Assembly: GCF_900095135.1 (NCBI RefSeq)
Contig: NZ_LT605205.1
Coordinates: 744,001 to 808,000 of the forward strand
Direction: 5' to 3'
Length of the DNA: 64,000 bases
From: Proteiniphilum saccharofermentans
Lineage (GTDB): Bacteria > Bacteroidota > Bacteroidia > Bacteroidales > Dysgonomonadaceae
Position 1 is the first letter of the stretch. Each line of letters starts with the position of its first letter. A program made the translations under genes and the position numbers. Below, piece by piece: positions 1-64,000 of this stretch. The notes under the pieces are model-generated. The model was not told the DNA's origin, searched no databases, and saw nothing but the letters and a program-made list of their open reading frames with translations.

Positions 1-227
1 GGAAAGGAGTGCGTTGCAACTGCGTGGCACCGGGATGCATCAATTCAGGAACATTAAAGCTCCTGGCCCATATTGCCAAAGACAAAATTAATCAATCCAA
101 TGCCATGGCGAAGATGGGGGAACCGCGGGATGTGGCTGCCGCTGTCGCTTTTCTCTGCCGGGAAGAAAACGCGTTCATCAACGGCACGGTACTGCACGTC
201 GACGGGGGACAGTGGATCGGTCTCTGA
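1..227 (+). CDS. SDR-family oxidoreductase, 3' end only
   Basis: This is the C-terminal end of a short-chain dehydrogenase/reductase. The frame is open from base 3 and stops with TGA at 225-227, and the start lies outside the window. About 74 codons are visible. They contain the N-x-V-A-P-G turn that follows the active-site helix in classical SDRs, a G-E-P-R-D-V-A helix and the closing G-T-V-L-H-V-D-G-G strand, all as in FabG-like enzymes. The catalytic Tyr-x-x-x-Lys and the nucleotide-binding glycines are upstream, so substrate and cofactor cannot be judged. The gene ends 199 bases before nifJ and need not be linked to it. Confidence 0.85.
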   Translation, partial: KGVRCNCVAPGCINSGTLKLLAHIAKDKINQSNAMAKMGEPRDVAAAVAFLCREENAFINGTVLHVDGGQWIGL

Positions 228-279
228 AACATCCTATTTCCATAAAAGATTAAATTTTAACTTGTTTTTGCTATTTGGG

Positions 280-317
280 CTCTTTTTTTACATGATCCCG
301 TGTGAACAAAAAAAGAG
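280..317. repeat. inverted repeat in the gap before nifJ
   Basis: Two 10-base arms (CTCTTTTTTT at 280-289 and AAAAAAAGAG at 308-317) are exact reverse complements around an 18-base loop. It could help end transcription of the SDR gene, but the stem is almost all A-T and no separate T-tract follows. Nothing else but the candidate nifJ promoter was seen in the 228-426 gap. Confidence 0.4.
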
Positions 318-322
318 TATGG

Positions 323-354
323 TTTGTTGTTTCCACTTTTTTATAGTAATTTCG
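323..354 (+). promoter_or_regulatory. candidate promoter for nifJ
   Basis: TTTG at 323-326 and TAATTTCG at 347-354 are separated by 20 bases. This is one base away from the Bacteroidetes -33/-7 pattern (TTTG, TAnnTTTG) and would give a leader of about 65 bases before the ATG at 427. The mismatch in the -7 box keeps confidence low. Confidence 0.35.
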
Positions 355-426
355 TAGCTCAGATGGCAAGTAATTAATACTATATTAATTGAAATTAAGA
401 TTATTTAGTAATATCATCATATAATT

Positions 427-3400
427 ATGGCAAAACAAAAAACTTACTTAACCTGCGACGGTAATCAGGCCGCCGCTCACATCGCTTACATGTTCAGCGA
501 AGTAGCTGCGATCTATCCGATAACCCCTTCCTCCACCATGGCCGAATATGTGGATGAATGGGCAGCATCCGGAAGAAAAAATATTTTCGGACAGCCTGTG
601 TTGGTACAGGAGATGCAATCGGAGGCCGGGGCTGCCGGAGCAGTACATGGTTCTTTGCAGGCGGGTGCACTTACATCCACATTCACTGCTTCACAGGGCT
701 TATTGTTGATGCTCCCCAACATGTACAAAATAGCGGGAGAATTACTTCCCGGAGTATTTCATGTTTCGGCACGTGCATTGGCATCACATGCCCTTTCTAT
801 TTTTGGTGATCATCAGGATGCGATGGCTGCAAGACCTACCGGTTTCGCACTCTTCGCCACCGGATCGGTACAGGAGGTGATGGATTTGGCAGCAGTAGCC
901 CATCTCTCCGCAATAGAAAGCCGTGTTCCTTTTCTCCATTTCTTCGATGGATTCCGCACATCACACGAGATCCAGAAGATAGAAGCTTTGACGAATGACG
1001 ATCTTGCACCGCTCATCAATCAGGACGCACTGAAGGCTTTCCGCGACCGTGCACTGAATCCCGATAATCCTGTTACAAGGGGAACGGCACAGAATGACGA
1101 TATCTATTTCCAGGCGCGTGAAGCTTCCAACCCGTTCTACGATGCAGTACCAGGTGTTGTGGAAAAATACCTCGAAAAGCTGGCTGCAGTGACTGGCCGT
1201 AAATACGGCCTGTTCGATTATTACGGTGATCCACAAGCTGAAAGAGTAGTGATCGCCATGGGGTCTGTAACGGAAACCATCCGTGAAGCGGTGGATTATC
1301 TCAACGAAAGAGGTGAGAAAGTGGGAATGGTGGCAGTCCATCTCTATCGCCCCTTTAAAGCCGAAGCATTCCTGTCGGCCATTCCTGAAACGGCGAAACG
1401 TATCGCAGTTCTAGATCGTACCAAGGAACCCGGTGCTGCCGGACAACCGCTCTATCTCGATGTCAAGGATTGCTTCTATGGAAAAGAAGGAGCTCCAGGG
1501 ATTGTAGGTGGTATTTACGGCCTTTCTTCTAAAGATACAACCCCCGCACAGATCGTATCGGTATTTGAAAATCTTTCGATGAATATACCAAAGAACGATT
1601 TCACCATCGGTATTGTAGATGATGTGACATTCAAATCACTTCCTTTGAAAGAGGAAATCACGATAGATGAGACTACTTATGAAGCCAAATTCTACGGACT
1701 GGGATCGGATGGTACGGTAGGAGCCAATAAGAACTCTATCAAAATCATCGGTGATAATACCAATAAATATGTGCAGGCCTATTTCGCCTACGACTCCAAG
1801 AAATCGGGTGGATTTACCTGCTCGCACCTTCGTTTTGGAGACAATCCTATCCGTTCAACCTATTTGGTGAATACACCCAATTTTGTGGCATGCCACGTAC
1901 CGGCCTACCTGCACCTGTATGATGTAACCCGCGGATTGAAAAAGAACGGTACGTTCCTGCTCAACTCGGTATGGCCTAAAGAAGAGGTAGGTAATCATCT
2001 CCCCGACCATATCAAGAAATATTTTGCCGAGAACAATGTCAGGTTCTACATCATCAATGCGACGAAAATTGCCAATGAAATCGGCTTGGGCAATCGTACC
2101 AATACCATCCTGCAATCGGCATTCTTCAAGATATCCAATGTAATTCCTTATGAACTCGCTGTGGAGCAAATGAAGAAATTCATTGTGAAATCCTACGGAA
2201 GAAAAGGGGAAGAGGTGGTGAAAATGAATTATGCTGCTGTCGATCGTGGGGGAGACGTTGAACAGGTGGAAGTACCTATTGAATGGGCATCCATCCAGAC
2301 CACTGCCGATATTTCCGATGATGCTCCCGAATTTGTCCGCAAAGTGGTTCGCCCGGTGAACGCCCAGCGCGGTTACGACCTCCCTGTTTCTGCATTCAGT
2401 GGCCGTGAGGATGGTACTTGGGAGATGGGCACGACTGCTTACGAGAAACGTGGAGTAGCAGCAAAAGTGCCGGTATGGAACCCCGAAGCATGTATCCAGT
2501 GCAACCAATGTGCTTATATTTGTCCTCACGCTACTATCCGTCCGTTCGTACTCACTGAGGAAGAACAGAAGGGATTGGGTGCTGATGTGGAAATATTGAA
2601 AGCGCAGGGTAAACAATTCCCGGATATGGGTTATCGTATTCAGGTCGATGTGCTTGATTGTCTTGGTTGCGAGAATTGTGTGGATGTATGTCCCGGCAAG
2701 AAAGGACAAAAGGCGCTTCAAATGGTACCGATCGGTACACAGTATGACAACCAGAAGAACTGGGATTACATGATAAATCATGTGACCAGTAAAGCCCATC
2801 TGGTAGACGTGAAGCTGAATGTGAAAAATACCCAGTTTGCCACGCCGTTGTTTGAATTCTCCGGCGCTTGCTCTGGTTGTGGTGAAACACCTTATGTGAA
2901 ACTGATCACCCAGCTCTATGGCGACCGGATGATGATCGCCAATGCCACAGGTTGTTCTTCTATCTATGGTGCTTCTGCCCCGGCTACCCCTTATAGGAAA
3001 AATGAAGAGGGAAAAGGACCGGCATGGGCTAACTCGCTTTTCGAGGATAATGCCGAATATGGATATGGTTTTGCAATTGCCCACATGAGCATGCGTAATC
3101 GTATCCGGAGCTTGATGCAACAAGGGCTTGTCTCTGGAGAATTTAACGAAGAGCAACAAGGGCTGTTCCGTGAATGGATCGAAAATGGTGAGGATGCTGA
3201 ATTATCAAAAGAACTGGCACCGAAAATCGTTGCTTCTCTTGCCAGTGTGGATAACCACATCGCAACTGAGATTATTTCATTAAAGAAATACCTCTCCAAA
3301 AAATCGATCTGGGTATTTGGTGGAGACGGTTGGGCATACGATATCGGATTCGGAGGACTCGACCATGTATTGGCGAGTGGGCAGAATATCAATATATTAG

Positions 3401-4011
3401 TGCTTGATACAGAGGTGTATTCCAATACCGGAGGTCAATCATCCAAATCTACTCCTACTGCTGCGGTCGCTAAATTTGCCGCTGCCGGGAAGCGGATACG
3501 TAAAAAAGATCTCGGAATGATTGCTGCTACCTACGGATATGTATATGTAGCTCAGGTGGCCATGGGGGCTAATCAGGCACAAACCCTGAAAGCAATCAAA
3601 GAGGCGGAGTCTTATAATGGACCTTCAATTGTGATCGCTTATTCACCCTGTATCAGCCACGGATTGAGAAGAGGAATGGGGTATGCACAGTCTGAACAGA
3701 AGGATGCGGTACAGTGCGGATATTGGCATCTGTGGCGCTATGATCCCCGTCTTGAAGATGAAGGCAAGAATCCTTTCCAACTCGATAGTAAGGAACCTGA
3801 CTGGAGTCGCTTTAAAGACTTCCTGCTCGGTGAAGTGCGTTATACCCAATTGATGAAATCATTCCCCAGGGAGGCAGATGAACTTTTTGCTGCTGCAAAG
3901 GAGAATGCACAGTGGAGGTATCGCTCTTACAAACGTATGGCTGAAGCATCATTTGCTACACCGGTAGCAGAAGGACCGGTCGCTGGGACGATCGATGATG
4001 AAGCGAACTAA
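427..4011 (+). CDS. nifJ: pyruvate:ferredoxin (flavodoxin) oxidoreductase, single chain
   Basis: Oxidative decarboxylation of pyruvate to acetyl-CoA and CO2, with electrons passed to ferredoxin or flavodoxin; cytosolic, and central to anaerobic energy metabolism. At 1194 residues it is the usual length of the one-chain homodimeric enzyme. The N-terminal pyrimidine-binding domain begins near residue 10 (Y-P-I-T-P-S-S). Two 4Fe-4S clusters are seen at Cys689/692/695/699 and from Cys745 (C-L-G-C-E-N-C). A third cluster motif, C-S-G-C-G, opens the thiamine diphosphate-binding domain, whose G-D-G-W-A-Y-D-I-G and N-T-G-G-Q-S segments lie near residues 966-1005. The gene stands alone with its own terminator. 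Pyruvate kinase follows 660 bases later, so pyruvate is made and consumed by near neighbours. Confidence 0.97.
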   Translation: MAKQKTYLTCDGNQAAAHIAYMFSEVAAIYPITPSSTMAEYVDEWAASGRKNIFGQPVLVQEMQSEAGAAGAVHGSLQAGALTSTFTASQGLLLMLPNMYKIAGELLPGVFHVSARALASHALSIFGDHQDAMAARPTGFALFATGSVQEVMDLAAVAHLSAIESRVPFLHFFDGFRTSHEIQKIEALTNDDLAPLINQDALKAFRDRALNPDNPVTRGTAQNDDIYFQAREASNPFYDAVPGVVEKYLEKLAAVTGRKYGLFDYYGDPQAERVVIAMGSVTETIREAVDYLNERGEKVGMVAVHLYRPFKAEAFLSAIPETAKRIAVLDRTKEPGAAGQPLYLDVKDCFYGKEGAPGIVGGIYGLSSKDTTPAQIVSVFENLSMNIPKNDFTIGIVDDVTFKSLPLKEEITIDETTYEAKFYGLGSDGTVGANKNSIKIIGDNTNKYVQAYFAYDSKKSGGFTCSHLRFGDNPIRSTYLVNTPNFVACHVPAYLHLYDVTRGLKKNGTFLLNSVWPKEEVGNHLPDHIKKYFAENNVRFYIINATKIANEIGLGNRTNTILQSAFFKISNVIPYELAVEQMKKFIVKSYGRKGEEVVKMNYAAVDRGGDVEQVEVPIEWASIQTTADISDDAPEFVRKVVRPVNAQRGYDLPVSAFSGREDGTWEMGTTAYEKRGVAAKVPVWNPEACIQCNQCAYICPHATIRPFVLTEEEQKGLGADVEILKAQGKQFPDMGYRIQVDVLDCLGCENCVDVCPGKKGQKALQMVPIGTQYDNQKNWDYMINHVTSKAHLVDVKLNVKNTQFATPLFEFSGACSGCGETPYVKLITQLYGDRMMIANATGCSSIYGASAPATPYRKNEEGKGPAWANSLFEDNAEYGYGFAIAHMSMRNRIRSLMQQGLVSGEFNEEQQGLFREWIENGEDAELSKELAPKIVASLASVDNHIATEIISLKKYLSKKSIWVFGGDGWAYDIGFGGLDHVLASGQNINILVLDTEVYSNTGGQSSKSTPTAAVAKFAAAGKRIRKKDLGMIAATYGYVYVAQVAMGANQAQTLKAIKEAESYNGPSIVIAYSPCISHGLRRGMGYAQSEQKDAVQCGYWHLWRYDPRLEDEGKNPFQLDSKEPDWSRFKDFLLGEVRYTQLMKSFPREADELFAAAKENAQWRYRSYKRMAEASFATPVAEGPVAGTIDDEAN

Positions 4012-4035
4012 GTAACGACATAACTGTTATATTTT

Positions 4036-4064
4036 CGGGGGTATTACTTATTGTAATGCCCCCG
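4036..4064 (+). terminator. hairpin after nifJ
   Basis: A 12-base stem (CGGGGGTATTAC at 4036-4047 with GTAATGCCCCCG at 4053-4064, one G-T pair) closes a TTATT loop 24 bases after the nifJ stop. The stem is strong but the downstream T-tract is poor. The aroQ -33 element lies in the loop. Confidence 0.55.
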
Positions 4065-4080
4065 ATTGTATGTACCTTTG
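4051..4080 (+). promoter_or_regulatory. promoter for aroQ
   Basis: TTG at 4051-4053, a 19-base spacer and a perfect TAnnTTTG box (TACCTTTG, 4073-4080) match the Bacteroidetes housekeeping promoter. The aroQ ATG is 22 bases downstream, so the leader would be very short. The element overlaps the nifJ hairpin. Confidence 0.6.
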
Positions 4081-4102
4081 TGCTCTAAATAGATATACAG
4101 TT

Positions 4103-4531
4103 ATGAAAATTCAAATCATCAATGGACCAAACCTCAACTTATTGGGTGTTCGTGAGCCGGAAGTCTACGGAGGCCGGACTTTTGGAGATTATCTGGATCA
4201 GTTGAGAAGCGATCATGCAGGAATAGAGATCGATTACTTTCAATCAAACGTGGAAGGAGAGATTATCAACAAGATACAAGAAGCTGGATTTGAGAGTGAT
4301 GGTATTATTCTTAATGCGGGTGGTTACACCCATACTTCCGTGGCTATTCGTGACGCCATTAAAGCGATTCCTGCTCCGGTAGTAGAGGTGCATATTTCCA
4401 ATGTACATGCCCGGGAAGAGTTCCGGCATCACTCTATGATATCGGCCGTCTGCCTTGGAGTGATCGCCGGCTTTGGAATGGACTCCTATCGCCTGGCACT
4501 GAGTGCGCTGGTAAAGTTAGAATTTTCTTAG
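4103..4531 (+). CDS. aroQ: 3-dehydroquinate dehydratase, type II
   Basis: Third step of the shikimate pathway: trans-dehydration of 3-dehydroquinate to 3-dehydroshikimate by the dodecameric type II enzyme. From the ATG at 4103 the protein has 142 residues, normal for the family. The N-terminal N-G-P-N-L-N-L-L-G motif is at residues 7-15, with the catalytic Tyr at 22 (E-V-Y-G). N-A-G-G-Y-T-H-T-S and V-H-I-S-N-V-H follow, and they carry the substrate-binding Asn and the catalytic His. The frame is open further upstream, but an earlier start would put the -7 box inside the gene, so 4103 is preferred. A small palindrome (GCAAAC/GTTTGC, 4546-4559) follows the stop. Confidence 0.95.
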   Translation: MKIQIINGPNLNLLGVREPEVYGGRTFGDYLDQLRSDHAGIEIDYFQSNVEGEIINKIQEAGFESDGIILNAGGYTHTSVAIRDAIKAIPAPVVEVHISNVHAREEFRHHSMISAVCLGVIAGFGMDSYRLALSALVKLEFS

Positions 4532-4596
4532 GAACGAGGACAGAAGCAAACTTGTTTGCATTTTGCCGAGTGACGACAGAAAATGGACGAAGTCAA

Positions 4597-4668
4597 ATAA
4601 GAAATAAGAGATAAGAAGTTAGAAGTTCAGAATCTTGAATTTTGAATCTGGAATATAAATAAATATAT
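4597..4668 (+). repeat. AT-rich array before pyk
   Basis: Short units of the type AAATAAGAAATAAGAG and TTGAATTTTGAATCTGG fill the gap up to the pyk ATG, reading in the sense of the gene. The TGAATTTTGAATCTGGAAT segment also occurs in front of ugd (8.6 kb). Confidence 0.6.
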
Positions 4669-6141
4669 ATGTATAAACATACTAAAATTATTGCTACGAT
4701 TTCCGATAAGCGTTGTGACATACCCTTTTTGGAACAACTCTATGATGCAGGAATGAATGTTGTAAGGCTTAACTCGGCCCATCTCGATGAAGAAGGGTTC
4801 CTCAATATTATTAACAATGTACGGACAGTCTCCGACCAGATTGCTATATTGGTAGATACCAAAGGCCCGGAGATTCGTACTACCGTCCTGGAAGATCCTA
4901 TTGAATTGAAAATAGGAGACAAAATAAAAATTGTAGGGAATCCTGATAAGATATCGTCAAGGGAGACCTTATATATCACCTACCGGAATATCACCGATGA
5001 GATGCATATAGGAGATGATATCCTGATTGATGACGGAGAGGTAGATTTGGAAGTGATTGGGGTCACGAATGATTCTCTTCTTTGTTGTGCTAAGAATGAT
5101 GGTGTGATCGGAAGCCGTAAGAGTGTGAATATCCCCGGTGTACGTATCAATCTTCCTGCGATTACTGAACGGGATAAGAAATTCCTTGAATTAGCCGCCA
5201 AAAATGATGTGGATTTTGTGGCTCATTCATTTGTGAGAAGCAGGGAAGATGTTGAAGCCGTACAGGAGATCCTGGACGAGTTGGGAAGCCATATCAAAAT
5301 CATAGCCAAGATTGAAAACCAGGAAGGTGTGGATAATGCCGATGAAATACTGGAAGCAGCTTATGGTATCATGATTGCCCGGGGTGACCTGGGAATAGAG
5401 GTCGCACAGGAGAAAATTCCCGGTATACAACGTGTACTGATCAGAAAAGCCATCCATCATAAGAAACCGGTTATTGTAGCTACTCAGATGCTGCACTCCA
5501 TGATCAATAATCCCCGTCCTACACGGGCTGAGATCACTGATATTGCCAATGCGATCTATTATCGTACCGATGCCGTGATGTTGAGTGGTGAAACAGCTTA
5601 TGGTAAATATCCGGTAGAAGCGGTACGTACAATGGCAAAAACTGCTTATGAGGCCGAATTGACCAAACTGTCAGAAAATGATATCCGTGTACCTTATGAT
5701 CCGGCAGACAACCGTGAAGTGACGGAGTTTCTGGCCAAACAGGCAGTGAAGTCATGTGCACTTCTAAATGTGAAGGCAATCGTGACCGATAGCCACACAG
5801 GCAGAACTGCCCGGGTTTTGGCGGCATTTAGGGGAAAGAGTCCCGTTTACGCTATCACCACTACTAAAAGGTTGGCGCGTGAGTTGGCGTTATCATACGG
5901 TATTTGGGCAGAATTCCAACAGGGAAAAGGTGACGGTAATACCAAGGAAAGCCGCAGGGCTTATTTTACAGAAGCCATCCAGCAGTTGGTAAATAAAAAT
6001 ACAATTGAATCGCAGGATAGGGTAGCTTATCTGGGAGGAAGCTTTGGGGAGACCGGTGGGACTACCTATTTGGAGATTATAGATGCCTGGAGAATTCTCG
6101 AGGCAAAAGAGAAATATAATCTGCCCGATTATACGATGTAG
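4669..6141 (+). CDS. pyk: pyruvate kinase
   Basis: Last step of glycolysis: phosphoenolpyruvate plus ADP to pyruvate plus ATP. At 490 residues it is the usual bacterial length. The N-terminal strand (T-K-I-I-A-T-I-S) opens the TIM barrel. The catalytic Lys is at about 214 in I-A-K-I-E-N-Q-E-G, and the metal/phosphate-binding M-I-A-R-G-D-L-G-I-E follows near 236. A regulatory C-terminal domain starts near residue 350. The barrel is interrupted by the usual B domain (about 70-165). The gene is not tightly coupled to aroQ (137-base gap holding an array). A tandem set of small hairpins follows its stop. Confidence 0.96.
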   Translation: MYKHTKIIATISDKRCDIPFLEQLYDAGMNVVRLNSAHLDEEGFLNIINNVRTVSDQIAILVDTKGPEIRTTVLEDPIELKIGDKIKIVGNPDKISSRETLYITYRNITDEMHIGDDILIDDGEVDLEVIGVTNDSLLCCAKNDGVIGSRKSVNIPGVRINLPAITERDKKFLELAAKNDVDFVAHSFVRSREDVEAVQEILDELGSHIKIIAKIENQEGVDNADEILEAAYGIMIARGDLGIEVAQEKIPGIQRVLIRKAIHHKKPVIVATQMLHSMINNPRPTRAEITDIANAIYYRTDAVMLSGETAYGKYPVEAVRTMAKTAYEAELTKLSENDIRVPYDPADNREVTEFLAKQAVKSCALLNVKAIVTDSHTGRTARVLAAFRGKSPVYAITTTKRLARELALSYGIWAEFQQGKGDGNTKESRRAYFTEAIQQLVNKNTIESQDRVAYLGGSFGETGGTTYLEIIDAWRILEAKEKYNLPDYTM

Positions 6142-6156
6142 TCTCTTTGAGTGAAT

Positions 6157-6224
6157 GATAATGCCTTCGGCGATATGCGCTTCGCACGATAATACTTTCA
6201 GTGATAATGCATTTCGTGCGATAA
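6157..6224 (+). repeat. tandem GATAAT mini-hairpin array after pyk
   Basis: Five GATA(AT) boxes begin at 6157, 6172, 6188, 6203 and 6220, at a 15-17 base period. Between them lie small hairpins that share a TTC loop but have different, compensating stems: GCC-TTC-GGC, TGCG-CTT-CGCA, ACT-TTC-AGT and GCA-TTTC-GTGC. The stem bases change while pairing is kept, which is not what a plain microsatellite does. Confidence 0.65.
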
Positions 6225-6250
6225 AAATAATTAGTAATTAGTAATTGAAA
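6225..6250 (+). repeat. short TAATTAG array before the O-methyltransferase
   Basis: AATAATTAGTAATTAGTAATTG directly follows the mini-hairpins and ends ten bases before the ATG at 6260. It is a short sense-oriented member of the array family seen before gldL, lemA and fmt. Confidence 0.5.
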
Positions 6251-6259
6251 AGGGGGCGA

Positions 6260-6892
6260 ATGAGTAAAATAGAAGAATACATACTGTCCCATATAGATGC
6301 GGAGCCGGAGGTGCTGAAAAAGATCGACCGGGATGCGCATATGAAACTGTTGCAGGGAAACATGACTTCCGGCCATCTGCAGGGACGCTTCCTGAAAATG
6401 ATCACGCAAATGATCCGTCCGAAGCGGGTACTGGAAATCGGAACCTTTGTCGGATATTCAGCTCTCTGTTTTGCAGAAGGCCTTGTAGAAGGCAGTGAAC
6501 TTCACACCATCGAAATTGATGATGAATTAGAGGATCGGATACGCGATAATTTTGCACAGTCTGAACACGGAAACAAGATTATCCTTCATATTGGTGATGC
6601 GTTGGATATCCTCTCCGGTTTTCCGGATGAAAGTTTCGACCTCGCTTTCCTTGATGCCGATAAGGAAGATTATTGTCTTCATTACGAAGACACCCTCCCG
6701 AAGATCAGGAAAGGAGGTTTTATCCTGGTCGATAATACCCTTTGGTACGGAAAAGTAATAGAAGAGGTGAAAAGTAACGATTGGGCAACCCGGGCGATAT
6801 TGGATTTTAACAGGAAACTGGCCGACGACGACCGGGTGGAGAAGGTGATCCTACCTCTCCGCGACGGATTAACATTGATAAGAAAAAAATGA
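6260..6892 (+). CDS. SAM-dependent O-methyltransferase (family 3)
   Basis: A 210-residue class I methyltransferase of the catechol/caffeoyl-CoA O-methyltransferase type, probably acting on a catechol-like or other small hydroxylated substrate. The SAM-binding motif V-L-E-I-G-T-F-V-G-Y-S sits near residue 57. The acidic D-A-L-D and the metal-binding L-A-F-L-D-A-D-K-E-D-Y segment follow, with the second metal region V-D-N-T-L-W further on. The ATG at 6260 has a purine-rich AGGGGG ahead of it. An upstream TTG at 6245 would sit in the intergenic array and is rejected. The natural substrate is unknown. rbfA starts 7 bases after the stop, so the two are co-transcribed. Confidence 0.9.
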   Translation: MSKIEEYILSHIDAEPEVLKKIDRDAHMKLLQGNMTSGHLQGRFLKMITQMIRPKRVLEIGTFVGYSALCFAEGLVEGSELHTIEIDDELEDRIRDNFAQSEHGNKIILHIGDALDILSGFPDESFDLAFLDADKEDYCLHYEDTLPKIRKGGFILVDNTLWYGKVIEEVKSNDWATRAILDFNRKLADDDRVEKVILPLRDGLTLIRKK

Positions 6893-6899
6893 CAATAGC

Positions 6900-7238
6900 A
6901 TGGATACGAACAGACAACAAAAAGTAAACCGGTTGATACAGAGAGAACTCAGTGAGATTTTTCTGCTGGATGCCAAAAAGATGCAGGGCGTATTGATTTC
7001 GGTAACCAACGTACGGGTATCGCCCGACCTGGGTATCGCTCATGCCTATCTGAGTGTGTTTCCGTCGGAGAAAGCAGAAGAGCTGGTTAAAAATATCAAT
7101 GAAAATGTGAAGACCGTCCGTTACGATCTGGGCAAGCGGTTAAGAAACCAATTGCGGGTGATCCCTGAACTGACGTTTCATGTGGATGACTCGCTCGATT
7201 ATATCGAAAACATCGACAGGCTATTGAATGACCAGTAA
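6900..7238 (+). CDS. rbfA: 30S ribosome-binding factor A
   Basis: Binds the immature 30S subunit and helps 16S rRNA 5'-end maturation and cold adaptation. At 112 residues it has the single KH-like domain typical of the family. Recognisable parts are the N-terminal R-V-N-R-L-I-Q-R-E-L-S helix, V-T-N-V-R-V-S-P-D-L near residue 36, the K-R-L-R-N-Q-L-R-V-I-P-E-L strand near 83, and the closing D-D-S-L-D-Y-I-E-N-I-D-R-L-L. It lies in a tight run: 7 bases after the methyltransferase and 11 bases before the LolC/E-type permease, an rbfA-permease arrangement common in Bacteroidales. Confidence 0.95.
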   Translation: MDTNRQQKVNRLIQRELSEIFLLDAKKMQGVLISVTNVRVSPDLGIAHAYLSVFPSEKAEELVKNINENVKTVRYDLGKRLRNQLRVIPELTFHVDDSLDYIENIDRLLNDQ

Positions 7239-7249
7239 AATCCCGGCCG

Positions 7250-8473
7250 GTGAACGTCTCCTTTTTCATAGCGCGCAGATATCTCTTCTCAAAGAAATCA
7301 CACAATGTCGTCAATGTGATTTCTGCTATATCGGTGTGCGGTATTGCTGTCGCTACTGCGGCTATAGTATGCGTACTTTCTATCTTTAATGGTTTCGGAG
7401 GTATTGTGGAGGGTACCTTCAATGCTTTCGATCCCGATCTGAAGATCACGGTGAAAGAGGGAAAAGTGTTCGATTATCATACGCCGGAATTTGAAAAGGC
7501 GTTACAGATAAATGGTATACAGATCATCTCCGAATCACTGGAAGAGAATGCTCTTTTTATGTTCGGCGAAAGTCAGGTTCCGGTGCTGATGAAAGGAGTA
7601 TCGGAGGAGTTCAAGTTGATGACCGACATGGAGAAGTTATTACTGGAGGGATCGTTTAACCTGCGCGAAGATGTAGTGGACTATACTACGCTGGGTTCCG
7701 GATTGGCAATGACACTTGGCGCACGTCCCGGTTTTATCAATCCGATTGAAATATATGCACCCAAGCGTGACGTAAGGGTAAACCTGGCTAACCCGGCAGC
7801 AGCATTCACTAGAGCATACATTCAGATTGGTGGTGTGTTCAGCCTCAATTCCCCGGAATATGACGAACAAATGGCTATCGTTCCTATTCAACTGGCGCGG
7901 GATCTTTTTGGGTATGAAAACCAAGTGACATCACTGGATATCAAATTGGAACCCAACGTCTCGGTAAACAGAGTGAAGCGTGAAATAGAACGTATCCTGG
8001 GAGATAATTTTCTTGTGGAAGACCGGTATCAACAACAAAAAGAATCGTACCGGATGATGCAAATTGAGAAATGGGTGACCTTCCTTATCATGGTATTCGT
8101 CTTGTTGATTGCTGTTTTTAATCTGGTAGGTTCGCTTTCAATGCTGATCGTGGAGAAACGGGACGATATCAAAAGCCTGCAGAATATGGGAGCATCCGAA
8201 CAATTGATATCGCGTATCTTTTTGTACGAAGGATGGCTGATTTCGTTTATCGGTATCATCTCCGGGATAATTACCGGATTGGCATTATGTTTATTACAAC
8301 AATATTTCGGATTACTTCAGTTAAGTGATACGCCCGGTGCTTATATTATCGATGCCTATCCGGTGATCGTCAAAATGACGGATGTGGTAATCGCCTTTGC
8401 GGTTGTAAGCTTGATAAGCCTGTTGACAGTGCTTTATCCCGTCAATAACTTGAGAAAGAAACTCCAACAGTAA
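7250..8473 (+). CDS. LolC/LolE-type ABC transporter permease
   Basis: Inner-membrane permease of the FtsX/MacB superfamily, expected to take part in release of outer-membrane lipoproteins from the inner membrane with a LolD ATPase encoded elsewhere. It has 407 residues. There is one membrane segment near residues 20-45 (I-S-V-C-G-I-A-V-A-T-A-A), a large periplasmic domain (about 50-265) and three C-terminal membrane segments (about 270-400) forming the FtsX domain. The start is GTG at 7250, because an in-frame TGA lies at 7229 and no ATG is available; the N-terminus (F-I-A-R-R-Y-L-F-S-K-K) fits the family. A 12-base inverted repeat flanks its stop. Confidence 0.88.
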   Translation: MNVSFFIARRYLFSKKSHNVVNVISAISVCGIAVATAAIVCVLSIFNGFGGIVEGTFNAFDPDLKITVKEGKVFDYHTPEFEKALQINGIQIISESLEENALFMFGESQVPVLMKGVSEEFKLMTDMEKLLLEGSFNLREDVVDYTTLGSGLAMTLGARPGFINPIEIYAPKRDVRVNLANPAAAFTRAYIQIGGVFSLNSPEYDEQMAIVPIQLARDLFGYENQVTSLDIKLEPNVSVNRVKREIERILGDNFLVEDRYQQQKESYRMMQIEKWVTFLIMVFVLLIAVFNLVGSLSMLIVEKRDDIKSLQNMGASEQLISRIFLYEGWLISFIGIISGIITGLALCLLQQYFGLLQLSDTPGAYIIDAYPVIVKMTDVVIAFAVVSLISLLTVLYPVNNLRKKLQQ

Positions 8474-8487
8474 AGTTGACGGGATAA
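8434..8487. repeat. 12-bp perfect inverted repeat around the permease stop
   Basis: TTATCCCGTCAA (8434-8445, inside the last codons) and TTGACGGGATAA (8476-8487, just after the stop at 8471-8473) are exact reverse complements with a 30-base loop. It could protect the mRNA 3' end or act as a weak terminator. No T-tract follows. Confidence 0.6.
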
Positions 8488-8511
8488 GGTGGGTGACTTA
8501 ACGATGTGATG

Positions 8512-8675
8512 ATTAATCTGCCAATGAGTCAATATGCCAATCCCGATAAATCGGGACAGGTGATGCCAATGTGATAATAGGACTAATGATTCGATGATTT
8601 GAAGATGTGATAATTTGACGATTTGATGATTGAGAATTTTGAATTTTGAATCTGGAATTTTAAATCTATTAAAAT
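8512..8675 (+). repeat. mixed AT-rich array before ugd
   Basis: From the 5' side the gap holds CCAATGAGTCAATATGCCAAT, a CCCGATAAATCGGG palindrome (8542-8555), GATGATTTGAAGATGTGATAA-type units and finally TTTTGAATTTTGAATCTGG. The CCAATGAG and ATATGCCAAT units recur in sense orientation before lemA and fmt. Confidence 0.6.
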
Positions 8676-9992
8676 ATGAAAATAGCTATTGTTGGAACAG
8701 GTTATGTAGGGTTGGTTTCCGGAGCCTGCTTTTCTGAAATGGGTGTCGATGTGACCTGTGTGGATATCGATAGTGAAAAGATAGAGAGACTGAAGAAGGG
8801 AATTATTCCCATTTACGAACCGGGGTTAAAGAATATTGTGGTACGCAACTATGAAGCGGACCGTCTTCATTTTTCGACTGATTTGCCGGCCATACTGAAC
8901 GATATGGAAATTGTGTTCATCGCGGTGGGTACTCCCTCCGGCAAAGACGGGACTGCCGATCTTTCTTATGTGATGACGGTGGCAAACACTATTGCCGAGC
9001 ACATGTCCAAACCCTTGTTGATTGTCACCAAAAGTACTGTACCCGTTGGAACTTCATATCGTATCAGGGATCTGGTGAGAAAACGACTTGATGAACGGGG
9101 ATTGACAGATCTGCGATTTGATGTGGCTTCCAATCCCGAATTTCTGAAGGAAGGTGCGGCTGTAAACGACTTTATGAGCCCCGACCGGGTGATTGTGGGA
9201 GTGGAAAGCGAAGAAGCAAAAAACCTGATGACTAAGCTTTACCGTCCTTTCGTGCTGAATAATTTCCGGGTTATCTTTATGGATATCCTCTCGTCGGAGA
9301 TGACCAAGTATGCGTCCAACGCCATGCTGGCTACCCGTATCAGTTTTATGAACGATATCGCCAATCTGTGCGAGAGGGTAGGGGCCGACGTGAATATGGT
9401 GCGCCGTGGTATGGGCAGCGATTCCCGTATCGGCAGAAGTTTCCTTTATCCCGGTTGCGGTTATGGAGGTAGCTGTTTTCCCAAAGATATTCGTGCATTG
9501 ATTAAGGTGGCGGAAGATGCCGGATATGAGATGAACGTTTTGAAGGCAGTCGAAGAAGTGAATAATCGCCAGAAAGATATCCTGTTTCAAAAATTTAAAC
9601 ATCATTTTAACGGCAAGATGGAAGGGAGGACCGCAGCTGTATGGGGATTGTCGTTTAAGCCGGAAACCGACGATATGCGTGAAGCCCCGTCACTCACTCT
9701 GATCAGAAGCCTGCGGGAGGCAGGCGTGTCTGTACGGGTTTATGATCCCGCAGCAATGCAGGAAGCCCGTTATTACCTGAACGATTCTATCTATTACGCT
9801 ACCGATATTTATGATGCCGCTAATGGCGCTGATGCGCTGATAGTACCTACTGAATGGAAAGAATTCCGGTTGCCCAACTGGAGCATTCTGAAGAAGATCA
9901 TGAACAACCATGTTGTGATCGACGGGAGAAATATCTACAATATGGAAGAGCTTGCCTCTTACGGTTTTGCTTATAGCGGTATCGGGCAGTAA
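8676..9992 (+). CDS. ugd: UDP-glucose 6-dehydrogenase
   Basis: Two-step NAD-dependent oxidation of UDP-glucose to UDP-glucuronate for surface polysaccharides. At 438 residues it is full length. The N-terminal Rossmann motif (I-V-G-T-G-Y-V-G-L-V-S-G) starts at residue 4. The central dimerisation domain carries the F-L-K-E-G substrate loop, and the catalytic Cys is at 267 in G-Y-G-G-S-C-F-P-K-D. The C-terminal UDP-binding domain includes W-G-L-S-F-K-P-E-T-D-D-M-R near 325. It is a single gene convergent with the acylase gene, 12 bases away. No other polysaccharide gene is adjacent. Confidence 0.95.
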   Translation: MKIAIVGTGYVGLVSGACFSEMGVDVTCVDIDSEKIERLKKGIIPIYEPGLKNIVVRNYEADRLHFSTDLPAILNDMEIVFIAVGTPSGKDGTADLSYVMTVANTIAEHMSKPLLIVTKSTVPVGTSYRIRDLVRKRLDERGLTDLRFDVASNPEFLKEGAAVNDFMSPDRVIVGVESEEAKNLMTKLYRPFVLNNFRVIFMDILSSEMTKYASNAMLATRISFMNDIANLCERVGADVNMVRRGMGSDSRIGRSFLYPGCGYGGSCFPKDIRALIKVAEDAGYEMNVLKAVEEVNNRQKDILFQKFKHHFNGKMEGRTAAVWGLSFKPETDDMREAPSLTLIRSLREAGVSVRVYDPAAMQEARYYLNDSIYYATDIYDAANGADALIVPTEWKEFRLPNWSILKKIMNNHVVIDGRNIYNMEELASYGFAYSGIGQ

Positions 9993-10004
9993 TAGGAAAC
10001 TGTT

Positions 10005-12098
10005 TTACAGCTTTTCTCTTTTATCCATATTTTGTAAAACGTCCTGCCTGGTCAAAAATGCGGGACGCAGCCTGTTTTCAGAAAGCAGTTGCAACTGATC
10101 GCCGATAAACTTACTGTCCGGCTGAGTAGCATTGCCATAACTTAGTAAAACCTCTGCTTTCACTATCTCTCCAAATTCAACAACCGCTACAAACGTGTCA
10201 CCATGATATGCATAGTTTTTATTGTTCCCCCCGTTTGGTTGAAAATACATAGTTCTGAAAACGCCGTATTTGCCAGGACCTCCATTCGCCGGAAATTCAT
10301 ATTCACCTGCTTTGTACCGGTTAACATCACCCCAGGCAACATCCATTGAACCATAGGTCTCTTCTACCTCCCTGGCAGCACTTACTAACAGCTCGACAGC
10401 CTGCTTTGGATTATTTAATCCTTCAGGAGTGGAAACAGGTCTCTCGGCACTCCATGGAATTGCAAACATATCACTGTCAAGCTTATCGAGCCATCTTCCA
10501 AAAAGGACAGCACCACGACTATCTACATTGGTAGCTCTATCCCACTGTTCCAGTACCAAAGCAGCTCTCAGTGCTGTTGAATCAGGGTGTTGTTCTACTG
10601 CAGTCAGCAGGTTATCTAAAAAACGGCCGGCAGCCTCCATTCCCGTGTCTAACTTATAATCAACCAGTTCATCAAAACTGATAGAAGCATCATCTTTAAT
10701 CAGGTTCACTGCACGTTGCGCCCTTAAAGATACCGGCATATCCTCCGGAGACATATAAGGAGGAAAGTCCTCAAAGTCCAGTAAAAGCGGATAAGTAGAT
10801 GTCCAGGGCGGATCATTCGCATTTTGTACAAAACCCGAAGAGGGATTAATCAACTTCGGCAGATCATCATAATCATGGTACCTGTTCCAGATATATTTCG
10901 ACTGTGTGCCATCCACAGTACCATTCCAGAAAACCCAATCACCTTCAGATCTTACAGGAACATTGCCATTAAAGAGATAGAGAATGTTACCCTCTTTATC
11001 GGCATATATGAGATTGAACATTGGAATTTGCATCATTTTTAAAGCATCTTCAAACTCTTTCATGTTTTTAGCTTTACCCATTTCATGATACTGGGCATAA
11101 TATGAACTGTTTTCAAGTCCTGCAACCCTTACGGCATAAGCCTTGTTGTCTTTCTCACCCATTACGGGTCCATGTTTGGAATACCTTAATTCAATATCCA
11201 GCTGTTGAACCGTGCCATCTTTTTGCAGTACTTTTAAAGGCACTCTCTTTTCCTGGAAAGGCACACTTTTGCCATCAAGCAGGTAACCACCCTCCTGCAG
11301 CGTTAACTCGTATCTGTCCGAAGCATCAATGGTATTTACAGTATGCGTCCATCCTAGCTGTTCGTTAAAGGCGATGTTTAACACAGGCATACCTACCAAA
11401 GTAACACCATACACGTTAAAGCCGGGAGCAGTCAACTGTGCTTCAAAAAACAAGTAAAAATCATTCCAGGGTAGATGAGGATTGGCAACCAACATCGCAT
11501 TCCCTGATTCGGATTTAGAAGGAGCAATTGCATAGGAGTTAGAGCCCGGCGTTGTTTCTTTTATGGTCTCGGCTATATCGTTTCCTCCAATAAATTCAAG
11601 ACATATAACTCTTTTACCGTGAGCCAGTACATCCGTGACTAAAACAGGCAACACCTGTTTCACCCTATCATCTATTTTATCGGGATGTGCTTTTGCATAA
11701 TCGTTGAGACCCTTTACGAATGCCTCTAAATACTGTTTATCTCTGCTGCCGGATTTGTTATAGTGCGCCTCTGCAGAATCGGGCAGGTTGAACAGATGGA
11801 CCAGTTTATCAGAATCCATATACTCCTCGCCGAAATATTCCGATGCCCTCCCCCGCGCCTGGGCATATAATTTCAAGATCAGGTTGGCATGGTTCTGCAT
11901 TTGTGCCCATCCAAAAGCATAATACATCTCCGCTTCATTGTTAGCATACACGTGCGGCACGCCGTAATTGTCCCAGATGATTTCCGTGTTCTCCGGTTTT
12001 TGCGGGTTAGAGCAGGAAGAAAGAATAAAGATAGTGAAGACTATCGTTATCATTTCTGTTTGTCGCGTTACATAGGTGTCCCAAACTGTTACTTGCAT
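10005..12098 (-). CDS. penicillin acylase family (peptidase S45) amidohydrolase
   Basis: An N-terminal nucleophile hydrolase of the penicillin/cephalosporin/acyl-homoserine-lactone acylase family, which removes acyl groups from amides. Such proteins are made as a precursor that cuts itself before a Ser, which then becomes the nucleophile. Here the expected Ser is at 186 in P-G-S-N-S-Y-A, after an alpha chain of about 160 residues starting with W-D-N-Y-G-V-P-H-V-Y. The oxyanion Asn is probably in F-V-Q-N-A-N-D-P-P. An N-terminal hydrophobic stretch ending L-S-S-C predicts a lipoprotein. The ATG at 12053 would give a very short signal peptide lacking positive charge, so the start may be 12098. 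It lies downstream of gldN on the same strand. The substrate is unknown. Confidence 0.88.
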   Translation of the reverse strand: MQVTVWDTYVTRQTEMITIVFTIFILSSCSNPQKPENTEIIWDNYGVPHVYANNEAEMYYAFGWAQMQNHANLILKLYAQARGRASEYFGEEYMDSDKLVHLFNLPDSAEAHYNKSGSRDKQYLEAFVKGLNDYAKAHPDKIDDRVKQVLPVLVTDVLAHGKRVICLEFIGGNDIAETIKETTPGSNSYAIAPSKSESGNAMLVANPHLPWNDFYLFFEAQLTAPGFNVYGVTLVGMPVLNIAFNEQLGWTHTVNTIDASDRYELTLQEGGYLLDGKSVPFQEKRVPLKVLQKDGTVQQLDIELRYSKHGPVMGEKDNKAYAVRVAGLENSSYYAQYHEMGKAKNMKEFEDALKMMQIPMFNLIYADKEGNILYLFNGNVPVRSEGDWVFWNGTVDGTQSKYIWNRYHDYDDLPKLINPSSGFVQNANDPPWTSTYPLLLDFEDFPPYMSPEDMPVSLRAQRAVNLIKDDASISFDELVDYKLDTGMEAAGRFLDNLLTAVEQHPDSTALRAALVLEQWDRATNVDSRGAVLFGRWLDKLDSDMFAIPWSAERPVSTPEGLNNPKQAVELLVSAAREVEETYGSMDVAWGDVNRYKAGEYEFPANGGPGKYGVFRTMYFQPNGGNNKNYAYHGDTFVAVVEFGEIVKAEVLLSYGNATQPDSKFIGDQLQLLSENRLRPAFLTRQDVLQNMDKREKL

Positions 12099-12183
12099 TT
12101 TATCTGAATTTATAGATTAATACTATCCCTGAAGGCTCGCCCATCAGCGTATTAGGCTATTATTCACAAACTGACAGATATTA

Positions 12184-13149
12184 TTAATATCTTCTGTCTC
12201 TCATTGAAACGGAAGCAGCGCCGGACGAACTTATCGGAGGTCTTCTGTTGTTCCGGCGGTTTACTTTCTGCTGTGGAGGGACAATGGAATGATTTTCATG
12301 CTTCCAGAGACTCTTTTCGAAATCAACCAGTTCCTGTTCAATCCTCTCCTGTTCCGCCTTTATTTCTTCGGGAGTGGAGGTGTACTGCGAGATGGCAAGG
12401 TTCCGTGGATTCTGTGCTTTGTAGATCTCCCCGTCGTACTTTCTCATGCGAAAAAAATCATCAACGCTGCCGCTCATGTTGTTATTGAGTGAAGAACTCA
12501 TGACCGGTATCCGCCGTGCATAAGGAGCTATTTCGTCGTAAGGAATCCAGAAGAGGGGATAACGGGTGGTGGTACCATAATCGTCCCGGCGCTGCAAGAC
12601 AGGGCAGATGGCGAGCGGTCTTACCTTGAAAGAAGAGCTGCCTGTATCGAAATAGTAAGCTTCTTTCACGAAATAACTTTCTACCTCATTGCCGGGAATA
12701 TCGACGTCATTCACTACGATTTTCCCGTCGGCTGTTTCATAGTAAACACCGAACCGATCCAGCAATTCCTGGAAATCGACCCGGTACTCCTCTGTAAACT
12801 CTTCCCGTCCGTCCAGATATTCATAAGCCACAACAGCATCTTCCTGTAATAGATTGAATAGCATAGTAAACAGGCTCATCTTTCCATCTACAGGGGTGGG
12901 CGGGTAATAGAGCGGGGCATTGGCCTCTTTGGTAAGATCGAGATAGCGGTAGATGATACGCGACCATTTGGCATTTTCTATGTTTTCGTCGCTGTGGCGG
13001 TTTTGTTGTTCCATACGGATATTTGTACCGGCAGTCTGTACAGTACTTTGTCGACGCCGTTCTATTCTTTCCCTCGCCGTTTCCTGTGGGAAAAGGGCTG
13101 TAAAACTTCCTGTGAAAAGGATCAATATCAATAATACTTTTGTTTGCAT
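12184..13149 (-). CDS. gldN: type IX secretion/gliding protein GldN (PorN)
   Basis: Periplasmic partner of GldK; the two form the ring beneath the outer membrane in the type IX secretion system. The protein has 321 residues with a signal peptide (about 1-22, ending before Q-E-T-A). The GldN core runs from about residue 60 to 250 (R-I-I-Y-R-Y-L-D-L, the Y-Y-P-P-T-P segment, L-F-W-I-P-Y-D-E). A basic, low-complexity tail (Q-K-V-N-R-R-N-N-R-R) follows, as often in this family. It closes the KLMN order. The start is ATG at 13149, 90 bases after gldM, with an array between. A GATATTA/TAATATC palindrome covers its stop. Confidence 0.93.
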   Translation of the reverse strand: MQTKVLLILILFTGSFTALFPQETARERIERRRQSTVQTAGTNIRMEQQNRHSDENIENAKWSRIIYRYLDLTKEANAPLYYPPTPVDGKMSLFTMLFNLLQEDAVVAYEYLDGREEFTEEYRVDFQELLDRFGVYYETADGKIVVNDVDIPGNEVESYFVKEAYYFDTGSSSFKVRPLAICPVLQRRDDYGTTTRYPLFWIPYDEIAPYARRIPVMSSSLNNNMSGSVDDFFRMRKYDGEIYKAQNPRNLAISQYTSTPEEIKAEQERIEQELVDFEKSLWKHENHSIVPPQQKVNRRNNRRPPISSSGAASVSMRDRRY

Positions 13150-13239
13150 ATCTTTATTTCAGATTCAAAATTCAAGATTCAAAATTCAAAATTTCTTTAC
13201 TTCTCAACTTCAGACTTCTTATTTTGCCTTTCCACTTTT
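13150..13239 (-). repeat. TTTTGAATC array between gldM and gldN
   Basis: Read in the sense of gldN, units of AATTTTGAATTTTGAATCTTG repeat and end about five bases before the start codon. The segment upstream of them is pyrimidine-poor on the same strand. Confidence 0.6.
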
Positions 13240-14790
13240 TCACTGTACCCTCACTTCCATCACTGCAATCTCCCGCTCAGTACCATCAGGGCCAACCGCA
13301 CGTACGCCCGAAATATAGAAATAACTGCCTCGTGCAAGACGTCTGATCTGCTCTTTCTGCCTATCAGAGAAACGGCTCCCATCAGAAACTTCGGGAATAG
13401 CATTTCCCATGGAATCGAAAAAGACAGTACGAAAACTGGTCACCCGGAACGGAATGGAAAGGATGCCATCGTCAATGGCTGCCTTGATCCCGCTGGCATT
13501 CATTAAAACCGCTTTCTGTAATCCTCCTCCCCTGAACATCACCGGATTTCCGTTCGCATCGCTGTATTCAATATATGGAGTGGGATCGGGGAGCGCGCGT
13601 ACCCTGAACTCTTTAATGGCCACACGACGAACATCTCCGTCCGTGGTACGGGCCGATACCGATATCGTGACATCCTGTCCTATGGACGAGGGACGGGCAA
13701 CCCACATATTTCCCCGACGGGTGAGGGTGCCGTTGGTGATAGTCGCACTGACATCCTGCGGAGCGATACCGGGTACGGAAATGCCGATCTCGTTATCGAT
13801 GCCGGCATACAATACATTCATCAGGGTAGGAGCAATGGTAGCGATCGGTTCAATCACAGTGTAGCTGCCTGCAAACGGGCGACGGGTCACGCTACCATCA
13901 CTGCCGGTCATTTCTAAATATCCTTCTACAGGGAATGTTCCGGTACGGTCAGCCCGGACGGAAAAGGATCCGTTTTCTTCTGTATCGAGAATCTCCCCGT
14001 TGACCATAATAAGAGGTTGTCGGGTAGAGTCTTCTGCCGAGAGTACAATACGGGCATTATAGGAACCACCTTGGATGACGATATCGGACTCGGGGATGAT
14101 ATAGGCATTCAGCCGGTTTACACGAAAATCTCCAATATCCACATTGTGCAGGATATTGGAGAGTGCTTCTCCTTCCGATGAACGGATATCATTCTCTATC
14201 TTGGTAAGCATGGTGATAGCTGCAGCCAGCGGCATTTGTTCAAAGAGAGAGGCTTCCCAGCTTTTATTGGCTGACCGTGGTTGTGTGCTGAGATTTTTTT
14301 CGATAATTGCCCGACGGGCGGGATCTGTTACGAGTTGCGTTACTGAGTCGCGGTAGGTATCGATTGTATTCCTGAATTTTCTTCCTTCACCATTTACGGG
14401 GGAGAGCATAACCACCGACGCGGCTTCCAGATCGTCTTTGTGTTTGATGTTACTGATATCCGCTTTTCTTCCGTCGGCTTCACGCACCATACGCAGTTTC
14501 AGTTCTCCAATATACCTTGTCAGCGAATCGCTCATGGCGCGTACCTGCACCCCTTTCCGGTACCACTCCCCGGCCTTTTCCGGGTTTTGTGCATGATAGG
14601 CCGTTAATTCATCCATGATCAGCCTATTGCGTTCCAGCATCGTACCGGATGAATTTCCCAGACTATTATCCACCATTTCGAATCCGTCGAGTACTTCGAC
14701 CGATACGTTCAACGCCAGCATTGCAATGAATACCAGATACATCAGGTTGATCATTTTCTGACGGGGGGAGTTGGGACTGTTGACTGCCAT
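13240..14790 (-). CDS. gldM: type IX secretion/gliding motor protein GldM (PorM)
   Basis: Inner-membrane motor component that reaches through the periplasm to the GldK-GldN ring. With GldL it turns proton flow into the motion that drives secretion and gliding. At 516 residues it is the family's usual length. A short cytosolic N-terminus (S-P-R-Q-K-M-I-N-L-M-Y-L) leads straight into one membrane helix (about 12-32, L-V-F-I-A-M-L-A-L-N-V-S). A helical domain follows to about 220, then three beta-rich domains of the periplasmic shaft. The stop is 90 bases before gldN, and the start is 8 bases after the gldL stop, so L and M are translationally close. Confidence 0.95.
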   Translation of the reverse strand: MAVNSPNSPRQKMINLMYLVFIAMLALNVSVEVLDGFEMVDNSLGNSSGTMLERNRLIMDELTAYHAQNPEKAGEWYRKGVQVRAMSDSLTRYIGELKLRMVREADGRKADISNIKHKDDLEAASVVMLSPVNGEGRKFRNTIDTYRDSVTQLVTDPARRAIIEKNLSTQPRSANKSWEASLFEQMPLAAAITMLTKIENDIRSSEGEALSNILHNVDIGDFRVNRLNAYIIPESDIVIQGGSYNARIVLSAEDSTRQPLIMVNGEILDTEENGSFSVRADRTGTFPVEGYLEMTGSDGSVTRRPFAGSYTVIEPIATIAPTLMNVLYAGIDNEIGISVPGIAPQDVSATITNGTLTRRGNMWVARPSSIGQDVTISVSARTTDGDVRRVAIKEFRVRALPDPTPYIEYSDANGNPVMFRGGGLQKAVLMNASGIKAAIDDGILSIPFRVTSFRTVFFDSMGNAIPEVSDGSRFSDRQKEQIRRLARGSYFYISGVRAVGPDGTEREIAVMEVRVQ

Positions 14791-14798
14791 GGATAGGA

Positions 14799-15554
14799 TT
14801 ATGTGATGGGGTTACCGGGATTGTTCTGTTTGTTGACTGTCATAGCATTCAGCATACGCGCATAGACTTCGTTCAGTTCTCTGAGCTGATCCGCCATTTT
14901 CTCTGTTTCTGCTTTAATAACTGATCCGTCGGGGAGGGTATCACCATACATAGTTCTGAGGCGGGCCAGCCCCTGATTGATCTGCTCGATAGCACCGATC
15001 TGGCTGCTGACGCTTTTGAGCTGTATCTCATAGATGGAGTTGAGTCCTGACAATGTACGATTAAGGTTTTCCATCTGTTTGCCGTATTCTTCGGAATGTG
15101 CCGAAAGATTATGAGGGACTTCATACCCCGGTTCGCCGGGCGAATTTGTTGGATGGATGTGGGGAGTTGTAGATACTTCGGAGTGTTGTGGAGTAAAATT
15201 GTGGGTAGCGGAAACGGAAATCGTTTCACGAGCAGATGGTGGTGTCTGTTGTGCTATAGCAGCGTTAAAACCGGGATCCTCTTCAGAGTTTACGGAAGAG
15301 AGTGCCGGGAATACCTGCTCCCACCTGTAATCGCGTATTGGTGAATCGAACGCCGAGAGGATAAAGACGATACATTCGGTGACCATCCCGATGAAGAGCA
15401 TCTCATTGCCGAAGGGAAAGTGGAGCAGTTTAAACATCGCACCGAGTATCACGATGGCAGCTCCGAAACTATAGGCGAAATTGATGAACCGTTTCCCCCG
15501 CTCGGTTTGTAGAAACCGTTCAAGCCGGTTTTTATATCTTTTGTAGGCGTTCAT
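14799..15554 (-). CDS. gldL: type IX secretion/gliding motor protein GldL (PorL)
   Basis: Inner-membrane stator-like partner of GldM. From the ATG at 15554 it has 251 residues. Two membrane helices lie at about 23-43 and 51-69, and the second holds Glu60 (M-V-T-E-C-I-V-F), the candidate for the conserved membrane glutamate of the proton path; Glu51 sits at its edge. The cytosolic part ends in a predicted coiled coil (about 165-245, L-N-R-T-L-S-G-L-N-S-I-Y). A TTG at 15569 would start inside the upstream array and is rejected. The middle region (about 80-160) is low-complexity, rich in Pro, Ser, Thr and His. Confidence 0.93.
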   Translation of the reverse strand: MNAYKRYKNRLERFLQTERGKRFINFAYSFGAAIVILGAMFKLLHFPFGNEMLFIGMVTECIVFILSAFDSPIRDYRWEQVFPALSSVNSEEDPGFNAAIAQQTPPSARETISVSATHNFTPQHSEVSTTPHIHPTNSPGEPGYEVPHNLSAHSEEYGKQMENLNRTLSGLNSIYEIQLKSVSSQIGAIEQINQGLARLRTMYGDTLPDGSVIKAETEKMADQLRELNEVYARMLNAMTVNKQNNPGNPIT

Positions 15555-15638
15555 TTTTTTAATTATCAATTACTAATTACTAATTACCGATGAATAGGAA
15601 TTGTACAAATCTTAAATATTGAATTTGAAATTTTGAAT
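15555..15638 (-). repeat. TAATTAG array between gldK and gldL
   Basis: In gldL sense: an AAATTCAAAATTTCAAATTC-like part near gldK's stop, then GGTAATTAGTAATTAGTAATTGATAATT, ending just before the gldL ATG. The TAATTAGTAATTAG unit is identical to that before the O-methyltransferase at 6.2 kb. Confidence 0.6.
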
Positions 15639-17057
15639 TTATTTCCCCGAGCTGACCTGTGTTCTTACGCATCGGAACCCAATATAAGAACGTCCCCGGT
15701 TCTGGTATTCATTATCGCGCATATCCGACCGGATAAAGGTAGAGATATCTTTCCATGAACCTCCTTTCACTACTTTTCGTTTCAGGACATAGGGATCTTC
15801 GGTAGTAGCATTATAACTGTATTCAGGGTTCAGGTCACCCATCAGTTCGTTCCCCGACTCGGTGTAAGCGGTAGAGGTCCATTCCGCCACATTCCCGGCC
15901 ATATCATACAATCCTGAGTTATTAGGCTTGAAACTTCTTACTTTAGCGGGGATAAGGTGGTTATCGGCACCATAGGCTCCGTCGCCCGGCTTGAAGTTGG
16001 CCTGGAAACAGCCGCTTTCACTTGTTGTGGCATCTGAATCCCATGGGTATTTATTGTCGGAGTTGGCATTCCGTGCTGCCATCTCCCATTCAGCTTCGGT
16101 GGGGAGACGGTATTTTTCTATTGTCACCCCTTGTTTGTTAATACTCCTGCGCAGAAAGAGGGTACGCCACTCACAGAAAGCAGTCGCCTGCTCCCATGAA
16201 ACTCCTACTACCGGGTGGTGTGCGTAGGCGGGATGGGAAAAATAGTTACGTAAATAGCGTTCATTATCCGCGTTCGGAAAATCGTTCACCCAGCAGGTGG
16301 TATCAGGGTATATATTGACGATACGTGTGTGTACGAAGTCGTAAAGGCTGCTCAGGGGACGGGTAATGGTTTCATTGACAATTCGTCCGTCGGAAGCAAT
16401 ATAAGCTGTATCTTTCGATATTATGATGATTTCATTCGGATCGATGATGATGTCACTGTTCAATGTCCTCTCTGCGGGATTCAGTCGGTGCTGTCGTCTG
16501 GCCGCTTCTGCCGCATCAAACCACTCGTAACGAAAATTCATCTGGCGGGCATCCAGCATTTTTTCTCCTGTGATGGGATGTGTGGTATAAACACTGTTGA
16601 TGGCAGCCTCTTCCTCTTCGGTATTTCTTGTCCAGGGGATGGGAATCCTCCAGTTCAACCGGGGGGTGACAGGATCACCGTATTCATCCTCAGTGATCTT
16701 GTAAAAGTCATCGCCGGCGTAGGCCGGGTCTGCCAGCCGTTCTCGGATGATGGAATCCCGTACCCAGTAAACAAACTGTTTGTATTGGGAGTTAGTGATC
16801 TCCGTCTCATCCATCCAGAAATTGTCTACCGATACGCCGCGGGTAGGTATCGAGAATCCCCAAAGCGAATCGATCTCTCCCGGCCCCATGATATAAGCTC
16901 CCCGTGACACCAATACCATATTGTATGGTGTGGGTTCCCCCCACACTTTACCTACAGGAACGCCGGTCAGTTCACCGCCGATACTGTTACCGATCCCCCG
17001 TCTGCCACAGGAAGCAATCATAATCAGTATCAGCACGAATAATATATATCTTTTCAT
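15639..17057 (-). CDS. gldK: type IX secretion/gliding lipoprotein GldK (PorK)
   Basis: Outer-membrane lipoprotein of the type IX secretion ring, with a formylglycine-generating-enzyme-like (SUMF1) fold but a structural role. From the ATG at 17057 it has 472 residues. The signal peptide ends in the lipobox I-A-S-C with Cys17. The FGE-like domain covers most of the rest: M-V-L-V-S-R-G-A-Y-I-M-G near 50, E-T-E-I-T-N-S-Q-Y near 85, P-V-V-G-V-S-W-E-Q-A, R-L-P-T-E-A-E-W-E, and the closing K-G-G-S-W-K and G-F-R-C-V-R-T. A TTG nine bases upstream is less likely as start. It heads the K-L-M-N order, 83 bases after the porP-like gene. Confidence 0.94.
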   Translation of the reverse strand: MKRYILFVLILIMIASCGRRGIGNSIGGELTGVPVGKVWGEPTPYNMVLVSRGAYIMGPGEIDSLWGFSIPTRGVSVDNFWMDETEITNSQYKQFVYWVRDSIIRERLADPAYAGDDFYKITEDEYGDPVTPRLNWRIPIPWTRNTEEEEAAINSVYTTHPITGEKMLDARQMNFRYEWFDAAEAARRQHRLNPAERTLNSDIIIDPNEIIIISKDTAYIASDGRIVNETITRPLSSLYDFVHTRIVNIYPDTTCWVNDFPNADNERYLRNYFSHPAYAHHPVVGVSWEQATAFCEWRTLFLRRSINKQGVTIEKYRLPTEAEWEMAARNANSDNKYPWDSDATTSESGCFQANFKPGDGAYGADNHLIPAKVRSFKPNNSGLYDMAGNVAEWTSTAYTESGNELMGDLNPEYSYNATTEDPYVLKRKVVKGGSWKDISTFIRSDMRDNEYQNRGRSYIGFRCVRTQVSSGK

Positions 17058-17140
17058 AATTTCCAATTAAAAATTAAAAGTGAATAATTAAAAATTAGCA
17101 TCAATCGTCTCATTTTTCACTATTCATTCTTCATTTTTCA
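17058..17140 (-). repeat. array between the porP-like gene and gldK
   Basis: In gldK sense: GTGAAAAATGAAGAATGAATAGTG, then TAATTTTTAATTATTCAC and TTTTAATTTTTAATTGGAAA, ending at the ATG. The GAAGAATGA unit is shared with the array before the SDR gene at 20.1 kb. Confidence 0.55.
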
Positions 17141-18115
17141 CTATAAAAGCCGGATGCTCTTATGCGGTTGCCGCTTCGGTTTGAAATGATCGAGTGGAAA
17201 ATTATACCGGAGGTAGAGCTCATGACTCCCCCTGCTATTTTGTCCGATTCCCATAGTATGCAATCCGTAGGCATATCCCAACTCTACTTCACGGATGGTA
17301 GTTCCGGCAAAAAGCAGATATCCGTCGTTCATCCTCCATGATGCACCACCTGATAATTTTTTATTGTATTCGAGGCGAAGCGTAGCCTGCACTTGTAGCG
17401 TGCTGAGGTCGGTCTGAACCCACAACATCGGTTGTATTTCTAACGTATGAAAGAGAGTAATATTGTATCCGGCCATCAAATTATAGGAAAGGGGGATAGC
17501 CGACAACGTAGAATCGCTTTGAAGATCAGCTCCGAGAGAGTCATTATGTGCATAAAACCGGGGTTGATTGAGATGTATTGCCGACAGACCTATGAAAACA
17601 GATTTCCCTGTCCAGGAGATACCGGCGCCCAGGTCGATCACCTGTTTGTCGGCCGGATCCACTTTCAGCGTCCCCCGGCCGTGTTGTAAGGAATCTTCAA
17701 AAATATATTTGCTTCCTGCATCGAAATTCAAGTCATACACTCCGGCTTGTAGCCCCATATTCAGAAAGCCTTTACCGAACTCTTTTTTGAAACTGTATTG
17801 TACTGCCAGTAATGAGTTGCGCAGTTGACCTACGGTTTCATTATTAATCACCAATCCGACGCCGTGGCGTCTGCCGAAAAATTCAAAGGGCATATCAGCA
17901 GTAAGGATAAGTTGTTGAGGTGCATTTTCTATGCCTCTCCATGCATAACGGTAAAAGGCAGTGGTGCTGATTGCCTCTGCATCACCTGCAAACGAGGAAT
18001 TGAGATAACTCTTTACAGCCCAGTATTGACCGGGCGGGTCATCCCATTGTGCCTGCAGATGTAATAGGCTGCATAGCAACAGGAGTATGGTTAATAATAA
18101 ACACCGTTTTTCCAT
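17141..18115 (-). CDS. PorP/SprF family type IX secretion outer-membrane protein
   Basis: An outer-membrane beta-barrel of the PorP/SprF family. Members attach type IX ring components or surface filaments to the outer membrane. From the ATG at 18115 the protein has 324 residues. The signal peptide ends near L-H-L-Q-A-Q, followed by the family's hallmark start (P-G-Q-Y-W-A-V-K-S-Y-L-N-S-S-F-A-G). Alternating beta strands run to the end. An upstream in-frame extension to 18220 overlaps the VOC gene stop and lacks a signal peptide, so it is rejected. It lies 53 bases after the VOC gene, with no recognisable promoter between, so it probably belongs to the upstream lipid-gene transcript. Confidence 0.9.
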   Translation of the reverse strand: MEKRCLLLTILLLLCSLLHLQAQWDDPPGQYWAVKSYLNSSFAGDAEAISTTAFYRYAWRGIENAPQQLILTADMPFEFFGRRHGVGLVINNETVGQLRNSLLAVQYSFKKEFGKGFLNMGLQAGVYDLNFDAGSKYIFEDSLQHGRGTLKVDPADKQVIDLGAGISWTGKSVFIGLSAIHLNQPRFYAHNDSLGADLQSDSTLSAIPLSYNLMAGYNITLFHTLEIQPMLWVQTDLSTLQVQATLRLEYNKKLSGGASWRMNDGYLLFAGTTIREVELGYAYGLHTMGIGQNSRGSHELYLRYNFPLDHFKPKRQPHKSIRLL

Positions 18116-18168
18116 TATGTGTATAACTGAAAAACGACGAAAAAATTGTGTCCAGGAGGAATTTCCTA

Positions 18169-19263
18169 CTATATTTTGGAGGATTTTACCCGCATAAGCC
18201 GGAGCATTCCGAGCATCCATTTCGGAAGCGGTTTTTCGGGATCCCTGTTTTTCAGGTTAAGGCTTAGTCCTAATTTTTTTGCGATTGGTATTTTGTGTGT
18301 TTCCACAAATTCGATCAACGTACCGTCCGGATCTTCAATATAGGCAAATTGTCCTGCGGCATCACCCATATCGAAGGAGTTGCCTTCCTTGATATTTTGT
18401 GTGGTGTCTACCGTAAAGGGATGCCCCAACTCCGCACACTTTTTGCGTAATGCATCCATATTCCGGATATCGAAACAAACCTGAATAAAGCCGGGATCAC
18501 CCCAGAAACGCCCTTCGTAAAGTTTTTTCGGGGTACGTTCCAGTACCTGCACCAGTTCGATATAGGAGGGGCCGAACAGTTCACTAAGGCTACCTTTTCT
18601 GGGTTGTGAGTGTGTCAGCAAACGACGACGAAATTTTTGTGTGCCTGAAGGCAATCCTTCGAAATCGGGAAAAACGCCTGTCTCGTCTGCGATAATCTTG
18701 TCGTAACCCAGAATATCACGATATACTGTCATCGCTTTATCGATATCTGTCACACCGATAGTTACGCCAACCGCACCGCCTGTCGACTGCCCTTCGTCTT
18801 TAAAAATGTAATCGTCCTGTACGATTTGAAACAGATTTTCATATGGGTCTTTCACATAAAAAGTCTGATTTCCGTCGATATTTTTGTTGAGTCCGCCGAG
18901 GATATGGGCTTTCGGATTTTTGGAAAATTCTTCGAACGTGTGGGCAACGTCCCTGCTTTTGACTTTGCATATCAAAACACCCAGGTCGCCCATATTCAAT
19001 GTGAAGTCAAGCGGTTTTGGCTTCCGTTCTGAGTATTGCCACACTTCAAAACCGCCGCCACCCTGCATATTAACAGCAATCAGAGCGTGGCGCCGTTGTG
19101 GTTTTCCACCCGTGTAGGGTAGCATCAGTTCGGCAACTTTATCGTCCTCAAGAATACGGATATCCATATTGAACAGGTCAATATAGTATTTCCATGCTTC
19201 ATACAGTTTTTCTACTCCGATACCTACCTGTTGGATCCCTGCAATGATATAGTTCTCTTTCAT
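18169..19263 (-). CDS. two-domain VOC (glyoxalase/dioxygenase superfamily) protein
   Basis: 364 residues with two vicinal-oxygen-chelate modules, about 8-130 and 138-325, arranged as in 4-hydroxyphenylpyruvate dioxygenase. Some strand glutamates are kept (F-E-V-W-Q, Y-I-E-L-V-Q, L-I-E-F-V-E). The histidines that normally complete the metal site appear to be replaced by Gln or Val (I-Q-Q-V-G-I-G-V, V-G-V-T-I-G-V, F-I-Q-V-C-F). Hydroxyphenylpyruvate dioxygenase activity is therefore doubtful; it may bind another metal, or none. A basic, hydrophobic C-terminal tail (M-L-G-M-L-R-L-M-R-V-K) could touch the membrane. It starts 4 bases after the SDR stop, so it is part of the putative sulfonolipid operon. 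Its role is unknown. Confidence 0.8.
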   Translation of the reverse strand: MKENYIIAGIQQVGIGVEKLYEAWKYYIDLFNMDIRILEDDKVAELMLPYTGGKPQRRHALIAVNMQGGGGFEVWQYSERKPKPLDFTLNMGDLGVLICKVKSRDVAHTFEEFSKNPKAHILGGLNKNIDGNQTFYVKDPYENLFQIVQDDYIFKDEGQSTGGAVGVTIGVTDIDKAMTVYRDILGYDKIIADETGVFPDFEGLPSGTQKFRRRLLTHSQPRKGSLSELFGPSYIELVQVLERTPKKLYEGRFWGDPGFIQVCFDIRNMDALRKKCAELGHPFTVDTTQNIKEGNSFDMGDAAGQFAYIEDPDGTLIEFVETHKIPIAKKLGLSLNLKNRDPEKPLPKWMLGMLRLMRVKSSKI

Positions 19264-19267
19264 ATAG

Positions 19268-20062
19268 TTATGTCGCTTTGATCTTTCTAACCATTTTTCT
19301 TGCCAGTCCGGGAAAAAAACGCTTGATATATACCATCAGTAACTCTTTACCTCCGACGAGCACCTCAGGTTTTTGTTTATCAATAGCCTTCACGATCTTC
19401 TTTGCTGCTTTCTCCGCAGAGATGCCGCTGTTCTGCCCGTCATCCATTTGTCCGTGTTTTCTGCCATCGGCTTCTAACGCATTGTAAGAGATGTTTGTCT
19501 TTACCCGTCCGGGACAGACCATCACTACCCGGATATTCTGGTCGTAGTACTCCGCGTGGAGGGTTTCGAAAAAACCATAAAGGGCAAATTTGGATGAAGC
19601 ATAGGCCGATCGCAGAGGAAAGCCGAATTTCCCGGAGATGCTGGTGGTGACAGCGATAGTTCCTCCGCCTTTTTTAATCATGTCAGGTAATAGCCGTCTA
19701 CTGATCTTTACCGGTGCGAAGAAGTTCACGGCCATGATCTTTTCATCTACCTTGCCGTCTGTTTCCAGTATTTTGGAGCGTTGACTGATACCGGCATTCA
19801 GAAAAGCAATGTCGATCTTCCCGAAAGCAGCAATGGCTTTGTCGGTCAGCTCGTCGATATGTGCCAGGTCGGTCAGGTCATATGGTAATATTACGCATTG
19901 TGCACCAAGCCGGATACACTCTGCCTGCACTTCCGCCAACCGGTCAGCCCGTGTAGCCGTAAGGATCAGGTCGACTCCTTCCCGTGCATAGAGATAAGCG
20001 CATGCTTCACCGATACCCGATGAAGCGCCCGTGATCCATATGGTTTTATTATCAATTACCAA
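19268..20062 (-). CDS. SDR reductase, candidate 3-ketocapnine/3-ketosphinganine reductase
   Basis: A 264-residue classical SDR with T-G-A-S-S-G-I-G (11-18), N-A-G (89-91), catalytic Ser141 and Tyr154-x-x-x-Lys158. A hydrophobic, basic C-terminus (I-K-R-F-F-P-G-L-A-R-K-M-V-R-K) suggests membrane contact, as in DHRS7B-like lipid reductases and 3-ketosphinganine reductases. From its place after an alpha-oxoamine synthase and a cysteate-synthase-like gene, I infer it reduces the 3-keto group of the new long-chain base (3-ketocapnine). The start must be the TTG at 20062: TAA precedes it directly in frame and no ATG precedes the Rossmann strand. This start and codons 2-5 lie in an intergenic array. 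Confidence 0.85.
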   Translation of the reverse strand: MVIDNKTIWITGASSGIGEACAYLYAREGVDLILTATRADRLAEVQAECIRLGAQCVILPYDLTDLAHIDELTDKAIAAFGKIDIAFLNAGISQRSKILETDGKVDEKIMAVNFFAPVKISRRLLPDMIKKGGGTIAVTTSISGKFGFPLRSAYASSKFALYGFFETLHAEYYDQNIRVVMVCPGRVKTNISYNALEADGRKHGQMDDGQNSGISAEKAAKKIVKAIDKQKPEVLVGGKELLMVYIKRFFPGLARKMVRKIKAT

Positions 20063-20113
20063 TTATTAATTACCAATTTCATTCTTCACTCTTCATTCTT
20101 CACTCTTCATTCT
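20048..20113 (-). repeat. tandem array between the cysteate synthase-like gene and the SDR
   Basis: In gene sense, a 14-base unit GAGTGAAGAATGAA occurs three times, followed by TTGGTAATTAATAATTGG and TAATTGATAAT. The upstream gene's TGA (20116-20114) falls in the first unit, and the downstream gene's TTG start in the last TAATTG unit. The array thus touches both coding sequences. Confidence 0.7.
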
Positions 20114-21445
20114 TCACTCCCTCATCACCTCATTCCAGAGTTGTGACCGGTAATCGCCAATGGAGTGGGGGGCACATTCATCCACATTATAGACATTATG
20201 GGAAGTGTAAATCATCTGCTCCAGGAAATAGGGAGCACGATTGGGGCCTTCTCCGATATTGAGCAGCACTGTCTCCCCGTTTTTGATCAAGTTCTTCCTG
20301 AGTGCCACGAAGAATCCGGCGATGGAAACGGCAGATGCCGGTCCGGGGATTACTTTCTGCTCATAGGCAGTCAGTTTACCCACAGGTACCAGTTTCTTTT
20401 CGTGCATTCGCAGGAAGCTGCCTCCTGACTCTTTTACCAATTTTGCTACGATGGGGTAGGTAGCAGGATTACCGGTCGCCAGGGTAGGTACCTCTGTCTG
20501 GGGATTGTCGATGATAGGATACTTCTTCTCGAAACCTTCGGGGAATCCGGCGGCTTCGGCATCTTCCCACGCCTGCACCATTGGGTCGCAGCCGTCTGTC
20601 TGTACCAGAAGGAAGCGGGGATTTTTCAATTCAGGATAGACATGTTTGATCTCGCGGATACCTTTGTCTATGGCAATGGGGCCTGTACCGCCGCTGACTG
20701 CCTGGATATATACGTCAGGGAACTTATCCATCTGGCGGAGCCATTCGAATACCATGGTCTTCTTTGCTTCCACACGGATAGGATCGATATTGCCGGTCGA
20801 TATTGGGATATTGTGCAATTTGGCATATCCTGCGGCGATCTCCTTTGCTTTGGCATAGTCGCCCATCACACGGAACACCTGCTGCCCGTAGGAGCTGATG
20901 GTCGCTTCCGATGTCTTGATGGCATCCTCCGGCATAAATACCGAGCAGTTTACCTTTGCCAGTGAAAGGTATTTTGCGTAAGCTGTAGCTGAATTACCGG
21001 TGGAAGCGATGCAATATTGGTCGATACCGATCTCGTTGAACAGGCTGGCCGCCAATGAAGCAGCAATATCCTTGAATGTACCGGTACCTCCGTTTAAATC
21101 ATTCCTATAGACATGTACATTGAGATCGAGCCCGTACTTCTTTTTTGCAAACTCTTCCAGGAATGTCCATCGTTCTACCGGAATGGCACCTTCTCCTTTT
21201 GATATGATATGTCTCCTGCGTAACAACGGAAGAAAAGGGAAATAGTGCCAGAAACTGTTAGGAGCACGGCGCCCGATAAGTCGGGATAACCGCTGATAAC
21301 GGCGGTTGTACCATACCTCGGAATGTTTACTTCCGCATTTCGGGCATTGTTGGTTCTGTTCGAACCATGTCCAGAAGTTGGGAGTAACGTGCCCGCATTG
21401 GGTACAGGCCAAATGGTACTTATGCTGAATTTTTATACGGAGCAT
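20114..21445 (-). CDS. threonine synthase-like PLP enzyme, probable cysteate synthase
   Basis: A fold-type II PLP enzyme of 443 residues. An N-terminal zinc ribbon (Cys14/17 and Cys34/37) precedes the catalytic domain, as in archaeal-type threonine synthases and cysteate synthases. The Schiff-base Lys is 125 in G-G-T-G-T-F-K-D, and the phosphate-binding loop is S-G-G-T-G-P near 240. Threonine synthases usually have P-T-x-A-F-K-D there, so the changed loop suggests another substrate. Cysteate synthase makes L-cysteate from O-phosphoserine and sulfite, and cysteate is the head group of capnine. The start is 9 bases after the alpha-oxoamine synthase stop, which supports one pathway. The alternative is a threonine synthase paralogue; no other threonine gene is nearby. 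Confidence 0.78.
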   Translation of the reverse strand: MLRIKIQHKYHLACTQCGHVTPNFWTWFEQNQQCPKCGSKHSEVWYNRRYQRLSRLIGRRAPNSFWHYFPFLPLLRRRHIISKGEGAIPVERWTFLEEFAKKKYGLDLNVHVYRNDLNGGTGTFKDIAASLAASLFNEIGIDQYCIASTGNSATAYAKYLSLAKVNCSVFMPEDAIKTSEATISSYGQQVFRVMGDYAKAKEIAAGYAKLHNIPISTGNIDPIRVEAKKTMVFEWLRQMDKFPDVYIQAVSGGTGPIAIDKGIREIKHVYPELKNPRFLLVQTDGCDPMVQAWEDAEAAGFPEGFEKKYPIIDNPQTEVPTLATGNPATYPIVAKLVKESGGSFLRMHEKKLVPVGKLTAYEQKVIPGPASAVSIAGFFVALRKNLIKNGETVLLNIGEGPNRAPYFLEQMIYTSHNVYNVDECAPHSIGDYRSQLWNEVMRE

Positions 21446-21454
21446 TCTCTTTTT

Positions 21455-22717
21455 TTATGTAGTGGACATCGATTTCATCTCGTCGGCCATATATTTTCCC
21501 GCTTCGAGATTTACCTTTATCTTCTTGAATACCTCAATGGTCTCATCCACATCCTTCTGCGTATGGGAAGCCGTGGGGATCAGTCTGAGCATTAATACTC
21601 CTTTGGGTACTACCGGATATACGACAATAGAGCAAAATACGTTGTAATTCTCACGCAGGTCGATCACAATATTGGTACCTTCGGGAACCGAGCCGCTGAA
21701 ATAGACGGGTGTCACCGGTGATTGCGTATTGCCAATATTGAATCCCTCTGCAATCAGCCCTTGTTGCAGCGACTTGGCGATTTTCCACAGGTTTTCTTTA
21801 TATTGGGGCTGTGTTTGTAATATCTCGAGGCGTTTCAATGCTCCGATCACCATGGGCATGGGAAGTGATTTGGCAAAAATCTGAGAGCGCATATTGTATT
21901 TCAATGAGTTGACGATAGCTTTTTCAGAAGCGACAAAAGCACCAATACCGGCCATCGATTTAGCGAAGGTGCCAAAATAGATATCTACTTCGTCCATCAA
22001 TCCGAAATGTTCGCTTGCACCCGCTCCGGTCTCACCCATGGTACCAAATCCGTGTGCATCATCTATCATGAGGCGGAAATTGTATTTCTCCCTGAGTTTG
22101 ACAATCCCGGGAAGATTTCCCAAATCGCCCGACATACCGAATACCCCTTCGGTAATCACCAGGATGCCACCGTCTGTCTCTTCTGCTTTTTTTGTTGCGA
22201 AACCAAGCATCTTGTCGCATCTCTCCATATCATTATGGGGATAGACAAAACTCTTTCCACCCTTGGCTTTATGCAGAAAAATACCGTCCATGATACAAGC
22301 ATGGGATTCGGAGTCGTAAACAATGACATCATTCCTTGAGACCAGTGAATCGATAATCGAAACCATTCCCTGATAGCCATAATTCAGTAGGTAGGCAGCC
22401 TCCTTTTTCTCAAAGGCAGCGAGTTTTTCCTCCAATTCTCTGTGATATTTCGTTTGGCCTGACATCATGCGCGCTCCCATGGGATATGCCATTCCCCAGT
22501 CGGCTGCTGCTTTCGCATCCGCTTCACGTACTTCGGGATGGTTGGCCAATCCCAGATAGTTGTTCAGACTCCAGGTGATCACCTCTTTACCGAGAAACCT
22601 CATTCTTGGGCCTATTTCACCTTCCAATTCGGGAAATATAAAATATCCTTCCGCTTTTTTGCGATACTGTTCAAGCGGGCCTTCGGCACTTTTCAGCCGG
22701 TCAAAAATATCTGTCAT
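21455..22717 (-). CDS. alpha-oxoamine synthase, probable cysteate fatty acyltransferase
   Basis: A PLP enzyme of the KBL/AONS/serine palmitoyltransferase family that joins an amino acid to an acyl thioester with loss of CO2. From the ATG at 22717 it has 420 residues, with the PLP-stacking His139 (S-E-S-H-A), Asp219/Asp220-Ala-His and Schiff-base Lys253 (G-T-F-A-K-S-M). Serine palmitoyltransferase, 8-amino-7-oxononanoate synthase and cysteate acyltransferase (CFAT/SulA) share these. The next gene looks like cysteate synthase, so I infer CFAT: acyl-ACP plus cysteate to 3-ketocapnine. By memory, it resembles flavobacterial family members more than Bacteroides serine palmitoyltransferase (M-G-A-R-M-M-S-G-Q-T loop). 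Biotin genes are absent here, against a BioF role. It heads the operon behind its own -7 box. Confidence 0.82.
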   Translation of the reverse strand: MTDIFDRLKSAEGPLEQYRKKAEGYFIFPELEGEIGPRMRFLGKEVITWSLNNYLGLANHPEVREADAKAAADWGMAYPMGARMMSGQTKYHRELEEKLAAFEKKEAAYLLNYGYQGMVSIIDSLVSRNDVIVYDSESHACIMDGIFLHKAKGGKSFVYPHNDMERCDKMLGFATKKAEETDGGILVITEGVFGMSGDLGNLPGIVKLREKYNFRLMIDDAHGFGTMGETGAGASEHFGLMDEVDIYFGTFAKSMAGIGAFVASEKAIVNSLKYNMRSQIFAKSLPMPMVIGALKRLEILQTQPQYKENLWKIAKSLQQGLIAEGFNIGNTQSPVTPVYFSGSVPEGTNIVIDLRENYNVFCSIVVYPVVPKGVLMLRLIPTASHTQKDVDETIEVFKKIKVNLEAGKYMADEMKSMSTT

Positions 22718-22750
22718 GATTGTATATGATTGTAATGATTTTCCTTTTTG

Positions 22751-22758
22751 CAAAAATA
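22751..22758 (-). promoter_or_regulatory. -7 box upstream of the acyltransferase operon
   Basis: On the minus strand TATTTTTG matches TAnnTTTG exactly, 33 bases before the ATG at 22717. No clear -33 TTG is present at the right distance. It is the only consensus -7 box I found between 17 and 22.8 kb, so the lipid and Gld genes may share it. Confidence 0.45.
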
Positions 22759-22818
22759 GCTATTTTTAAACTAACTTAGAAATATCTGTACAGGTAAATC
22801 CCTTTCCTGTAGAAAATG

Positions 22819-22851
22819 AGCCGCCCCTATCCTGAATTGAAAAGAGCGGCT
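22819..22851 (-). terminator. hairpin after DUF4834 gene
   Basis: AGCCGC (22819-22824) and GCGGCT (22846-22851) form a 6-base GC stem. On the minus strand it is followed by CATTTTCT. It lies between the DUF4834 stop and the acyltransferase -7 box, which supports a transcript boundary there. Confidence 0.4.
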
Positions 22852-22891
22852 GTCGACGGGTTGTTTGTATAGATCCTTTATCTTGTCGGAT

Positions 22892-23137
22892 TTATATTTT
22901 ACGGCTGTCTTTTACTTCTACAAAATCTGCATCTTCGATTTCGCTCGACTCGAATTTCTTTTTCTGATACTCAATGATTCGATCCTGCTGGTTTTCAGGT
23001 TGTTTGTCTTGTTGTGCCCGTTGCTGCCGGAAGTTTGAAGTCTGTCTGCCACGCTTTCCCATAAGAAAGGCGGCGACTGCTTTCAGCAAAAAATAGACAA
23101 CCATAAAACCCAGAAGAAATTTAATTAGGAATCCCAT
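22892..23137 (-). CDS. DUF4834 family small membrane protein
   Basis: 81 residues: one N-terminal membrane helix (about 3-26, L-I-K-F-L-L-G-F-M-V-V-Y-F-L-L), a basic junction (M-G-K-R-G-R-Q) and a Gln/Lys/Glu-rich cytosolic tail ending D-A-D-F-V-E-V-K-D. This is the layout of DUF4834 proteins, which are widespread in Bacteroidetes and uncharacterised. The gene is flanked by gaps of 266 and 174 bases. In the larger gap (23138-23404) I see only a near-consensus -7 box (TATCTTTA, minus strand) shortly upstream of this gene. Confidence 0.8.
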   Translation of the reverse strand: MGFLIKFLLGFMVVYFLLKAVAAFLMGKRGRQTSNFRQQRAQQDKQPENQQDRIIEYQKKKFESSEIEDADFVEVKDSRKI

Positions 23138-23404
23138 ATATTGTGTGATAAATTGATTTAGGAATAAAGATACAATGATTTACGAAATGATAATCAATCT
23201 ATTTGTATTATTTAACGGTTCACTAAAGTTAGACTATTTGAGTCATAGGTTCCTCGATTTTCAATTCTCGCAACGGCATAATTCAAATAATTTAGTTGTT
23301 TTCTACACTTAACATAGTAAAAACTTGTTTTTCCTCTGTGTTCGCTTATCGAAAACATTCAGCCAAGTTTGTCTTCTGCGCGTATTGCTTAACGAAATAG
23401 TTCT

Positions 23405-24103
23405 CTATTTTCTACTGTGCCCTATAACAGAGAGAAAGATGTAGGCACCGATTCCCCAGAAGATGCCGCTGATACCTTGTAATGCTATAAGCAGTAACAT
23501 TACTACAATCAGGAGTATCTGTTTCTCATTGCCTTTGAACGATATTTTTTTGATTTTCAGTGAGAACATCGGTATTTCGGAGACCATCAACACTGACATC
23601 ACGATAATCAATCCTGTAGTGAGATAGAAAAAGTTCTCATTCCCGGTTACGAATTGAGTCATTCCGTAACTGTAGCTGATCCAAAATAGTCCGTTGGCGG
23701 GAGTAGGCAGGCCTATAAATGAACTGGTTTGTCGTTCGTCAATATTGAATTTAGCCAGCCGGTAGGCAGAAAAAACGGGTATGAGAAATGCCAGGTATGG
23801 GATCCAGACGTGTAGAGGTTCCAGATAACCTGGTAGTAAGAAGTAATCCCTGAGTAGTATAAAAACTGCCGCTGCAGGAGCCACACCGAAGCTGATCACG
23901 TCTGCCAGGGAGTCCAGTTCTTTTCCCAGAGGAGAATAAGCCTTTAACAATCGTGCCGCCATCCCATCCAAAAAATCGAACAGGGCGGCAACTGCCACCC
24001 ATATCACCACCGCCTTGAAGTTGGCCTGAAAAGCCATGACAACGGCTATGCATCCCGAGAAGAGATTTGACAGAGTGAGTATATTGGGTATTTGTTTCCG
24101 CAT
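23405..24103 (-). CDS. pssA: CDP-diacylglycerol--serine O-phosphatidyltransferase
   Basis: Integral-membrane enzyme that joins serine to CDP-diacylglycerol to give phosphatidylserine. The 232-residue protein carries the complete CDP-alcohol phosphotransferase motif: Asp43, Asp46-Gly47, Ala50-Arg51, Gly60, Asp64 and Asp68. About six to seven membrane segments follow the opening I-P-N-I-L-T-L-S-N-L-F-S-G. It starts 6 bases after the stop of the psd-like gene, so the two steps to phosphatidylethanolamine are co-expressed. The product also shares its serine supply with the serA-serC pair in this window. Confidence 0.94.
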   Translation of the reverse strand: MRKQIPNILTLSNLFSGCIAVVMAFQANFKAVVIWVAVAALFDFLDGMAARLLKAYSPLGKELDSLADVISFGVAPAAAVFILLRDYFLLPGYLEPLHVWIPYLAFLIPVFSAYRLAKFNIDERQTSSFIGLPTPANGLFWISYSYGMTQFVTGNENFFYLTTGLIIVMSVLMVSEIPMFSLKIKKISFKGNEKQILLIVVMLLLIALQGISGIFWGIGAYIFLSVIGHSRK

Positions 24104-24109
24104 AGTCCG

Positions 24110-24790
24110 TTATCTTTCTTTTTGGGATAGCCTTGCCAAAAAGGTGACATTGGCATGTACTTCTTCTCCCAGTTCGACCAATATTTCACTGTCGGGTGGC
24201 AGGAAAATATCCATACGTGAGCCTAGTTTGATGAATCCGAGTGGAGATCCTATATGTACTTCGTCTCCTTCTTTCACATAGGTGACGACTCTTCGTGCCA
24301 CTGCCCCGGCGATCTGTTTGGTAAGTATAGTCCCATGATCGGGTGTTTCAATCAAAATATTTGTATGTTCATTTTCATGACTCGATTTAGGCAGGTAAGC
24401 CGCATGAAAGTTCCCTTCCACATGGGAAAAATGGGTGATCTTGCCGGTAACCGGTATCCAGTTTGAGTGAGCATTAAAGAATGACATAAAGATGGATATC
24501 TGGATACGTTCATCATGAAAGAACTCTTTTTCGAATACTTTCTCAATGACCACGACCTTTCCGTCAGTAGGTGCATTTACCAATCCATGCAGATCGCCTT
24601 TATAGGTGCGATTGGGATGCCGGTAAAAGTTGAGAGCCATGGCATATAGCAGTATTGACAAAGATACCTGGATGGACGTAAATATTTTACCGGATGGTAA
24701 TATGAAAAAAATCACATTGAATATTATCAGCACTATGCCGATCTTTATCACTGCAGATTTACCTTCTTTATGTATTCGTAATAGTTTCAT
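24110..24790 (-). CDS. psd: phosphatidylserine decarboxylase family protein
   Basis: Converts phosphatidylserine to phosphatidylethanolamine using a pyruvoyl group formed by self-cleavage. At 226 residues it is the short (archaeal-type, Psd-B-like) form. Two N-terminal hydrophobic segments lie within 15-52. The conserved F-F-N-A-H-S-N-W-I-P and G-K-I-T-H-F-S-H-V-E-G segments are at 104-125. The cleavage site L-G-S-R-M-D places Gly190-Ser191 at the alpha/beta junction. It overlaps nothing, with 6 bases to pssA downstream. The start is the ATG at 24790, after an array. Confidence 0.92.
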   Translation of the reverse strand: MKLLRIHKEGKSAVIKIGIVLIIFNVIFFILPSGKIFTSIQVSLSILLYAMALNFYRHPNRTYKGDLHGLVNAPTDGKVVVIEKVFEKEFFHDERIQISIFMSFFNAHSNWIPVTGKITHFSHVEGNFHAAYLPKSSHENEHTNILIETPDHGTILTKQIAGAVARRVVTYVKEGDEVHIGSPLGFIKLGSRMDIFLPPDSEILVELGEEVHANVTFLARLSQKER

Positions 24791-24880
24791 TTTTTAAGAA
24801 TAAAGAGCCAAGAACCAAGATTCAAGACTAATTTTCAACTTTCAATTTTCAATTTATCACCATACTTTCCACTTTCATTC
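24791..24880 (-). repeat. array before psd
   Basis: In psd sense: AAATTGAAAATTGAAAGTTG, then AAAATTAGTCTTGAATCTTGG, TTCTTGGCTCTTTATTC and A's up to the ATG. It contains both the AAAATTG and TTGAATCTTGG unit types in a single gap. Confidence 0.55.
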
Positions 24881-25462
24881 TTAAGTAGAAAAATGACGTT
24901 GTTGGTATGTTGAGTCAATAGCGGGTTCACTCTTTTTTTCTATCTCTTCCCGATATTTCTCGGGTATAACCTCTTCCCAGAGTTGGGGTTGCAGATAGGG
25001 AACGATAGCAGGAACTACTGCTTCGACCCGTTCGAAGAAGAATGATTCTTCTTTTGTTTTTTTATTGATGACTTGCTGGTTGAGGTCGAGCATCAATACG
25101 AGATTGAGAATAATACTCAGGAAAACCATCATGGTACCGGCGGCAATCACAGCTCCCAACAACCGGTTGATAAAGCTGAGAAAAACTATATCAATAAAAC
25201 GCTGCAATAACCGGCCGACCAGAGAGAGACCTACGGCAATGGCTACGAATGCCAGAATGAAAGACAATACCCTCGCCACCTCGGGTGAGAGATCAATTAT
25301 TCTGTTTATTTGAGGTAGGATGGTCTGGGCCAACCTTCCTCCGAAGACAGCTGCCAATATGATGGTTGCCAATCCCACGAGCTGCATAATCAACCCCTTA
25401 CGGTATCCATTGATGAAGGCAATGAGCAGCAGTATGCCTACGGTCAGATCAAACCAGTTCAT
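24881..25462 (-). CDS. CvpA family membrane protein
   Basis: 193 residues with four predicted membrane segments (about 4-24, 28-45, 62-85 and 100-128). The opening N-W-F-D-L-T-V-G-I-L-L-L, the Asn-Gly-Tyr-Arg-Lys-Gly turn and the L-I-N-R-L-L-G-A segment are those of CvpA (colicin V production) proteins. The family affects envelope integrity, but the biochemical role is not settled. The C-terminal tail is hydrophilic. It starts 5 bases after the murI stop. Confidence 0.85.
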   Translation of the reverse strand: MNWFDLTVGILLLIAFINGYRKGLIMQLVGLATIILAAVFGGRLAQTILPQINRIIDLSPEVARVLSFILAFVAIAVGLSLVGRLLQRFIDIVFLSFINRLLGAVIAAGTMMVFLSIILNLVLMLDLNQQVINKKTKEESFFFERVEAVVPAIVPYLQPQLWEEVIPEKYREEIEKKSEPAIDSTYQQRHFST

Positions 25463-25467
25463 AACTT

Positions 25468-26319
25468 TTATTCGAGATTGGTTTGTAATGCTGCAACCTG
25501 CTCATTCAGAAAGATCGACGCTTGCTGTCCGAATCTTTCCGCCGAATCGGTTGTAAAATAGTACATGTTTCCATTCTTTGTGCAGTTCCTGTCCATTTCC
25601 GGATGTCTTTGCAAATAGTTTTTGAGGCTTTCGGCTACATATTTTCCCTGAGAGATTATTTTTACGTTTTCCGGCAGGTATCGGGTTATCTTTTCCGTGA
25701 GAAGCGGGTAATGGGTGCATCCCAGGATTATCGTGTCGATAAGAGGATCTTTTTCAAGAATCCTTCCCAAATGTTGTTGTACAAAATAATCGGCTCCCGG
25801 TTTGTCATACTCCCTGTTTTCTACAAGGGGAACCCACATGGGGCATGATTCACCGGTTACGGTTACATCAGGATAAAGTTTTTTGATTTCCAGTTCATAT
25901 GATCCCGAGCGAATAGTCCCTTCTGTCCCCAAAATACCTATATGACCACTTTCCGAAAGAGTTGACACTGACTCAGCAGTAGGACGAATCACACCCAGCA
26001 CCCTTCTCGAAGGGTCTAGTTGCGGAAGGTCGACCTGCTGGATGGTTCTTAATGCTTTTGCAGATGCCGTATTACATGCGAGGATTACCAGATGGCACCC
26101 TTGCCTGAAGAACCATTTCACTGCTTCGAGTGTAAACTGGTATACCCGCTCAAATGAGCGGCTGCCATAGGGCGCGCGGGCATTATCGCCCAGATAAATA
26201 TAATCATACTCCGGCATCAGCGTCTTTATTTCGGAAAGTACCGTAAGTCCGCCGTATCCGGAGTCGAAGATACCGATGGGATTTGTTTCCCGGCTTTTAT
26301 AGTTACTCTGTTCCTCCAC
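25468..26319 (-). CDS. murI: glutamate racemase
   Basis: Makes D-glutamate for peptidoglycan by cofactor-independent two-base racemisation. 283 residues. The N-terminal G-I-F-D-S-G-Y-G-G puts Asp19 and Ser20 in the active site. The two catalytic cysteines are Cys82 (A-C-N-T-A-S) and Cys201 (G-C-T-H-Y-P-L-L). It begins 18 bases after the ompH stop and is followed by cvpA. OmpH-MurI is a common Bacteroidales order, often preceded by BamA, which is not here. Confidence 0.95.
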   Translation of the reverse strand: MEEQSNYKSRETNPIGIFDSGYGGLTVLSEIKTLMPEYDYIYLGDNARAPYGSRSFERVYQFTLEAVKWFFRQGCHLVILACNTASAKALRTIQQVDLPQLDPSRRVLGVIRPTAESVSTLSESGHIGILGTEGTIRSGSYELEIKKLYPDVTVTGESCPMWVPLVENREYDKPGADYFVQQHLGRILEKDPLIDTIILGCTHYPLLTEKITRYLPENVKIISQGKYVAESLKNYLQRHPEMDRNCTKNGNMYYFTTDSAERFGQQASIFLNEQVAALQTNLE

Positions 26320-26337
26320 GTCTGTTGAGGATTTCGC

Positions 26338-26868
26338 TTAACGGATGCCTAATTTTGATTTTACGTAAGGATTGGCATTTACCGCGTCAGGCGATACAAA
26401 AGCGATCCCGGGATTGGCCAAATCGTAAATCACAGTATATCCCTGTTCGATCCCGACAGCATGAATGGCATTGTTTATTTTTTGTTTCAGGGGTTCCACT
26501 AATTCTTTCTCCTGATTTTCAATGTCTTTCTGGGCCAGTTCCATGAATTGGTTTATTCTGCCTTCCAATTCGGTTAGTTCCTGCATCCTCCGCAGCTTGA
26601 TATTTTCTGAAAGAGAGGCTTGATAAGTGATGTAGTCGGAATACTTTTTGTTGTACTCGTTCTGCATCAGTTCCAGCTCTTTTTCGTAGTTCTCACTTAA
26701 TGTAAGCAGTTGCTGTGTGGCCCGTGCTTTTTCAGGCATTTGATCCAATAGTTCAGTGGTATTTACATACGCAACGGATACTTGTGGCAACACCTGTGAA
26801 AAAGCAGTTCCACCGACCAATGAAATAAGCAGGGTAAGCGTGAAAAAAACTTTTTTTGTCATTGTCAA
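26338..26868 (-). CDS. OmpH/Skp family periplasmic chaperone
   Basis: Periplasmic chaperone that holds unfolded outer-membrane proteins. 176 residues: a signal peptide of about 25 residues (F-F-T-L-T-L-L-I-S-L-V-G-G-T-A-F-S), the Skp start strand (V-S-V-A-Y-V-N-T-T-E-L-L), a long coiled-coil tentacle region (about 45-130, L-S-E-N-Y-E-K-E-L-E-L-M-Q) and the closing strand Y-T-V-I-Y-D-L-A-N-P-G-I-A-F-V. Co-directional with murI and cvpA. A 10-base inverted repeat lies in the gap upstream. Confidence 0.9.
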   Translation of the reverse strand: MTMTKKVFFTLTLLISLVGGTAFSQVLPQVSVAYVNTTELLDQMPEKARATQQLLTLSENYEKELELMQNEYNKKYSDYITYQASLSENIKLRRMQELTELEGRINQFMELAQKDIENQEKELVEPLKQKINNAIHAVGIEQGYTVIYDLANPGIAFVSPDAVNANPYVKSKLGIR

Positions 26869-26945
26869 CTATTTTTATAAAGTGAATATTCAATTGATGA
26901 ACCATGGTTGCTATTGTAATTTCTTTTCCATCTCCTGTGTGTTGT

Positions 26946-26978
26946 GGCCGCATCTACTTGTAAAGAGCAGATGCGGCC
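26946..26978. repeat. 10-bp inverted repeat between infB and ompH
   Basis: GGCCGCATCT (26946-26955) and AGATGCGGCC (26969-26978) are perfect reverse complements around a 13-base loop. It may mark the end of the infB transcript, but no T-run follows on the minus strand. Confidence 0.5.
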
Positions 26979-27080
26979 GCTCTCAGGGTAGGAATTAAAA
27001 TTACAATGTCAACTGGTTACCATAAATAAAGCCCCTGAATTCCCTTCGTGTTTGACAGGTAATTCATGATTGGGGATTTT

Positions 27081-30000
27081 TTATAATCTCTTTTTTACTT
27101 CAGTCTCTTCATATGCTTCAACGACATCACCCACTTTGATATCATTGAAATTGCGTATGGTGACTCCACACTCATAGCCTGAAGTAACTTCTTTTACATC
27201 CTCTTTGAATCGTTTCAACGATTCCAGTTCTCCTGTGAAGATCACAATACCATCGCGGATAAGACGGATACGGCTTGAACGTTTTATTTTTCCGTCACGT
27301 ACCATACATCCGGCTACAGTACCTACTTTTGATATTTTGAATACCTCCAGTACTTCAACGTTACCGGTAATCTCCTCCTTGATGTCGGGAGAAAGCATGC
27401 CTTCCATAGCCGCTTTGACCTCTTCTATGGCATCGTAGATGATAGAGTAGAGGCGGATATCCACACCTTCTTTCTCTGCCTCTTTACGTGCTCCGAGTGA
27501 GGGACGTACCTGGAAGCCGATAATAATGGCATCGGAGACCGCAGCCAGGCTCACATCCGATTCTGAAATTTGCCCTGCTGCCTTGTGGATCACATTCACT
27601 TGGATCTCTTCTGTGGAGAGACGTATCAATGAGTCGGAGAGTGCTTCTACTGATCCGTCCACGTCCCCCTTCACGATGATGTTCAATTGTTGGAAGCTGC
27701 CGATAGCGATGCGGCGCCCGATATCGTCGAGAGTAAGCATTTTCTGCGTACGCAATGACTGTTCACGCTGCAACTGTTCACGGCGGTTGGCAATTGAGCG
27801 TGCCTCCTGTTCGGTCTCCATTACATTGAATGTGTCACCGGCTTGAGGCGCTCCATTCAAACCGAGTATCAATGCCGGTTCTGATGGGCCAGCCTCTTCA
27901 ATACGTTGATTACGCTCGTTGAACATAGCTTTCACACGGCCGAAATAAGAACCTGCCAATACGATATCACCCTGTCTGAGCGTCCCGTTTTCTACCAATA
28001 CGGTGGCCATATAACCTCTTCCCTTATCGAGTGACGATTCAATGATGGATCCGGTAGCTCTCCGATCCGGGTTGGCTTTCAGCTCCAACAGGTCTGCCTC
28101 AAGCAATACTTTTTCCAGTAGTTCATGGATACCAATACCGCTTTTTGCCGATATATCCTGCGATTGGTATTTTCCTCCCCAATCTTCCACAAGATAGTTC
28201 ATTTCGGCCAGTTTCTCTTTTATCTTTTCAGGATTTGCCCCCGGTTTATCGATCTTGTTAATGGCGAATACAATCGGTACGCCGGCTGCGCCTGCATGGT
28301 TGATCGCTTCTACTGTCTGCGGCATCACATTGTCGTCGGCCGCTACGATGATAATTGCCACGTCAGTCACCTTAGCACCACGTGCACGCATGGCGGTAAA
28401 GGCTTCGTGCCCCGGTGTATCGAGGAAGGTGATCTTGCGTCCGTCGGACAACTGTACGTTATATGCTCCGATATGTTGCGTGATACCGCCGGCTTCACCC
28501 GCAATCACATTGGTGCTGCGGATCCTGTCGAGCAGTGAAGTTTTCCCGTGGTCTACGTGCCCCATCACCGTGACAATAGGTGGGCGCGGAATCAGGTCTT
28601 CGGGTGCATCTTCCTGATCAGCAATTGCTTCAATTACGTCGGCACTCACATACTGGGTCTTGAAACCGTATTCTTCCGCCACAATATTGATGGTCTCGGC
28701 ATCGAGGCGCTGATTGATCGCCACCATTACACCCAGACTCATACAAGTGGAAATAACATTGGTTACAGGAACGTTCATCATATTGGCCAGGTCGTTTGCC
28801 GTAACAAACTCGGTCAACTGCAATATGCGGCTTGCCTTTTCCTGCTGTTTGAGTTCCTCTTGCTGCTTTTGGGCGCTGGCTTCACGCTTTTCACGACGAT
28901 ACTTCGCTCCGGCTTTTTTACCTCTCTTTTCTGTGAGGCGCGCAAGTGTCTCTTTTATCTGTTTTTGTACATCTTCTTCACTGACTTCAGCCTTAAGTGG
29001 TTTTCTGAGCGACAATTTTTTGTTATTGCTCTTGGACCCCTGATTGTAGGTAACCGGTTTATCAATATTCACCTGTCCGGAACGTATCCGTTTTCTTTTC
29101 TTTTTCCCGCTGTCGGTATCTCCCTCTGAAGTGTCAGGCTGTTTTTTCTTTTCATCAATAGCCTCTTTCTTCAGTTGTTTTACTTTTTCTTCTTTCAGCT
29201 TTTTGTTGTCAAGCGCTTTCTGTTCACGTTCAAGGCGTTCTTTCTTGCGCTGTGCCCTCGACTTTCTGGGGGGGCGGGTACGATCATTGATAGAATCCAG
29301 ATCTATAGACCCTTTTACCACAATATTGGATTCCAGCTTGTTGTTGTGTAACCGGAATACTGAGTCGGACTTAGCTTCATCGGTTTTTTCTTCCGTTTCC
29401 GCTTCAGATTCATTCCTGTATGGTTCTGCATCCGCCGCTTCAGGTACAGATACTGGTTCCGGTGCTGTTACCGCTTCCTCCTTCGGTTCCTCCCTTTTTA
29501 TTTCTTCCGGTTTAGTTTTTTCCGCCTCAACCTGATGTACTATCTCTTCCTTTTTCTCTTCGACCTGTTCCTCTGTTTTCTCTTTTGGACTCTTCTTCGT
29601 TTCCTCTTCGGGTTTTTCTTCAACCTGAGGCGAAGTTACCTCTTCATAGGGGACTTGTTCAATAGGAGTCTCCTCTGCAGCCACCTCTTTTACGGAATCC
29701 GGTTTTTCTAGTTCCGGTTCGGGCTGTGCTTCTACTTCCGGAGTATCGGGAGCAACAATCTCTTCCTTATCTTCTTTTGCCGGCTCTTCGTTCTTCGGTT
29801 CGCTTTTCCTTTTATGAAGGTTGTCCAGATCAATACTGCCTACGACATTGAAATGAGGTTTCAATTCGTCCGGGATCTCTGTCTCGATAGCTTCTTTTTC
29901 CACTTTTTTCCTGGGAATTTGCTGTTCCGGAAGTTCATATCCTTCTATGGCGACAGTCTCCCGCTTTTCGTCACGACGATGCAATTTTTCGCGGGTGATA

Positions 30001-30182
30001 GTCGCTTCTTTCCGTATATTTTTGTCTTTCCCGAATTCGGCAATCAGTATATCATACTGTTCATCCTCAATTTTTGCGTTGGGATTTGCTTCTATTTCAA
30101 TACCTTTCTTGTGCAGAAATTCAACAAGGGTGTTGATTCCTACATTTAAATTTTTTGATACTTTTATTAGTCTTACAGGCAT
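27081..30182 (-). CDS. infB: translation initiation factor IF-2
   Basis: GTPase that brings fMet-tRNA to the 30S P site and promotes subunit joining. 1033 residues, long for the family because of an extended N-terminal half. The first 50 residues form an IF2_N domain ([16 protein letters not shown]). A highly charged Glu/Lys/Pro-rich linker runs from about 70 to 430, then a second IF2_N-like segment ([13 protein letters not shown]). The GTP-binding domain has G1 G-H-V-D-H-G-K-T at 541-548, G3 D-T-P-G-H-E and G4 N-K-I-D-K. The two C-terminal domains are complete. It ends the rimP-nusA-infB operon, 76 bases after nusA. Confidence 0.97.
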
Positions 30183-30258
30183 ATATCTCTCCTACCTTTA
30201 CTCTCTTTTAATGTTGTGAACAGTATGTTGTACTATTTGACCGGGACCGGATTTGAGA

Positions 30259-31647
30259 TCAGTGGTTGTTTTCCTCGTCAGTACCCATCTCTACATCTAC
30301 ATCTGCGTCTGTATCTACGTCTACGTCTACATCTACATCTGCATTTATCCCCATGTCTACATCCATGTCTGTATCTATTTCTGTATCGTCATCTTCTTCC
30401 TCAAATTCGTAACGTAAGATGGCCAATACCTCATCTACTGTACTATCCTCCAGGTCTGCCTCCCTGATTAGCCTTTCACGTCCCATCGCAAGTACGTTCT
30501 TGGCCGTAGAACAGCCGATTTTTTTCAATTGGTCAATGACCCAACCATCGATTTCGTCACGGAATTCATCAAGATAGATATCTTCCTCGTCTACCTCATC
30601 TATGTCGCGGAACACCTCTATGTTGTAACCGGTGAGCATGGAGGCCAGTTTGATATTGGCTCCTCCCTTCCCAATGGCGAGGGAAACTTCCTCGGGATTG
30701 AGAAATACTTCTGCACGACGCTCCTCCTCCCTTACAGTGATGGAGTTGATCCTTGCGGGACTCAACGCCCGTTGAATGTAGAGGGTGGTGTTGTTGGTAT
30801 AATTGATGACGTCGATATTTTCATTTCGTAATTCACGCACTATGCCGTGAATGCGGAATCCTTTCATTCCCACACAGGCTCCTACCGGGTCGATGCGGTC
30901 ATCATAAGCCTCTACAGCTACTTTGGCACGTTCACCCGGGATACGGGCAATCCCTTTGATAGTGATCAGTCCGTCCGCAATCTCTGGAATCTCCTGTTCA
31001 AACAATCTTTCAAGGAATACGGGGGATGTGCGTGAAAGGATGATCCTGGGATTGTTATTCTTGTTCTCAACCCTTGCTACTACGGCGCGGGCGTGTTCTC
31101 CTTTACGGAAAAAATCGCTGGGTATCTGTTCCGTCTTGGGTAGGATTAATTCATTATGCTCATCGTCGAGCAATAACAATTCCTTTTTCCATACCTGATA
31201 GACCTCTCCCGAGACAATTTCTCCTACTTTTTCCTTATACTTATTGTAGAGGTTGTCCTTTTCCAGTTCCAATATCTTGGATGCCAGCGTCTGCCTGAGA
31301 TTCAGGATGGTGCGGCGGCCAAAATGATCGAGTGATACCTCGTCAGTAACCTCTTCTCCCACCTCAAAATCCTCGTCGATCTTCCGGGCTTCCGACAGGC
31401 TAATTTCTAAATTGGGATCCTCCAGTTCATCGTCTTCCACAACCACCCTGTTACGCCATATTTCCAAGTCGCCTTTGTCGGGGTTAATGATGATATCATA
31501 GTTTTCATCCGTACCGTTGTTTTTGGAAATAACATTGCGGAACGATTCTTCAAGCACGCTGATGAGTGTGGCTTTATCGATATTCTTCAGCTCGTTGAAT
31601 TCGGAAAATGTATCGATGAGACTGATGGTTTCTTTCTTCTTACCCAT
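30259..31647 (-). CDS. nusA: transcription termination/antitermination factor NusA
   Basis: RNA polymerase-binding factor for pausing, termination and antitermination. 462 residues: N-terminal polymerase-binding domain (about 1-125), S1 domain (about 130-200, G-E-I-V-S-G-E-V-Y-Q-V-W), and two KH domains (P-V-G-A-C-V-G-M-K-G near 250 and A-I-G-K-G-G-A-N-I-K near 328). A helix-hairpin-like C-terminal part (I-D-Q-L-K-K-I-G) follows. The last 40 residues are an Asp-Val repeat encoded by a six-base microsatellite, which is unusual. It starts 3 bases after the rimP stop. Confidence 0.95.
   Translation of the reverse strand: MGKKKETISLIDTFSEFNELKNIDKATLISVLEESFRNVISKNNGTDENYDIIINPDKGDLEIWRNRVVVEDDELEDPNLEISLSEARKIDEDFEVGEEVTDEVSLDHFGRRTILNLRQTLASKILELEKDNLYNKYKEKVGEIVSGEVYQVWKKELLLLDDEHNELILPKTEQIPSDFFRKGEHARAVVARVENKNNNPRIILSRTSPVFLERLFEQEIPEIADGLITIKGIARIPGERAKVAVEAYDDRIDPVGACVGMKGFRIHGIVRELRNENIDVINYTNNTTLYIQRALSPARINSITVREEERRAEVFLNPEEVSLAIGKGGANIKLASMLTGYNIEVFRDIDEVDEEDIYLDEFRDEIDGWVIDQLKKIGCSTAKNVLAMGRERLIREADLEDSTVDEVLAILRYEFEEEDDDTEIDTDMDVDMGINADVDVDVDVDTDADVDVEMGTDEENNH
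30286..30388 (-). repeat. six-base microsatellite encoding the NusA tail
   Basis: On the plus strand TCTACA/TCTACG/TCTGCA-type hexamers repeat through this stretch. In frame on the minus strand they encode alternating Asp-Val with some Asp-Met, Asp-Ala and Asp-Thr. Because the unit is six bases, slippage would lengthen or shorten the tail without a frameshift. Confidence 0.8.
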
Positions 31648-31650
31648 ATA

Positions 31651-32118
31651 TTATTTAAATCGTATAAGATATTTTGTATGTTTTACTTCATCAAACGCAA
31701 AGCGGATATCTTCTTCCACTTCAATTTTACGTTTGGCACCTTCGGGCTTTACTTTCTTTGTAATAGAGACGGTAAAACCGTTATCATCAGACGATTTCAA
31801 CGTTCCTGTAATTTTCTGGCCGTTCCTGCAGAGTACTTCTACTTCCTTGCCTTCATATTTTTTGTATTGGCGCAATATTTTAAAGGGAGAAGAGAGCCCG
31901 GCAGATGTAACTGTCAACTCGAAATCTTCCGTGTCACGGTCGAGTTTCGACTCCAGATAACGGCTCAGTGTTACACAATCGTCAATATCCACCCCATGAT
32001 CGTTATCTATTTCCACGGTAATCGTATTATCAGCACTAACCGAAACATCCGTCAAGTAGTTTGGCGAACCGTCCAGATATTGTTCCGTGAAATCGACAAT
32101 CAGTTTCTTTTCGATCAT
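31651..32118 (-). CDS. rimP: ribosome maturation factor RimP
   Basis: Needed for 30S maturation. 155 residues from the ATG at 32118: an N-terminal alpha/beta domain (E-I-D-N-D-H-G-V-D-I-D-D-C, T-L-S-R-Y-L-E, V-T-S-A-G-L-S-S-P-F) and a C-terminal SH3-like domain (about 90-155, V-L-C-R-N-G-Q-K-I-T-G). A TTG at 32133 would add five residues (M-R-I-N-N) that the family lacks. It is the first gene of the rimP-nusA-infB operon, behind a long leader with a terminator-like hairpin. Confidence 0.93.
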   Translation of the reverse strand: MIEKKLIVDFTEQYLDGSPNYLTDVSVSADNTITVEIDNDHGVDIDDCVTLSRYLESKLDRDTEDFELTVTSAGLSSPFKILRQYKKYEGKEVEVLCRNGQKITGTLKSSDDNGFTVSITKKVKPEGAKRKIEVEEDIRFAFDEVKHTKYLIRFK

Positions 32119-32224
32119 ATTATTTATCCGCAAGGGAGTACGATGAGCACGAGTTTACAGACAAGAATGTGATTAATATATCTTACATCTTGATTTTTGG
32201 CTCTTGACTCTAATTTTTATGAAC

Positions 32225-32252
32225 AAAAAAGGAAGCGGTGTGTCCTGCTTCC
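32225..32252 (-). terminator. attenuator-like terminator in the rimP-nusA-infB leader
   Basis: On the minus strand GGAAGC, a 10-base loop, GCTTCC and six T's form a standard intrinsic terminator. It begins only about 10 bases downstream of the expected start of the rimP transcript and more than 100 bases before the rimP ATG. It would end transcription early unless bypassed. Confidence 0.55.
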
Positions 32253-32269
32253 CTCCTCCTTTACGAGTG

Positions 32270-32301
32270 CAAAGATATTATTTTCAAACGGATTCACAAA
32301 A
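32270..32301 (-). promoter_or_regulatory. promoter of the rimP-nusA-infB operon
   Basis: TTTTG at -33 (complement of 32297-32301), exactly 19 bases, then TATCTTTG (complement of 32270-32277). It is the best promoter match in the window. The predicted start is near 32263, giving a leader of about 145 bases. The rest of the 32134-32497 gap holds only this leader and the divergent -7 box of the next gene. Confidence 0.7.
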
Positions 32302-32449
32302 TCTTTGCCACTTTTTTTGTGTTATTCCGGCTTCTGTTTGATATCACCGTGTGTAATATTATCGAAATATAGTGAAAGGTGAGGGCAATCTTGGATGCTT
32401 GCATACGAAGATTGCCGAACCGCATCCTATATTCTACAAAAATAATGTG

Positions 32450-32457
32450 TAATTTTG
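32450..32457 (+). promoter_or_regulatory. -7 box before the DUF5063 gene
   Basis: TAATTTTG fits TAnnTTTG, 41-68 bases before the two candidate ATGs. No TTG is seen at -33. Confidence 0.35.
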
Positions 32458-32497
32458 TCTCCTGAAAAAAAAGTGTACATCCTGAACGAATTAGAAG

Positions 32498-33097
32498 ATG
32501 TATGCTGCTAAACGGATTGAAAGTATGGAGAGAGCAGATATTGATAAGATCGTATACGACAAAAGTGTGATCGATTTTGTCACGATTGCTGTAGAGGTAT
32601 GTGTCTTTTTAGAAAAGAATGAGCCTCTCCCGCGCGAAGAGTGGGTGGACAGGCTATTGAAAATGCTTCCCCTTTTGTATGTGAAAGCACTTTTGTTACC
32701 CGGGACAGTATCTACGGAGGAAGAAGTTCCTGCCACTTTTGTACGTGAAGAAGATTATTCCCGCGTAGCGAACATGGTGTCGGAAGTGATGGGGGAGGAA
32801 GATGTTTATCTCGATGTGTTTGTAGAGGATATGAAGTATAGTGATACGCCCGTATCTACATTCATTTCGGAAAATATTGCAGATATTTATCAGGATATCA
32901 GGAATTTTGTGTCTGTGTACCAGTTTGGTCTGACTGGACAGATGAATGATGCGCTATATCAATGTAGTGAGAATTTCCGTCTCTATTGGGGGCAAAAATT
33001 GGTGAACGTGCTGCGTCCGCTGCACACGTTGAAATGTCTGTCTCTGGAAAATGAGAATGATGAGGCGGATTTATCGGAGGACGAATTGTGGGGTTGA
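32498..33097 (+). CDS. DUF5063 domain-containing protein
   Basis: A 199-residue, acidic, mainly helical protein without signal peptide or membrane segment. The conserved start (V-I-D-F-V-T-I-A-V-E-V-C-V-F-L-E) and the Y-W-G-Q-K-L-V-N-V-L-R-P-L-H near the end match DUF5063, a Bacteroidetes family of unknown function. The ATG at 32525 is a possible later start and would remove nine residues (M-Y-A-A-K-R-I-E-S). The last ten bases overlap the exonuclease gene, so the two are translationally coupled, and the pairing hints at a shared role in nucleic-acid metabolism. Confidence 0.8.
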   Translation: MYAAKRIESMERADIDKIVYDKSVIDFVTIAVEVCVFLEKNEPLPREEWVDRLLKMLPLLYVKALLLPGTVSTEEEVPATFVREEDYSRVANMVSEVMGEEDVYLDVFVEDMKYSDTPVSTFISENIADIYQDIRNFVSVYQFGLTGQMNDALYQCSENFRLYWGQKLVNVLRPLHTLKCLSLENENDEADLSEDELWG

Positions 33098-33663
33098 CGA
33101 TTTCAAAAGAGCAGGTGGCGGAGTTGCCTTTAGAGACCTTTAGGGGAGATGTAGTGGTTGTTGACCATGTTGAGGAAGTACAGGACGCATGTAATTTTCT
33201 TTCTTCACAGAGTGCGCTCGGTTTCGATACGGAGACCAAACCTGCATTCAAACGGGGACAAGTGAATAAAGTAGCGCTAATGCAACTCTCCACGGAAGAG
33301 GTGTGTTTCCTGTTCCGTTTGAATAAGATCGGTTATCCCGACGAACTGGAGGCGATCATGAGTGATCCGGGAATCAAAAAGATAGGTCTTTCGTTACGTG
33401 ACGATTTTGCTGCAATCAGGAAACGTTCCGTACGAAAGCCGGAGAATTTTATCGACTTACAAGGTTTCGTGGATCAATACGGGATAGAGGACAATAGCCT
33501 GCAAAAGATCTATGCTATCCTCTTCGGTAAAAAAATATCCAAAAATCAACGTGTTTCGAACTGGGAAGCAGAAACGTTAACCCCTGCCCAGCAATCCTAT
33601 GCTGCGATCGATGCCTGGGCTTGCCTTCGCATTTATAACCATTTAACCCGAACAGGGAAATGA
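33088..33663 (+). CDS. RNase D-like 3'-5' exonuclease domain protein
   Basis: A 191-residue DEDD-type 3'-5' exonuclease, a single DnaQ-like domain without the HRDC domains of true RNase D. Exo I is F-D-T-E-T (Asp47, Glu49), Exo II is in I-G-L-S-L-R-D-D-F near 100, and Exo III is Y-A-A-I-D-A-W-A near 171-178. The metal-binding acids are therefore all present. The start is GTG at 33088, preceded by GGAGG inside the DUF5063 gene. Likely substrate: RNA or single-stranded DNA 3' ends. It lies 56 bases before the rRNA methyltransferase gene. Confidence 0.9.
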   Translation: MGLTISKEQVAELPLETFRGDVVVVDHVEEVQDACNFLSSQSALGFDTETKPAFKRGQVNKVALMQLSTEEVCFLFRLNKIGYPDELEAIMSDPGIKKIGLSLRDDFAAIRKRSVRKPENFIDLQGFVDQYGIEDNSLQKIYAILFGKKISKNQRVSNWEAETLTPAQQSYAAIDAWACLRIYNHLTRTGK

Positions 33664-33719
33664 AACGACTATTAGTCTAAAACGTTTCATACACCGAAAC
33701 AAAAAAGTAAAATAATAGT

Positions 33720-34913
33720 ATGAGTTCTTACAAAGAGATTGTATTACGTTCCGGAAAGGAGGCGTCGCTGCAGCGATTTCACCCGTGGGTTTTTTCAGGT
33801 GCCATCGCCCGAAAGCCTGAAGACCTGGTTGAAGGAGAGACGGTACGGGTGTTGGCTGCCGATGGTACTTTTTTGGGAGTGGGACATTTCCAGATCGGCA
33901 GTATTGCGGTACGCATTATGTCTTTCGTGGATGAGCCCATAGATGCAGCATTCTATAAAAAAAGTCTTTCCAATGCCTATAGGATGCGCTCATCATTGAA
34001 TCTTGTCAGGCCTGATAATACGATCTTCAGATTGGTACATGGAGAGGGTGATTGTCTCCCGGGTCTAATAGTCGATATATACGGAGATACTGCGGTGATA
34101 CAGGCACACTCGGTGGGAATTCACAGAGATCTGGAACTTGTGACGAATGCATTAAAGCAGATACTCCCCACCGATATGGTGAAACATATCTTTTATAAAT
34201 CGGAGGGAACGCTTCCCTATAAAGCCGGTATTTTTCCTGAAAACAGTTATCTGTCGGGAGGTGAGGATGTCGATGAGATTGCCATGGAGAACGGTTTGCG
34301 TTTCCGTATCGATTGGCTGAAAGGGCAAAAGACCGGTTTTTTCGTCGATCAACGGGAAAACCGCGCACTATTGGAATATTATGCGAAAGGCCGCCATGTG
34401 CTGAATATGTTCTGTTATACGGGAGGTTTTTCAGTATATGCCCTGCGGGGAGGTGCTGCTTCGGTGATGTCGGTCGACAGTTCCGCGAAAGCGGTTTCGA
34501 TCACAGACCAGAATGTAGCCCTCAATTTTGGGGAAGATCCGCGGCACAGTTCCTTTCCTGAAGATGCATTTAAGTTTCTGAGACAACTCTCCGGTGGAGA
34601 AAAGGATCTTATTATTTTAGATCCTCCGGCCTTTGCGAAACATCGTGGGGCTATTAATAACGCATTGCAGGGTTATAAGAAGTTGAACCTGCAAGCATTG
34701 CAGAAAATTGCACCAGGTGGTTTCCTTTTCACTTTTTCTTGTTCACAGGTAATCTCCGCCGAACAGTTCAGGTTGGCGGTTTTCAGTGCTGCAGCCATAT
34801 CGGGCAGGAAAGTGCGTATTTTGCATCAACTTACACAGCCTGCCGATCATCCTATCAATATTTATCATCCGGAAGGAGAGTATCTGAAGGGGTTGGTGCT
34901 CCAGGTGGAATGA
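33720..34913 (+). CDS. class I SAM-dependent rRNA methyltransferase (RlmI-like)
   Basis: Likely a 23S rRNA cytosine-C5 methyltransferase of the RlmI/YccW type. 397 residues: N-terminal PUA domain (about 1-80, K-E-A-S-L-Q-R-F-H-P-W-V-F-S-G-A-I), a linking EEHEE-type domain, then the methyltransferase domain with V-L-N-M-F-C-Y-T-G-G-F-S near 225 and motif IV D-P-P-A-F near 301. A Cys in T-F-S-C-S-Q near 340 fits the C5-methylation mechanism. The exact target base cannot be read from sequence. Confidence 0.9.
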   Translation: MSSYKEIVLRSGKEASLQRFHPWVFSGAIARKPEDLVEGETVRVLAADGTFLGVGHFQIGSIAVRIMSFVDEPIDAAFYKKSLSNAYRMRSSLNLVRPDNTIFRLVHGEGDCLPGLIVDIYGDTAVIQAHSVGIHRDLELVTNALKQILPTDMVKHIFYKSEGTLPYKAGIFPENSYLSGGEDVDEIAMENGLRFRIDWLKGQKTGFFVDQRENRALLEYYAKGRHVLNMFCYTGGFSVYALRGGAASVMSVDSSAKAVSITDQNVALNFGEDPRHSSFPEDAFKFLRQLSGGEKDLIILDPPAFAKHRGAINNALQGYKKLNLQALQKIAPGGFLFTFSCSQVISAEQFRLAVFSAAAISGRKVRILHQLTQPADHPINIYHPEGEYLKGLVLQVE

Positions 34914-34916
34914 AAA

Positions 34917-34990
34917 ACTAAACGAAGAATGAAAAATTAAAAGTGAAATAAAGGATAAAGAACAGGAGGGATGAAGATAAAAAAATAGAT
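34917..34990 (+). repeat. AAATTAAAAGTGAAATAAAGG-type array
   Basis: Purine-rich units follow the methyltransferase stop (AACGAAGAATGAAAAATTAA and similar), in the same sense as the genes on either side. The GAAGAATGAAAAATTA motif is shared with the gldK array. Confidence 0.45.
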
Positions 34991-35104
34991 AGATATTCCA
35001 TTTAAATCTGTTTAAAACTTCGCTGTTCAATCCTTTCTTAGTTAAATTATATGAAATGTTTGATTTTTATGCTCGGAAAGTATGTTTTATAACACAAAAA
35101 CGCT

Positions 35105-35112
35105 TATATTTG
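35105..35112 (+). promoter_or_regulatory. -7 box of a candidate small RNA
   Basis: TATATTTG matches TAnnTTTG exactly and is followed after about 47 bases by an intrinsic terminator with no plausible gene between. The -33 region is only T-rich. Confidence 0.4.
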
Positions 35113-35118
35113 CAACGT

Positions 35119-35187
35119 GTTTTTCATGGTATTAGATTTAAGGTTAACAATGAAGATTGGTTGTCGTGAGACAACCTTTCCTTTTTT
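35119..35187 (+). ncRNA. candidate small RNA of about 70 nt
   Basis: A consensus -7 box at 35105-35112 and a good intrinsic terminator at 35159-35187 bound a short transcript in a 406-base gap. A 26-codon frame from the ATG at 35127 (M-V-L-D-L-R-L) runs through the terminator and resembles nothing I know, so I read the element as RNA. It could instead be the leader of the GSCFA gene. No homology to a known sRNA family was recognised. Confidence 0.35.
35159..35187 (+). terminator. GTGA-tetraloop terminator
   Basis: GGTTGTC (35159-35165), GTGA loop, GACAACC (35170-35176), then TTTCCTTTTTT. The loop is of the stable GNRA class. It does not follow any annotated gene closely: the nearest plus-strand stop is 246 bases upstream. 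Confidence 0.65.
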
Positions 35188-35293
35188 ATATAGATCCCAG
35201 ATTTAAAATTCCAAACTTCCTATAATCACATCATCATAGTGCGGTTTCACAAAATATACACTTGTTGAATGGGTAAAATGGCTCCATTATTGT

Positions 35294-35301
35294 TATTTTT
35301 G
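35294..35301 (+). promoter_or_regulatory. -7 box before the GSCFA gene
   Basis: TATTTTTG, 20 bases ahead of the ATG at 35321. This implies an almost leaderless transcript. The -33 element is not obvious. Confidence 0.35.
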
Positions 35302-35320
35302 TAATGAAAATGATTTATAT

Positions 35321-36292
35321 ATGGATTTTAGGACAATCATAAATATTCCCGTCTCGGATATACAGATTAATCACTCTTCCCGGATGATGCTTTTCGGTTC
35401 CTGCTTTTCTGAAAATATAGGCAGGAAGCTTCAGCAATCTAAATTTCGGGTGGATGTAAATCCTTTTGGTATTTTATACAATCCTTTTTCCATTTCTACA
35501 GCCATGCAAAGGTTACTGTCTACAAAACCTTTTTTGGAAGCTGACCTTATATTCAACAATGGGCTATATCATAGTTTGATGCATCATGGACAATTTTCGG
35601 CTCCCGACAAAGAGGTCTGTCTGCGGAATATTTCGGAACGGTTTGAAAGTGCTGTTTTGCAGATCAAACGGGCCAATCTTTTCCTGATTACTTTTGGCTC
35701 GGCCTATGTGTATCAGTGGAAGGAAAGCGGGGAAATTGCAGGTAACTGCCATAAATTACCCGCCCGCCTGTTCCACAGGTTCCGTTTATCGGTAGAAGAA
35801 ATTACGGAGGAGTGGGAAAAGCTGATTTCAATGCTTACAGCCATGCATCCGGACATCAAACTATTATTTACTGTGAGTCCTGTCCGTCACTGGAAAGAGG
35901 GTGCGCATGAAAATCAGATTAGCAAATCGATACTTCATCTGGCGATAGATAATTTAGTACAACTTTTTCCGGAGAACGTGCGTTATTTTCCTGCTTATGA
36001 AGTAATGATAGATGAGTTACGTGATTACAGGTTTTATGATGAAGATATGATACATCCTTCGTCCTTTGCCATTGATTATATCTGGCAGCTTTTCAGCAAT
36101 ACATTCTTTTCGAGTGAGACAATCGGGATAAATAAAGAATGGGAGCAGATCAGGAGGGCAATGGAGCATCGACCGCTTTATCCGGGAACGAAAGAGCATG
36201 AGGCATTTGTGAAGGATACGTTGAGGAAATTGGAGACTTTTAGCCGGAGATATCCTGAGATTTCGTGCGATGATATTGATCTGCCCAAGTGA
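35321..36292 (+). CDS. GSCFA domain-containing protein
   Basis: 323 residues of the GSCFA family, related to SGNH/GDSL esterases and named after its block I motif, here G-S-C-F-S-E at residues 26-31 with the likely nucleophile Ser27. Further family blocks are N-P-F-G-I-L-Y-N-P near 49, L-I-T-F-G-S-A-Y-V near 122, T-V-S-P-V-R-H near 187 and D-M-I-H-P-S near 242, where the Asp-x-x-His pair would complete the triad. No signal peptide is seen, so it is probably cytosolic. The substrate is unknown; deacylation of a glycan or other small ester is possible. It is followed by murF-alr. Confidence 0.88.
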   Translation: MDFRTIINIPVSDIQINHSSRMMLFGSCFSENIGRKLQQSKFRVDVNPFGILYNPFSISTAMQRLLSTKPFLEADLIFNNGLYHSLMHHGQFSAPDKEVCLRNISERFESAVLQIKRANLFLITFGSAYVYQWKESGEIAGNCHKLPARLFHRFRLSVEEITEEWEKLISMLTAMHPDIKLLFTVSPVRHWKEGAHENQISKSILHLAIDNLVQLFPENVRYFPAYEVMIDELRDYRFYDEDMIHPSSFAIDYIWQLFSNTFFSSETIGINKEWEQIRRAMEHRPLYPGTKEHEAFVKDTLRKLETFSRRYPEISCDDIDLPK

Positions 36293-36389
36293 AGAAGGTG
36301 GGAAGGTGATAATTGATAATTGAAAATTGAAAATTGAAAATGGACAAATTCATAATTCATAATTGGTAATTGGTAATTGATAATTAATT
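36293..36389 (+). repeat. array before murF-alr
   Basis: AATTGATAATTGAAAATTG, then repeated AAAATTG, CATAATTCATAATTGG and TAATTGGTAATTGATAATTAATT fill the gap right up to the ATG. It is one of the longest members and carries four different unit types in series. Confidence 0.65.
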
Positions 36390-38858
36390 ATGCAGTACAG
36401 TATTCAAGAGATAGGGACTATATTAGGTGTACCGGTCAATAAGGAGGGATCGGATAAAATATCGATTTTGCTTACCGACAGCCGTAAATTGGCATTGCCG
36501 GCTGAGACCCTTTTTTTTGCGTTGGAAACAAAAAATAATGATGCACATATTTTTATAGGTGAACTGTATGAAAAGGGTGTACGTAATTTTGTAGTATCTA
36601 AGACTTTCCCGGAATGGGCGGATTTTGGAGATGCCAATTTCCTGAAAGTGAAAAACAGTTTGTCGGCACTGCAGAAGATCGCAGCTTATCACAGAAAGAG
36701 ATTCAATATACCTGTCATTGGAATTACCGGTAGCAATGGGAAAACTATTGTAAAAGAATGGCTTTACCAGATACTGGAGAAAGATTACAATATTGTCCGT
36801 TCACCCAGGAGTTATAATTCCCAGATTGGTGTGCCTCTCTCGGTCTGGCAATTGGATGATGATTCGCAGTTGGGTATTTTTGAAGCGGGTATATCGCAGC
36901 CGGAAGAGATGGGCAAACTGGAGCCTGTTATCCGGCCTACTATTGGAGTATTGACAAAAATAGGGGAGGCGCATCAGGAAAATTTTGTCTCCTTGCAGCA
37001 GAAGATCATGGAGAAACTGGAACTTTTTGTCAACTGCGATGTGTTTATTTTTGATGAGGACAACCACCTGGTTGCCGAGTGTGTCGATCAGATGGTGCTT
37101 TCCCAGAAAACCTTTACCTGGTCCAGAAAAAGCAGGGATGCGCATTTGTATATATCTGCGGTGAAAAAGAAAGGGGAGAAGACGGTAATCAACTATTCAT
37201 TCCTGGATTTTGATGACTCCTTCACAATCCCTTTTACCGATGAGGCTTCAATTGAGAATGCCATCAGTTGTCTTGCCGTTGCACTTTACCTGCATATTTC
37301 ACCTACAGGTATCTCCTCCAGGATGGCTATTCTTGAACCTGTAGCTATGCGATTAGATGTCCGGAAAGGAAAAGAAAACTGCATTATTATAAATGACACC
37401 TATAACTCTGATATCAATTCCATTAAAATTGCACTTGATTTCCAACAACAGCGTAAGGTTGACCGGCATTTAAAGAAAACATTGATCCTTTCCGATATAC
37501 TTCAGGCGGGAATTCCTCCGGGATCCCTTTATAAAAAAGTGGCAGGAATGATAGAACAGAGTGGTGTAGAAAGAGTGATAGGCATAGGCCGGGATATCAC
37601 AACTCACCAGGATCTGTTTTCAACGCCGGAGAAATCTTTTTATTTGACAACAGATCAGTTTATCTCTTCCGGAGAGTGGAAAAATTTCGATCATGAGTTG
37701 ATTTTGCTGAAAGGTGCACGTAGGTACCATTTTGAACAGATTGGAGCTCTTATTGAGGAACGTATACACGAAACTCTGCTGGAGGTCGATCTGGATGCCG
37801 TAGTACATAATTTCAATTTTTATAAATCCCGCTTGTTATCAGATATAAAACTGGTCTGCATGGTAAAAGCGAACGGATATGGTGCGGGTGCTGTGGAGAT
37901 TGCCAAAACACTTCAATACCATCGTTGTGATTACCTGGCAGTGGCTGTAGCCGAAGAAGGAATACAACTCAGGAAGGAAGGGATTTCATTGCCATTGATA
38001 GTATTGAATCCTGAAGTGAACGGTTTCGAAGAGCTCTTTAACGCAGATTTGGAACCAGAAGTATACAATTTCCGTATTCTGGAGGCGTTCATTAAGGAGT
38101 CGGAACGAAGAGGCATCACAGATTATCCGATCCATTTGAAGATCGATACCGGAATGCATCGGTTGGGTTTTCTTCCGGAACAGATACCTGATATGTTATC
38201 CGTGCTCAAAAAACAAAAAGGATTGAAAGTGATATCTGTATTCTCACACTTATCTGCAAGCGAAAGCTGGCATTTTGATGATTTTACTCACCGGCAAATG
38301 GAGATATTCAGGAAGGCAGCAGAGGAAATAGAGCAAGCATTCAATTATCCCGTCTATAAGCATATACTCAACTCGGCTGGTATGGAACGTTTCTCTGATA
38401 CCAAATGGGATATGACCCGTCTTGGAATCGGACTATATGGTATCAGTGCTAGCGGTTTGCCGGGTCTTAAAAATGTCTGTACCCTGAAGACGACTATTCT
38501 ACAGATCAAACATATCTCCTCTAACGAGACTATAGGTTACGGAAGAAAAGAAAAACTGGAACGGGATGCACGCATCGCCACAATACGTTTTGGTTATGCA
38601 GATGGATTGGATCGGCAATTCGGCAACCGTAAAGGAAAGGTTCTGATTAACGGGCAATATGCACCTATTGTAGGGAATGTCTGCATGGATCTCTGCATGG
38701 TGGATGTGACCGGCATTAAAGCAGAGGAAGGTGACACGGTTATCCTGTTTGGTGAAAATCTATCGGTGATCGAGTTGGCTGAGAGTATCGGTACTATCCC
38801 CTATGAAATACTTACCTCTGTGTCTCCTCGTGTTAAACGTATTTACATAAAAGAATAG
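36390..38858 (+). CDS. bifunctional MurF / alanine racemase
   Basis: One 822-residue chain with two peptidoglycan enzymes. The N-terminal part (about 1-450) is UDP-N-acetylmuramoyl-tripeptide--D-alanyl-D-alanine ligase, with the ATP loop G-I-T-G-S-N-G-K-T at 111-119 and the Mur ligase segment E-A-G-I-S-Q-P near 170. The C-terminal part (about 458-822) is PLP alanine racemase, with its Lys at 493 (V-K-A-N-G-Y-G), H-L-K-I-D-T-G-M-H-R-L-G near 585 and the N-V-C-M-D-L-C-M-V-D segment. The racemase makes the D-alanine that the ligase needs after Ddl. This fusion is characteristic of Bacteroidetes. The stop is followed by a strong bidirectional terminator. Confidence 0.95.
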   Translation: MQYSIQEIGTILGVPVNKEGSDKISILLTDSRKLALPAETLFFALETKNNDAHIFIGELYEKGVRNFVVSKTFPEWADFGDANFLKVKNSLSALQKIAAYHRKRFNIPVIGITGSNGKTIVKEWLYQILEKDYNIVRSPRSYNSQIGVPLSVWQLDDDSQLGIFEAGISQPEEMGKLEPVIRPTIGVLTKIGEAHQENFVSLQQKIMEKLELFVNCDVFIFDEDNHLVAECVDQMVLSQKTFTWSRKSRDAHLYISAVKKKGEKTVINYSFLDFDDSFTIPFTDEASIENAISCLAVALYLHISPTGISSRMAILEPVAMRLDVRKGKENCIIINDTYNSDINSIKIALDFQQQRKVDRHLKKTLILSDILQAGIPPGSLYKKVAGMIEQSGVERVIGIGRDITTHQDLFSTPEKSFYLTTDQFISSGEWKNFDHELILLKGARRYHFEQIGALIEERIHETLLEVDLDAVVHNFNFYKSRLLSDIKLVCMVKANGYGAGAVEIAKTLQYHRCDYLAVAVAEEGIQLRKEGISLPLIVLNPEVNGFEELFNADLEPEVYNFRILEAFIKESERRGITDYPIHLKIDTGMHRLGFLPEQIPDMLSVLKKQKGLKVISVFSHLSASESWHFDDFTHRQMEIFRKAAEEIEQAFNYPVYKHILNSAGMERFSDTKWDMTRLGIGLYGISASGLPGLKNVCTLKTTILQIKHISSNETIGYGRKEKLERDARIATIRFGYADGLDRQFGNRKGKVLINGQYAPIVGNVCMDLCMVDVTGIKAEEGDTVILFGENLSVIELAESIGTIPYEILTSVSPRVKRIYIKE

Positions 38859-38900
38859 ATAAGATAATAGCTTTTAATCTTCGTGCATTTTTACTGGGCA

Positions 38901-38940
38901 TATAAAAAAATCCCGGCCAATTGGCCGGGATTTTTTTATA
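38901..38940. terminator. bidirectional terminator, 40-bp perfect palindrome
   Basis: TATAAAAAAA, TCCCGGCCAATTGGCCGGGA and TTTTTTTATA together read the same on both strands over 40 bases. The 8-bp GC-rich stem with an AATT loop has T7 on either strand. It ends the plus-strand murF-alr and the minus-strand ompA-like gene, which converge here. Confidence 0.88.
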
Positions 38941-38960
38941 CTATTTGTTGTGCCTTAATC

Positions 38961-40115
38961 TTACTCAACGAAGAAGATAGCAACACGGTTCCAGTCGTTT
39001 TCTGCATACGGCTGTTCGGTATCACCCTTCCAGTCAATAGAGATACGATCGCTGCTGATTCCGTGGTCGTTAGTCAAAGCATCGGCAACCGCTCTTGCAC
39101 GTTTTTCAGAAAGTGCAAAGTTGTATTCAGGAGTACCTGTTTGTCTGTCGGCATAAGCTACGATGTTAACTTTCGCATTCGGGTTAGCTTTCATGTATTC
39201 AGCAGTATTGTGAACACTGATTTGCTGACCTCTGTCGATCTTCGCGGAATTGATGCGGAAGAATACTACGTTAGGAACGTATACAGCTTCTTCAACAACA
39301 GTCGGTTGAACTTCAGGACATTCCGGGCAAGATTCCGGTCTCAGTCTCAGTTCTTCGTTTTCAGCACGCAGTCTGTTGATCTGGCTGTTCAAGTCGTTGA
39401 TCAGGTTGTAATCCATCAGTTCGGCAGGAGTGAAATCCTGTTTTCCTCCAAGACCGAATTTGATACCTGCAGTACCGGTGAACATGCTGTCATATTCATA
39501 ATCTCCGGCTGCTCCGCTCTTATCAAAGGATTCCTGCATTACTCTCCATCCCAGTTCGAGGAAGAGGGCTACGCTCTTGGAAAGTTGGAAATTGTTGATC
39601 AAACCCACATTGTAGGTCAATGTCTGATTCTGGTGTTTGAACAGATCGCCGTCAGGATTGGGTTTTTTCCAGTCGTCCAGTCCGTACATGTAACCGATAC
39701 CAAGATAAGGAACCAGGCTGTAAACCCTGTCAGGATTGTAGCTGCCCCATGCATTGGTAACGTTGTACATCAGGTCTAAATGACCGCCTAGCCAGTTTTG
39801 TTCATCAGGAACAGGAGCACCTGCTACGTGCTTGATAAGGCCACCGTCAATTACCACACGAGCACCCCAGTTAGGAGAGTTCCAGCGTCCGATTTCAAGT
39901 TGTCCCATCCATCCCAGACGATCACCGAAGTTCGCATCGGCATCATTTTCGCCTTTAGTCATGTAGAGGTTGGTTCCACCGCCAAGACCAATATACCAAT
40001 TATCACTTGCTTTGTTTTTCAGATACACTGTACCGTGAGAAACGTTTTGTACTTCTTGTGCACTTATGCTGAAAGCAACAAGAGCAGAAAATAAAAGTAA
40101 ACCAAACTTTTTCAT
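38961..40115 (-). CDS. OmpA family major outer-membrane protein
   Basis: 384 residues: signal peptide (about 1-19, ending S-I-S-A), an eight-stranded-type beta-barrel (to about 215), a heptad-like linker (L-N-S-Q-I-N-R-L-R-A-E-N-E-E-L) with a Cys pair (S-C-P-E-C-P), and a C-terminal OmpA peptidoglycan-binding domain (about 270-384, V-V-F-F-R-I-N-S-A-K-I, N-F-A-L-S-E-K-R-A-R-A-V-A-D-A-L). This is the architecture of the Porphyromonas Pgm6/7 porin-like proteins, which link outer membrane to cell wall. It has a long leader with a 5' stem-loop. Probably strongly expressed. Confidence 0.93.
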   Translation of the reverse strand: MKKFGLLLFSALVAFSISAQEVQNVSHGTVYLKNKASDNWYIGLGGGTNLYMTKGENDADANFGDRLGWMGQLEIGRWNSPNWGARVVIDGGLIKHVAGAPVPDEQNWLGGHLDLMYNVTNAWGSYNPDRVYSLVPYLGIGYMYGLDDWKKPNPDGDLFKHQNQTLTYNVGLINNFQLSKSVALFLELGWRVMQESFDKSGAAGDYEYDSMFTGTAGIKFGLGGKQDFTPAELMDYNLINDLNSQINRLRAENEELRLRPESCPECPEVQPTVVEEAVYVPNVVFFRINSAKIDRGQQISVHNTAEYMKANPNAKVNIVAYADRQTGTPEYNFALSEKRARAVADALTNDHGISSDRISIDWKGDTEQPYAENDWNRVAIFFVE

Positions 40116-40249
40116 AAATTTAAATTCTAATTAAACATTTTATTACAATAACTCGATATTATTTCCGTCGTCCATCAACATGTGTATTATACACTCAGCG
40201 CAATTTTCATTGCTTTCATGTATAACATCTCCATTGAAATAATGTTCAT

Positions 40250-40273
40250 CGAAGTATATTCATTCTTACTTCG
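40250..40273 (-). promoter_or_regulatory. 5' stem-loop of the ompA-like mRNA
   Basis: CGAAGTA (40250-40256) pairs with TACTTCG (40267-40273) around a 10-base loop. It sits right where the transcript from the -7 box at 40279-40286 should begin, so the mRNA would start with a hairpin. Confidence 0.45.
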
Positions 40274-40278
40274 GATCA

Positions 40279-40286
40279 CAAATATA
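40279..40286 (-). promoter_or_regulatory. -7 box of the ompA-like gene
   Basis: TATATTTG on the minus strand is an exact TAnnTTTG. A TTGGAC lies 22 bases further upstream. The predicted leader is about 155 bases long. Confidence 0.5.
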
Positions 40287-40397
40287 AAACTTAATTTTTA
40301 CATATGTCCAATTTTGTGTAAAAAATCACCAAAAAACATGATGATGAGGGCATTTTAAGCCATTTTTTTACTTTTTCCGCTGATAAAAAGGCCTAAA

Positions 40398-41258
40398 TTA
40401 GCCAAGGTAAGTTTTTAATAACTTGCTCCTGGAGTCTTGTCTGAGTCTGCGTATGGCTTTCTCTTTGATCTGGCGGACACGTTCACGCGTCAACTGGAAT
40501 TTATCACCGATCTCTTCAAGAGTCATTTCCTGGCATCCTATACCGAAAAACATTTTAATTATATCGCTTTCTCTTTCGGTTAGTGTGGAGAGTGCCCTGT
40601 CGATCTCCTTCTGGAGAGATTCATTAATTAGTGTACGGTCAGCAACAGGAGCGTCATCGTTCACCAGGACATCCAACAAGCTATTGTCTTCTCCTTCCAC
40701 AAAAGGAGCGTCCATAGAAATATGGCGGCCTGACACTTTTAGTGAATCCGTCACTTTTTCCACAGACAGATCCAGTTCGTGAGCCAATTCTTCTGCAGAA
40801 GGCCTCCGTTCATTCTCCTGTTCAAACTTCTGGAAAGCCTTGCTGATTTTATTGAGTGATCCCACCTGGTTCAACGGTAATCTGACAATTCTGGACTGCT
40901 CGGCTAAAGCTTGCAGAATCGATTGACGAATCCACCAAACGGCATAACTGATAAATTTAAACCCCCTGGTTTCATCGAATTTCTCGGCAGCTTTTATCAG
41001 ACCCAGGTTCCCCTCATTGATCAGGTCAGGTAAGCTCAATCCCTGGTTCTGGTATTGCTTCGCTACCGATACCACAAAACGGAGATTGGCCCTGGTGAGT
41101 TTTTCCAGTGCCTGACGATCACCCCTTTTGATGGCTTGTGCCAACTCGACCTCCTCCTCCACAGTGATCAGATCTTCACGACCGATTTCCTGGAGGTATT
41201 TGTCCAAAGAAGCACTTTCCCGGTTTGTGATTGATTTTGTAATCTTTAATTGTCTCAT
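40398..41258 (-). CDS. rpoD: primary sigma factor RpoD (sigma-70 group 1, Bacteroidetes type)
   Basis: Housekeeping sigma factor that directs RNA polymerase to the TTTG/TAnnTTTG promoters seen across this window. 286 residues: region 1.1 is missing, as usual in this phylum. Region 1.2 is [10 protein letters not shown] near 18, and region 2 holds the core-binding [10 protein letters not shown] and the -10 reading [10 protein letters not shown] segment. Regions 3 and 4 follow, ending in the helix-turn-helix [19 protein letters not shown]. Monocistronic, with its own -7 box at 41307. Confidence 0.96.
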
Positions 41259-41306
41259 TTATGCTTAATCCTTCTAAGTTATCTTATGATTCATCATTTG
41301 GGGGTG

Positions 41307-41314
41307 CAAAAGTA
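41307..41314 (-). promoter_or_regulatory. -7 box of rpoD
   Basis: TACTTTTG on the minus strand, about 49 bases before the ATG; followed by GCACCCCC. No -33 TTG at the standard distance. Confidence 0.5.
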
Positions 41315-41362
41315 CAAAATATTTCTGATAGTGAAATAAAAGCCCTGTCAATAAACCATAAC

Positions 41363-41393
41363 AAAGGAATTTGGGATGAAACCCAATTCCTTT
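41363..41393 (-). terminator. terminator of htrA
   Basis: AAAGGAATTTGGG (41363-41375) pairs with CCCAATTCCTTT (41382-41393) around ATGAAA, with one bulged T. It lies between the htrA stop (41462) and the rpoD -7 box and separates the two transcripts. Confidence 0.55.
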
Positions 41394-41461
41394 GCTATAA
41401 AACACGAATCACTACTTTTTTGTTACTTAAAAAGTTGAGATTAACCTTTATTAACCGGATA

Positions 41462-43027
41462 TCATCGACTGCTTGTCAAATCGATGGCAATATATTGCGT
41501 TCTTCCGTTTGGATAAAAACCTGCAATCAACAGCACTTTATCCTGACTGTTGTTAGCAGCCGATACAATATTAGCCACGTCACTTTCGCTATTGACCGGA
41601 GTATTATTTATCCTCATAATGATGAAGCCTTTGTTAATTCCTTCTTTTCTGAAAAGTCCGTTACTTTTTACACTTTCTACTTCGATACCGCTTGAAATGC
41701 CTAAAGCCCTTTTCCTTTCATCCGGTATTTGTTTGAATGTGGCACCTAAAGTGTTCAAGGCGTTTGTACCGCGTGTTATTTCGGTGCTGCCTTCGTTGTT
41801 CGTCAGTTCAACATTGAATGAGTGGCTGTTGCCGTTGCGGTCGACCGTAACGCTGATCTTGTCCCCCGGACGGTATCTGTTCAACTGGCTTTGTAGTTCG
41901 GCGAAATTGCGGATAGGTACATTGTTGATGGCGTTGATCACATCTCCCTTTTGGATACCTGCTGCTTTGGCCGCGCTTCGGTCGCTGAAATCTTCTACCA
42001 GTACGCCTTTGATTTGTGACAGTTCCCGTGCTTTTTGGGGATCCTGACGCCCGATGATCTCTATATTGGGTGCCTGGATTCCCAGCAGTGCGCGCTGTAC
42101 GGTGCCGTATTCCTTCAGGTCTGCAGCTATTTTGCCGGCAATGGAAATAGGCACGGCGAAAGCATACCCTGCAAAATTGCCCGTCTGTGAATAAATGGCA
42201 GTATTGATACCTACCAACTCTCCGCGTGTATTGACCAGTGCACCACCACTATTCCCGGGGTTGACCGCGGCATCTATTTGGATGAAGGATTGGATACCTA
42301 ATCCGCCTCCCATCACATTACCTCTGTTCTTGGCGCTCACAATCCCGGCGGTGACCGTAGAGGTGAGGTTGAACGGATTACCTACCGCCAAAACCCATTC
42401 CCCTACTTTTAACGCGTCAGAGTTTCCGAAAGTGAGATAAGGAAAATCATCCCCATCAATCTTCAGTAAGGCGATATCACTCATACGGTCAGTACCGACT
42501 ACCTTAGCTTTGAATTCCCGGTTGTCATTCAGGGTGACGGAGACCTCATTTGCTTTATCCACTACGTGATTATTCGTGATGATATATCCGTCTTTGGAAA
42601 TGATCACTCCGGAACCGTAACCTACCTGTTCACGTGGTTGAGAAGGCATGCGGTCGCCAAACCCGAAGAAAAAATCAAACGGATTGATGTATTGTTGCTG
42701 GCTAATTGTTGTTGTTTTCACGTGTACTACTCCATCGACCGACTTGGCAGCTGCTTCGGTAAAATCGGGATATCCATCCGATGTGGTGAGATTGGTGAGC
42801 ACTACATTTTTGTCTTGTTCAAAAGAGTCGGCATAAGCACGTACTTCTTCGGAAATCCTGCTCCCTGGTAAATCGGAGAATGAACTGCTCCCGTTGTTTC
42901 TGTTTATTACATTGTAACCCAATAAAGTGACAACTGAACTTAAAATTGCCACTAATACGATAATGAATACGTTTTTACTATTTCCTGTGTTCATATTCTT
43001 TGTGTGTTGATGTTTATTATTATTCAT
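41462..43027 (-). CDS. HtrA/DegP-like periplasmic serine protease
   Basis: Envelope quality-control protease of the Do family. 521 residues: an N-terminal hydrophobic signal/anchor (about 18-42, V-F-I-I-V-L-V-A-I-L), a trypsin-like domain with His154 (N-N-H-V-V), Asp184 (S-D-I-A-L-L-K-I) and Ser260 (G-N-S-G-G-A-L-V), and two PDZ domains (about 310-405 and 425-515). The triad is complete and total length fits two-PDZ DegP/DegQ proteins. Monocistronic; promoter at 43107. The upstream gap 43028-43328 holds only this promoter and nothing gene-like. Confidence 0.94.
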   Translation of the reverse strand: MNNNKHQHTKNMNTGNSKNVFIIVLVAILSSVVTLLGYNVINRNNGSSSFSDLPGSRISEEVRAYADSFEQDKNVVLTNLTTSDGYPDFTEAAAKSVDGVVHVKTTTISQQQYINPFDFFFGFGDRMPSQPREQVGYGSGVIISKDGYIITNNHVVDKANEVSVTLNDNREFKAKVVGTDRMSDIALLKIDGDDFPYLTFGNSDALKVGEWVLAVGNPFNLTSTVTAGIVSAKNRGNVMGGGLGIQSFIQIDAAVNPGNSGGALVNTRGELVGINTAIYSQTGNFAGYAFAVPISIAGKIAADLKEYGTVQRALLGIQAPNIEIIGRQDPQKARELSQIKGVLVEDFSDRSAAKAAGIQKGDVINAINNVPIRNFAELQSQLNRYRPGDKISVTVDRNGNSHSFNVELTNNEGSTEITRGTNALNTLGATFKQIPDERKRALGISSGIEVESVKSNGLFRKEGINKGFIIMRINNTPVNSESDVANIVSAANNSQDKVLLIAGFYPNGRTQYIAIDLTSSR

Positions 43028-43106
43028 ACCAATACAATAATATAGAGAAGGTCGAGAGGCAAGCTAAACTTGTTTTGGGCTTACCCGAGGTCGCACCTAT
43101 ATCCTG

Positions 43107-43114
43107 CAAATATA
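43107..43114 (-). promoter_or_regulatory. -7 box of htrA
   Basis: TATATTTG on the minus strand, about 80 bases before the ATG at 43027. A TTTG lies only three bases upstream, too close to be the -33 element. No sigma-E-like box was recognised. Confidence 0.45.
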
Positions 43115-43328
43115 TGACAAATAACATGCAGAATTTTTAGCTGCAGACCGGCTTTTTAACACTTTTAACGCAAACAAAGAGTGATTAACCCGATTTAACC
43201 CTATCGGTTTCATTCAGAGCAGCTTTTGCCTGACAGATTGACGGGTTTCCCTCTCTTTGCCTTATATGATACCTGTTTATTTTGATTTGCCTTCCCTCTT
43301 TCTGTTACTCCTGTCAGTTGCTCTTGCA

Positions 43329-44507
43329 TTATCCTCTTGCCCTGTTCCGCTTGATGGCATATCTCCTGAATCGGGTGTTATTAAGAGGTTGAAAAATATC
43401 GTAAAAGAAGAGATTGAGATGGTATTTCCCTGCATTGAAGAGACGGCTGTTAAGGGTGGTTACTCTCCATTGAACCACATATCTGATCACAAAAAATAAT
43501 AAGGCCGAAGCTGTCAGTATGTGGTTACCGGCTACTATCCCCAATGCAATAGTGCCAATTAATGAGATATAGAAGAGATATTTGGAGAATGTTTCCAGGC
43601 TAAATATACGGAACGAGAATCCTTTGTAGTACTGTTTCGAATAGAGATACCGGGACTTTAAAGTACGCCATTCCGAGAAATGATGCACACTGCCGGTTTC
43701 AGTCAGGCCCTGTTGGGAAAGTACTACGCCTGTCTTTTTTTTCGGGGCGATCCTGTTGATATATATGTCGTCTTCTCCTCCCTCCAGGTTTAATACCGGA
43801 GAGAAACCCTTATTTTTGAAGAAAAGTTCTTTTTTATAAGCCAGATTGCGCCCAATTCCCATAAAAGGTTTTCTCAATATGGCCATTGATAGGAATTTCA
43901 AATGATGGATGAGATTATCATATAGCATAAACCCCCGTAGGCCTGTCTTCTTGGGAATCTCCAGCCGGCTAAAACCCAGGATCACCTCTTTTCCCTGCGT
44001 GAATTCTTTTCCGAATTCTCTGATCCAATGTTTAGAAGATGGTTTGCAATAGGCTTCGGTGAATAGGAGGAAATCGTACTTTGCTGCTTTAATTCCCAGT
44101 GTGAGTGCCAGTTTCTTTTCATTGATGCCACCGTCGGCTTCTGCCGGCACATAAGTATGGTAAAGATGGGGATATTTTAGTTCAGCGGCTTTCAATACCA
44201 TGTCGGTGTCATCTGTCGATCCACTGTTTACGACAATCACTTCAAAGTTCGGATAGTCCTGTTCCAGTATGGACGGCAGGTTTCGTCCCAGTTCTTCGGC
44301 GTTGTTCTTCGAGGTGACAATGACCGAGATGGCAGGGAGTGCTTCATCAGGAATGGAAAGTTCACCTTTTTTTTTCTGGTAGCTGTAAGGGCGCCTGTAA
44401 ATGAAAAGCCAAAAAAAGAGTTGTATCAGGAAGCAAAGCAGCAATATGCCTCCCAGTATCCATTCCGTCAGGGTGAATTGGTTGAATAATGAATTGAGAA
44501 GATCCAT
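43329..44507 (-). CDS. GT2-family membrane glycosyltransferase
   Basis: About 392 residues. One N-terminal membrane helix (about 12-34), a GT-A domain (about 50-280) with V-I-V-T-S-K-N-N-A-E, V-V-N-S-G-S-T-D-D-T and E-G-G-E-D-D-I-Y-I-N-R, and two to three membrane segments at the C-terminus. The sugar donor and acceptor are unknown; the layout fits polymer or lipid-linked glycan synthesis. An ATG at 44528 would add seven residues; the ATG at 44507 is preferred because the helix then starts at the usual distance. It follows lysA closely. Confidence 0.88.
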   Translation of the reverse strand: MDLLNSLFNQFTLTEWILGGILLLCFLIQLFFWLFIYRRPYSYQKKKGELSIPDEALPAISVIVTSKNNAEELGRNLPSILEQDYPNFEVIVVNSGSTDDTDMVLKAAELKYPHLYHTYVPAEADGGINEKKLALTLGIKAAKYDFLLFTEAYCKPSSKHWIREFGKEFTQGKEVILGFSRLEIPKKTGLRGFMLYDNLIHHLKFLSMAILRKPFMGIGRNLAYKKELFFKNKGFSPVLNLEGGEDDIYINRIAPKKKTGVVLSQQGLTETGSVHHFSEWRTLKSRYLYSKQYYKGFSFRIFSLETFSKYLFYISLIGTIALGIVAGNHILTASALLFFVIRYVVQWRVTTLNSRLFNAGKYHLNLFFYDIFQPLNNTRFRRYAIKRNRARG

Positions 44508-44533
44508 CTTTTGTGTTCCTGAAAGCATATCAT

Positions 44534-45691
44534 TTAAAGTTGGTCGGAAAAGTATGATAAGGGCAGGTTGCGGCAGTTATATCGGGATGCCATGACTTCT
44601 CCGTATGCGCCGGCGGAACGGATGGCAATCAGGTCTCCTCTGGCACTTTCGTCAAGCATGATCTGTTCTGCAAAAACATCACTCGATTCACAGATAGGCC
44701 CCACCACATCATATAGCGCCGGTCCTTTTTCGGAGGAGATATTTTCTATATGGTGGAAAGCCTGGTAGAGTGCGGGACGTATCAGGTCGGTCATCCCTGC
44801 ATCCACGATCAGGAATTTTTTTTGGATGCCCTCTTTTACGAAAAGTACCCGTGATATGAGTGAGCCACAGGGTGCCACTACTGCCCGTCCCAGTTCGAAA
44901 TGCAGTTCCTGATTTGGTTGTAGTTGCAGGTTTTTTTCAAAGAGCCGGAAGTAGGATTCGAAATCGGCCATTGGGATGTGGTTAGGATGCTGGTAGTTTA
45001 TCCCAAGTCCTCCTCCTACATTGATGACCGGTAGTTTAATCCCCTGTGTATTAAACCACTCCTGTAACTCCTTCACTCTTACACAAAGGTCTTCAAATGA
45101 TTTGAGATCGGTAATCTGTGAACCGATATGGAAATGTATGCCTGTCAGTTGCAGGTTGGATGAATCCTTCATCACTTCCAGGATCCGGGGCAGATCCTGT
45201 TCATTGATGCCAAATTTATTTTCAGTTAGTCCTGTAGTGATATACTTATGTGTATGTGCGTCTACATTGGGGTTGATGCGGAATGCCACCCTTGCCGTTT
45301 TTCCTTTTGCAGAGGCCAATGTGTTGAGAACCTCGAGTTCAGGGATTGATTCCACGTTAAAACAGAAAATGTCATTATCAAGTCCGATCTCTATCTCCCG
45401 GTCGCTTTTCCCCACACCGGCAAAGACTATTTTATCCGGGGTAAATCCCGATTCCATGGCGGCCAGTATCTCGTTGCCACTTACACAATCAGCACCAAAG
45501 CCAAAAGCGGCAATCTCTTTCAGAATGCGCGGGTTGGCATTCGCCTTTACCGCATAATGCACATGAAAACGCTTATTCTCTGTCTCTTTTTTTATAGCCT
45601 GGAGTGTGGCACGTAATAACTCTATATCGTAATAATAAAATGGGGTGTCGAGTTGTTTGAACTTCTCAACGGGAAATATTCCTTTGATCAT
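44534..45691 (-). CDS. lysA: diaminopimelate decarboxylase
   Basis: Last step of lysine synthesis: meso-diaminopimelate to L-lysine, PLP-dependent, alanine-racemase-type barrel. 385 residues with the PLP Lys at 49 (Y-A-V-K-A-N), H-F-H-I-G-S-Q-I near 190, the glycine loop G-G-G-L-G-I near 227 and C-E-S-S-D-V-F near 330, which supplies the Cys at the dimer-interface active site. It has its own promoter (45772-45802), although miaA upstream is on the same strand. Confidence 0.95.
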   Translation of the reverse strand: MIKGIFPVEKFKQLDTPFYYYDIELLRATLQAIKKETENKRFHVHYAVKANANPRILKEIAAFGFGADCVSGNEILAAMESGFTPDKIVFAGVGKSDREIEIGLDNDIFCFNVESIPELEVLNTLASAKGKTARVAFRINPNVDAHTHKYITTGLTENKFGINEQDLPRILEVMKDSSNLQLTGIHFHIGSQITDLKSFEDLCVRVKELQEWFNTQGIKLPVINVGGGLGINYQHPNHIPMADFESYFRLFEKNLQLQPNQELHFELGRAVVAPCGSLISRVLFVKEGIQKKFLIVDAGMTDLIRPALYQAFHHIENISSEKGPALYDVVGPICESSDVFAEQIMLDESARGDLIAIRSAGAYGEVMASRYNCRNLPLSYFSDQL

Positions 45692-45771
45692 TGGTGTTAA
45701 TTTATAAAAATGGAGTTTGTTAAAAGCACCTTGCGTATCTTATTTTTTCAGGCGCATCACTATCTGAACGG

Positions 45772-45802
45772 CAAAATTACGATTTTTTTCTTTAATTGAC
45801 AA
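45772..45802 (-). promoter_or_regulatory. promoter of lysA, -33 element inside an array
   Basis: TAATTTTG (complement of 45772-45779) with TTG (complement of 45800-45802) 20 bases upstream. The -33 TTG comes from a TCAATTG array unit, so the array appears to supply part of the promoter. Confidence 0.5.
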
Positions 45803-45850
45803 TTGACAATTGACAACTGAAAATTATCCACTGTCCATTATCCATTGTCC
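45795..45850 (-). repeat. array between miaA and lysA
   Basis: In sense: GTGGACAATGGATAATGG, ACAGTGGATAA, then TCAATTGTCAATTGTCAATT. It contains the last codons and the TAA stop of miaA (V-D-N-G-stop). Confidence 0.6.
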
Positions 45851-46761
45851 ACTGCCAATTTACCTGCCAGTTGCAGTTTTTGTTCGGAAGTCAGGGATGC
45901 ATCTATCCAGTGAATAACGAATCCCCGGCGTTCCATACCTCTGAACCATGTCATCTGCCGTTTGGCAAATTGGTGGATGGCAATCTCCAGTTGCCGGAAC
46001 ATCTCTCCGTAACTTAACTTACCGGTCACGTGAAGTGTTACGAATTTATATTCCAGTCCGTAATAAATCAGATCTTCGGGTGAAACTCCGGAATCAAGGA
46101 TACTCCGCACCTCTTCGATCATCCCTTCCTGAAGACGTGCGTGCAGGCGTGCGGTGATCTTTTTTCGCCGGAGTTCCCTGTCTATATCGAGGCCCAGGAT
46201 AATACTTTCTACCGGAGGGAATGTGGTGGCAGAACTCTCTTGTTTCGATTTGTATTCTTCTATTTCGATGGCCCGGATTGCCCTTTTTTTACTGTCAGTG
46301 TCGGTTGTGTTATGTAGTGGACGGTAACTTTGCAGGATGTCGGTCAGCTCCTCGAGTGATTTTTGTTCGAGTGCTGACCTCAGTCTCGGATTGGCGGGTA
46401 CATCAGGAAGATTGTATCCTTTCAGCACCGATTCGATATAAAGTCCGGTGCCGCCGCACAGGATGGGAGTCTTGTTGCGGCTGAGGATGTCGCAGTAGAT
46501 TTTATGAAAATCGTGTTGATAGTCAAAGAGGGTGTATTTCTCTCCCGGTTCGCGGATGTCGATAAGATGATAGGGGATAGAAGATCCTTCTACAGTGTAT
46601 TCCGAAAGGTCTTTGCCGGTACCTATATCCATCCGCCGGTATATCTGACGGGAGTCGGCACTCACAATTTCGCCATCGAGCGTGTATGCTAATTGTGCAG
46701 CAAATGCGGTTTTTCCACTCGCCGTGGGGCCCAGAACGGTGATCAAAGTTTTCTTTTCCAT
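45838..46761 (-). CDS. miaA: tRNA dimethylallyltransferase
   Basis: Adds a dimethylallyl group to N6 of A37 in tRNAs reading UNN codons. 307 residues from the ATG at 46761, with the P-loop G-P-T-A-S-G-K-T at 11-18, the S-A-D-S-R-Q-I-Y-R segment near 36, L-C-G-G-T-G-L-Y-I near 97 and the C-terminal R-Q-M-T-W-F-R. An open frame to 46893 is rejected: its Ala-rich start is only the Gly-rich TPM tail read in another frame. The start is one base after the TPM gene's stop. Its last residues V-D-N-G are encoded by an array. Confidence 0.94.
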   Translation of the reverse strand: MEKKTLITVLGPTASGKTAFAAQLAYTLDGEIVSADSRQIYRRMDIGTGKDLSEYTVEGSSIPYHLIDIREPGEKYTLFDYQHDFHKIYCDILSRNKTPILCGGTGLYIESVLKGYNLPDVPANPRLRSALEQKSLEELTDILQSYRPLHNTTDTDSKKRAIRAIEIEEYKSKQESSATTFPPVESIILGLDIDRELRRKKITARLHARLQEGMIEEVRSILDSGVSPEDLIYYGLEYKFVTLHVTGKLSYGEMFRQLEIAIHQFAKRQMTWFRGMERRGFVIHWIDASLTSEQKLQLAGKLAVDNG

Positions 46762-46762
46762 G

Positions 46763-47560
46763 TTACCAGCTTCCTCCGGCGCCTCCACCACCGAATCTGC
46801 CGCCGCCACCGCCGCCGAAGCCGCCTCCACCTCCACCGAACCCCCCGCTCCAGCCGCTTCCGCTGCCAAAGCCGCCGCTTCTACGCCCACCACTCATTGG
46901 CGGGAAGAATATAGGGGGGCTTGTCCGGTGACCACCGCCGCCGATATGCTGGTCTCCTCCCTTAGAAAGGAAAGAGAGCAACAGGATGATGCCGACCAGA
47001 ATAATAATGATCACGAAAAAGGGGATTCCTTCCTCTTCTTCGGCATCGGCAACAAATTCACCGGAGAGGCGTGCTATCATTACGTCAATAGCGGCATTCA
47101 CTCCACCAAAATAATCCTCGTCAATAAAGTAGGGGATCATCTCGTTGCGTACAATACGACCGGCATAGGCATCATTGATCCGTGCTTCCAGACCGTAACC
47201 GGTGGCGATAAATGCCTGTCCGCGGCTATTCCCTATTTTCGGTTTGATAAGGATGACGGCACCGTTGTCTTTACTCTTCTGTCCAATCTCCCATTTCTCA
47301 CCAAGCCTGAAAGCATAATCGGAGGCGGGATAACCGCCCAGATCGGTTACTGAGACTACATATATTTGTGTGGATGTGGAGTCATTGTAGGCACGTAGTT
47401 TTTGCTCCAGAGCCTGTTCTTCAGCCGGAGAGAAAATATCTGCAAAGTCGTTTACCAAACGGTAGGGCACCATCGGTTCGGGGATATCCTGCGCCGATAA
47501 CCCTAAAGAAGAAAAGAATATAAGTATAAGAAGATATTTACTCTTCCATAATAACTTCAT
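46763..47560 (-). CDS. TPM domain protein with glycine-rich tail (YgcG family)
   Basis: 265 residues: signal peptide (about 1-24, ending L-S-A), a TPM_phosphatase domain (about 30-165, Y-R-L-V-N-D-F-A-D-I-F-S-P-A-E), one membrane helix (about 175-197, F-F-V-I-I-I-I-L-V-G-I-I-L-L) and a Gly/Ser/Phe tail from about 215 to the end. TPM domains include plant TLP18.3/Psb32-like proteins with weak phosphatase activity; bacterial roles are unclear. It overlaps the previous TPM gene by 23 bases, and miaA begins one base after its stop. Confidence 0.9.
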   Translation of the reverse strand: MKLLWKSKYLLILIFFSSLGLSAQDIPEPMVPYRLVNDFADIFSPAEEQALEQKLRAYNDSTSTQIYVVSVTDLGGYPASDYAFRLGEKWEIGQKSKDNGAVILIKPKIGNSRGQAFIATGYGLEARINDAYAGRIVRNEMIPYFIDEDYFGGVNAAIDVMIARLSGEFVADAEEEEGIPFFVIIIILVGIILLLSFLSKGGDQHIGGGGHRTSPPIFFPPMSGGRRSGGFGSGSGWSGGFGGGGGGFGGGGGGRFGGGGAGGSW

Positions 47561-47960
47561 CGCCTAATTCATTTATATCATTTTCCGATACAGGATAACG
47601 GGACTTGATCAATTCTCCCACTTTTTCTACACCTTTGCAGATCCCTTCCGAAATTTCTCCTTTTTTGAAATAGGAGAGCATCTTTTCCAGGGCTTCATTC
47701 CAGAATCCACCATTCACAGCGTCATGGATGCCCTGATCCCCGATAATAGCTGTTTTATGGTCGGATGGAGATACGTAGATGAGCACACCATTACGGAGCC
47801 GGGTCGTATCCATCTTCAGTTGATTGAACTTTTTGAATGCGGCTTCCAGCGGATCGCCTTTGCATTGCCGGGCCACGCATACGCGTATCTCTCCCGAAGT
47901 ATGGCTTTCTGCGAGTTGGATCGATTCCGTGATTCTCTGTAGTTCCTCTTTGTTCAACAT
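47538..47960 (-). CDS. TPM domain protein, short
   Basis: 140 residues made of one TPM domain without signal peptide or tail (L-A-E-S-H-T-S-G-E-I-R-V-C-V-A near 18, R-N-G-V-L-I-Y-V-S-P near 57, A-I-I-G-D-Q-G-I-H near 71). Probably cytosolic, unlike its neighbour. LemA, short TPM, long TPM in this order is a recurrent Bacteroidetes cluster of unknown function, likely linked to the envelope. The 58-base gap from lemA has no promoter signal. Confidence 0.88.
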   Translation of the reverse strand: MLNKEELQRITESIQLAESHTSGEIRVCVARQCKGDPLEAAFKKFNQLKMDTTRLRNGVLIYVSPSDHKTAIIGDQGIHDAVNGGFWNEALEKMLSYFKKGEISEGICKGVEKVGELIKSRYPVSENDINELGDEVIMEE

Positions 47961-48018
47961 ATCTCAACCGGTTTTTATTTTCCCGTTAAGTTAAATTGTA
48001 TGGTGTGGAAATATCTTC

Positions 48019-48600
48019 TCAGAATTGTACCTCAGGAGCAGTCTGTGCTGCGGGAGTCGCTTCGAAATAGGCTTTTGGTTCAAATTTGAACCATTTAGCA
48101 TAGATCACCTGTGGAAATTTGCGGATATAGGCATTATAGTCCTGCGCCAACTGGTTGAAACGGTTCCGCTCTACCGAGATCCTGTTTTCTGTTCCTGCCA
48201 GTTCATCCTGAAGTGCGAGGAAATTCTGGTTGGCTTTCAGTTCAGGGTAATTCTCCTGTATCAGTAACAATCTACCCAGTGCCTGGCTCAACTGGTCTTG
48301 TGCCTGCTGATATTCCTGTAAGCTCTCTGCCGTGAGATTTTCAGGATTGATAGTTGTTTGCGTGGCCTTGGCTCTTGCTTCTGTTACTTGGGTAAAAGTC
48401 TCCTGTTCATGTTGGGCGTATCCTTTTACCGTGTTTACTAAGTTGGGAATGAGGTCGGCACGACGCTGATAAGCATTCTGTACGTTACCCCATTGTGAGG
48501 TTACGGCCTCTTGTTTTTCTACCATCCGGTTGTATCCCTGGCATCCGGTGAGCCCCATTGCACCTACTACGATCAGTAAAACGAAAGAAATTTTTCTCAT
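48019..48600 (-). CDS. LemA family protein
   Basis: 193 residues with a lipoprotein-type signal (M-G-L-T-G-C, Cys20) and a long helical LemA domain (R-R-A-D-L-I-P-N-L-V-N-T-V-K-G-Y-A near 50, E-A-R-A-K-A near 78, R-N-R-F-N-Q-L-A-Q-D-Y-N near 145). The family has been seen at the envelope of several bacteria, but its biochemistry is not known. It is first in the LemA-TPM-TPM-miaA run, behind a leader that contains an array. Confidence 0.9.
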   Translation of the reverse strand: MRKISFVLLIVVGAMGLTGCQGYNRMVEKQEAVTSQWGNVQNAYQRRADLIPNLVNTVKGYAQHEQETFTQVTEARAKATQTTINPENLTAESLQEYQQAQDQLSQALGRLLLIQENYPELKANQNFLALQDELAGTENRISVERNRFNQLAQDYNAYIRKFPQVIYAKWFKFEPKAYFEATPAAQTAPEVQF

Positions 48601-48700
48601 TTGGTTGTATTTATGAGTTATGAATTACCAAATTATTAATTACTAATTACCAATTTAAATTAGTCCTATTAGTACATTGGTATATTAGTCTCATTGGCAC
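48601..48700 (-). repeat. array in the lemA leader
   Basis: In sense: GTGCCAATGAGACTAATATA, CCAATGTACTAATAGG, then TTGGTAATTAGTAATTAATAA and TTTGGTAATTCATAACTCAT up to the ATG. A -7 box at 48740-48747 implies the whole array is transcribed. Confidence 0.6.
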
Positions 48701-48739
48701 TACTTGTCGGGATTATTCGCATTGTCTTGTCCCGTCCGG

Positions 48740-48747
48740 CAAAAGTA
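48740..48747 (-). promoter_or_regulatory. -7 box of lemA
   Basis: TACTTTTG on the minus strand, exact TAnnTTTG, about 140 bases before the ATG at 48600. The stretch 48748-48843 shows only a GAATGCATTC palindrome next to the upstream gene's stop. Confidence 0.45.
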
Positions 48748-48843
48748 AAACAATTTTTTGTTGCTACCGTCTGCCTCAAGAGATCTTAACAGATATAAAT
48801 AACAGATAAACGGAGAGAAAAGTTTTTCTTTTGAATGCATTCG

Positions 48844-49794
48844 TTATTCCACTTCTGAGAATTGAATTTTTGTTTCTGTGTTCTGTGTCATGGGAATAGC
48901 CATGGATTGTGGGCCGGATATTATGATACTCATATCCATACCGGTTTTCTCTTCCATTCTTACCGGATGCATGCTTTCATCGATTTTTCGCTGTAGAGTC
49001 CTCAGCGAATCCACACTACCGAATAATTCATTAATCACATCCCGATTCACCTGTACTGCGGGAATATTTGCGTTTTCTTCGCATACATTATATGTAGGAT
49101 TTGTCTTGCCTTTCATATACAGGCTGTTCCACAAATAACCCTGTGCGGTAATGGCTACATTGTGAAGCGGGTCGGTTACCAGTAAAAGTCCTGCTGCTCC
49201 GTGTTCCGCCGCGTTCCGTATTTTGTAGGGTATGCCGGAATATAGTGTCTCTTTTTTTCCTTCAAAGAATGTGGCGATAGTGTCGTTTTTGCGAGGTTCC
49301 TGTTTCATCACCAGCACAATCTTGCCTTTTACATCAATATCTTTATAATCATCATAATTATATTGGGGAGCTGTGATACCATATCCCGCAAAAACCAGTT
49401 CACCTTGTACCTGGTTACTTCCTGTATTGAACAGAGGAGTGAAATTTTCCTTTAAGTCATATGCGTGATTTATACTGCCCTTAGTTAAAATAAATTTACA
49501 GTTTTCAATATTCAGGTCGGCCGCACAAAATGGAATTGGTTGAAAATAAGATCCATTTACAGATCTTATCCCGAACTCTTTCAATTTCATGGCGATATAA
49601 TTTGCGGCTCTATCTGCTTCTATACTCGGTGCCGAGCGTCCACGCATTTTGTCTGAAGCCAGAATATCTATAAACTCTTTCACCAAAGGTTCCGAAATTT
49701 GTTCTAATCCTTTTGAGGATACTTCTTGCGAATGAAGACAATTAACAAATAAGCCGGACAGCAGTAACAGGAGAATAATGATGATTCTTATCAT
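48844..49794 (-). CDS. PA-domain protein resembling an M28 peptidase without its catalytic domain
   Basis: 316 residues: signal peptide (about 1-22), an M28-type N-terminal region (I-L-A-S-D-K-M-R-G-R-S-A, A-A-N-Y-I-A-M-K-L-K-E-F-G-I) and a protease-associated domain (about 130-265, L-V-F-A-G-Y-G-I-T-A-P, G-K-I-V-L-V-M, A-A-E-H-G-A-A-G-L-L-L-V). In secreted M28 aminopeptidases a zinc-binding domain follows at this point; here the protein ends soon after (I-Q-F-S-E-V-E). None of the zinc ligands are present, and no remnant is seen in the 243 bases after the stop. It may be a truncated gene or a non-catalytic binding protein. Confidence 0.75.
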   Translation of the reverse strand: MIRIIIILLLLLSGLFVNCLHSQEVSSKGLEQISEPLVKEFIDILASDKMRGRSAPSIEADRAANYIAMKLKEFGIRSVNGSYFQPIPFCAADLNIENCKFILTKGSINHAYDLKENFTPLFNTGSNQVQGELVFAGYGITAPQYNYDDYKDIDVKGKIVLVMKQEPRKNDTIATFFEGKKETLYSGIPYKIRNAAEHGAAGLLLVTDPLHNVAITAQGYLWNSLYMKGKTNPTYNVCEENANIPAVQVNRDVINELFGSVDSLRTLQRKIDESMHPVRMEEKTGMDMSIIISGPQSMAIPMTQNTETKIQFSEVE

Positions 49795-49929
49795 AATGGA
49801 GGTTATAAAACGGTAATTATCAATTAAGATATAAACGTCTGTTTTTCGGTTTTAATTCTTTACTCCTCAAAAATAGTGAGTTTTAAAGTCCTAGGCAAGA
49901 AAAACAAAGAATAAATAAAACTTTTTTTA

Positions 49930-49937
49930 TATCTTTG
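49930..49937 (+). promoter_or_regulatory. -7 box of the DUF3078 gene
   Basis: TATCTTTG, exact match, 50 bases before the ATG at 49988, in the gap from the divergent PA-domain gene. No TTG at -33; the upstream region is A/T runs. Confidence 0.45.
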
Positions 49938-49987
49938 CCCATTGGAAGAATGTATAGGTGAATTGACGTAAAAAATAAAATAATCGT

Positions 49988-51601
49988 ATGAGACGAATTA
50001 TTATCCCCTTTTTGATAATAACAATATGTTCGTTCGGAGTGATAGCTTCCGGGATTGAAAATAAAGTTGTCGAGAGGCCGGACTCTATAACAATGATAGA
50101 TAGTCTTGATCTGTTCAGGGATATCACCGATATCAGCAGGCAGATTGAACGTCGTACAATGCAAGCCAAGGAGAGAATTGATAGTGAGGTTATATCTCCG
50201 CAACAAGGGGCTGATACACCTCCCAACCCCATTATCACACCTCCCGATACTATCATCATACCTCCGGTTTCAAACCCGGTAGCGAGGGGAACAGTCTCGA
50301 TAATAGTTAAAGATTCAATCCCTCTATTCCGTAACCCGTTGGATTCCATTTATTTCAGGAGGGAAAATGGGACGCTGCAACTTCCTGTGAACTATAATAA
50401 TGTTGGATCAATGAATGGACTCTCGTTCCGTGACACACTCTTTTATAATCCACTTTTCCTGCCTATGATATTTACGGGGAAGATGCTTCCTCGGGAATTA
50501 TCTTTATACCCTGTTGAAGAGGATCATGATAAGGGAGCCCTCATTCCCCGGGAAAAGACCTTTGCTCCCCGGCTGGATCATGTGGACTTTGTTCAAAAGG
50601 TGAGACGCGATTATTATGTAAAATATCCCGACAGGATCAGATATTCCGTGGCTAGTTTTGATTCAATACCCAGTTTGGAATCAGATGACCGGGTAGTGAG
50701 GGAGACATTTAATCCTTTCCGTGAGTTGATAAAGGTTGAAACAGCTTATTCATTAGATGCTCCCGGTATTGAAGGTGTTACAATTGGTAGAAAATACTGG
50801 GTGCGTTCCGGAGAACACTCTTTCCAGTTTGCCCAGAACTATTTCTCGGATAACTGGCACAAAGGAGGGGTTAATAATCTGAATTTTAATAGCCTGCATA
50901 TATTGAGGGCTAATTACCATAAAGATAAGGTGAAATTTAATAACACACTGGAGTGGCGTTTATCTGTCTTTAATGCTCCTGACGATTCGTTACGCAAGCA
51001 CCGTATCGGTAATGACCTTATTCGTTATTATGGCGACTTTGGGGTAGATGCTTTTGGTAAAGGATGGTCTTACTCTACCAACTTAGAGGCAAAATCCCAG
51101 ATGTTTAAAGCATATCCGGTCAACTCGAACGATCTTCTTTCGTCATTTATGTCTCCTTTGTATGTCAATGCAGGGATCGGGTTAAAGTATAATATCGACA
51201 AAAAATCCGAGAGAGTACGGCATCGCCGGGTGAGATGGGAATTGGCGCTTGCCCCTATCTCCATCAACTACACCTATGTGTTGAACAATGATGTGGATGT
51301 GAAACGGTTCGGGATTGATGAAGGAAAGAAATCCCAACTGGATATCGGTAGTACCCTTACATCAATATTGAAATACGACATCACTAGGTATATTTCCTGG
51401 GATTCGCGTCTGACCTACTTTACCAGTTACGAGAAAGTTATATCGGAATTTGAGAATAGCCTGAATATGGCATTGAGCAATGCTTTCTCCACGCGTATTT
51501 ATGTGAACATGAGGTTTGACGATGGAGTTCCCGCAGATCCTAAATTCAAATATTTACAGGTGAATCAGACCCTTAGCTTTGGGCTGAATTATAAATGGTA
51601 A
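49988..51601 (+). CDS. DUF3078 outer-membrane protein
   Basis: 537 residues with a signal peptide (about 1-20, I-C-S-F-G-V-I-A-S-G) and a Pro-rich stretch (about 75-95, P-N-P-I-I-T-P-P-D-T). The C-terminal half (about 270-537) is the DUF3078 region: W-V-R-S-G-E-H-S-F-Q-F-A-Q-N-Y-F-S-D-N-W-H-K-G-G near 265, alternating strands, and a final aromatic-rich strand (L-S-F-G-L-N-Y-K-W) as in outer-membrane barrels. The function is unknown; the family is common in Bacteroidales. It converges with fmt, stops two bases apart. Confidence 0.88.
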   Translation: MRRIIIPFLIITICSFGVIASGIENKVVERPDSITMIDSLDLFRDITDISRQIERRTMQAKERIDSEVISPQQGADTPPNPIITPPDTIIIPPVSNPVARGTVSIIVKDSIPLFRNPLDSIYFRRENGTLQLPVNYNNVGSMNGLSFRDTLFYNPLFLPMIFTGKMLPRELSLYPVEEDHDKGALIPREKTFAPRLDHVDFVQKVRRDYYVKYPDRIRYSVASFDSIPSLESDDRVVRETFNPFRELIKVETAYSLDAPGIEGVTIGRKYWVRSGEHSFQFAQNYFSDNWHKGGVNNLNFNSLHILRANYHKDKVKFNNTLEWRLSVFNAPDDSLRKHRIGNDLIRYYGDFGVDAFGKGWSYSTNLEAKSQMFKAYPVNSNDLLSSFMSPLYVNAGIGLKYNIDKKSERVRHRRVRWELALAPISINYTYVLNNDVDVKRFGIDEGKKSQLDIGSTLTSILKYDITRYISWDSRLTYFTSYEKVISEFENSLNMALSNAFSTRIYVNMRFDDGVPADPKFKYLQVNQTLSFGLNYKW

Positions 51602-51603
51602 TC

Positions 51604-52581
51604 TTAATTGAATCGTACTTTCTTTTCGAAATGGTATCCATTCAGGAAGTCGATGATACTCATTCGTTTCTTGCCTGTTAATTGAAGTGAGCCAATTCGT
51701 AAGAAACCATCCTTTACAACCACATCGAGGTATGTCTTATTGTCTGTCCTGATGCTTCCCGGCAACAGGTTGTGTGTTGTGTCCGCAATCGGTTTACTGT
51801 CAAATAGTTTGAAGCGGAGTTTCTCTTCACTGTTTTCGGTTACTAATTCTGTCCATGCTGCCGGATAGGGTGATAAGCCACGGATAAAATTATAGACTTC
51901 CTGTGTGGATTTATCCCAGTCGATCTGGCAATCTTCCTTGAAAATTTTTGGAGCACTTTTTAATTCGGAGGCATCTTTGAAAAGTTTGTCCTGGGGGATC
52001 GATTGTACATTCTCTTCCAATATGGCGTCGACCGTCTTCAGTACCAGTTGAGCTCCCATTGTCATTAACCTGTCGTGTAGAGTACCCGCATTGTCCTGAT
52101 CATCGATTGTGGTTTTTTCCTGAAAGATTATCTTACCGGTATCAATCTCGTGTGAAAGAAAAAACGTAGTCACGCCGGTTTCTTTCTCTCCGTTGATAAT
52201 AGCCCAATTGATAGGGGCAGCACCCCGATATTGGGGCAGGAGGGATGAATGGAGGTTAAAAGTGCCTTTCGGCGGCATATTCCATACTACTTCGGGCAGC
52301 ATGCGGAAAGCGACGACGATTTGCAGGTCGACACCCAATTCTTTTAGTTTATTTAGGAACCCTTCATCTTTCAGTTTTTCGGGTTGCAGTACCGGTAGCC
52401 TCTGTTGGAGCGCATATTGTTTTACCGGTGAAGGTTGTAGTTTATACCCCCTGCCTGCCGGCTTATCGGGCATGGTGACAACCCCCACTACATTATATCC
52501 GTTCTCTACCAGTGATTTTAGAGATTCTACGGCAAACTCGGGAGTACCCATGAAGAGGATACGTAATGATTTTTTGTCCAT
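51604..52581 (-). CDS. fmt: methionyl-tRNA formyltransferase
   Basis: Formylates Met-tRNAi with 10-formyl-tetrahydrofolate. 325 residues: F-M-G-T-P-E-F-A-V at 10-18, the catalytic H-S-S-L-L-P-Q-Y-R-G-A-A-P near 110 (Asn-His pair before it), D-T-G-K-I-I near 147 and a C-terminal OB-like tRNA-binding domain from about 210. Its partner IF-2 is elsewhere in the window. The upstream 75-base gap to the ClC stop is an array. Confidence 0.96.
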   Translation of the reverse strand: MDKKSLRILFMGTPEFAVESLKSLVENGYNVVGVVTMPDKPAGRGYKLQPSPVKQYALQQRLPVLQPEKLKDEGFLNKLKELGVDLQIVVAFRMLPEVVWNMPPKGTFNLHSSLLPQYRGAAPINWAIINGEKETGVTTFFLSHEIDTGKIIFQEKTTIDDQDNAGTLHDRLMTMGAQLVLKTVDAILEENVQSIPQDKLFKDASELKSAPKIFKEDCQIDWDKSTQEVYNFIRGLSPYPAAWTELVTENSEEKLRFKLFDSKPIADTTHNLLPGSIRTDNKTYLDVVVKDGFLRIGSLQLTGKKRMSIIDFLNGYHFEKKVRFN

Positions 52582-52656
52582 GAAATAGTTAATTAAAAAT
52601 TACTAATTACTAATTACCAATTACCAATTACCTCATTGGCATATTGGCACATTAGT
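52582..52656 (-). repeat. array before fmt
   Basis: In sense: GACTAATGTGCCAATATGCC, AATGAGG, then TAATTGGTAATTGG, TAATTAGTAATTAG and TAATTTTTAATTAAC before the ATG. It shares both unit types with the lemA array, in the same order. Confidence 0.6.
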
Positions 52657-54447
52657 CTACTCATCTGTTTCGGAGTAATTTTCAACCAAAACCTCCCTGT
52701 AGGAATTGAAAACAGACGATTGTGACAGCAGACCCTGATAGACTCCTTTCTGGTCTACCACAGGTAAATTCCATGCCTTGGTATTCTCAAATTTCGCCAT
52801 TGCCTCTTCCATAGTGCTGTGTAATTCTATTGTGGCTGGCGCCCCGACCATGAATTTCTTTACGGTGAATCGATCATATAATTCGGGGCGGAACATGATA
52901 TTGCGGATATCATTCATCATCACGAGTCCCAAAAGAATACCCTTGTCATCTACTACCGGGAAAATATTCCGGTGGCTGGTAGAAATCACCCTTACTACAT
53001 CACCGAGCGTCATTTCAGGCGTTACTGTCGGGATATCCTTTTCGAGCAGGTCTTTAATCTTCAGAAAAGTGAGAACGGCTTTGTCTTTGTGGTGAGTGAT
53101 CAACTCCCCTTTTTTGGCAAGACGTATGGCGTAGATACTGTGCTTTTCGAATATCATGATAGTCCCGTAAGAGAGTAGCGATACGATCATGAGGGGGAGG
53201 AACAGGTCATAGCCTCCGGTCAACTCTGCAATAAGGAAGGTGCCGGTAAGCGGTGCATGCATTACCCCGGCCATCACCCCAGCCATCCCCATCAACGCAA
53301 AATTTTCCTGTGGCAGAAATATTGTATATCCCAGTTGATTGAGTGTGTACGAATAGACAAAACCAACGATGCAGCCTAAGAACAGGGTGGGAGCGAATAC
53401 CCCTCCGGTACCGCCCCCACCGTTGGTTGCACTGGTGGCAAAAACTTTAAAGAGAATGACCAGTATCAGAAAAGCCACAATAGTCCATCTGCTTTCCAAT
53501 TGGTGAAAGAAACTTTCATTGGTAAGTGAATTGAACAGATCTCCACTAGCTAACAGGATATTGATAGTATTGTATCCTTCCCCGTAAAGCGGTGGAAAGA
53601 AAAAGATAAGCAAACTCAGCATGGTTCCCCCAAGCAGGAATTTTTTCCAATATGAAAGTCGGTGGAAAAGTCTTTCCAAACGGCTCATGACACGTATCAC
53701 GTATAAGGAGAGGAAACCGCAGAGTATACCCAGAAAGATTACATGGGGAATACGATTGAGCGTGAAAGGTTCGATCAGCGTAAAGGCAAACATGGCGTCC
53801 ATGCCCGTGAGGATGTATGATACCGTAGTGGCTGTCACGGCTGTTACCAGAAGAGGCAATATGGAGGCCATGGTAAGGTCGAGCAGCAATACTTCTATCA
53901 CAAAAAGAATGCCTGCGATGGGTGCTTTAAAGATACCTGCGATAGCTCCCGCGGCTCCACAACCTACCAGGATCATCAGGCTGCGTTGCTCCAGTTTAAA
54001 GAATCTTCCCAGGTTAGAACCGATGGCGGAGCCGGTCAATACGATCGGTGCTTCCGCTCCTACTGACCCCCCGAATCCGATGGTGATGGAACTGGCTACT
54101 AACGACGAATACATATTGTGAGGCTTGATCCTGCTTTTCCGCTGGGAGATGGCAAAAAGGATCTTTGTGACACCGTGACTGATATCATCCTTCACCACAT
54201 ATTTTACATACAGGCCTGCAATCAGGATTCCTGCAATAGGGTAGAGCAGGTAAGAGAAGTTGAGGTTGGGACGACTGAAATTTTCGGTGAGAAAGACCTG
54301 GAAAAAGTGGATCGCCGTTTTAAGGAAGAAAGCCGCCAATGCCGTGAGAATTCCCACTAAAAAGCAGACAAACAGTAAAAAATGACGCTCCTTTATGTGT
54401 CTGTCGCGCCAAATAAGAAATTTATTGAATCTTTCTGTCAGTTGCAT
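52657..54447 (-). CDS. ClC-type chloride channel/transporter with CBS domains
   Basis: 596 residues from the ATG at 54447. A ClC membrane domain (about 15-430) has the anion-pathway motifs G-S-V-G-A-E-A-P near 122 (Glu at the gate position), G-I-F-K-A-P-I-A-G near 165 and G-G-T-G-G-V-F-A-P near 350. Two cytosolic CBS domains (about 455-590) follow, which usually bind adenine nucleotides. Whether it exchanges chloride for protons cannot be told from the sequence alone. The frame extends to 54501, but that would run past the -7 box at 54499 and adds non-family residues. Confidence 0.93.
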   Translation of the reverse strand: MQLTERFNKFLIWRDRHIKERHFLLFVCFLVGILTALAAFFLKTAIHFFQVFLTENFSRPNLNFSYLLYPIAGILIAGLYVKYVVKDDISHGVTKILFAISQRKSRIKPHNMYSSLVASSITIGFGGSVGAEAPIVLTGSAIGSNLGRFFKLEQRSLMILVGCGAAGAIAGIFKAPIAGILFVIEVLLLDLTMASILPLLVTAVTATTVSYILTGMDAMFAFTLIEPFTLNRIPHVIFLGILCGFLSLYVIRVMSRLERLFHRLSYWKKFLLGGTMLSLLIFFFPPLYGEGYNTINILLASGDLFNSLTNESFFHQLESRWTIVAFLILVILFKVFATSATNGGGGTGGVFAPTLFLGCIVGFVYSYTLNQLGYTIFLPQENFALMGMAGVMAGVMHAPLTGTFLIAELTGGYDLFLPLMIVSLLSYGTIMIFEKHSIYAIRLAKKGELITHHKDKAVLTFLKIKDLLEKDIPTVTPEMTLGDVVRVISTSHRNIFPVVDDKGILLGLVMMNDIRNIMFRPELYDRFTVKKFMVGAPATIELHSTMEEAMAKFENTKAWNLPVVDQKGVYQGLLSQSSVFNSYREVLVENYSETDE

Positions 54448-54498
54448 CGGGGAATGAAATTCAAAATAACTAACTTTAGTGAATGAACAGCCTTTATG

Positions 54499-54506
54499 CA
54501 AAGATA
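54499..54506 (-). promoter_or_regulatory. -7 box of the ClC gene
   Basis: TATCTTTG on the minus strand, 51 bases before the chosen ATG and just after the tsaC stop. It argues for the shorter ClC start. Confidence 0.45.
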
Positions 54507-54516
54507 ATTAATTTTT

Positions 54517-55080
54517 TTACTTACGTATAATTTTGATGGAGCCGTCTTTTCCCAGTTTAACTATTCCCGATGGTTTGGCTTTGGTTTGTTCTTTTTGCCG
54601 GTACGTAACAATATAATCCACTCCCTCTTTGATCGTTTGCCCGATTTCCGAAAAAGAAGAGGGCGAGGGATCTCCACTTATATTGGCTGATGTGGATACA
54701 ATAGGTTTGCGGAATTGCCGGCATAACTCCATGGAAAAAGTTTCGGCTGTAATACGTATGCCGATGGATCCGTCCGGAGCAATGAGGTTTGGTGCCAGGT
54801 TCTTGGCTCCGTCATAAATGATGGTGAGGGGTTTGTCGGCCAGATCTATCAGGTCCCAGGCAATGTCGGGTACCTCCTTTACGTATGTCTGCAATTTGGC
54901 GGGATTGTCCATCAGGACAAGCATCGATTTGGTGTCGTCTCGCTGCTTCAGATCGTAAATACGTTTTACGGCCTCTTCATTAGTCGCATCACAACCGATA
55001 CCCCAGATGGTATCAGTAGGATAAAGGATGATTCCTCCTTTCCTTAATATGTCGCATGCTTTTTTTATATCGTCTTGCAT
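54517..55080 (-). CDS. tsaC: L-threonylcarbamoyladenylate synthase (Sua5/YrdC type)
   Basis: First step of t6A37 tRNA modification: threonine, bicarbonate and ATP to threonylcarbamoyl-AMP. 187 residues with the N-terminal G-G-I-I-L-Y-P-T-D-T-I-W-G-I-G segment, K-Q-R-D-D-T-K-S-M near 45, the L-T-I-I-Y-D segment near 88 and V-S-T-S-A-N-I-S-G near 136. It lacks the Sua5 C-terminal domain and is thus of YrdC/TsaC length. Co-directional with the GNAT gene, 27 bases away. Confidence 0.93.
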   Translation of the reverse strand: MQDDIKKACDILRKGGIILYPTDTIWGIGCDATNEEAVKRIYDLKQRDDTKSMLVLMDNPAKLQTYVKEVPDIAWDLIDLADKPLTIIYDGAKNLAPNLIAPDGSIGIRITAETFSMELCRQFRKPIVSTSANISGDPSPSSFSEIGQTIKEGVDYIVTYRQKEQTKAKPSGIVKLGKDGSIKIIRK

Positions 55081-55107
55081 TGTTCTCTCAAAAAATATTG
55101 TATGGTC

Positions 55108-55635
55108 TTATGAATTGAGTTTTTGCATTATCAACGCGTGGCAGAATGAATCTTCCGAGGCAAGCCACTCTTCCAGCAGCCCACTCTTCCGATATCCCGT
55201 TTTAGAGAAAAGACGGATACTGCTGTTGTTCTTTTCAGGAATGATGGCGTAAAGTTGCCTCAAATTGAGAAATCGAAACGCGTAATCTTCAAGTAGCATG
55301 AGTACCTGCATGCCATATCCCCGGCGACGGTGTTTACTGTCTATCAATATCCCCACACCGGCTCTCCTGTGGAACGGGTCAAAATCATACAAGTCGACGG
55401 TGCCTATGCATTCGTCCGTTTCCCTCAGTGTTACCATCAACCGTAACTGCTTGTCTACATATATGTCATGCTTATAGTCGATCAGATATTGTTTGATGGA
55501 GTAACGGGAAAAAGGTACGATAGAGGCTCCTTTTTGCCAAATGGCAGTGTCGTTTTCCCAGGCGTAAAGCAAATCCAGATCCTCCGGTTCGGGAGCACGT
55601 AGGCGAAGGATATTATTTTCCATCAACTTGTTCAT
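55108..55635 (-). CDS. GNAT family N-acetyltransferase
   Basis: 175 residues, similar in layout to RimJ/RimL and SpeG-like acetyltransferases: L-R-L-R-A-P-E-P-E-D-L-D-L-L-Y-A-W-E-N at the start, the acetyl-CoA loop R-R-R-G-Y-G near 108 and a C-terminal N-S-S-I-R-L-F-S-K-T-G-Y near 140. The substrate is unknown (a protein N-terminus, or a polyamine). It overlaps the preceding membrane-protein gene by 23 bases. A second ATG at 55623 is possible. Confidence 0.88.
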   Translation of the reverse strand: MNKLMENNILRLRAPEPEDLDLLYAWENDTAIWQKGASIVPFSRYSIKQYLIDYKHDIYVDKQLRLMVTLRETDECIGTVDLYDFDPFHRRAGVGILIDSKHRRRGYGMQVLMLLEDYAFRFLNLRQLYAIIPEKNNSSIRLFSKTGYRKSGLLEEWLASEDSFCHALIMQKLNS

Positions 55636-56212
55636 TTTCCGGATAATTATATTCTATTGGCTCGGGATTATTTTGTATCTCTTCCAGAAGTTGTTCTTCC
55701 ATCTCTCCGGATTCTCTTTCCTTTTGTTTAGGTACCACTAGTCCCTCTTCTTCTGTCAGACCCTGCCCTTCCGGTAGTTTGGTGAGACCTTCCAGTTCCG
55801 CATAAGATGGCTTGCAAAAAAGAAATACGATAAAAAGTACCACTGTAAACCAGAAAAAATTCATGTTTCGGGAGATATTAAACAGGAAGATATTCATAAG
55901 TGCCACTGTGCTGATGGTGTATAGACGTATGAAAGAGATATTTTTATATTTATTTGAGGCGGTCGGGATATCTACGGGACAAGCCGACTTTTTCAGCCGG
56001 TCGACAAAAAATTTCAGTGAAGCCGGAATGGCTATAATAGTGATCATGATGGCATATCTTTCCAGAGTGGCACTGATTGCCTGTCTATCTGCAAAGAGCG
56101 GGATCATACTAAATATGGAAAACAGGAAAATGACTGCCAGCAGGATAATGTTCCCGTAATAATGTCCTCTCAAGAGTTTTATGGTTTTTTCCATTACATG
56201 CGTGTTTTTCAT
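55613..56212 (-). CDS. hypothetical membrane protein
   Basis: I do not recognise a family. 199 residues: four likely membrane segments (about 20-38, 50-68, 93-112 and 118-134) and an acidic cytosolic tail rich in Glu, Gln and Pro (about 140-199). No catalytic motif is seen. It sits between recR (4-base overlap) and a GNAT gene (23-base overlap), so it is co-expressed with both. A later ATG at 56194 (M-E-K-T-I-K) is possible. Confidence 0.75.
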
Positions 56213-56841
56213 TTTGATACCAGTTTATAGGATTCATCAAATGGAGTCCGGTTCATAATAGAGCGGCCAAGTGTCACCTCATCAGCATACTCGATCTCAT
56301 CTCCAATCGATACTCCTCTGGCTATGATGCTTACTTTCACCCCGTAAGGTTGAAGTTTGCGGTAGATATAAAAATTGGTAGTATCACCCTCCATGGTTGC
56401 ACTGAGGGCAAGGATCACCTCCCGGATTTCACCCGATTTCACCCTCTCTTCGAGACTGGCGATTTCCAGATCAGACGGGCCAATGCCATCGATAGGGGAG
56501 ATAATACCTCCTAAAACGTGGTAAAGTCCACCAAATTGTACCGTTTTCTCGATGGCCATCACCTCTTTTACATTTTCCACAACGCAAATCAAAGAACTAT
56601 CCCGTGATTTGTCGCTGCAAATATTACATACATCCGTATCGGAGATGTTGTGACAGACAGAACAATATTTGATTTCCCGCTTCAATTTTAGCATAGTACC
56701 TGCAAAATTGGCTACTCTCCCTTCATCCTGACGCAACAGATGGAGTACCAATCGTAATGCCGATTTTCTTCCAATCCCGGGGAGATTGGCAAATTCGTTG
56801 ACTGCATTTTCGAGTAAAGCGGATGGGTAAGGACTGTTCAT
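56209..56841 (-). CDS. recR: recombination protein RecR
   Basis: Works with RecO and RecF to load RecA at gaps. 210 residues: helix-hairpin-helix (L-P-G-I-G-R-K-S-A near 20), a four-Cys zinc site (Cys60/63/72/75), a Toprim domain ([10 protein letters not shown] near 86 to about 175) and the C-terminal Walker-B-like [16 protein letters not shown]. First gene of a five-gene minus-strand run ending with the ClC gene. Confidence 0.95.
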
Positions 56842-56864
56842 TTATGTAACATTTTCGAGTCGTA

Positions 56865-56896
56865 CAAAGATACGATGATTCAATTTATCGGACAAA
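56865..56896 (-). promoter_or_regulatory. promoter of the recR operon
   Basis: TTTG (complement of 56893-56896), 20 bases, TATCTTTG (complement of 56865-56872), 24 bases before the ATG. Both elements match. Confidence 0.6.
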
Positions 56897-56950
56897 TAAC
56901 TTTTAAATCACAGAAAATGGAATCATCATGGATTTTTTATTCCGATTTCG

Positions 56951-56980
56951 TTTTTTGTTAGATATAAGTTTGTAAATTTG
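56951..56980 (+). promoter_or_regulatory. candidate promoter of serA
   Basis: TAAATTTG at 56973-56980 is an exact -7 box. TTTTTTG at 56951-56957 is the nearest -33 candidate, with a rather short 15-base spacer. The leader would be about 90 bases. Confidence 0.4.
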
Positions 56981-57078
56981 CAATTCTTAATTACAAAGTG
57001 ATAATTTTAAAAAGTATATAAAAAGCCCTGACTTGAGGGAATCGGTCAAGTATCCGGTAAAATTTTTATAAACAAAGA

Positions 57079-58014
57079 ATGAATATGAAAGTACTTTTGG
57101 CAACGAGTAAGCCATTCGCTTTACCTGCTGTACAGGGGATTCAGCATATTATTGAATCTGCGGGTCATAAGTTCGTGAAGTTAGAGAAGTATGAAAATGA
57201 AAGCCAGTTGCTTGATGCTGTGAAGGACGTGGATGCTTTGATCATACGAAGTGATATTGTCAATAAGGAGATAATGGAGGCAGCCCCCAATCTGAAAATA
57301 ATCGTAAGGGCAGGGGCCGGTTACGATAATGTGGATTTGGAGGCAGCTACCAATTGCGGTATCTGTGTGATGAATACCCCGGGCCAGAATGCCAATGCCG
57401 TAGCTGAGCTTGTTTTTGGCATGATGATCTATGCTCAGCGTAACCATTTCGATGGTTCGGTAGGGCGTGAGTTGACCCGCAGACGGCTGGGGTTATATGC
57501 TTTCGGGAACGTAGCAAAAATGGTGGCCAAGATAGCGAGAGGCTTCGATATGCCGGTGTATGCTTTCTCACCTACGCTTACACACGACGACTTGCGTAAA
57601 GAAGGGGAATATGGGGTAATCACTGCCTATACCAATAAGGAACTGTTCGGGAATAGTGATTTTGTATCACTCCATATGCCTTTGCTGGAAGAAACACGGT
57701 ACTGTGTGGATTATTCTCTTTTGTCCCTGATGCCACAAGATGGGCTTCTTATCAATACAGCTCGTAAGGAACTGGTGGTTGAAGATGATCTCATCCGTAT
57801 CATGGAAGAGCGCCCCGCTTTCCAATATGTTACTGATGTCAAGCCCGACAAACATGAGGAGTTCCTGGAAAAATTCCCGAGACGTTATTTTGCCACTCCT
57901 AAAAAATTGGGTGCGCAAACTACAGATGCTAATAAAAATGCAGGATTGGCAGCTGCCAATCAAATTGTGGCATACTTTCAGAACGGAGACGAACGTTTCA
58001 GGGTAAATCTGTGA
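57079..58014 (+). CDS. serA: D-3-phosphoglycerate dehydrogenase, Bacteroidetes type
   Basis: First step of serine synthesis: 3-phosphoglycerate to 3-phosphohydroxypyruvate. 311 residues, with no C-terminal ACT domain, so serine feedback of the usual kind is not expected. A-G-A-G-Y-D-N-V-D near 78 and N-T-A-R-K-E (catalytic Arg) near 230 are present. The cofactor loop reads A141-F-G-N-V-A146 instead of G-x-G-x-x-G, and the usual Glu (D-V-F-x-x-E-P) and His (P-H-I-G) are replaced by D-V-K-P-D-K and T-P-K-K-L-G. From memory, Bacteroides SerA proteins share the latter two changes. serC follows 138 bases downstream, which supports the assignment. Confidence 0.88.
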   Translation: MNMKVLLATSKPFALPAVQGIQHIIESAGHKFVKLEKYENESQLLDAVKDVDALIIRSDIVNKEIMEAAPNLKIIVRAGAGYDNVDLEAATNCGICVMNTPGQNANAVAELVFGMMIYAQRNHFDGSVGRELTRRRLGLYAFGNVAKMVAKIARGFDMPVYAFSPTLTHDDLRKEGEYGVITAYTNKELFGNSDFVSLHMPLLEETRYCVDYSLLSLMPQDGLLINTARKELVVEDDLIRIMEERPAFQYVTDVKPDKHEEFLEKFPRRYFATPKKLGAQTTDANKNAGLAAANQIVAYFQNGDERFRVNL

Positions 58015-58152
58015 ATTTAAGTGGGAAAGTGATTAGGTGCCTAAGTGTCCGAATGTCCAAGTGCCTGAGTGGTTAATCCCTCACTATTCACTTTTAATTC
58101 TCAGGAATTCATAACTTATAACTCATAACTCATAATTCATAAATATAATCGT
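58015..58152 (+). repeat. array between serA and serC
   Basis: GTGCCTAAGTGTCCGAATGTCC-type units come first, then CACTATTCACTTTTAATTC, and finally ATAACTTATAACTCATAACTC and ATAATTCATAAAT before the ATG. The ATAACTCAT unit also occurs in the lemA array. Confidence 0.55.
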
Positions 58153-59232
58153 ATGCAAAAGTACAATTTTAATGCTGGTCCGTGCGTACTTCCCCGGCCG
58201 GCAGTAGAGTCAGCCATTGAAGCGATACGCGATTTCGACAACACCGGAATAGGTATTCTGGAAATATCGCATCGTACTCCGGGATGGGAGCGGATCATGA
58301 AAGAGACAGCAGATTTGTGGAAAGAACTGCTTGATATTCCCGATAATTATCGGGTACTTTTGCTTGGCGGAGGAGCCAGTACACAGTTTTTTATGGTTCC
58401 GGCCAACCTGATGAAGACGAAAGCGGCATACCTGCAGACCGGGGTGTGGGCTAAAAAAGCGATCAAAGAAGCGAAATTTTACGGGGAAGTGGAGGTGGTG
58501 GCCTCTTCAGATGACAAGAACTACTCCTATATCCCCAAAGGTTATACTATTCCGGCAGATGCCGATTATTTTCATATCACAACCAATAACACCATTTACG
58601 GAACTGAGATACACGAAGATATAGATAGTCCCGTGCCATTGGTTGCAGATATGTCGTCCGACATAATGAGCCGTCCGGTAGATATTTCCAAATATGGTAT
58701 TATTTACGGTGGAGCCCAAAAGAATGTGGGGCCGGCGGGTGTGGCCTTCGTAATTGTCCGTGAAGATATCCTGGGCAAGATCGACCGGCCATTGCAGACC
58801 ATGGTCGATTACCATACACATATCAGCGACTCCGAAAAGAACCGTTCCATGTTCAACACACCTCCCGTATTTCCTATTTTTGTGATGCATGAGACCTTGA
58901 AATGGGTGAAGGAACAAGGTGGTGTTGAGGCGATGCACAGGCTCAATAAAGAGAAGGCGGGACTTCTCTATGATGAGATAGACCGTAATAAACTTTTCGT
59001 GGGGACTGCTGCCAAAGAAGACCGCTCCATCATGAATGTCTGCTTTGTGATGAATGAAGAGTATAAAGATAAAGAGTCCGCTTTTCTTGAGTTCGCGAAA
59101 GAGAGAGGTATGATAGGTATCAAAGGCCATCGTTCAGTAGGCGGATTCCGTGCTTCTATCTATAATGCCTGCCCAAAAGAGGCTGTAGAGGCTTTGATCC
59201 GGTGTATGCAAGACTTTGAAGAACAGGCCTGA
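58153..59232 (+). CDS. serC: phosphoserine aminotransferase
   Basis: PLP enzyme making O-phospho-L-serine from 3-phosphohydroxypyruvate and glutamate. 359 residues: N-F-N-A-G-P near the start, G-G-G-A-S-T-Q-F near 72-79 (phosphate loop), D-M-S-S-D near 166 and the Schiff-base Lys190 in [11 protein letters not shown]. Phosphoserine feeds serine (phospholipid and protein synthesis) and, if the 20-21 kb gene is a cysteate synthase, also sulfonolipids. A strong terminator follows. Confidence 0.96.
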
Positions 59233-59254
59233 TTCCTGTTGCATGTAGATTATC

Positions 59255-59290
59255 AAGAGCTGTCTCTACCATTGGAGGCGGCTCTTTTTA
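59255..59290 (+). terminator. terminator of serC
   Basis: A 12-bp stem (AAGAGCTGTCTC with GAGGCGGCTCTT, with G-T pairs) around an eight-base loop, followed by TTTA. It starts 23 bases after the serC stop. Confidence 0.75.
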
Positions 59291-59313
59291 TAATTATTTA
59301 ACCAGATTATTTT

Positions 59314-59347
59314 TACGAAACGTATTGTTTGTTACGATAAAGTCGTA
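59314..59347 (+). promoter_or_regulatory. candidate BlaI operator dyads
   Basis: Two palindromes: TACG-AAA-CGTA (59314-59324) and TACGA-TAAAG-TCGTA (59333-59347). The first ends just before the -33 TTG and the second lies in the spacer, reaching into the -7 box. Binding there would block transcription of blaI itself. They are A/T-flanked TACG half-sites, not the classical TACA of staphylococcal BlaI. Confidence 0.5.
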
Positions 59348-59353
59348 GATTTG
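59325..59353 (+). promoter_or_regulatory. promoter of blaI
   Basis: TTG at 59325-59327, 18 bases, then TAGATTTG at 59346-59353. The ATG is 24 bases further on. Confidence 0.5.
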
Positions 59354-59377
59354 TATTATTAATATAGATAAAAAGAT

Positions 59378-59740
59378 ATGGAACGTTTAACTCATCAGGA
59401 AGAAAATGTAATGTTGCATGTGTGGCAACTCAACGAGTGTGCCATTAAGGATGTGGTAGATAGAATGGAAGATCCGAAACCGCCCTATACTACGGTGGCA
59501 TCTATCTTCAAAAACCTCGAGAATAAAGGATATCTTGCAAAGAGACGATTTGGGAATGTGAAGGTATTTAAGCCCGTGATATCGGAATCGGCCTATAAGA
59601 GGCACTTTTTATCAGGGGTAGTGCAAAGTTATTTCGATAACTCTTATAAAGAGCTGGTTTCTTTTTTTGCCAAGGAACAGAAAATTACGGCAGACGAACT
59701 TGAGGAGATTATTCGCCTTATTGAGAAGAAACGGAAGTAA
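59378..59740 (+). CDS. BlaI/MecI/CopY family repressor
   Basis: 120-residue winged-helix repressor. L-T-H-Q-E-E-N-V-M-L-H-V-W opens the DNA-binding domain, P-P-Y-T-T-V-A-S-I-F-K-N-L-E-N-K-G-Y-L is the recognition helix and wing (about 33-51), and the C-terminal helices (80-120) serve dimerisation. In such systems an M56 membrane protease (BlaR1-like) relieves repression. Here the next gene is that protease, but broken, so repression may be permanent or released by another protein. Probably binds the dyads at 59314-59347. Confidence 0.92.
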   Translation: MERLTHQEENVMLHVWQLNECAIKDVVDRMEDPKPPYTTVASIFKNLENKGYLAKRRFGNVKVFKPVISESAYKRHFLSGVVQSYFDNSYKELVSFFAKEQKITADELEEIIRLIEKKRK

Positions 59741-59769
59741 GGAGTTGTTTCAACCAAATTGAACAAATC

Positions 59770-60324
59770 ATGTCACTCTTTTTTATATACCTTATACAAG
59801 TAAATATTGCGCTGTCCCTTTTTTATCTCTTATATACAATTGTATTGAAGAGGGATACCTTTCTGCGGTTAAGGCGCCTTTTTTTCTTGTCAGTGGTTAT
59901 TTTTTCTCTCCTTTATCCTTTTTTTACGATTCCTGGCCTGAGTGATGTGTGGACTACCCGATCTTCTGACCTTCAGGAAACGGCTGTCACCGTTATGAAG
60001 GGTGAACCAACTACTACGTCAACGGTATTGGAAGAGGAGTCTACACGACCTGTAATTATTCCTTGGGGAAGCATCCTTGCACTGTTTTATACAGTTATCA
60101 CGCTTGGACTCTTGTTACGGTTTGTCTTTCAGCTGCTATCCATTTATAATATATGGGTAAAAAGTGAGAAGCAGGTTATTTCAGGGATACCTGTGCATCA
60201 ACTGAAGAAAGATATTACTCCCTTCTCTTTTTTCAGTTTGATTTTTATTCATGCCGAAAAGCATTCCGAAACCGAATTGTCCCAGATTCTGTTGCACGAA
60301 CAATCTGACGCAGACATATCTTGA
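59770..60324 (+). pseudogene. M56 (BlaR1-like) metallopeptidase, truncated at the zinc motif
   Basis: 184 codons that look like the N-terminal part of an M56 membrane peptidase: membrane segments at about 3-23, 34-52 and 100-122, then F-S-F-F-S-L-I-F-I near 152. The conserved I-L-L-H-E comes last, where HExxH should bind zinc. Only H-E-Q is left; the frame then reads S-D-A-D-I-S and stops. Intact family members go on for a hundred residues or more. The DNA right after the motif belongs to a TPR protein in another frame, so a deletion has joined two genes. Confidence 0.75.
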
Positions 60325-61003
60325 AAATATTAATCCCGCACAGCAACTAATCGGTCAATTGAACGGGATGGCTCATTATTCGGCAGGCAATTATAAGGAA
60401 GCGACCGAACGGTTAAAAGATAATATAATTCTGGGTGACAGTTCGTATACAACCTGTTACTATCTCGGTATGAGCCTATATGCCTCCCAATTGTATTATG
60501 AGGCCGTTACCTGGCTGGAAAAAGCATACAATCAGAATAATAGCGATACCAATATCTATCTGCTTTATTATTATGGAACAGCCCTTTCCTGGACATACAA
60601 CCGGAAGAGAGGGATAGAGGTGCTGGCGGAAGGAGTGGAGATAATCGAGAAAATGAATGAGATGTTGTTTGATTTCGATCGCTCCTTTGGTGATGCCTAT
60701 ATGCGGTCGGGAAGTTTTGTCAAGGCCGTGGAGTATTACAGTTCGGCATATAAGCGCGATTCCCAGGCCCACTCACTACTCTACAATATTGGTTACTGCT
60801 ATGATTTAAACAAGGATTATAAGAATGCGATCAACTACTTTGAACGTTTTCTAAAGACGGCTCCCGAGGGGTGGGATGCGGATATGGAGGATCTGGCAGA
60901 TGGTGAAGCCGGAAAACCTAGCACCACTGACCGGCTTTACAGATATGTTGCCTTACGCCTTGAAAAATTAAGGGAGGAACTGTTCTTCCAGAATAATAAA
61001 TAA
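60310..61003 (+). pseudogene. TPR-repeat protein, lacking its N-terminus
   Basis: From about 60310, frame +2 encodes at least four tetratricopeptide-like repeats (A-H-Y-S-A-G-N-Y-K-E-A, G-M-S-L-Y-A-S-Q-L-Y-Y-E-A, A-Y-M-R-S-G-S-F-V-K-A, I-G-Y-C-Y-D-L-N-K-D-Y-K-N-A). No signal peptide precedes them. The first in-frame ATG in TPR sequence is at 60368; an ATG at 60251 is inside the M56 fragment. The C-terminal end (L-R-E-E-L-F-F-Q-N-N-K) seems intact. A shorter product from 60368 is possible, so it could still be expressed. Confidence 0.65.
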
Positions 61004-61085
61004 TGCTTGTTTGCGCTCGAATAACCATCGAATAACAGTTGAACAACTACCGAACAACAATTGAATATCAATTGAATATATCGTC
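61004..61085. repeat. array at the TPR/PBP1A convergence
   Basis: ACCATCGAATAACAGTTGAA, CAACTACCGAACAACAATTG and AATATCAATTGAATAT. It fills the gap between the two stops and includes the final codons of the PBP1A gene (D-I-F-N-stop). Confidence 0.5.
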
Positions 61086-63464
61086 AATGCCTTCACTTTC
61101 TATCACCGGATCATTGTTCCGGTAGAAGTCGGGTGAATATCGCTGCATATCGTGACAGGGGTCAAAATCGGCCGGGATATCAAAGACCCCGTTGTCGGTG
61201 TAATTCAACTCCTTATCGGCATAGACCTTCTGATAGAAGATGCCGTGAATAGGTAGTGCCATACTGGCTCCCTGCCCATAAGCCATCTGGTCGAAATGGA
61301 TAGAGGGTTCATCTCCTCCTACCCAACAGCCGGCTACCAGGTTGGGAGTAAAGGACATGAACCAGCCGTCGGAGTTGTTGTTGGTAGTACCGGTCTTGGC
61401 ACCCATTTGTCCTTTCAGGTTATAGATGCGGCGTAACCGGCCACCTGTTCCACCGTCAACAACTCCTTTCAACATATCGAGCATTTTGTAAGAAGTTGAT
61501 TCGCTAAAGATCTCCTTCATCCGTGGGACGAATGAAGCCACTTCATTTCCGTAAGAATCTTCAATTCGGGTCACTACCATCGGTTCCACACGGATACCTC
61601 TGTGGATGAAAGCTGAATAAGCGCCCACCATCTCATATACGGAAGCATCATTCGGCCCTAATGCCAAGGAGACTACCGGATCGGCAGGTGTCTTTAACCC
61701 GAACGACTGGAGCATCCTGGCAAACGCATAGGGTGAGAACTGGCTCATCAGCCAGGCGGTGACCCAGTTGTCGGAGTTCTGCAACCCCCATTTTATACTC
61801 ACAAACTCTCGGCTTGCCGGACGTGTATTACGTGGAGTCCATGGTTCTCCTACTTCGGGCATCAGGGTTACCGGCCCGTGGATCATACCGTCGCAGGGGC
61901 TCATCCCTTCCTCCATTGCCAATGTGTAGAGATAGGGTTTGATAGTAGAACCGATCTGTCGTTTGCCGGTGGCACTATCATATTTAAAGAACTTGAAATC
62001 AGGACCTCCCACGTAGGCCTTTACATGGCCCGTCAAAGGATCCATCGCCATGAAACCGGTACGGAGGAAATTTTTGTGGTAACGGATGGAATCCCAAGGT
62101 GTCATGAGTGTATCTACTTCCCGGTGTTCCCACGAAAAGACCTTCATTTCCACCGGTTTTTCCTTGAAGTTCCGGATAATCTCCTCTTCGTTGAGGCCGG
62201 CTTGTTTGAGGACACGATAGCGTTCGCTTTGCCTCATGGAGACCATCATCAGGTTGTCTACCCTGTCGCTTACTTCACGGGAGTAGGGTGCATAACTCTT
62301 TCCTTTCTTTTCACGGAAGAACTGATTCTGGAGATAACCTCCCAAATGTTCTTTTACAGCTGCTTCCGCATGGCGTTGCATACGGGAATCGAGGGTAGAG
62401 TAAATTTTTAATCCGTCAGTATAGATATTATAGCTGGATCCGTCCGATTTTTTATTTTTGTTGCACCACCCGAAAAGCGGGTTTTCTTCCCATGAAATCG
62501 AATCTTCAACAAATTGTTGTCCTTCCCATGACGCATAATTTTTCCTCTCCGGCTTTTTAGCCATCATTATTTTTGCGAGATGCTGACGGTAATAGGGAGC
62601 GATAATATCGATGTGGTCGGAACGGTTGAAATCGATTTCCAGAGGAAGTTGCTTCAAAGAGTCGGCTTCCTGTTTGCTGAGGTGGCCGGCTTTCTGCATC
62701 TGTGTGATTACCACATTCCGGCGGTCTCTGGTTACTTCCGGACGGCGTTGGGGATTATAGAGGGAAGAGTTTTTAAGCATTCCAATCAACATGGCCGCTT
62801 CTTCAATGCTCAGATCTTTGGGTGTTTTGTTGAAATAGGTACGGGCGGCAGATTCAATTCCTACTGCATTATAGTTGAAATCATATTTGTTCAGATAAAG
62901 ATTAATGATTTCGTCTTTTGAGTAAAAGCGTTCCAACTTGGCTGCAATTACCCATTCGACCGGTTTCTGAAAAATACGTTCTATTTTATTATTAGCCCTT
63001 GGTGAATAGAGTAGTTTTGCCAACTGCTGTGTGATAGTACTACCTCCTCCGCTTTCTTCCTGGCTGAGTATAAGTGTCTTAAATATTACTCTTCCCAGGC
63101 CGATAATGTCGATGCCGGAATGAGAATAATAGCGTATATCTTCCGTAGCGATCAATGCATTGATAAGATGGGGTGAGAGCTCAGAGTAATCTACTAATAT
63201 ACGGTTATCATCACTTAGAGAATAGGTGAAAAGCAGTGCATTGTCCGTTGAAATTACCTGCGAAGCGTATTTGTCAATCGGATTTTCCAGTTGTTCAATT
63301 TTGGGAATATAACCTATCATCCCCGCGGAGACAAGTAGGAAAAAAAGGATGACACCTCCCGCTGTGAGGCCGAAGAGACCCCACATCACTTTGATGATGC
63401 CATTCTTTTGTGATATATCCTTTGTTTTCGGGTTTTTCTTCTGACCCTTTGTTTGTTTACCCAT
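61068..63464 (-). CDS. penicillin-binding protein 1A (bifunctional transglycosylase/transpeptidase)
   Basis: Inner-membrane enzyme that polymerises glycan strands from lipid II and cross-links peptides. 798 residues: cytosolic Lys-rich start, membrane helix (about 24-50), GT51 domain with catalytic Glu108 (A-T-E-D-I-R-Y-Y-S-H-S-G) and G-G-S-T-I-T-Q-Q-L-A-K, then a transpeptidase domain with S-T-I-K (Ser506, Lys509), S-D-N near 565 and K-T-G-T-T at 690-694. Length and order are those of class A PBP1A. It has a -7 box at 63511. The last residues are encoded in an array. Confidence 0.95.
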   Translation of the reverse strand: MGKQTKGQKKNPKTKDISQKNGIIKVMWGLFGLTAGGVILFFLLVSAGMIGYIPKIEQLENPIDKYASQVISTDNALLFTYSLSDDNRILVDYSELSPHLINALIATEDIRYYSHSGIDIIGLGRVIFKTLILSQEESGGGSTITQQLAKLLYSPRANNKIERIFQKPVEWVIAAKLERFYSKDEIINLYLNKYDFNYNAVGIESAARTYFNKTPKDLSIEEAAMLIGMLKNSSLYNPQRRPEVTRDRRNVVITQMQKAGHLSKQEADSLKQLPLEIDFNRSDHIDIIAPYYRQHLAKIMMAKKPERKNYASWEGQQFVEDSISWEENPLFGWCNKNKKSDGSSYNIYTDGLKIYSTLDSRMQRHAEAAVKEHLGGYLQNQFFREKKGKSYAPYSREVSDRVDNLMMVSMRQSERYRVLKQAGLNEEEIIRNFKEKPVEMKVFSWEHREVDTLMTPWDSIRYHKNFLRTGFMAMDPLTGHVKAYVGGPDFKFFKYDSATGKRQIGSTIKPYLYTLAMEEGMSPCDGMIHGPVTLMPEVGEPWTPRNTRPASREFVSIKWGLQNSDNWVTAWLMSQFSPYAFARMLQSFGLKTPADPVVSLALGPNDASVYEMVGAYSAFIHRGIRVEPMVVTRIEDSYGNEVASFVPRMKEIFSESTSYKMLDMLKGVVDGGTGGRLRRIYNLKGQMGAKTGTTNNNSDGWFMSFTPNLVAGCWVGGDEPSIHFDQMAYGQGASMALPIHGIFYQKVYADKELNYTDNGVFDIPADFDPCHDMQRYSPDFYRNNDPVIESEGIDDIFN

Positions 63465-63510
63465 ACCTTACTTATTCCTCCAATAGTTTATTAACGCAGA
63501 AAGATTGCGA

Positions 63511-63518
63511 CAAAAGTA
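63511..63518 (-). promoter_or_regulatory. -7 box of the PBP1A gene
   Basis: TACTTTTG on the minus strand, 47 bases before the ATG. A second TACTTTTG lies about 75 bases further upstream. The rest of the 63465-63741 gap shows only a GC-rich inverted repeat (CGCCCG/CGGGCG near 63690-63716) and no gene. Confidence 0.45.
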
Positions 63519-63741
63519 ATGACCGTTGAGCGGCAAGGCGAAAATAGATTTTCAGACTCGCCCGAAACGCATCTTACTTTCTACAAAAGTACACAAAAGC
63601 ATTGTAAACAAGAAGGGAGATCTATTAAAAATAGTTTTAAACGCTTTTCAATGCTATGCAACCTCACTGTCAGACCGGGAACGAGATTCGCCCGGGCTTT
63701 CGGAAGGGAGAATCGGGCGGTTCGTTCACAGGAAAATATCG

Positions 63742-64000
63742 TCAGAACCGGAAGGTGAATCCACCGGAAGCATTGATGCCCTGTGCCGGATGTCCATACC
63801 AGATATCATATTTTTGAGATAACAGGTTGTTTGCCCTCAGATGGATGGAGAAGGCGTCGTTGATCTGGTAAAGTGCGCCGGCATTGAGATCGTTGATATT
63901 GTCCATCTGCGCGTTCGCCCCATCGTAATAGGACCAGCGGTCTCCGGCAAAGTAGTAATTAGCCGTAAGTTTCAGGAAATCGGTAAGAGTGAATGCGGCA
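63742..64000 (-). CDS. outer-membrane beta-barrel protein, TonB-dependent-receptor-like, 3' end only
   Basis: The last 86 codons of a gene that starts beyond the window; the TGA is at 63744-63742. The translation shows alternating beta strands (F-L-K-L-T-A-N-Y-Y-F-A-G, A-G-A-L-Y-Q-I-N-D-A-F-S-I-H-L-R-A-N-N-L-L) with the N-N-L-L-S-Q-K-Y turn common in TonB-dependent receptors. It ends in Phe (G-G-F-T-F-R-F), the Bam recognition signature. The exact family cannot be fixed from this part. Confidence 0.7.
   Translation of the reverse strand, partial: AAFTLTDFLKLTANYYFAGDRWSYYDGANAQMDNINDLNAGALYQINDAFSIHLRANNLLSQKYDIWYGHPAQGINASGGFTFRF

Follow-up and report, generated by a model that had tools for sequence, protein, structure and literature searches.

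The locus lies on the minus strand of the 64,000-nucleotide stretch of Proteiniphilum saccharofermentans DNA that was analysed (the window). Listed from the upstream flank to the last gene of the type IX secretion system (T9SS) block, its features are as follows.

24110..24790, minus strand: phosphatidylserine decarboxylase (PSD), upstream flank (PRK05305.1-2, 240.2 bits; cut-off, 225)
23405..24103, minus strand: phosphatidylserine synthase (PSS) PssA, upstream flank (TIGR00473, 116 bits; cut-off, 107)
22892..23137, minus strand: small conserved open reading frame separating PssA from the lipid operon; 81 aa, with a similar frame in L273, L276, and L277
18152..22907, minus strand: segment with the four lipid genes, replaced in G248 by ~181 other bases, the PSS and T9SS flanks being retained there (blastn junctions versus L273)
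22751..22758, minus strand: Bacteroidetes-type -7 box TATTTTTG, a pattern match 33 bases upstream of the gene 1 ATG
21455..22717, minus strand: gene 1 (P0001), CFAT/SulA/CapB-type cysteate fatty acyltransferase, as assigned by sequence; 420 aa, ATG at 22717
20114..21445, minus strand: gene 2 (P0002), threonine-synthase (ThrC)-like pyridoxal phosphate (PLP) enzyme, probable alternative cysteate synthase; 443 aa, four N-terminal cysteines of the zinc-ribbon type
19268..20062, minus strand: gene 3 (P0003), short-chain dehydrogenase (SDR), probable 3-ketocapnine reductase; 264 aa, TTG start
18169..19263, minus strand: gene 4 (P0004), tandem-domain VOC protein, function not assigned; 364 aa
17141..18115, minus strand: PorP/SprF type IX secretion membrane protein (TIGR03519, 173.4 bits; cut-off, 90.55)
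15639..17066, minus strand: GldK/PorK (TIGR03525, 527.2 bits; cut-off, 350)
14799..15569, minus strand: GldL/PorL (TIGR03513, 197.8 bits; cut-off, 68.3)
13240..14790, minus strand: GldM/PorM (TIGR03517, 552.5 bits; cut-off, 180)
12184..13149, minus strand: GldN/PorN (TIGR03523, 209.3 bits; cut-off, 85.9)

Genes 1 to 4 were present as the first-pass annotation had claimed, with intergenic gaps of 9, 51, and 4 bases and a further 53 bases to PorP/SprF. The claim that GldK, GldL, GldM, and GldN then follow also held, each of the five proteins scoring above its curated NCBIfam cut-off. These are the genes of the type IX secretion operon porP/sprF-gldKLMN in the same order, but unlike in the usual form of that operon, the lipid operon precedes it in this family. 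PSS and PSD (23405-24790) are part of the same block conserved across the family. Transcription of genes 1 to 4 (22717-18169) might start at the -7 box at 22751-22758; the consensus is TAnnTTTG, and the pattern match alone is not evidence of use. It had been stated that no such box lies between gene 1 and GldN; this was correct for the minus-strand intergenic sequences, but one match lies within the PorP coding sequence (17698-17705). A second intragenic match in the minus-strand scan (22702-22709) lies inside the start of gene 1. With 68 TAnnTTTG matches in the whole window versus 48 expected by chance, a single match is weak evidence. Scans of the window for sigma-70-type sites (17 versus 20.4 in shuffles) and for terminator-like sites (18 versus 11.5 in shuffles) were not used.

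The sequence of gene 1 identifies it as a SulA-type cysteate fatty acyltransferase (CFAT), distinct from serine palmitoyltransferase (SPT). Its best PDB matches were SulA (7u7h; 583 bits, 62.7% identity over the aligned part) and CFAT 28eh (562 bits), compared to 246 bits for SPT. The SulA active-site residues N53, H140, K251, and R376 correspond to N52, H139, K253, and R378 in P0001. Lys281 (SulA numbering), a published marker of CFAT versus SPT (PMC9304779), corresponds to K283 and is Ala in SPT; the equivalent lysine was found in 139/139 CFAT cluster members examined. Gene 1 therefore shares the PLP lysine, the other active-site residues, and Lys281 with SulA of Alistipes finegoldii (alfi_1224; PMC9304779) but, unlike SulA, shares its operon with genes for the ThrC-like enzyme, the SDR, and the VOC protein. 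In a 35-sequence tree, gene 1 grouped with SulA/CFAT; SPT and Kbl, as well as another AOS paralogue of the same genome, fell on the other side of the split (bipartition support, 100). Its score against the SPT family NF047600 was below the cut-off (303.2 bits versus 640). BioF, Kbl, and SPT were rejected as identities of gene 1 on the family scores, the SulA-type lysine, and the tree, and the placement proposed for the synthase was thus borne out. Its product is predicted to use cysteate and an acyl thioester such as acyl-ACP. It is extremely improbable that the lipid made is an ordinary sphingolipid derived from serine rather than a sulfonolipid: the enzymes belong to the same protein superfamily and the genome does encode a true SPT elsewhere (own paralogue L002; NF047600, 646.1 bits), but the lysine, the fully supported tree split, and the very presence of that separate SPT all argue against it.

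Gene 2 scored 90.1 bits against the threonine synthase family TIGR00260, below the cut-off of 167.1, and the genome has its own separate ThrC (G000:C1:114741; 311.5 bits). ThrC identity was rejected on these two grounds, which agreed with the earlier view that the PLP enzyme is not a true ThrC. Gene 2 also fell below the cut-off of the archaeal-type cysteate synthase family TIGR03844 (102.5 bits versus 324.9); like that enzyme, it is a PLP enzyme of the threonine synthase group, and it matched nearly the full length of the profile. Among 140 CFAT genomes, TIGR03844 was above cut-off in 46 and the P0002 type was present in 33, with an overlap of 0 versus 10.8 expected (P = 2e-7 if the genomes were independent); the two types were never together in the 198 genomes of the order. 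Their failure to co-occur in CFAT genomes is indirect evidence that gene 2 probably encodes an alternative cysteate synthase. Counting against this reading, threonine synthases scored up to 124 bits with profile A3, above the 80 bits of 9k3c, a cysteate synthase of solved structure.

Gene 3 scored 229.5 bits against PRK06181 (cut-off, 215), matched SDR families, and has the SDR motifs TGxxxGIG and YxxxK as TGASSGIG and YASSK. It is plausibly a 3-ketocapnine reductase. Published 3-ketocapnine reductases are diverse SDRs that do not cluster with cfat, the kcr genes of A. finegoldii and Chryseobacterium gleum being located away from both cfat and Cys (PMC11211663), and therefore the position of the SDR gene is suggestive only.

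The VOC gene is the new and least explained part of the operon; the first-pass annotation had listed it without interpreting it. Its product met the PF00903 gathering score and has the tandem VOC fold, and its sequence profile gave weak matches only in the PDB (best E, 2e-4). VOC occurred with CFAT in 56 of the 63 VOC genomes (p = 9e-5) and with SPT in 9 of them (odds ratio, 0.25; SPT matches numbered 63, of which 7 were under the family cut-off). A sphingolipid role was rejected on this negative association. The SDR gene was directly upstream of VOC in 45/77 loci. Moreover, all four lipid genes were absent from three relatives that kept the T9SS genes (L273, L276, and L277). VOC is tied to the pathway because of this co-occurrence with CFAT, its avoidance of SPT, its adjacency to the SDR, and the joint absence. 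At E 1e-40, VOC was absent from 84/140 CFAT genomes, and therefore it is not essential for capnine. CFAT went unmatched at E 1e-110 in seven VOC genomes; the gene was split over two contigs in one of these (G154), and the other six had only other AOS paralogues or no match. VOC loci were fetched for 20 of the 62 other VOC genomes, and one locus scan covered the 80 best among at least 569 loci.

We considered whether the ThrC-like enzyme, the VOC protein, or both serve another amino-acid or detoxification reaction, their placement in the operon being incidental. Both proteins were under every functional family cut-off shown, VOC proteins are diverse, and the ThrC-like enzyme occurred without VOC in 10 CFAT genomes. 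This explanation is nevertheless unlikely given that the P0002 type never overlaps TIGR03844 in CFAT genomes, that the four genes are jointly absent in the three relatives, and that the same four are found together in other families (L059, L068, and L130; L202, L203, and L208).

The residues of the VOC protein, placed here in the capnine pathway, were compared in alignment A2, consisting of P0004 and 60 of the 71 sequences left after a length filter (from 77 VOC reading frames in 80 loci). Q12, E73, and E318 were kept in 61/61 sequences, and position 261 was H in 32 and Q in 29. At the position of the usual first VOC His, the alignment placed Q12 in domain 1 and G166 in domain 2, again in 61/61. 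VOC dioxygenases of the PcpA/HPPD type have an iron site of two His and one Glu. The tandem VOC proteins PcpA (4huz), maize glyoxalase I (6bnz), and GLOD4 (3zi1) share 10 to 15% identity with gene 4, which, unlike them, has Gln (domain 1) and Gly (domain 2) in place of that His. Judged from these sequences, the conserved residues resemble the metal site of glyoxalase I or methylmalonyl-CoA epimerase more than that of a dioxygenase. With the epimerase itself, the first segment matched weakly (19.8 bits), and the segment pairing its Glu with E318 scored 1.1 bits, which is not significant alone. Because of the resemblance to these metal sites, our best guess, held with low confidence, is that VOC might be an isomerase or epimerase whose target is the carbon adjacent to the 3-ketocapnine ketone.

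An acyltransferase family of PF01553 was present in 60/63 VOC genomes (odds ratio, 97; kinship in the co-distribution counts was addressed in one thinned subset). NCBIfam gave no family for it at E 1e-20. This VOC-linked family could be what carries out the as yet undefined acylation. It is tentatively possible that SDR-VOC and the acyltransferase form an unrecognised sulfonolipid branch, in which VOC would be a new lipid isomerase or epimerase on 3-ketocapnine, the acyltransferase would acylate capnine, and the ThrC-like enzyme would be a separately recruited cysteate synthase. A homologue of this acyltransferase family is encoded elsewhere in the P. saccharofermentans genome (G000:C1:104688-105902).

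Every reaction in the proposed pathway is predicted; what the data show is the family and residues of each gene product, the order of the genes, their distribution, and their losses. The ThrC-like enzyme would form cysteate from phosphoserine and sulfite, as published cysteate synthases do. CFAT would join cysteate and an acyl thioester into 3-ketocapnine, and the SDR would reduce its ketone to yield capnine, with VOC as a putative accessory enzyme. The same three predicted steps make up the CapA-CapB-CapC pathway (Liu et al. 2022, as described in PMC10191378, PMC11211663, and PMC12927429), compared to which the present operon has a VOC gene in addition. In Labilibaculum, the cap homologues are far apart (PMC12927429, Table 2).

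Linkage of the lipid operon to PorP-GldKLMN was found in 24/24 family genomes that had both on the same contig. Elsewhere in the order, none of 100 CFAT loci showed it. These loci came from 100 of the 139 other CFAT genomes, with flanks of at most 9 kb per side, some truncated at contig ends; their neighbours were identified by tblastn (E 1e-5) with proteins of the window, a search that may overlook divergent PorP/Gld. On this count, we rejected the idea that the order in general shows the linkage. The region is generally syntenic in G244. Among the fetched family loci (20/43), an opposite-strand gene lay between VOC and PorP in 3/20 (L157, L159, and L164), and L171 kept the lipid cassette with the T9SS block absent. 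Since either block can be retained in a relative that lacks its partner, closeness alone is no proof of need. Across the 198 genomes, 133 had CFAT and GldM, 7 had CFAT only, 49 had GldM only, and 9 had neither (odds ratio, 3.5; p = 0.02), with GldM taken at E 0.001 (182/198 genomes, of which 178 were above cut-off). Obligate coupling was rejected on the CFAT-only and GldM-only genomes. The weak positive association counts against a non-obligate reading.

Judging by its title, one paper reportedly connects the CFAT of F. johnsoniae with efficient gliding. Sulfonolipids are described as required for gliding in a review (PMC10191378). In keeping with these accounts, the lipid operon and PorP-GldKLMN could be a single functional supra-operon that coordinates the making of sulfonolipids with the secretion and gliding machine that needs them. 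The shared strand, the 53-base gap, and the lack of an intergenic -7 box permit this, and the linkage throughout the family and the weak CFAT-GldM association favor it. We regard it as quite unlikely, however, in view of the 0/100 loci, the general synteny in G244, the three relatives with T9SS and no cassette and the one with the reverse, the 49 and 7 order genomes with GldM or CFAT only, and the intervening opposite-strand genes. The claim that the lipid pathway is linked to the machine that needs it therefore stood as to linkage within the family but not in the 100 loci from elsewhere in the order, and the case for need was weakened by synteny and by losses in both directions.

The best reading is that the lipid operon is linked to type IX secretion by position and not obligately. 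It is highly probable that 22717-18169 is a capnine (sulfonolipid) operon with an accessory VOC protein, that PorP-GldKLMN is an ordinary type IX secretion operon beside it, and that the blocks are separable. The two would have remained side by side in the family through one old arrangement; they may be co-read in this strain, and each would be able to persist without the other. Gene content is silent on the efficiency of secretion or gliding when the lipid is missing: the T9SS genes persist in relatives that lack the lipid genes, and their performance is a separate matter for which relatives with one block only offer a natural test. Among the papers listed in searches of the open PMC literature, none dealt with the lipid-T9SS linkage or with the VOC gene. 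Published work links sulfonolipids to gliding, immunity, and development, yet what follows the first step is poorly defined; co-distribution supplies two concrete candidates, the VOC protein and the acyltransferase, along with a candidate alternative cysteate synthase. The other frequent neighbours of CFAT in the order (YfiO-like, DFP, DUF4835, Rpb6-like, and SMC/RecN-like) look like housekeeping genes.

The window (G000:C1:744001-808000) lies within a single-contig genome of 4,414,963 bases; P. saccharofermentans M3/6 is described as originating from a biogas fermenter (PMC5684752). Rechecking of the lipid genes bore out the gene calls and intergenic gaps of the first-pass annotation, and we are confident that these genes form a capnine operon. 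The region is arranged as follows.

23405-24103, phosphatidylserine synthase gene (PssA), upstream flank
22892-23137, minus strand, small ORF (81 aa)
21455-22717, minus strand, gene 1, cysteate fatty acyltransferase, SulA type (CFAT)
20114-21445, minus strand, gene 2, threonine-synthase-like PLP enzyme (CYS)
19268-20062, minus strand, gene 3, SDR
18169-19263, minus strand, gene 4, VOC protein
18115-12184, minus strand, PorP/SprF and GldK, GldL, GldM and GldN (T9SS genes)

The best solved relatives of the gene 1 product were SulA from Alistipes finegoldii (7u7h; PMC9304779) at 583 bits and a cysteate fatty acyltransferase (28eh) at 562 bits, versus 246 bits for serine palmitoyltransferase (SPT). 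Lys281, which distinguishes SulA from SPT (PMC9304779), corresponds to K283 in gene 1, to alanine in SPT, and to lysine in 139/139 gene 1 cluster members from the fetched loci. In a tree of 35 sequences, built from every fifth homologue, the acyltransferases were split with 100% support from SPT, Kbl, and a third paralogue of this genome. SPT identity was rejected for gene 1, and its proposed placement with CFAT was upheld. A true SPT is also encoded in the genome (G000:C1:3960485-3961663; 646 bits in one search and 660 in another, versus a cut-off of 640), with alanine at the Lys281 site. Among 198 Bacteroidales genomes, CFAT was present in 140 and SPT in 63 (over the cut-off in 56). Since both occurred together in 29 (23 counting only SPT over the cut-off; odds ratio, 0.18), the CFAT/SPT exclusivity offered as a possibility in a review (PMC10191378) is a tendency and not a rule.

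Threonine synthase (ThrC) identity was rejected for gene 2, as the first-pass annotation had expected: its product scored 90 bits against a ThrC cut-off of 167.1, and a separate ThrC (311.5 bits) is encoded elsewhere. The score against the archaeal-type cysteate synthase family TIGR03844 was likewise under the cut-off (102.5 versus 324.9 bits), and with the gene 2 family profile, solved threonine synthases reached at most 124 bits, above the solved cysteate synthase at 80 bits. The telling, if indirect, test was distribution. TIGR03844 exceeded its cut-off in 50 of the 198 genomes and the gene 2 type occurred in 40, with no genome having the two together. In the CFAT-bearing subset of 140 genomes, the counts were 46, 33, and 0, versus 10.8 expected to have both (P = 2e-7, a value that treats genomes as independent although they are not). 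An archaeal-type enzyme is reported to stand in for CapA in Alistipes and Odoribacter (PMC10191378), a precedent for replacement of the cysteate enzyme. We read the gene 2 product as a probable alternative cysteate synthase; the 61 CFAT genomes with neither type may use CapA.

Gene 3 encodes an SDR (motifs TGASSGIG and YASSK) that exceeded the PRK06181 cut-off. Because published 3-ketocapnine reductases are diverse SDRs dispersed in their genomes (PMC11211663), its assignment as 3-ketocapnine reductase is based on position. The PF01553 acyltransferase family was found in 60/63 VOC genomes, and statistical association of a VOC and acyltransferase module with the capnine operon is well supported, its pathway role being putative. 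This genome's own PF01553 homologue (G000:C1:104688-105902) shows 34% identity. Iron-sulfur, CCG-domain, and FAD proteins that together look similar to a heterodisulfide-reductase-like complex were near the VOC gene in 22/77 loci, together with CFAT in L199, L202, L203, L208, L213, L249, L253, L255, and L264; this set might be a candidate supplier of sulfite or electrons.

The proposed genetic linkage of lipid and T9SS genes recurred within the Dysgonomonadaceae but in none of the loci fetched from other genomes of the order. CFAT occurred in 44/101 family genomes; in 24 of these, GldM shared the contig with CFAT and in every case lay at most 14 kb away in the same orientation; 11 had the two on separate contigs and 9 lacked a GldM match. 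By tblastn, the full order from CFAT to GldN was found in 13 of 20 fetched family loci.

Gene order in fetched family loci
L153, L155-L157, L159, L161-L167, L172: full order (opposite-strand gene between VOC and PorP in L157, L159, L164)
L170: missing PorP only
L154, L158, L169: end early
L160: other genes from VOC to contig end
L168: CFAT and CYS only
L171: without T9SS genes

Outside the family, PorP/Gld genes were found within 9 kb of CFAT in 0/100 CFAT loci (tblastn, E 1e-5); CYS was nearby in 11, VOC in 6, and CYS, SDR, and VOC together, each with at least 40% identity, in 3. Across the order, the CFAT-GldM association was positive but weak (p 0.02). One relative (G244) kept gene order from window position 4669 to about 32172, insertions aside, so the conserved linkage does not exceed what general synteny of the region would produce.

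Judged by gene content, obligate coupling of the capnine operon to type IX secretion is not supported, since either block exists alone in relatives. In the complete genome of a congener (G248), the flanks, small ORF, and T9SS genes are all in place and about 181 bases replace window positions 18152-22907, which hold the four lipid genes; two further relatives (G236 and G242) lack all four, with other genes filling the gap. In a tree built from four genes, G248 was basal in the genus (56% support) and G236 stood beside a cassette carrier (83%). The cassette occupies one and the same site in both clades, which would make loss a simpler explanation than repeated gain. Reciprocally, in G295 (locus L171) the cassette adjoins genes that elsewhere come after GldN and the PorP-GldKLMN block is missing there; GldM was not found in this genome, which is 89% complete.

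The small ORF between PssA and the lipid operon is kept in relatives without the lipid genes. About 30 bases ahead of PorP (18116-18150, minus strand) are also kept in G248 despite the absent VOC gene, and are possibly an untranslated element of porP.
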